From: a virus
Virus record (IMG/VR): IMGVR_UViG_3300020405_000035
Span: 1 to 20,863 of that record
Direction: 5' to 3' (one strand)
Length of the DNA: 20,863 nt
Of the stretch, positions 1 to 20,863 are shown one piece after another. The notes beneath the pieces were generated by a model. That model was not told the DNA's origin. It saw nothing but the letters and a program-made list of their open reading frames with translations, and searched no databases. The position numbers and the translations under genes were made by a program. Each line of letters starts with the position of its first letter. Position 1 is the stretch's first letter.

Positions 1-128
1 TCGGGTCTTCGTAGATTGCTCGGAGGTACGACCAAAGGTTGATATGAGGGAACATCTGCTGTAGGGAGAGGTAATGAGGGGGTTTCTATATGTATTGCTT
101 TAGGAAGTTCTAAAACAGGTATCTCCAT
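1..128 (-). CDS. Proline-rich short ORF, 3' truncated by window edge
   Basis: An open frame begins at ATG 128-126 and runs off the window after 42 codons, starting MEIPVLELPKAIHIETPSLP. It has regularly spaced prolines (PVLELPK, TPSLPLPTADVPSYQPLVVPPS) and no predicted membrane segment. Its start overlaps the stop of the 81-aa gene by one base (TAATG), the same junction used elsewhere in this module, which is the main reason to believe it is real. From memory, similar short proline-rich proteins occur near the tail or fibre genes of marine cyanophages, but I cannot name a function. An extended linker or virion-associated peptide is possible and is inference only. Confidence 0.6.
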   Translation of the reverse strand, partial: MEIPVLELPKAIHIETPSLPLPTADVPSYQPLVVPPSNLRRP

Positions 129-373
129 TAGTATTTACTCTTTCCAAGCGTGACAGCAGTGTTTTGTGCTGTGAAATCTTCTGTTGTCCAGATAGATGTA
201 GTTCCATCTTCTTTTTTGTATGCCTTGATTATTTCAAGGTGTTCAACATTTCTCTTTACTTCGTCTTTCTGCTCATCTGTTAATGATGATAAAGCTGCAA
301 GAGTGTTGATGACAGTAACACTATCTCCAGCATTTTTAAAAATAGTCGCTACTTCTTCTTTTGTTCTTTCCAT
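128..373 (-). CDS. Small hypothetical phage protein, 81 aa
   Basis: This is a soluble 81-residue protein. A charged, probably helical N-terminal half (MERTKEEVATIFKNAGDSV, then LSSLTDEQKDEVKRNVEHLEII) is followed by a short segment KKEDGTTSIWTTEDF that looks like beta-turn structure. There is no signal peptide, membrane helix or catalytic motif. The start ATG overlaps the upstream gene's TAA by one base, and its own TAA overlaps the next ATG, so the three small genes form a translationally coupled chain. I recognise the pattern as typical of small conserved proteins near cyanophage fibre genes, but no biochemical role is known to me. A fibre-assembly accessory role is inferred from position only. 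Confidence 0.8.
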   Translation of the reverse strand: MERTKEEVATIFKNAGDSVTVINTLAALSSLTDEQKDEVKRNVEHLEIIKAYKKEDGTTSIWTTEDFTAQNTAVTLGKSKY

Positions 374-657
374 TATGGTTTAGGATATTTGTCTTTAATA
401 ACTTTGATATCTGCCTTCCAAGCGTCAATACCTGAGTGATAGATTTTATCAAGCTGATCTTGCCAAGATGGATACTCGGCTGCTCTATCTCTCTGATACT
501 TTGTAGCAGCCCACTCAGCGTCTATAGCTGCACGAGCTTCTTTTACTTTTTCGTCGTCAATAGTCACTAAATTAGCATCTTTATCGTACGCTCCTGTTGC
601 GCTGTTTATTGATACAACCGTGCCAGCGTAAGCACGGTAAATTGCTTCATGATCCAT
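373..657 (-). CDS. Small tail-region protein, possible fibre assembly accessory, 94 aa
   Basis: This 94-residue soluble protein starts MDHEAIYRAYAGTVVSIN. The middle is alanine- and charge-rich (DEKVKEARAAIDAEWAATKYQRDRAAEYP), followed by SWQDQLDKIYHSGIDAWKADI and a conserved-looking end IKVIKDKYPKP. The layout of a short N-terminal beta part, then a helix with R-D-R-x-x-E-Y-P-S-x-x-D-Q-L-D and a C-terminal K-x-K-Y-P, resembles small proteins often found beside phage tail-fibre genes. It also loosely recalls tail-fibre assembly chaperone families. The function is inferred from this resemblance and from location. The ATG at 655-657 follows an AT-rich leader with no Shine-Dalgarno sequence. It is separated by 18 bases from the fibre-like gene upstream and overlaps the 81-aa gene by one base. 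Confidence 0.8.
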   Translation of the reverse strand: MDHEAIYRAYAGTVVSINSATGAYDKDANLVTIDDEKVKEARAAIDAEWAATKYQRDRAAEYPSWQDQLDKIYHSGIDAWKADIKVIKDKYPKP

Positions 658-675
658 AATTAAAATAAATAAATG

Positions 676-1239
676 TTAGGTTGCTACTTCCATCAAAGTT
701 ATTGTAGATATACCATTACTATTAGTTCCTGCCGGTTGAGCTATAATTTCTCTACTTGATCCCGCCGTAGTAACTGCCATTTGCGTCTTATATGTCAGAC
801 TGCTACCAAGTGAATAAGAAGGTGAGTCAAGAAAGTGCATATTATGGTACGCATAAAAGTTAGCATTTTGGGAAAAATTAGCAAAGTAGAGTTGAATTGG
901 TACATCATTTGAACCATCAGTACTAAATGGTGCAGCTTTGTGTATAACTGTTGAATCTCTTAAAAGTTGAAAACCACCACCAACAGCAGTTGTCATCTTA
1001 ATTTGGAATGATTGAGTTATAAAAGCTAATATTTTACTTGAAGCAGCATGTGGCGTAATAGCTTGACTTAAGTTAGTATCCGCCATTGTTATTGTAGTGT
1101 TTGAAACCGTAGTAGTAGTTTGACCCTGCACAACTTGTATGATATGACCCGGAATCTGAGTCGTACCATTTGAGTTAAGGACGATATTGTTAGAACTAGA
1201 GGAAGCGTGTTTAATATTTGTTGTTGCTAAAGTTGCCAT
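676..1239 (-). CDS. Fibre-locus paralogue 3, putative receptor-binding/tip protein, 187 aa
   Basis: This is a beta-rich, Thr/Ser/Asn-rich 187-residue protein. After a short variable N-terminus (about residues 1-32), a core starts at IIQVVQGQTTTTV and continues through ADTNLSQAITPHAASSKILAF. It then has HNMHFLDSPSYSLGSSLTYK at about residues 132-151 and ends ITLMEVAT. The same landmarks, in the same order, appear in the gene immediately upstream (1239-1844) and, more weakly, in 1841-2383, so this is one of three tandem paralogues. Its ATG overlaps the upstream TAA by one base. There are no membrane segments or enzyme motifs. The family is unnamed to me. A jelly-roll or beta-sandwich tip or decoration domain is inferred from composition and location among fibre genes. 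Confidence 0.82.
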   Translation of the reverse strand: MATLATTNIKHASSSSNNIVLNSNGTTQIPGHIIQVVQGQTTTTVSNTTITMADTNLSQAITPHAASSKILAFITQSFQIKMTTAVGGGFQLLRDSTVIHKAAPFSTDGSNDVPIQLYFANFSQNANFYAYHNMHFLDSPSYSLGSSLTYKTQMAVTTAGSSREIIAQPAGTNSNGISTITLMEVAT

Positions 1240-1844
1240 TACGCTGCCACCTCCATTAAAATTATATGAGAAATTGCATCATGAACATCAGCAGCAGAGT
1301 GTTGAGCTCTAAGCATTGCATTTGTAGCCGATTGATACATTCTCATCTGTGTCTTGTAGGTAAGTTGCTGCCCAAGTGTATAACTAGGTGAATCCAAATG
1401 AGTCATGTTATGACGTAAATGTAAATTTAAAGTACTTGCATTTCCCTGACTCGTAAAATAGCTAAATGGGCCAGTACTGTTTGCGGGACTATTTTCTATT
1501 ACTGAAAAACTTCCGTTTGCTATTTTTCTAAGAATATTTAAACCGCCTCCATTACCGCTATCATTTGTATTTATTGCAAGTTGCTGAGAAATATTAATTA
1601 AAATTTTACTACTCGCTGCTGTCGGCGTAATATTTGCAGTTAGATTAGTATCTAAAAATGTAGTGCCAGCAGTGCTAGCTTCAGTAGTGGTTGTTGCATT
1701 TACTACTTGTAAAATCTTACCTAGACCTCTATTACCAGTTCCCGGTAAAGTTAGCTCAAATGCACTGTTGCTAGTTGTACTAGCCGGCCCTTTAATTGCA
1801 ACCGTACCTCCACCACTATCTGCCGTTAATTTTAGTTGACTCAT
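1239..1844 (-). CDS. Fibre-locus paralogue 2, putative receptor-binding/tip protein, 201 aa
   Basis: The N-terminus (MSQLKLTADSGGGTVAIKGP, then FELTLPGTGN, residues 1-37) resembles the short beta module that often opens marine-phage fibre proteins. The core begins GKILQVVNATTTTEA, continues LDTNLTANITPTAASSKILI, has a glycine-rich GGGLNILRK at about 100-108, then HNMTHLDSPSYTLGQQLTYK, and ends IILMEVAA. By hand count, 18 of 23 positions in the HN...LDSPSY...LTYKTQM block match the downstream paralogue. The ATG overlaps the upstream gene's TGA as ATGA, suggesting translational coupling. No catalytic motif is visible. It is probably a homo-oligomeric tip or decoration protein of the adhesion apparatus, which is inference. 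Confidence 0.82.
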   Translation of the reverse strand: MSQLKLTADSGGGTVAIKGPASTTSNSAFELTLPGTGNRGLGKILQVVNATTTTEASTAGTTFLDTNLTANITPTAASSKILINISQQLAINTNDSGNGGGLNILRKIANGSFSVIENSPANSTGPFSYFTSQGNASTLNLHLRHNMTHLDSPSYTLGQQLTYKTQMRMYQSATNAMLRAQHSAADVHDAISHIILMEVAA

Positions 1845-2383
1845 GATGGAACCTCTAGGATTGTTATTGTTAGCGCACCACCATTGTTGAAGTAGTTAGT
1901 GCTATAGCTAGGTGCAGAGCTATATCCATATACTCTTATACCTAAAGATGTAATACTACTTGCACTAGGTTCATAAAGTAAATGTGTACCCATTGAACGT
2001 TGGGTTTGCATACTTTGTGAATACCCACCAGCTGTACCTTTAACACCTATGCTTGTATAAGTTCCGTTATTTTCAGAATAATATAACCTAAATCCCATTA
2101 CGGATCCTTGGTTATTAATTATATGCCCAGCAGTAAAAATTAATAAAAAATTACTACTAGAGTCTACAGGCGTTATTGTAGCTTCACATCCTAAATACCC
2201 ATCGACTTGGCTTGTTCCTGTAGAACTAGTAGTAATGTCACCAGTGGTTGTACCTGTTGCAACTTTTCTTATTTGCCCAAGCTTTATTTCACTAGCTAAA
2301 TCGGCACTTTGTATAATCCCATCTGGTAAACCACCAGCTGATATACCGGTTACTGTGCCATTCCCGTTTAATGTAATTGCCAT
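1841..2383 (-). CDS. Fibre-locus paralogue 1, divergent, 180 aa
   Basis: This 180-residue beta-rich protein has the N-terminal module MAITLNGNGTVTGISAGGLP followed by DGIIQSADLASEIKLGQIRK (residues 1-40), a common opening of marine phage fibre-like proteins. The rest shares landmarks with the next two genes: a Q-I-R-K-V opening strand with a Thr-rich stretch, ATITPVDSSSNFLLIF (compare ITP.AASSKIL in the others), and a terminal strand ALTITILEVPS (compare LMEVA). It lacks the HN...LDSPSY motif and has SMGTHLLYEPSASSITSLGI there instead, so it is the most divergent of the three. It lies three bases after the 903-aa fibre gene and overlaps the next gene by four bases. Function as a fibre tip or accessory protein is inferred. 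Confidence 0.8.
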   Translation of the reverse strand: MAITLNGNGTVTGISAGGLPDGIIQSADLASEIKLGQIRKVATGTTTGDITTSSTGTSQVDGYLGCEATITPVDSSSNFLLIFTAGHIINNQGSVMGFRLYYSENNGTYTSIGVKGTAGGYSQSMQTQRSMGTHLLYEPSASSITSLGIRVYGYSSAPSYSTNYFNNGGALTITILEVPS

Positions 2384-2386
2384 AAT

Positions 2387-5098
2387 TTATACGATTGTTA
2401 CAGTCTCTCCCGCACCGATAGTAAGAGTGACGCCATTATTTATAGTTATAGGCCCAGCTGCCATGGCATTTCGGCCATCGGTAACTGTGTAGTCAGCTGA
2501 TAATGTTGTATGATTTTCATAGAAAACACCACCCTGAGTTACTGCACTAGCAGTTGCTTCAAGACTAATACCGGGGATTCTAAGTTTGGTTATAGAAGTA
2601 TTACCTAAAGTAATTTCATTGCTAGTTGAATCACTTGTAGCAGCAGCATTATAACCAATAATTATATTGTTATTGCCTGTTTCTAAAGCGTCACCAGCTT
2701 TATAACCTATCGCTACGTTATAGTCACCACCAGATCCATCACTACTACCACCAACTACTTTTAAAGACTCAGTTCCCAACGCTGTATTATAATCTCCAAA
2801 ATACGCAAGAGCCATTGATTGATAGCCTATTGCAGCATTTTTAGTACCCTTTGTCTGCCACATAGCCATCTCACCAAAGCAAGCATTATTCCCTTGGGTT
2901 GTAAGTGAGTAACCAGCATCTAGTCCTACACAAGTGTTTTGTTGACCAGTTGTAATTTGTTGTCCAGCACCTCTGCCAATACCCATATTTCCATATGCTG
3001 TAGTGACTGACTTTAAAGCATCTTTTCCTAGTGCAGTTGAATGATCTCCAGTAGTTATTGATGTACCAGCATCGTATCCGATTAAAGTGTTATTAAGACC
3101 AGAACCAGCAGTAATAGCATCTCCAGCATTTGTACCACCTACAGTGTTTTTATCAGAATCAGAACTTAGCCCTCCTCCGCTAGCAGCTGCAAATCCAGCT
3201 TCTCCGTTAGCGTCTACTGTTAGTACATAACCTTCAGTAGGTGTACCACCATTATCTTTAAGTGTTACATTTATACCGGGTATTCTAAACTTGGTTATAT
3301 CTGTGTTGCCTAAAGTTATTTCGTTAGAAACAGTTTGACTACTTGGATCAGTAGATTTACCAATAATTATATTATTAGATCCAGTAGTTAAGCCAGCTGT
3401 TCCGCCGGTTGCACCACCTTCATATCCAATAAGAATATTACTAGATCCAGTTGTAAGAAATTTTCCAGCATCAACACCAAAACAACAGTTGTCGTCACCA
3501 GTAGTTGCATTGTAGGCACTATTATATCCTACTACTGTATTTCTTATTGCACTAGAACCATAGTATAAACTGTTTTGACCAATCGCAACTGTCATACTAG
3601 GTGATGTAGATGTAAATGCAGAATCGTATCCAATTACTACATAGTTACTTCCAGAAGTAATGTTTGCACCAGCATTAGTACCTACACAAACTCCGTTACT
3701 ACCAGTAGTAACATCTTGACCAGCAGCAAAACCTATAAACGTATTCTTTTCACCAGTAGTTAAAAATTTACCAGCACTTTGGCCCATGCAAGTATTTGAG
3801 CCACCAGTATATAAGTTTTGGCAAGCACCTGTTCCAACAGCTGTATTGCTGCTTGATCGGGCAACATTTAAAGCATACCAACCAACCGCTACATTATTAT
3901 TACCACCCCAATTACTGCCTAGTTTAAAAGCTTCGGAACCAAATGCTGTGTTTCTGTCTCCAGCAGCACCCGAAGTAGCGTTTTGACCAGCTCCATAACC
4001 AAAGAAAGTACTACCAGTTCCCGCAGTGCCAGCACTAGTACCACCTCTAGTTAGTGAACCTACACTATGGGCGTAAATACTAATACTCTTTGTAGCTCCA
4101 GTACCGGTTGCAGTTACATAAGATCCTGTAAAGTTAAGAGTACTAGCGTCAGTAGATAAAGCAGTTCCTTCGTCTTGGACTGTTACTCCACCACCTCCAG
4201 CTGCGGCTTCCCATCCAGCTTCACCGTTAGCATCTACAGTTAGAACATAGTCCTCTGTAGCTGTACTATCTTTAACAGTAAAGTTAATTCCGGGAATCCT
4301 AAATTTATTTACATCAGAGTTACCAATAGTAACTTCGTTTGATACGGATGCCGAAGTTGGTGTAGCTTGGTAACCTAACATGGTATTATTATTACCAGTT
4401 AATGTCGTTACAAAACAACAGTAACGACCAATACCAGTATTCCGCTCGCCAGTAGTAACAAACGATCCAGCCTCGTTACCAACAAAAACATTACTCTGAC
4501 CAGTTGTAATTCTTCCGCCTGCGTAAAAGCCTAATCCTGTGTTGTAACTTCCTGTAGTAGCAGCTTGTAAAGCATAATAACCAACTCCAGTTTGTTCTCG
4601 AGCAGTGGTAGTAGATTTTACAGCTTCGTAGCCAAGAGCAGTGTTCCAACCACCCTCAAATTGATACCCACCAGATGCGTCTGAATTTTGTAATGCCTTA
4701 TATCCAACACCTACGTTTTTGTAAGAAGTAACAGTATTTTTTCCAGCTTCAAAACCTAAATATGTATGTCCATAACCTACTGTTAGATTAGCTCCAGCAG
4801 AGTGACCAACTGCTACGTTTTCATCTGACGTAGTTAAATCAGTACCAGCATCATATCCAATTAAAGTATTCTTTAAACCTTGACCAGAAGTAATAGCATC
4901 ACCAGCATTAGTTCCACCGATAGTGTTTCCGTCAGAGTCAGAGGACAAACCTCCTCCTCCTCCTCCAATTTCTACAACTGAGCCACCATCTGTTTGGGTA
5001 AATAAACCGCCGTCGGTGGTATTAATAGCTAACTCACCAACAGCAACGTCAGAAGCACTAGGATCGCTAGTACCTCTTTTGTGCTTGATTGTAGCCAT
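2387..5098 (-). CDS. Large beta-roll-repeat tail fibre / adhesin-like protein, 903 aa
   Basis: Residues 1-45 (MATIKHKRGTSDPSASDVAV, then GELAINTTDGGLF) are a common N-terminal module of marine phage fibres. A six-glycine linker is at 45-50. Three cassettes follow, at about 51-271, 345-609 and 643-844. Each is made of short repeats of the form N-T-x-[IVL]-G-x-x-A-G spaced about 18-25 residues (about 32 in total), and each ends in SNE[VI]T[IL]GN....K[FL]RIPGI. The repeats recall YadA-head and Hep/Hag left-handed beta-rolls of trimeric adhesins. The resemblance is by eye. Linkers at 272-300 and 610-640 share YVLTVDANGEAG. Residues 857-903 are a C-terminal cap also found in the 269-aa fibre protein. 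It is probably a trimeric receptor-binding fibre or side fibre. There are no enzymatic motifs. Confidence 0.9.
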   Translation of the reverse strand: MATIKHKRGTSDPSASDVAVGELAINTTDGGLFTQTDGGSVVEIGGGGGGLSSDSDGNTIGGTNAGDAITSGQGLKNTLIGYDAGTDLTTSDENVAVGHSAGANLTVGYGHTYLGFEAGKNTVTSYKNVGVGYKALQNSDASGGYQFEGGWNTALGYEAVKSTTTAREQTGVGYYALQAATTGSYNTGLGFYAGGRITTGQSNVFVGNEAGSFVTTGERNTGIGRYCCFVTTLTGNNNTMLGYQATPTSASVSNEVTIGNSDVNKFRIPGINFTVKDSTATEDYVLTVDANGEAGWEAAAGGGGVTVQDEGTALSTDASTLNFTGSYVTATGTGATKSISIYAHSVGSLTRGGTSAGTAGTGSTFFGYGAGQNATSGAAGDRNTAFGSEAFKLGSNWGGNNNVAVGWYALNVARSSSNTAVGTGACQNLYTGGSNTCMGQSAGKFLTTGEKNTFIGFAAGQDVTTGSNGVCVGTNAGANITSGSNYVVIGYDSAFTSTSPSMTVAIGQNSLYYGSSAIRNTVVGYNSAYNATTGDDNCCFGVDAGKFLTTGSSNILIGYEGGATGGTAGLTTGSNNIIIGKSTDPSSQTVSNEITLGNTDITKFRIPGINVTLKDNGGTPTEGYVLTVDANGEAGFAAASGGGLSSDSDKNTVGGTNAGDAITAGSGLNNTLIGYDAGTSITTGDHSTALGKDALKSVTTAYGNMGIGRGAGQQITTGQQNTCVGLDAGYSLTTQGNNACFGEMAMWQTKGTKNAAIGYQSMALAYFGDYNTALGTESLKVVGGSSDGSGGDYNVAIGYKAGDALETGNNNIIIGYNAAATSDSTSNEITLGNTSITKLRIPGISLEATASAVTQGGVFYENHTTLSADYTVTDGRNAMAAGPITINNGVTLTIGAGETVTIV
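2567..4948 (-). repeat. Three beta-roll repeat cassettes encoded inside the 903-aa fibre gene
   Basis: Cassette 1 is encoded by 4286-4948, cassette 2 by about 3272-4066 and cassette 3 by 2567-3172. Cassettes 1 and 3 both open with GLSSDSD, N-T-[IV]-GGTNAGDAIT and NTLIGYDAGT. The corresponding DNA at about 4850-4965 and 3069-3175 is clearly similar base by base, indicating duplication. Each cassette ends in the same SNE.T.GN....RIPGI block. By eye there are about 10, 13 and 9 N-T-x-x-G-x-x-A-G units. Several units carry Cys next to the glycine (YCCF, NTCMG, GVCVG, NCCFG, NTCVG, NACFG). Confidence 0.85.
4950..4966 (-). repeat. (GGA)n trinucleotide run encoding a hexaglycine linker
   Basis: The plus strand shows five and two-thirds copies of CCT. 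On the coding strand this is GGA repeated, giving Gly45-Gly50 between the N-terminal module and the first repeat cassette of the 903-aa protein. Slippage here would change linker length in frame. The minus-strand GGAGG content also resembles a Shine-Dalgarno sequence, but no start codon in a useful frame follows at normal spacing. Confidence 0.85.
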
Positions 5099-5101
5099 GT
5101 T

Positions 5102-6991
5102 TTAAAAACTACCTCCGTCGATTACTCCGACTGTCAATAGACCCGAAGATGGATTGTAAGAAAGACCTGTGTCTGTTTCTATTCCTTGTGAACCTGTAGC
5201 ACCATCAGTAAATGTAAGATATACAGTTTCATTAGTAGAGTTGTTTGCTGAAACTGTAACGTTTGTAGCTAGACCAGCTGTACTGGCTGAGGTAGCACTT
5301 GCACAACTTCCAGAAGAAGTTATATATCCAGCACCGTTAGTAAGCTGATTATTGTTTGTTACATTAGTAGCTGAAGCTGCAATGCCATTTAGCTTACTCA
5401 ATAAAGCATCTGTAAATGCGTTTGTATTAGAGTTATTTTCATAAGCAGTTTTTATTTCTGCATCTGTTTGGTCAGCAGTTGCACTTGCTTCAATTCCTTC
5501 AAGTTTACTTTTTAAAGCATTTGTAAAATCATTTGCTGTTTGACTTGCGACAGTAAAATCTATCGTACCGTCTCCGTCTTGATATGCGACAGTTATGCCT
5601 GACTCAGTATTGCCAGTAAGCATAGCTCCGACTATATCTTGTACTTGTTCGCTAGATAACTGAGTGTTTGTGTTGGTAGAAGCAAAATCTAATTTACCAT
5701 TTGTATCGTCATAGGTAACTGAAATATTAGTTTCAGTATTACTAGAGACCATTGCTCCAACAATATCTTGTACTTGCTCTGTTGAAAGCTGTGTATTTGT
5801 ATCTGTCGCTGCAATAGTAACAGTATCAGAAGTAGCATTAGTTGTGATAGTAACATTACTGCCAGCAGCAAAAGTTACTGTATCGGTAGCACTATCCGCA
5901 GCTACTGTTGTTTGACCACTGACTGCAACGTTAGAAAATGCGTTCTGGTTGTTCTCTCCACCAGCACCAGCTGCTCCCCACTCTAAACCGTTTGAAGTAT
6001 ACTTAAGAATGTAACCTTCAGTAGGAGCGTTATGTATGTCTAACATCGCCTCTGTAACAGAGTCATCAGCTACAGAAATTGTAGTACCACTTATACCAAT
6101 ACCGCTACCAGCTGTAAGACTTGCCCAAGTTAAATTACCAGATCCAGAGGTACTTAGTACTTGGTTAGCAGTACCTACACTAGATGGAAACGTTAAAGTA
6201 TAAGTTTGTTGTGCACTGTGAGGAGGTGACTTTAGTTTTATACCATGGTTATTATTCCAGCAGTTTAGCTGTAAGTATCCGTCAACAGAGCTACCATCAC
6301 CTTTAATAGTTAGACCAGCTGTAGAAGAGTCAGAAACAAAGTTAGTCATGCTCTTTTCTACAGCTCCACTTTGAATCGTTGAAGTTCCGGTAACATTACC
6401 TGATCCATCAAACGAAGCGGATGTCCAAACTACATCTCCAGTCATACCAATGGTTTTACCGTTAGCTAAGCTAGTTGCACTACCAGTTACGTTACCTGTA
6501 AGATTACCGGAAAAGCTTTTACCACTAGCAAGTGCAATGTGTTCTGATGATGTCCAAGAATCAGTTGAATTAACCCAGTTAAATGTTTTATCTGTAGCAC
6601 CTTTTAAAGTAATACCACCACCATCAGCGGTTGAATCAGTTGGAGTAGTAACCTTACCAAGTTCTAAATTCTTATCTTCTACATTGACAGTACTGCTTGA
6701 AATTGTAGTAGTTGTACCATTAACAGTTAAGTCACCTGTAACTGTTACGTTATCACTAAAAGTTTTATTACCAGCTGCTGTTTGTGCACCTTCAAGTGCC
6801 ATGAAAGCACCGGCTCCACCGATTTTTATAATATTAGCAGCATTATCGCCACTTGTACCTGTACCTATATATAGTGTTCGACCACCCGAAGAAGTATCAG
6901 TACCTTCAGTAAAAGCTAATTCTGCGTTAGCTAGTGTTAGGCCAGATATACTGCTTCCAGTAGACCTTTTTATTCGTATTTTTGATGCCAT
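5102..6991 (-). CDS. Large low-complexity tail fibre-like protein, 629 aa
   Basis: Residues 1-45 (MASKIRIKRSTGSSISGLTL, then ANAELAFTEG and GGRTLYIG) form an N-terminal module of marine phage fibres. The stretch 75-112 (NKTFSDNVTVTGDLTVNG, then STVNVEDKNLELG) and 160-175 (FSGNLTGNVTGSATSL) are known recurrent fibre motifs. A linker APTEGYILKYTSNGLEWGA is at about 322-340. Two tandem 43-residue repeats with QLS.EQVQDIVGAM lie at 398-481. Two copies of a KL.GI.ASAT motif are near 496 and 533. The protein ends VGVIDGGSF. It is rich in Ser, Thr, Asn and Gly, with no membrane segment or enzyme motif. It lies three bases after the 181-aa adaptor-type gene. It is probably a fibrous virion protein, with the specific role unknown. 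Confidence 0.88.
   Translation of the reverse strand: MASKIRIKRSTGSSISGLTLANAELAFTEGTDTSSGGRTLYIGTGTSGDNAANIIKIGGAGAFMALEGAQTAAGNKTFSDNVTVTGDLTVNGTTTTISSSTVNVEDKNLELGKVTTPTDSTADGGGITLKGATDKTFNWVNSTDSWTSSEHIALASGKSFSGNLTGNVTGSATSLANGKTIGMTGDVVWTSASFDGSGNVTGTSTIQSGAVEKSMTNFVSDSSTAGLTIKGDGSSVDGYLQLNCWNNNHGIKLKSPPHSAQQTYTLTFPSSVGTANQVLSTSGSGNLTWASLTAGSGIGISGTTISVADDSVTEAMLDIHNAPTEGYILKYTSNGLEWGAAGAGGENNQNAFSNVAVSGQTTVAADSATDTVTFAAGSNVTITTNATSDTVTIAATDTNTQLSTEQVQDIVGAMVSSNTETNISVTYDDTNGKLDFASTNTNTQLSSEQVQDIVGAMLTGNTESGITVAYQDGDGTIDFTVASQTANDFTNALKSKLEGIEASATADQTDAEIKTAYENNSNTNAFTDALLSKLNGIAASATNVTNNNQLTNGAGYITSSGSCASATSASTAGLATNVTVSANNSTNETVYLTFTDGATGSQGIETDTGLSYNPSSGLLTVGVIDGGSF
5549..5800 (-). 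repeat. Tandem 43-residue repeats (two copies) in the 629-aa fibre gene
   Basis: Copy 1 (residues 398-440) and copy 2 (441-481) share TNTQLS[ST]EQVQDIVGAM, then N-T-E-[TS]-x-I-[ST]-V-x-Y-x-D and G-[KT]-[LI]-D-F. The underlying DNA is also similar between 5672-5800 and 5549-5671. This unit recurs in fibre-like genes of marine phages and probably forms repeated beta-stalk segments. Confidence 0.85.
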
Positions 6992-6994
6992 AGT

Positions 6995-7540
6995 TTAAAA
7001 ATTACCCCCATCGACAATGTTGGTTTTAGTTGTTGTGTTATCAGCTTTAAAAGTACTAGCTGTGTTATCAAAATAAATTAGTGATCCATCAGCCTTGCTT
7101 GTAAAAACTGAATTAAGATCATCTATAGAAAAACTAGAAGAACTTGACCCAGATGAATTAGATATTATAGGGTTGTTTACATCTTCTGCTTCTTGAGCAA
7201 AGAATAATGTCTGTCTAGTATTATTATTTAAATCTACTGCTCGGATAGTTGAACCGGGGGTGAAGGTAGATAATGCTGCTTCTATACCAGACTGTCTATA
7301 TATAAGTAGAGTCTGAGTATTAGTTGGGGCAGGGTTTACGGTTACAGTCCCTGCTGTTTTAGCACTATTAGGTGTAACGGAGTACTCGTTATTTCCGGGT
7401 GTGCCATCTTTATAATTAAGATCTGTGCCATTAACTCTTACTTTAATGTCCCGATCTCTTATAAACTGTATTGAAAATGCAAAGTCAGTAGTAATGCCAT
7501 TAAGCTGTGTACCACTATATGTTTTTGTTGTTACTGCCAT
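6995..7540 (-). CDS. Second T7 gp17 N-terminal-domain protein (fibre adaptor-like), 181 aa
   Basis: Residues about 1-120 match the T7 tail fibre N-terminal domain, the part that attaches gp17 to the tail. The match rests on strands YSGTQLNGITTDFAFSIQF and IKVRVNGTDLNY, and the diagnostic block PGSTIRAVDLNNNTRQTLFF then AQEAED at about 95-120. The equivalent in T7 gp17 is GSILRAYDLN...HVAEEARD. The protein then has a Ser-rich linker (SSGSSSSSFS) and a short strand region, and stops at NIVDGGNF with no receptor-binding domain. It is therefore probably an adaptor or anchoring subunit onto which another fibre protein docks, plausibly the 629-aa product encoded three bases downstream. That partner assignment is inference. 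Its upstream neighbour carries a second version of the same domain. Confidence 0.87.
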   Translation of the reverse strand: MAVTTKTYSGTQLNGITTDFAFSIQFIRDRDIKVRVNGTDLNYKDGTPGNNEYSVTPNSAKTAGTVTVNPAPTNTQTLLIYRQSGIEAALSTFTPGSTIRAVDLNNNTRQTLFFAQEAEDVNNPIISNSSGSSSSSFSIDDLNSVFTSKADGSLIYFDNTASTFKADNTTTKTNIVDGGNF

Positions 7541-7542
7541 GA

Positions 7543-8352
7543 TTAGATTATTGTAAAGTTTTCTCCAGCCCCTATAGTAACAACTACTCCGCTTCCTATA
7601 GTAATTGGCCCTGCACTCATAGCATTTTTATTATTACCAACTGTGTAGTTTTCCGTAATTGTCTGGTTATTTTCGTACACACATCCGTTTGCTACAGTGG
7701 CAAATACACCAATTAAATTACCACCATCTACTGCTGGAAGCACTGAGGGAAATCTAGCGTCCGGTATTGTACCAGTTAACTGGCTTGCACCTATACTAAC
7801 ATCTGATGGAAGTGCACCAGCTCCTAGTTTGTCCATTGTTACAGCGTCAGCAGCTATTTTAGCTGTAGTAATCCCATTGTCAGGTATTTTAGCAGTAGTG
7901 ACGCTGCTGTCTGCTAATTTAGCAGTTGTTACTGCCGAATTATCTATTGACCAAGTTGTTCCATTAGTAACCGTTATGTCACCCTTGTCGCCAGCAGTCA
8001 AAGCTATTCCGGCACCGTCAGCACCTATAGTTTGTAACTCTTCGACGGCAAATCTAACCTGTTTAGTTGCACGATTTAAGTCAACAGCTCGTAAAGATCC
8101 GCCTGCTGCAAATGTGACAGCTGGGGTTGCCACGTCAGTAGTTCTAAATGCTTTTACATTACCTGTACCGACTCCCGGTGCACTTGTAAGAGTAAGTACT
8201 CCAGCTGCGGTTACGTTATATGCTGACGAACTCAAATTAGAACCGCCATTTATTGATACCTTGACATCTGCTGTGTTTAAAAAGTCAAACGCATCTATTG
8301 TATATTCAGTAGCAGCATCTGTAGTCCCGTTAAATAATTGTTGAGTTGCCAT
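7543..8352 (-). CDS. Tail fibre protein, T7 gp17 N-terminal domain, 269 aa
   Basis: Residues about 1-108 form the T7 gp17-type N-terminal tail-attachment domain, including FNGTTDAATEYTIDAFDFL and the diagnostic GGSLRAVDLNRATKQVRFAV then EELQ at 84-106. Residues 139-178 hold four decapeptide repeats of the V-T-T-A-K type, typical of phage fibre shafts. VLPAVDGGNLIGV at 204-216 precedes a C-terminal cap at 223-269 (YENNQTITENYTV, then AMSAGPITIGSGVVVTIGAG). The position directly after gene 16 matches T7 gene 17, but at 269 aa it is about half of T7 gp17 (553 aa) and lacks the large receptor-binding tip. It probably forms the short trimeric fibre base at the tail. Other genes here may supply the distal parts. 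Confidence 0.9.
   Translation of the reverse strand: MATQQLFNGTTDAATEYTIDAFDFLNTADVKVSINGGSNLSSSAYNVTAAGVLTLTSAPGVGTGNVKAFRTTDVATPAVTFAAGGSLRAVDLNRATKQVRFAVEELQTIGADGAGIALTAGDKGDITVTNGTTWSIDNSAVTTAKLADSSVTTAKIPDNGITTAKIAADAVTMDKLGAGALPSDVSIGASQLTGTIPDARFPSVLPAVDGGNLIGVFATVANGCVYENNQTITENYTVGNNKNAMSAGPITIGSGVVVTIGAGENFTII
7819..7938 (-). repeat. Four ten-residue V-T-T-A-K repeats in the 269-aa fibre gene
   Basis: Residues 139-178 read as four consecutive decapeptides: SAVTTAKLAD, SSVTTAKIPD, NGITTAKIAA and DAVTMDKLGA. Plus-strand DNA shows the matching repeated agcagt-type blocks. Repeats of this kind are common in phage tail fibres and likely build a regular shaft. Confidence 0.85.
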
Positions 8353-8354
8353 GG

Positions 8355-11300
8355 TTATTTAGGTATATTTAAAATTTCATTTGACTGTATCTTTTTAAGA
8401 TACTTTTGACGTTTCTTTTCTTTTTGCTCTGCTATCAAGTCGGCAACGTCTTGTTGCTGCATAATAGAAGCCCAAGCTTTACGCCTAGCTTTTTGGAATA
8501 TTTGATCTATCTTACCGTTATGCCAATAGTTACGGGCATCATACTGAGCTCGCTTACCATCACGTATATCTTTACGCATCAATGCTAACGAAGCAATAGC
8601 TTTAGGATCTTTGGCTAGTTTGTCTAGCTCACGTTCTAAGTTCTGATCTCCTATAGCCTTTTGAAATTTAGATCTAATATTTGGTGCATCTGTAAGATTT
8701 GTACTGTCAGGTGCATAGTATGTAGAAAGACGTAAGTCATACCCACTTTCAAACAAGAACTGTCTGCCGGGGCTTTGATCTAGCGTCAGACTAACTGGAC
8801 TAAATGTATTAAACGCTCTTGTTAAGAAGTCCCATTCTTTAATAGGCTTACCGTTTAGCATGTCATACTTAATAGGTAATGGTTCTCCTGTAAGAGTTTC
8901 TCCATATAAATTACGGTTTCTTAAAGACTGGTCAATACCAGACCCAATCTCACGCATATAGGGTACAAATAATTTACCCAGTTCGTTACGTAAGCCAGCA
9001 AGAGGTACAGTATTGTTTGCTAATCCAGCTACAATACGATCAAACTGGCCGGGTCTACCACCAAACAAGTCTACAAAAGATTGTAAACCGGCAAGATAAG
9101 ACTTACTTGTAATAGCTTGTGCTACAACTAAACCAACTTTTTGTAGTTCTCTTTCTGTCCACTCTTCACCCATAAGTAAACTTGCATCACCTATATCAGC
9201 GATTGTAGACATGATTAGGTTAAAAGGTTCAAAGGTATCATAACCTACACGTACAGCTCCTAGCTTTATAGTTCTAGGTTCATACTTAGAGTCTAGCCAT
9301 AGCTGTCTTTTCTGTCTGTCAGCTGGGCCATTACCTGTAAGATCACCACGCATCCATGCCTGTGCAGCCATAAATACTAATGCAGAGCCCATAGCCAATC
9401 GGCCTGTTTGTAACGCCTTTGCGTTAGCTAGTTCGACTGCGTTAGTTATACCATAACGTTCTACATTTTTTAGATTACTAGGTGTAGCAAATGCTATATC
9501 ATTGAACTCTTTAACTAAGAAGTTAAAACCGGGTGTATGCTTTGCTGTAAGTGCAAGTCCATTTACACCAGTTCTAGCAAATAGAAAGAATGGTCTAGCC
9601 CAAGGGTTAGCACTGAATACGTCATTAAGACCCTTAGTAAAACCTGTAAGATCTTGTGTAAGTGTAACTTCTTTTCTAGCAAACTTAGTAGCTTCATCTA
9701 CAATATTACCTTGTGAATCAAATACCTGTGCATAAAAGTCATCTTCGTATGCTTTCATAACCTCTGGTGTTATCTCTGGTAATTTAATACCGTCAGCAGA
9801 TTGTAGGTCAAGAACTCTACGCATAGCTTTTTCACGCATCTTAGCACGACCTATGATGTATGCAAACGCATCGTCAGTTGCGGCCATGATCTTAGTAGAG
9901 TATGTGAGCAAGTTACTGTTATTCATAGACCTAGCCATGTTTGCTACAGCAAATGCTGCACGTTCACCAAAGTTAGCTCTACCACTATCTTCTGCCCATC
10001 TACGTATAAGTTCCCAGTTTTCATCACCACGAGTAAACTCAGAGTAACGAGTCCTAACTGATGATATATCACCTTTCCAGTATGAGTTTAGCTTTTCTCT
10101 GAATAGTGTAAACGACTCAGGTATAGCTTCAATCATAGCGTTCATAGATGCTAGCCCTGCACGTATAGTAGCAGTATCACCTTTAAATGGATAACGTAGT
10201 GTAGCTCCTAATGTAGTAGCCATAGGACGCATGAACGTCGCAATGGATGTACCCATAATAGCACGAGCTGGTGTTTTTGGCCCACTTAATACACTGTGAG
10301 TCATTACACCTTCTAGTTCTCGTATAAGAGAACCCGTACGATCTGGCCCTTTTGGATCTATTTGACCACCAAGTATAACCTTTCTAGCAAAGTTGTCAAA
10401 GTCATCAAGTGTATTAACATCTTTCATCATAGAAAAAGCTTCAAACAATGCGTTTAGTAAGTCATCATTTTTATCATCTTTAGCTATTTTTAGTATAGAC
10501 AATATAGAATCCTTAGCATCTTCTATGTCAGCTTTAACTGTTTTTTCTATTTCTGCTCTTCTTTTACCAGCACCTAATGCTCTAAATGAATCAGATTTAA
10601 CAAACCTAGCTTTCTTTGTATGATATAATGCAGTTAGCATAGTATCTACAATCTGTTTAGCTGGCCCGTCTATGTCATCTAAGGACACTAAGTCTGCTAT
10701 TTCTCTACCAGCAATACCAGTATCACGTAATTGCTTAAGTAATGAACCTACAACTAGGTCAGTAACAACTACATTCTTAGATGTAAACACTTCAACGCCA
10801 TCTATAACGTCTGGATTTGCTTCTAGTAATTCTTTTAAGTACTCGTTAGGTGTCAGCTCTGCTGCATTTCTACCCTGTGTTATAGCTTGATGTCCATCTA
10901 CAGCTTCTTTAAATGTTTGAGCTAATCTAACTCGATCACCTTTTGCTGCTTTTAGTTCTTTAGCAAACTTCTCGCTACTCATCAAACCCTTTAGGATACG
11001 TTCAACCTGTTTGACGTCTGTATCGCCTTTTAAGGCCACTCTTTCACGTTCTACGGGTGTTGTAACGGAACCAGTAGAACCCTCCTCAGAGCCCCACTCC
11101 TTGCGTGTACGTGATAGTTGTTCACGTGCTGTTTGTGGATCAACCTCTGACACATGAGCACCTTGATGCGGTTGTGACACAGGTGAGTTTTTATCTGCAC
11201 GAAACTGTATTTCACCTTCTCGTATCTGTGCAACAGCAGCTTCCGTGCTTTGTTTAGATACGCTAGAGTTTCTATCTTGTATCTGTTTGATAACTTTACT

Positions 11301-12059
11301 AGAACCTTTGCCAATAGCATAGCTCATGCCATCAAAAAATAGTCCGATACCCATACCTTCTACAATGTTTTTTATCTTCATTATAACAGGATGGTCTGTA
11401 TCTTTTGTAGATAGTGGTGTATCTACCCAGCCATATCTATCACGTAAAGCACCTAAAGCGTTCTGACCATCAGACTCCTTAGAGATAAGATCAGATATAG
11501 CTCCGACACCCGCAGCTCTGATAAAACTGTTTGCACCTAGTAATTTAGCAGCACCGCCACTTATACCGAAACCTAGTCCACCAGCTGCTAAAGCTTTGGC
11601 AGATAGTACAGTACCAGCTGCTAACGAGCCAAAGTGTACTAATGCACGTAGCTGTTTACCCCACCATGTTTTAGTTTCGATAGGGTTATCGTGATTTACA
11701 AATGGATCCCAGTCAGGTTTGTAGTAACCTTGTTCTTCAATCTCTCTTTGCATTGTGCCGTCCAATGCTTCTTTTGTTCTTTCGGCAAAGGTGGTTACAG
11801 AGGATGCAGTATCCTGTAAACCACCTGATACGATAGACTGCCCTTCCTTGACTAGTGCCTTGAAGCCCCAGTTTTCTGCGTTACGTGGGTCATCTTGTTC
11901 AGCAAGAGCTTGTTCTTCTTGAGTCTGTGCTTGCTTTGTAACCTCAGCCTTAGCTTCTTCGTCTTGTTGGATTGTGTCAGCTAATTGATTGACCTGATCG
12001 GTCATGTAATCAAAAGCTGGAGAGTCTATTTCTAGCTTTAAAGCTGGATCTTCACTCAT
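8355..12059 (-). CDS. Internal virion protein D (gp16-like ejection protein), 1234 aa
   Basis: Size (T7 gp16 is 1318 aa), position as the last and largest gene before the fibre gene, and sequence character identify the gp16-type ejection protein. That protein forms part of the inner core and the trans-envelope DNA channel. The N-terminus is acidic and glutamine-rich ([20 protein letters not shown] to about 60). A hydrophobic Ala/Gly-rich segment at about 137-192 ([20 protein letters not shown], then [20 protein letters not shown]) could insert into membrane. Around 885-960, [20 protein letters not shown], then [24 protein letters not shown], resembles the conserved late region of large phage ejection proteins. 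The rest is mostly charged helix. I see no lytic transglycosylase motif such as occurs in the T7 gp16 N-terminal domain. Start ATG has a weak AAGG seven bases upstream. Confidence 0.9.
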
Positions 12060-12074
12060 AATTATACCTTAGTA

Positions 12075-14474
12075 TTAAATATTCAATTTCAGCATTGCAT
12101 TAATTGCCGCCGTTGATAATGTGTTTGGATTTAAGAAGGGTGCTTCTTTCAACTCTGGTACAGCTTCCAATAACTTATCATTGTCTTCTTTTGACAGAGT
12201 TGTTTTCTTTTTGTGTGGTATACTAACACCACCTATAAACTGTTGATTTTGTATATTTGTTTCTAGCTGACGTATAAACTTTTCAGCATTTAGCCCGCTA
12301 ACGCTAGGCATAGTTTTTATCATCCACTCTATGTTATCCTTTTTATATGCAACATCTAAAGTTTTAGTAGGATTAGGTTTGTTAAGCAACTTGTTCTGAT
12401 CTTCTACATTAGCTGTACCATCGTCATTTTTTAACTCTTTACGTTCTGGTAATTCTATAATTTTACCATCTTTTAAACGTCCAGTTTTCCTAAGTCTAGT
12501 CTCAAAAACTTCTTCCGGTGTTAAATATGATCCATCTGTTCTTTTTATATCTGTAAAACGTAGATAATAACTAGGGTATCTAGTCCGACCCTTTGTCCTT
12601 ACATACTCAGCTGCAATATCTAAGTGAGGTGTTTCTCCGGCCCAGTCTTCTGTACTATAAATTAGGCTTGTATCTTTTTGTATAGCAGTTAATGTGGCCT
12701 GCAAATCGAGTGTAGCTTGTGGATCAATAGGTATGGTTGTTTCTGTATCAAAAGTGCCGTCTGCTAAGTAACCTTTTGCTTCTTTTATAGCAGCAGAAAG
12801 GGCAACTGATCTAGGCTGTCCACCTACAACAAGCTGTTTAAATCTTGAAACAATATACTCTTTTGCATTATCTCTAGCAACCAAAAATTTATCGGTTTTT
12901 GCTGTAGTTAAATCTGTTAAGTCTTTAGCATCTCTTACGATAGTAGGTATCTTTTCGTCATCTAAATTCTTAACTTCGTCTTCTGTAAGTGCACCTAGTT
13001 CTGGTGTATTAACATATTCAGACTGCTGGGCACGTATGTCAGGGTCTGCAATCTGGTCTACCATGCTTTGAGTTATAGGATATTTTTTAACTCTTCTGGC
13101 TGTAATCTCGACTACATGTTTCTCATCTGACAACTGTAACTCAACTAATTGTTTCTTTACAAATTCCGGTAAGGTTTCATCGGTTCCTATGTTAAACTCT
13201 TTTCTAACTTGTAGTACATAGTTTTGAACTGCAATAAATCTTTCTTTAGGATCTTGTATTTGTTCTAGCTGTTTTTTAAATTCTACATGCTCAGTTTTTT
13301 CCCAGCCTGCCATACGTAGTTGGGTTGCATCTTCTTCTTGTTCTATCGCATCTGATTTATATTTTGCAGCTGCTGACACTAATCTATTGTATAATCCCTT
13401 AGCTCCTTTTGGTGCTCGTGGATCACTTAGTTTCATAGTTCCATTACTAAACGTAAATTCAGAATCTAAAAACTGTTCGATATCACCAGCATCTACACCA
13501 CTATCAGGATCTGAAAGCATAGGCTCTAATAAATCACCAAAATCTTCAAAAGCAAATCTACTAGCAATAGGTGTTTCCTTATCCCCAGCTTCATAAAATT
13601 CTTTTTTGTTAGTTATCCAATTTAAAGCATCAGTAGCAACAGTTTCTGGATTCTGAAACATGCTACTAATTTCTTGCTGATCGTTGAGCAGAGTTATCCT
13701 AGCTACTCTTTTGTCTTGTAAATCAGACCACTTGGTCATTATAGAGTCTTCAGCTTTTTTTATTTCCTTAGAAAGATACTTTCGTATTTCACCTTTACTT
13801 AATTCTCTATGGCCAGCAGCTCGTCTTTGACGAATAAACTGCATCATAGCCATAATACGTATTTTTCTAAGATGCTCCTTTGCAGAATCAGAGTCAATAA
13901 AGTCAGTTAGTATCTTATTATCTAAAGAAGCGAAGGAGTCATCTTTTATTGCACTATTCAATACACTACCATACATTCCACCAAACTGTTGTACATTAGC
14001 TTTTGAACTAGTATCATCCTCATAGACAAATGAACCGAGTTTAAGAGTACGTGAAGCTTCTAAAGCAATTTTTCGTTCTTCGTTACTTAAATCAGGATTA
14101 TTTGCGTCAGCTTCAGCTTTTGCTCCAAACTTTTTAGTTTCATTATCTACCTCTTTGGTCTCTTTTTCTATCTGTTCATACTCAGAATCAACAGCACTTT
14201 TAGCAAACAAAAAGTCATCACCAAAGTTTTTATATGTTTTTCGATCTTCGTTTGCGTTCTGTATATCTCTAATTATAGGACTAACTGATTGTACGAAAGA
14301 AGAGAGAGCTTTTAGGTTGTCAAACTGCTGATCGTAACGAGCTTTCTCAAGCTGAGCCATTTGGTCATAGAAATCTTGAGTATCCTTAATATCTGCATCA
14401 ATCTGTTTGTTAACGACTGATGACATATCTGCCTCTGTGGACAGGTAGTTAGTGTTATTGTATGATGATGTCAT
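12075..14474 (-). CDS. Internal virion protein C (gp15-like ejection protein), 799 aa
   Basis: The gene sits between the gp14-like and gp16-like genes and is close in length to T7 gp15 (747 aa). The protein is highly charged and largely helical. The N-terminal part has coiled-coil character (VVNKQIDADIKDTQDFYDQM, then AQLEKARYDQQFDNL, and EYEQIEKETKEVDNETKKF near residues 100-118). There are no membrane segments or enzyme motifs. T7 gp15 forms the middle tube of the core stack and is ejected into the periplasm, where it extends the DNA channel with gp16. This role is assigned by synteny and overall character rather than a single signature. The ATG overlaps the upstream TGA as ATGA. The C-terminus is a run of beta/helix with NAMLKLNI, and 15 bases separate it from gp16. 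Confidence 0.85.
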   Translation of the reverse strand: MTSSYNNTNYLSTEADMSSVVNKQIDADIKDTQDFYDQMAQLEKARYDQQFDNLKALSSFVQSVSPIIRDIQNANEDRKTYKNFGDDFLFAKSAVDSEYEQIEKETKEVDNETKKFGAKAEADANNPDLSNEERKIALEASRTLKLGSFVYEDDTSSKANVQQFGGMYGSVLNSAIKDDSFASLDNKILTDFIDSDSAKEHLRKIRIMAMMQFIRQRRAAGHRELSKGEIRKYLSKEIKKAEDSIMTKWSDLQDKRVARITLLNDQQEISSMFQNPETVATDALNWITNKKEFYEAGDKETPIASRFAFEDFGDLLEPMLSDPDSGVDAGDIEQFLDSEFTFSNGTMKLSDPRAPKGAKGLYNRLVSAAAKYKSDAIEQEEDATQLRMAGWEKTEHVEFKKQLEQIQDPKERFIAVQNYVLQVRKEFNIGTDETLPEFVKKQLVELQLSDEKHVVEITARRVKKYPITQSMVDQIADPDIRAQQSEYVNTPELGALTEDEVKNLDDEKIPTIVRDAKDLTDLTTAKTDKFLVARDNAKEYIVSRFKQLVVGGQPRSVALSAAIKEAKGYLADGTFDTETTIPIDPQATLDLQATLTAIQKDTSLIYSTEDWAGETPHLDIAAEYVRTKGRTRYPSYYLRFTDIKRTDGSYLTPEEVFETRLRKTGRLKDGKIIELPERKELKNDDGTANVEDQNKLLNKPNPTKTLDVAYKKDNIEWMIKTMPSVSGLNAEKFIRQLETNIQNQQFIGGVSIPHKKKTTLSKEDNDKLLEAVPELKEAPFLNPNTLSTAAINAMLKLNI

Positions 14475-15013
14475 AACCCTTTAAACCCTGAGTATATACC
14501 TGCGACACTGCTCAGAACTTGTAGAGCACCACCGAGTCTATTTGTTGGAGGTAACATAACTGGTGCACCATATGATGCTGGTATACCTAACTGTTCTCTA
14601 CCTCTAGCATTAGCAGCCATAAACTGACGTTGGTTAGCTGTTTGCATAGTTGCTAAGTCTCTTCCAAAAGCATTAGTTACAGCACTTTCAATCTGTGCTT
14701 CTTTTCGTAGTAGTGCTTGGTACTGACCTACACCAAACCTTCTAGATCTACCACCTTCATTTACTTGTTTAGATCTAAGGTATTTAGCAACAGCGTTTTG
14801 TTTAGCAAGCCTACCTTTACTTTGAACAGCCATAGCTCTGCTTCTAGCATCAGCTTCAGAACGGCTATATCCAATAACATTTCTGTTTAGTGTTCTTTCA
14901 AAGGCAACTTCTTTGTTGAAGAATTGTAGTGCTTTCTGTTTAAAGACAGCATCTTTCTCTAGTTTTCTTTGTCTAGCAGCGGCTCTAGCCCCTGCATTAG
15001 CGTCTACGCACAC
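14471..15013 (-). CDS. Internal virion protein B (gp14-like), 180 aa, GTG start
   Basis: The gp14-type ejection protein forms a pore in the outer membrane in T7 (196 aa). The frame is open from a TTG at 15025, but the better start is the GTG at 15013-15011. It yields MCVDANAGARAAARQRK, matching the Met-Cys opening of T7 gp14, and gives 180 residues. No in-frame ATG occurs before residue 61 or so of the GTG-started product. The body is Ala/Arg/Gln-rich helix (GVGQYQALLRKEAQIESAVT, then NQRQFMAANARGREQLG), and the tail is hydrophobic with glycine (GGALQVLSSVAGIYSGFKGL). It overlaps the end of the gp13-like gene by 17 bases in another frame and the gp15-like start by four (ATGA). No Shine-Dalgarno sequence is visible, so translation is probably coupled. 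Confidence 0.85.
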   Translation of the reverse strand: MCVDANAGARAAARQRKLEKDAVFKQKALQFFNKEVAFERTLNRNVIGYSRSEADARSRAMAVQSKGRLAKQNAVAKYLRSKQVNEGGRSRRFGVGQYQALLRKEAQIESAVTNAFGRDLATMQTANQRQFMAANARGREQLGIPASYGAPVMLPPTNRLGGALQVLSSVAGIYSGFKGL

Positions 15014-15437
15014 GGCAAAATTCAATAAATGTTACATTGTTCGGCCCATGTTTTAACTTACGTAAAAACTTAAAGCCAAGAAACTTCAGCAATCTTAAAT
15101 GAGCTGTGTTTCTACTGTCAACTATATTCCAAAGGAGGGGCTCAGTGCGGCTATCGACATACCGTTTAGCCTCTCTTGCGAATGTAATTGGGTATCGGTG
15201 AATCTCTGGAGTGCAAAGCATCCATATGTCACCGTCTTTTCCTACTCCGGCCATGCCAGCAGTCTTGCCGTCAGGCACTGTGAAATACACGTAGGAGGGG
15301 TTTGAAGACATCAAAGAAGGTAAGAGGGCCGATGGTATCCCATGGCCTTCTTCAACCTCTCTGAGGTCATCTGGACGGAGATTGAAGACTACTTCGGTAG
15401 CAGCCTCCATTGTGATTGGGTGAATATATTTAGACAC
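14997..15437 (-). CDS. Internal virion protein A-like (gp13-like, GNAT fold), 146 aa, GTG start
   Basis: The segment LLWNIVDSRNTAHLRLLKFL then GFKF (about 101-124) aligns with T7 gp13 LWNYVWVGNTSHIRFLKTIGAVF. The N-terminus KYIHPITMEAATEVVFNLRP then DDLREVEEGHG fits the IRPAT...LRP.D..E pattern of phage GNAT-fold proteins related to gp13. In T7, gp13 is needed for assembly of the internal core rather than shown to be an enzyme. Classical acetyl-CoA-binding R/Q-x-x-G-x-G/A is not evident, so catalysis is doubtful. I choose GTG at 15437-15435 because it keeps the first strand YIHPIT. The alternative ATG at 15410 would remove it. The start overlaps the end of the tail tubular B gene by eight bases. 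Confidence 0.85.
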   Translation of the reverse strand: MSKYIHPITMEAATEVVFNLRPDDLREVEEGHGIPSALLPSLMSSNPSYVYFTVPDGKTAGMAGVGKDGDIWMLCTPEIHRYPITFAREAKRYVDSRTEPLLWNIVDSRNTAHLRLLKFLGFKFLRKLKHGPNNVTFIEFCRVRRR

Positions 15438-18400
15438 GTGAGTAAAATCTAGGTGAATAGTCTCCCTCCCATGATAAGGCGTGTAATGTAGCAGGGGAAG
15501 GGTGTGTGGATCTTAACGTAATATCTACGTTTGTATTCCTTTCGTATACAGGAACTGTTTTGATAAACTCTGGTAGATAAGGTACTTTACCAGCCTCGTA
15601 CTCTGATGCTAAAATTGATTCATGCTGATCTTCATACGTAGGTTTGCCTACACGTTTTAGAGAGGTTTTGTATGTACCAACTTTTCCAAAGTGAAACTTA
15701 AGTCTGTGTAACACAAGAGAAGAGTTTACATCAGCTGTAGCTTTGTTACCACTTACTTTAAATGGATACAGCGTAGGAAACTGAACCTCATAATCGTACA
15801 CATAACCAACAGTAAAATGGGTTTGTCCGCTAGGTAGTGTGGAGTTTGTCCAGTCACCAACTAGAGTTAAAGTTGTTCCTGATACTGTAGGTTTAGTATA
15901 TCTACCTGTACTATCTATAATAGCAACATCATAATTAGAATTTTGAATATTACTTAACCAGCCCACACCACTGAAGGTGGTTGTGTTGCTTGTATTACTG
16001 AAGACACCACCATTGATAGTAGTATGGTTGTCAAGATGTAGTAAATAGTTAATCGCATTTTCGTCTGTAGCAGTAGGATCGTCGTCAGATTTTATAAGTC
16101 TTATTTTTTGTAATATTTTATCTTTGTCCAGAAAGAAGTATTCATCATCTATAATAAAATGATACAGTAAACCTTTATTAAACTTCCATTTAAACCATGA
16201 AGCTTGCTGCCTCTGTTCCGCTACTTGAAAGTATTTGTAGCCGAAAACTATACCAGCTGAGTCATTAGTAGATGTCTGAGACATAAGTACAATACCATTT
16301 TCTCGTGAGTTAGTGAGAAGATCAATATTTTTAGGAAGAAGTGACGGTACAACTTTACTAACTTCTACTACGTTAGGTTCACCTTCTCTACGTACATTAG
16401 CCATTTCATTAAATCGGCTAAACTTACCTGAGTTATCTACATAACCTATTGTAAGTCCTAAAGATATAGGAGGTATATCTTTGTTATAGTTAAACGTAGA
16501 TACGCTTCGCATCTTAGCTGTATCAGGATTAAGAACTGTGTCATCAGCTGCTAGTAAAAATTGTTGGTTTGTACTAAATACTAATAAACCACTTGTCGTT
16601 TCTATGCCATCAAACAATTCGGATGGGAACATAGATGCAGCAGATATATCTATAGGGTCGCTAGCTGATACGGTTAGAGCCGATTCTATAAAGAAATCAG
16701 GTCTACCTAATGTACCGGGGCGAGATAATATAACGTTTTCTCCGGACAAAAAGGCTAATCTATTACGGAAAAATAATACCTTATTTATCCTACCAATAAA
16801 ACTATTGTTAGATGATTTTGGTAATCCGTCGCTGGTCTGTACAAAACTAGGAAATGGGTTAGTTTTATCATCACCAACTCTTCTACCTTCATATTGAAAC
16901 CTTTTAACAGTAAACGTAGCTAATTGGTTAGATGCGTTATAAGCTGTACGTTGTATAACGAGTGGCATATTAGTTAGTGACATAGTTATTCCCCCTTCTG
17001 CACATTCAGACCATGAGCCTGACCCATCTCGACCATTGTTACCATTGAAAATAAGGTAGTAATCGTCTTCATCTGCCATTCGGGAGTTAGATATCTGTAC
17101 TATATATCCATGTTTACACTGGTTAGGTAGATTAGTAACATCATTTACTGACGTGTGCATGACTCTCATCAAGTCATCTTCTACAGTTTCTACAGAAAAC
17201 TTAATATCATTCGCTGGGTCAGAGGCGTCATTAGTATAAAAGTAAATTCCTGTACCTATAATATCAGCATTAATACCAGTACCAGCTAGAGCCCCCTTAA
17301 TACCACCAAGTATTGTATCAGCAGTAACCGCAGTATCAGCGTCGAAGGGTGTAGGAGCTGGTCGTATTAACCCATCACCGGGGTTATTAGAAGCGATTGT
17401 AGCATTTACTACAGTTTCTTCGTGCTCCATTACTTCTACAGTAAAGGTTGCTGGCTTATCCTGAGCCGTGTCCAAAGCAACTATTGCTTGATCTCCTGTT
17501 TTCCATCCCTCTCCTCCGTGAAGTAGTATAGCTTCTCTCTGATAACTGCATCGGTATACAGGTGATGATCCTGAGCTATTAGGTGCTACTCCTTGCTGCC
17601 CAAGAATATTTAATCTAAATGTTAAATTAGTTTTAGATGTATCTGCACTGTGCCCATCAGTAGGGTTTCCGAAAACTGTTTTTGTTCTAGTATTATTGGA
17701 TGAGTTAAAGGTTCTAGCATACTGATAATTGTCTAACGGAATAAACCAGTCTTTTGCTCGACCCGCTTGTGCGTTTGGATGAGTTAAACTTACCTCTGTC
17801 ACCCCTGCGTTAGCTTTATCTCGATTTACAGCCAAGTATAAAGCATAACTTCCCAAAAGATAGCTAACAAAATATACATGACCGTGTACTAAGCCGGGGT
17901 ACGGACTTTCGTTTTCACCTTTATCATATACCAAAGGTTGCCCATAACCAAAACCGTGTACATGATTATAGTTAAGTTGGACAAAAGTGCCGCTAGCATT
18001 TGTTGTGATGTTATTAAATCCGCTTGCAGGCGAGGCGTTCATATCAAACGCCCACTTCATATAGTTAGAATTATTTACTGGTGAGTCAATTAGTCCATTA
18101 TTAAAGGTATCAGCACTGTTAACACTAAATACTTGGGTACCAATAGAAGGACAGTGCCCAGTATGGTCAGCTTCGAGTAGTGAATCACTTACTATTTTAA
18201 TACGTGTAGCACGCTGAAGTGTAGTAGTAGTGGTATTTGTATTTCTATTTATATTTAATCCGTACTGTCTACCGTTTGCCGATCTTAATAATTCAACAAA
18301 TGCGTAGTTCCTATGAGGTGCTGTAGGAGTAGTTCCTGTAGTTCCTACTGCTGTAGCAGTTCTTGGACTTCCGGCTGATACGTTTAATGGTGCGACTCCA

Positions 18401-18870
18401 TCGTCTACCTCTGCTTGTGTGTAGTTACTACTATCTCTATTACTAATAAATGTAGTATCATTAATCGTTAAGAATTGTAAGTTCTCTGGCTTAGTTGTTT
18501 GAAGATAGGGTAATAGATCTACTAAGTCCTGTGTACTACCATCACCAAAGACTACTGTTTGTGCCAGACCTGTCTTACAACTCCATATACGAATCTGACC
18601 AGTTGCAGAACTTCCTGATCCAGTTGCTACTTGTCCTATGTAAGCTCCTTCTTCCTCATCACGATAATAATGAAACCAAGATCCTTCGCTTTGTACACCA
18701 GAAAGGGGTGAGGTTCCTACTCTGTCTGCTCCCGGTCTTTTAAATAGACCTCTAGTTACATCTGGAATAGCGTTTGTAAGATCTTTAAGTTGTCCGGGAA
18801 ATTTTAAATTATCTGGCTGTTCTGATATACCACCAATAAAACTTGGTATAGTTTGTGTTATGCCTGCCAT
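15430..18870 (-). CDS. Tail tubular protein B (gp12-like nozzle), enlarged, 1146 aa
   Basis: The N-terminus MAGITQTIPSFIGGISEQPD, then NAIPDVTRGLFKRPG, matches T7 gp12 (MALISQSIKNLKGGISQQPD...EGLQKRP). Around residues 690-730, NPFPSFV, FFRNRLAFLSGENVILSRPG and DPIDI match T7 gp12 NPWPSFVGS...FFFRNRLGFLSGENIILSR...DPIDV. The C-terminus LSWEGDYSPRFYSRV matches T7 GCGWEGNY. The protein forms the conical nozzle below the gp11 ring and carries the fibre-attachment region. At 1146 aa it is about 350 residues longer than T7 gp12 (794). Much of the excess lies around residues 250-440, including GFGYGQPLVYDKGENESPYP then GLVHGHVYFVSYLLGSYALY, a segment resembling small beta domains of other phage surface proteins. 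The start overlaps the upstream stop by one base (TAATG). Confidence 0.93.
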   Translation of the reverse strand: MAGITQTIPSFIGGISEQPDNLKFPGQLKDLTNAIPDVTRGLFKRPGADRVGTSPLSGVQSEGSWFHYYRDEEEGAYIGQVATGSGSSATGQIRIWSCKTGLAQTVVFGDGSTQDLVDLLPYLQTTKPENLQFLTINDTTFISNRDSSNYTQAEVDDGVAPLNVSAGSPRTATAVGTTGTTPTAPHRNYAFVELLRSANGRQYGLNINRNTNTTTTTLQRATRIKIVSDSLLEADHTGHCPSIGTQVFSVNSADTFNNGLIDSPVNNSNYMKWAFDMNASPASGFNNITTNASGTFVQLNYNHVHGFGYGQPLVYDKGENESPYPGLVHGHVYFVSYLLGSYALYLAVNRDKANAGVTEVSLTHPNAQAGRAKDWFIPLDNYQYARTFNSSNNTRTKTVFGNPTDGHSADTSKTNLTFRLNILGQQGVAPNSSGSSPVYRCSYQREAILLHGGEGWKTGDQAIVALDTAQDKPATFTVEVMEHEETVVNATIASNNPGDGLIRPAPTPFDADTAVTADTILGGIKGALAGTGINADIIGTGIYFYTNDASDPANDIKFSVETVEDDLMRVMHTSVNDVTNLPNQCKHGYIVQISNSRMADEDDYYLIFNGNNGRDGSGSWSECAEGGITMSLTNMPLVIQRTAYNASNQLATFTVKRFQYEGRRVGDDKTNPFPSFVQTSDGLPKSSNNSFIGRINKVLFFRNRLAFLSGENVILSRPGTLGRPDFFIESALTVSASDPIDISAASMFPSELFDGIETTSGLLVFSTNQQFLLAADDTVLNPDTAKMRSVSTFNYNKDIPPISLGLTIGYVDNSGKFSRFNEMANVRREGEPNVVEVSKVVPSLLPKNIDLLTNSRENGIVLMSQTSTNDSAGIVFGYKYFQVAEQRQQASWFKWKFNKGLLYHFIIDDEYFFLDKDKILQKIRLIKSDDDPTATDENAINYLLHLDNHTTINGGVFSNTSNTTTFSGVGWLSNIQNSNYDVAIIDSTGRYTKPTVSGTTLTLVGDWTNSTLPSGQTHFTVGYVYDYEVQFPTLYPFKVSGNKATADVNSSLVLHRLKFHFGKVGTYKTSLKRVGKPTYEDQHESILASEYEAGKVPYLPEFIKTVPVYERNTNVDITLRSTHPSPATLHALSWEGDYSPRFYSRV

Positions 18871-19514
18871 TATCTTCTAAGGTTTCTCCATGGTTGATAA
18901 GTCTGATAGGATGATCCTTGTTCAAATCCTAACATGTTGTGATCCCCTTGGTTACATTCGTACTCCATCAGTGCTGCTCTTGATAATTGTTCTTGAGTTC
19001 CAAGCAGTCTAACTAAAGCAGGGTTAGCAACTAGCTGTGTTGCTGCTACACGTGATGCTCTGTATGTAATGTAACGTCTAAATACAATAGGTAAGACAGA
19101 GAATGGTCTTAAGTAAATGACATCAAGGTCAAGAGCTGATTCAAATTCATTTGTATGTTTTACTTTATCATACACAAATCCATTCTCATCCCTGACTAGA
19201 TCCTTAATGCGTCTATCCTTATTGTTGTGTAAGTCTAGCTGTAGTACATCGTTCGGATATACTATATGCTTATTTCCATCAGGAGGAAACTTTTTGTGTA
19301 ACTCAGTATTATAGTGCCAACCTTCAGCTTGTGTATCTACGTTAGCGTCACGAAGTAAGTTAAATATAAATGCAACTTCTGGGTTGTCATATGCTTCGAC
19401 ATTATCAGTCTCGCTGACAGTGCCTAGAGTGGTTATAGGTGCTTGTCCGATAGCCCCCAGTATTGAGTTAACTGCGGATAGTTCGGTATCGAGGTCAATA
19501 GTTGTGGTTGCCAT
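18870..19514 (-). CDS. Tail tubular protein A (gp11-like gatekeeper ring), 214 aa
   Basis: The segment TELSAVNSILGAIGQAPITT, then VAFIFNLLRDANVDTQAEGW and HYNTE, matches T7 gp11 [20 protein letters not shown]...INRQIQSRGWTFNIE. Downstream, YPNDVLQLDLH, ENGFVYDKV and VFRRYITYRASRVAATQLV have equivalents in gp11. Length is close to T7 gp11 (196 aa). It forms the ring between the portal and the gp12 nozzle and helps close the channel. The frame is open for 50 more codons upstream (to 19664). The start at 19514 is chosen because homology begins there, and the extra stretch is Leu/His-rich and overlaps the capsid gene and a terminator. The start has no Shine-Dalgarno sequence and lies ten bases after the terminator hairpin. 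Confidence 0.95.
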   Translation of the reverse strand: MATTTIDLDTELSAVNSILGAIGQAPITTLGTVSETDNVEAYDNPEVAFIFNLLRDANVDTQAEGWHYNTELHKKFPPDGNKHIVYPNDVLQLDLHNNKDRRIKDLVRDENGFVYDKVKHTNEFESALDLDVIYLRPFSVLPIVFRRYITYRASRVAATQLVANPALVRLLGTQEQLSRAALMEYECNQGDHNMLGFEQGSSYQTYQPWRNLRR

Positions 19515-19517
19515 AAG

Positions 19518-19540
19518 AAAAAAAGGGAGCCGAAGCCCCC
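19518..19540 (-). terminator. Rho-independent terminator after the capsid gene (T-phi-like)
   Basis: On the coding strand a six-base-pair GC-rich stem (GGGGGC paired with GCUCCC, one G-U pair) closes a UUCG tetraloop and is followed directly by seven U residues. Stem arms are at 19535-19540 and 19525-19530, the loop at 19531-19534 and the U tract at 19518-19524. It lies between the capsid stop and the gp11-like ATG, exactly where T7 has T-phi. It should be partly read through, because all tail genes are downstream and no promoter is evident between. Confidence 0.93.
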
Positions 19541-19557
19541 GTATAAAAAGTATAAAA

Positions 19558-20745
19558 TTAAAACTTAACGTTTCCTGTAGTTGTTGCTTCACCAGCACTG
19601 TTGCGTGTAGGTGCAACGCCAGCGATAAGTTCAACAGCAGCAGCAGGGTTAAGTGCATCAGCACCCATAGCTAGACGTCCTAAGATAACATCACCTTGGT
19701 ATACCACTGAGATGTCTCCAGATGTTGTCTGAACTTGTGGGCCGATTGCTTCAACGCAAGCAGCAGCTTCTTTTTGGAAGATAAGTCCACAGCTGTTAGC
19801 AAAGTTATTAGTACCGTTACCATAGCTGTTGATGGTTTTTGTTGCTGAAGAACCAGCTGTCTCATCTGCCATACCATCTGCGACGAAAGTACCTGTAGCT
19901 CCGGGGTCTGTAACACCGGGGTTTGTTGCAGATGCAGAACCATACTTAGTACCAAAGTTTCCGAAGAAAGGAATGTTCATTGACTTGAATATCTGGATTC
20001 CAGCTATCTCAATGATTCCGTTACCTGATTGTAACGCATCTCCTCTTTCGGTACGGTTGATTAAGCCGTTTGTTTCTACATTCTGTATAAGTTCGTAGTA
20101 CTGTCTTGGGTTAAGTACAGCTACTCTACCTTCACCAGATACACCTTTCTCGTCAAGTGCAGCGGCAGCATTATAAAAACCTTCAATTAGGCATTGAGAG
20201 TCATAAGCTGCTTTACCGTCAGTAACTCCAGTTCTGGTTAATTGAATCTGTGTTCCACCGGGCTCGACATAGTTCGCCTTTGTGATTGGAGAAGCTTGTC
20301 TTGCAGCCTTAACAACGGTTCTGAAGATCTTTCTGTCATACTGCTCTGCAAGAGCGTATCCGATCTTTCTTGAGATCTCACCACGTAAGTCGTAGTGTGC
20401 AAGTGTCTCATCTAATTCGTAGACAAATGCACTGGAGATCAATAGATCGTCAACAGTCACTGTCTTTTCAGCTACTGGAGGTGCTCCATCGGAGTTACCT
20501 AGTATGCTGTTGCCGGGTGTATGGTACTCGGCTTTTGTTCTACCTGTAAAGATGAACTGAAGAGACTTACCATTTGTAAGTGTTCTCTTCATAACGAGAT
20601 CACGGGCTATTGTGTTCCTTTGGAAGCCTTTGAACATCTCGCCGGAAAACAATTTAAGGTATAAATGCCTCTTGTCTCCCGCTCCATTGGACTGACCCAG
20701 TTGGGTTAAATCTGCCAATGGCTCATTACTATTTTGTTGTGCCAT
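19558..20745 (-). CDS. Major capsid protein (gp10-like), 395 aa
   Basis: This is the HK97-fold major capsid protein of T7-like marine podoviruses. The N-terminal region (MAQQNSNEPLADLTQLGQSN, then LYLKLFSGEMFKGFQRNTIA) contains the KLFSGEV-like and F-x-R-x-x-I-x-x-x-x motif typical of T7-like capsids. It is followed by IFTGRTKAEYHTPGNSILG, TVDDLLISSAFVYELDETLA and HYDLRGEISRKIGYALAEQYDRK. Residues around 205-225 read GRVAVLNPRQYYELIQN, and the end has GDVILGRLAMGADALNPAAA. Length is somewhat above T7 gp10A (345 aa). I see no evidence for or against a gp10B-type frameshift extension. The ATG is 28 bases after the scaffold stop and lacks a Shine-Dalgarno sequence. The terminator 18 bases past its stop should boost its mRNA relative to tail genes. 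Confidence 0.95.
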   Translation of the reverse strand: MAQQNSNEPLADLTQLGQSNGAGDKRHLYLKLFSGEMFKGFQRNTIARDLVMKRTLTNGKSLQFIFTGRTKAEYHTPGNSILGNSDGAPPVAEKTVTVDDLLISSAFVYELDETLAHYDLRGEISRKIGYALAEQYDRKIFRTVVKAARQASPITKANYVEPGGTQIQLTRTGVTDGKAAYDSQCLIEGFYNAAAALDEKGVSGEGRVAVLNPRQYYELIQNVETNGLINRTERGDALQSGNGIIEIAGIQIFKSMNIPFFGNFGTKYGSASATNPGVTDPGATGTFVADGMADETAGSSATKTINSYGNGTNNFANSCGLIFQKEAAACVEAIGPQVQTTSGDISVVYQGDVILGRLAMGADALNPAAAVELIAGVAPTRNSAGEATTTGNVKF

Positions 20746-20773
20746 TTCTAAGAATGATATTGGTTTACGTTTC

Positions 20774-20863
20774 TCAGATCTGAAATTTTTTTGGCCATTT
20801 TTTGTGGTCTATCCCACCGTCTAGACGGCTCAAGGTATCTGCCTTAGCAGGCTCTCGCCAATA
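20774..20863 (-). CDS. C-terminal end of probable scaffolding protein (gp9-like), 5' truncated
   Basis: Reading into the window from its right edge, only one minus-strand frame stays open until near the capsid gene. It gives 29 residues ending GGIDHKKWPKKFQI and a TGA at 20774-20776. The other two frames stop early. The strongly basic, aromatic end is compatible with a scaffolding protein C-terminus, which in other phages contacts the capsid protein. Position immediately upstream of the capsid gene is where T7 gene 9 lies. The identity rests on synteny, since almost all of the gene is outside the window. Confidence 0.6.
   Translation of the reverse strand, partial: YWREPAKADTLSRLDGGIDHKKWPKKFQI

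Follow-up and report, generated by a model that had tools for sequence, protein, structure and literature searches.

Two adjacent gp17-type anchor genes, and a candidate fibre built in series, in an uncultured T7-like virus record

The window, by which we mean the whole stretch of DNA analysed here, is a 20,863-base record of an uncultured virus in which the late genes lie in T7-like order on the minus strand. Counted from the capsid, the order is tube (PF17212), nozzle (PF25675), a gp13-like gene and an unassigned 184-aa ORF, downstream of which an ORF of 799 aa occupies the place of gp15 and an internal virion protein of 1234 aa that of gp16, the near relatives of this last protein including those of the cyanophages S-TIP37 and P-SSP7 (~48% identity). 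The gp16-position gene is followed by genes for proteins of 269, 181, 629 and 903 aa, together with several smaller ones. Descriptions of T7-type tails give them one fibre protein; the initial annotation had noticed that two adjacent products of this region, the 269-aa protein (here A) and the 181-aa protein (here B), each seemed to carry a gp17-type attachment domain. The features of the tail and of the two anchor proteins are the following:

18870..19664, minus strand: tail tube/adaptor protein (gp11-like), PF17212 at 110 bits; half of the expected docking site
15430..18870, minus strand: nozzle protein (gp12-like), PF25675 at 446.7 bits; half of the expected anchor docking site
7543..8352, minus strand: A protein, 269 aa, PF03906 at 31.3 bits; short repeat shaft and its own C-terminal tip
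8011..8313, minus strand: gp17-type anchor domain of A, residues 14-114, by PF03906 and a PDB profile match
7546..7683, minus strand: tip of A, residues 224-269 (...SAGPITIGSGVVVTIGAGENFTII); the 903-aa protein ends in the same tip type
6995..7540, minus strand: B protein, 181 aa, PF03906 at 50.2 bits; anchor plus docking-like tail
7169..7540, minus strand: gp17-type anchor domain of B, residues 1-124, by PF03906 and a match to the P-SCSP1u fibre
6998..7141, minus strand: C-terminal tail of B, residues 134-181 (...KADGSLIYFDNTASTFKADNTTTKTNIVDGGNF), by alignment; proposed docking end

The pair of anchor genes is confirmed by the Pfam search that had been set as its check, the domain being found in both products and not in one only. 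Against PF03906 (Phage_T7_tail), whose curated cut-off is 25.2 bits, B scores 50.2 bits (E 2.9e-13, residues 1-124) and A 31.3 bits (E 2e-7, residues 14-114), and a six-frame search of the record finds no third anchor place besides these two. Compared with the PDB, the profile of the 181-type family matches the P-SCSP1u fibre at 5.9e-12 and T7 gp17 at 6e-4, and that of the 269-type family matches them at 1.1e-9 and 1.1e-7, respectively. The AlphaFold2 model of B has a pLDDT of ~80-93 across residues 11-80 of the N-terminal domain, and its best PDB matches in Foldseek, 9efk (LME-1, 5.6e-5), 8i4m (P-SCSP1u, 8.1e-5), 8ck1 and 7y1c, are podovirus tail or fibre-anchor structures, the TM of ~0.4 being low because the remainder of the model is poor; for A, it is the sequence profile that supports the gp17-type fold. 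Both proteins retain the anchor helix motif, which lies at residues ~95-105 of the 181-aa protein and 83-93 of the 269-aa protein rather than at 105-118 as first annotated, and the pattern [GP]GS.[IL]RAVDLN given for both holds in the 181-aa protein but not in the 269-aa one, which reads GGSLRAVDLN, one residue fewer. Within one genome, the anchor domains of A and B share 26-48% identity.

To place the pair among its relatives, loci were gathered by B, A and gp16 searches and their anchors sorted with two profiles. Many of the gathered records give two PF03906 matches above the cut-off. A followed by B occurs in 37 distinct record groups and the reversed order in none, the pair being present in two lineages with differing gp16 proteins; one further A assignment (L215) is borderline, and the second tree described below places it outside A. 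In 22 of these groups B takes the form of a fibre, full-length or cut, and in the other 15, that of the window included, it is bare and 153-198 aa long. Most of the relatives gathered by way of gp16 have just one fibre gene, a long one. Among the sorted record groups A was never seen without B. Bare B is found without A but with the downstream chain in L076, L077 and L155, where it is the sole anchor found, and L210 has a 197-aa B with neither a DGG end nor A. The related two-anchor records are all environmental contigs, mostly fragments. Phage databank records show one anchor place each (224 and 116 records searched by tblastn, whose sensitivity between A and B is limited at 26-48% identity), Pfam scans of ten phage records give at most one above-cut-off anchor domain each, and in the open-access literature searched no phage was reported to have two PF03906 proteins.

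Among 96 anchor domains placed in a tree, with the first-of-pair labels taken from gene order and not from the tree, all 26 first-of-pair domains group to the same side of a single branch (support 99/99); in a second tree, to which isolates and more pairs were added and from which long branches were removed, the A branch holds 29 rows with support 100/97. The alignment is short (127 columns), which leaves the inner forks unsure, the A branch itself being present in 99-100% of the bootstrap trees. Because the first-of-pair domains form one well-supported branch, A is a separate family and not a recent copy of B, and a recent duplication of A from B is rejected by both trees. Both proteins are under purifying selection, dN/dS being 0.025/0.12 for A against L003, and 0.05/0.10 and 0.26/0.92 for B against L003 and L012.

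The two anchors are continued in very different ways. A has its own tip and for that reason looks like a short complete fibre made of anchor, short shaft and tip. C-termini resembling this tip occur in marine phage fibre proteins, and relatives of A end in a Phage Tail Collar domain, which scores above the cut-off in L180 and below it in L148 and L146; some A proteins of other lineages end in other tips. B, for its part, looks like a bare adaptor, that is, an anchor without a receptor-binding part that is followed by a docking-like tail. It had been annotated as lacking a receptor-binding part, which stands, and as ending soon after the domain, which does not, since a conserved tail of ~48 aa follows that is near invariant in the alignment of relatives and closes with VDGGNF. 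The dN of this tail is below that of the anchor domain in all three comparisons, the tail is conserved across distant lineages, and it also ends the 66-77-aa proteins of siphophage-like contigs, which are otherwise unrelated to gp17. A search of phage records with 44 aa of the tail gave no match at E 0.01, and neither Pfam nor PHROG gave a T4 gp10-like branching domain in the 181-aa protein.

The two large genes that follow B are organized as follows:

5102..6991, minus strand: 629-aa protein, proposed middle piece; Mtd_N-like N-terminus, shaft and DGGSF end
6812..6991, minus strand: Mtd_N-like N-terminal domain of the 629-aa protein (MASKIRIKRSTGSS...), by sequence and profile comparison
5105..5119, minus strand: DGGSF terminal motif of the 629-aa protein; the next gene is Mtd_N-like
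2387..5098, minus strand: 903-aa protein, proposed distal piece; Mtd_N-like N-terminus (MATIKHKRGTSDP), long repeat body and A-like tip
2390..2530, minus strand: tip of the 903-aa protein (...NAMAAGPITINNGVTLTIGAGETVTIV), of the same type as that of A by sequence

Along this chain the 181-aa protein ends with DGGNF, the 629-aa protein starts with MASKIRIKRST and the 903-aa protein with MATIKHKRGT. The N-terminus of the 629-aa protein matches the full 37-position Mtd_N profile (PF18454) at 16.9 bits, below the cut-off of 26.3 bits, and that of the 903-aa protein has no Pfam match; the relative STIP37_40 of S-TIP37 reaches 54.8 bits. PDB profile matches of the N-terminal domain are to Mtd residues 1-41, at E ~0.08, and no Pfam lectin domain is found in the 629- or 903-aa proteins. 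The tail of B modelled with the next domain in AlphaFold2, as a single-chain proxy, gave a pLDDT of 58 and a pTM of 0.29. The same arrangement is met in siphophage-like contigs, in which a short protein with this tail is followed by an M..IRIKRST...DGGSY protein and then by an M..IKLKRGS protein with a fibre tip; in L015-L059 this KRS/KRG fibre cassette comes after the 66-77-aa protein with B's tail, and the cassette therefore moves between phage types. Stop readthrough from the 181-aa gene into the in-frame 629-aa gene was considered and rejected, because spacing and frame at this junction vary among relatives (gaps of -1, 0, 2 and 3 nt).

The association between tail and next gene is general in the sampled loci. 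A DGG- or DFG-type end is followed by an Mtd_N-like ORF in 120/120 distinct neighbouring ORF pairs, in sequences that are related rather than independent and represent about five kinds of tail context, and 120/123 Mtd_N-like ORFs have such an end upstream, as compared with 0/248 ORFs with two other common kinds of end that precede one. The Mtd_N-like domain was never found internal, inside longer (fused) proteins. Before other Mtd_N genes were scanned, the motif was fixed as [DN].G[GSTN][hydrophobic], at most two residues from the end; having been drawn from all earlier tails, including that of the query (L194), it provides a test that is independent of the DGG cassette and not of the seed. 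It was found in 32 of 50 distinct tails upstream of these genes, against 9 of 1619 background ends (0.6%), and DFG, LGGI and YGS tails are among those that precede other Mtd_N genes. Of the 18 tails that miss it, about ten are near variants (e.g. DYGALV, YNYGVI) and the others are true exceptions, with ...TAIAVALG ends before short Mtd_N proteins as an exception class. The proteins that follow these ends in L306, L315, L317, L319 and similar loci, the main exception to the motif, are 132-136 aa long, and the combination would be a different type of junction. In addition, seven loci (L071, L100, L113, L116, L127, L129 and L140) have a single long gp17 ending in ...LDFG[TS][LI], then a MAKLLKLRRGTT Mtd_N gene; this succession suggests two-piece fibres in cyanopodoviruses, including the cultured S-TIP37.

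The model we propose combines these observations, and we give it a probability of about two in three: the tail would carry two different anchors, one belonging to a short A fibre and the other, B, being the bare adaptor of a daisy-chained fibre (181-629-903). In P-SCSP1u, six fibre trimers sit between the adaptor and nozzle docks (PMC10575957), and at such sites A and B would plug between the gp11-like and gp12-like rings. The VDGGNF-ended tail of B would dock onto the Mtd_N-like N-terminus of the 629-aa protein; the DGGSF tail of that protein would make the next junction, with the Mtd_N-like start of the 903-aa protein, and the latter would supply the tip of the long three-piece fibre. The initial annotation had offered B as a bare adaptor and as a possible anchor for the 629- and 903-aa proteins; good support for both proposals comes from a docking-like tail that is conserved, from genes kept in strict order and from a cassette that moves between phage types, the physical docking being what we infer from them. 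A virion would then bear the short fibre beside the long one, presumably as trimers sharing the six docking sites. Two fibre types per virion would fit the presence of a tip on A itself and the existence of distinct, conserved A and B families.

The alternative that survives best, improbable as we consider it, makes A and B competing occupants of the same six sites, their ratio varying among virions or among sites. It agrees with the anchor helix motif being kept in both proteins and with the fact that, judged by length only, no larger nozzle or second dock accompanies the pair, and it differs from the proposed two-anchor arrangement in occupancy alone. Quite unlikely, and distinctly more so, are the hetero-fibres raised in the initial annotation, in which every one of the six docking sites would hold a trimer mixed from A and B chains. 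Such a trimer is geometrically conceivable, the three anchor chains of one P-SCSP1u site making different contacts (PMC10575957), and A is not seen without B; the idea found no positive support, however, given anchor domains only 26-48% identical, shafts and tips unlike in length and sequence, and the occurrence of B with the chain but without A in L076, L077 and L155.

Two further explanations bear on B and on its tail. The Gly codons in the DGG ends at 6998-7012 and 5105-5119 double as a Shine-Dalgarno-like site at short gap, and the DGGxF end might be merely a ribosome-binding site for the next gene, the anchors having no special link with what lies downstream. This is very unlikely. The first Gly codon of the motif is indeed GGA in 76% of cases with a gap of 4 nt or less before the next start, but at gaps above 4 nt (37 cases) the motif is retained with GGA in 24%, close to the background of 22%, while conservation extends ~35-48 residues upstream of the end and DFG, LGGI and YGS tails stand before other Mtd_N genes. 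Because the motif is kept at background-like codon choice with larger gaps, its use as a ribosome site is an add-on to a protein motif. Least credible of all is that B is the degenerate, truncated gp17 remnant of a split fibre, without structural role, for although bare B is nested among full-length gp17 domains in the tree, it is under purifying selection, its tail is kept across distant lineages, and it is the sole anchor found in L076, L077 and L155.

Set against known systems, the proposed combination of two anchors and a serial fibre has partial counterparts. T7 gp17 and P-SCSP1u gp28 resemble the window in having a PF03906 anchor placed after gp16, with nozzle and tube proteins, and differ from it in that they are the one fibre protein of their phages, whereas the window has two, the second without a receptor-binding part. 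The closest known bare adaptor to B is gp37 of K1-5, which in K1-5 and SP6 is likewise a short anchor that has no receptor-binding part of its own and holds separate proteins (PMC6872550). gp37 has a T4 gp10-like branching domain, and the spikes bear N-terminal peptides of 7 or 11 residues (PMC6872550); in the window, unlike this, it is the C-terminal tail of one protein that faces the Mtd_N-like N-terminus of the next, in series, and another fibre with its own anchor is encoded besides. The Klebsiella KP34-type group A phages also have a truncated anchor without receptor part and a separate depolymerase, but with a single anchor, T4gp10-type branching and no three-piece chain (PMC6872550). 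The closest known junction is that of fibre and Mtd in the Bordetella phage BPP-1, where Mtd is presumed to be attached to the fibre through its N-terminal beta-prism (PMC10743442): there, as in the window, a fibre gene, bbp9, immediately precedes that of the Mtd_N protein, mtd, and its DLGGIA end fits the tail motif, in the definition of which it was used, so that it is not a test. BPP-1 has one junction, a different anchor and a hypervariable lectin tip with a diversity-generating retroelement, whereas the window repeats the junction in series.

Could many uncultured marine T7-like phages have two anchor families per virion and a serial fibre assembled by a general end-to-end code, in which a [DN]-x-G-x-hydrophobic tail meets an Mtd_N-like N-terminus, common to podophage- and siphophage-like contigs and, by sequence, to BPP-1? 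We advance this generalization tentatively, at somewhat less than even odds. If it is true, the second conserved anchor family would imply that a single tail can display two kinds of fibre in phages common in the ocean, and the tail-to-Mtd_N rule would allow docking partners among fibre pieces to be predicted from sequence across phage types, which would aid the annotation of many 'hypothetical' genes downstream of gp16.

Two other features of the window concern its tail genes. The nozzle (15430-18870) has ~300 additional N-terminal residues compared with most relatives, its best Pfam stretch starting from residue 460, and this long form is also present in L060, L086 and L082. An extra nozzle docking domain tied to the A and B pair was considered and rejected, since L060 has a single anchor and other nozzles accompanying the pair are shorter, the nozzle fragments or ORFs in the two-anchor records of the second lineage being ~820-895 aa long. 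Finally, positions 676-2383 encode three adjoining proteins (180, 201 and 187 aa) whose C-termini are alike (...LMEVA or ILEVPS); they may be stand-alone fibre tips, the 201-aa protein having a match to the C-terminal end of the tail-fibre family phrog_6942.
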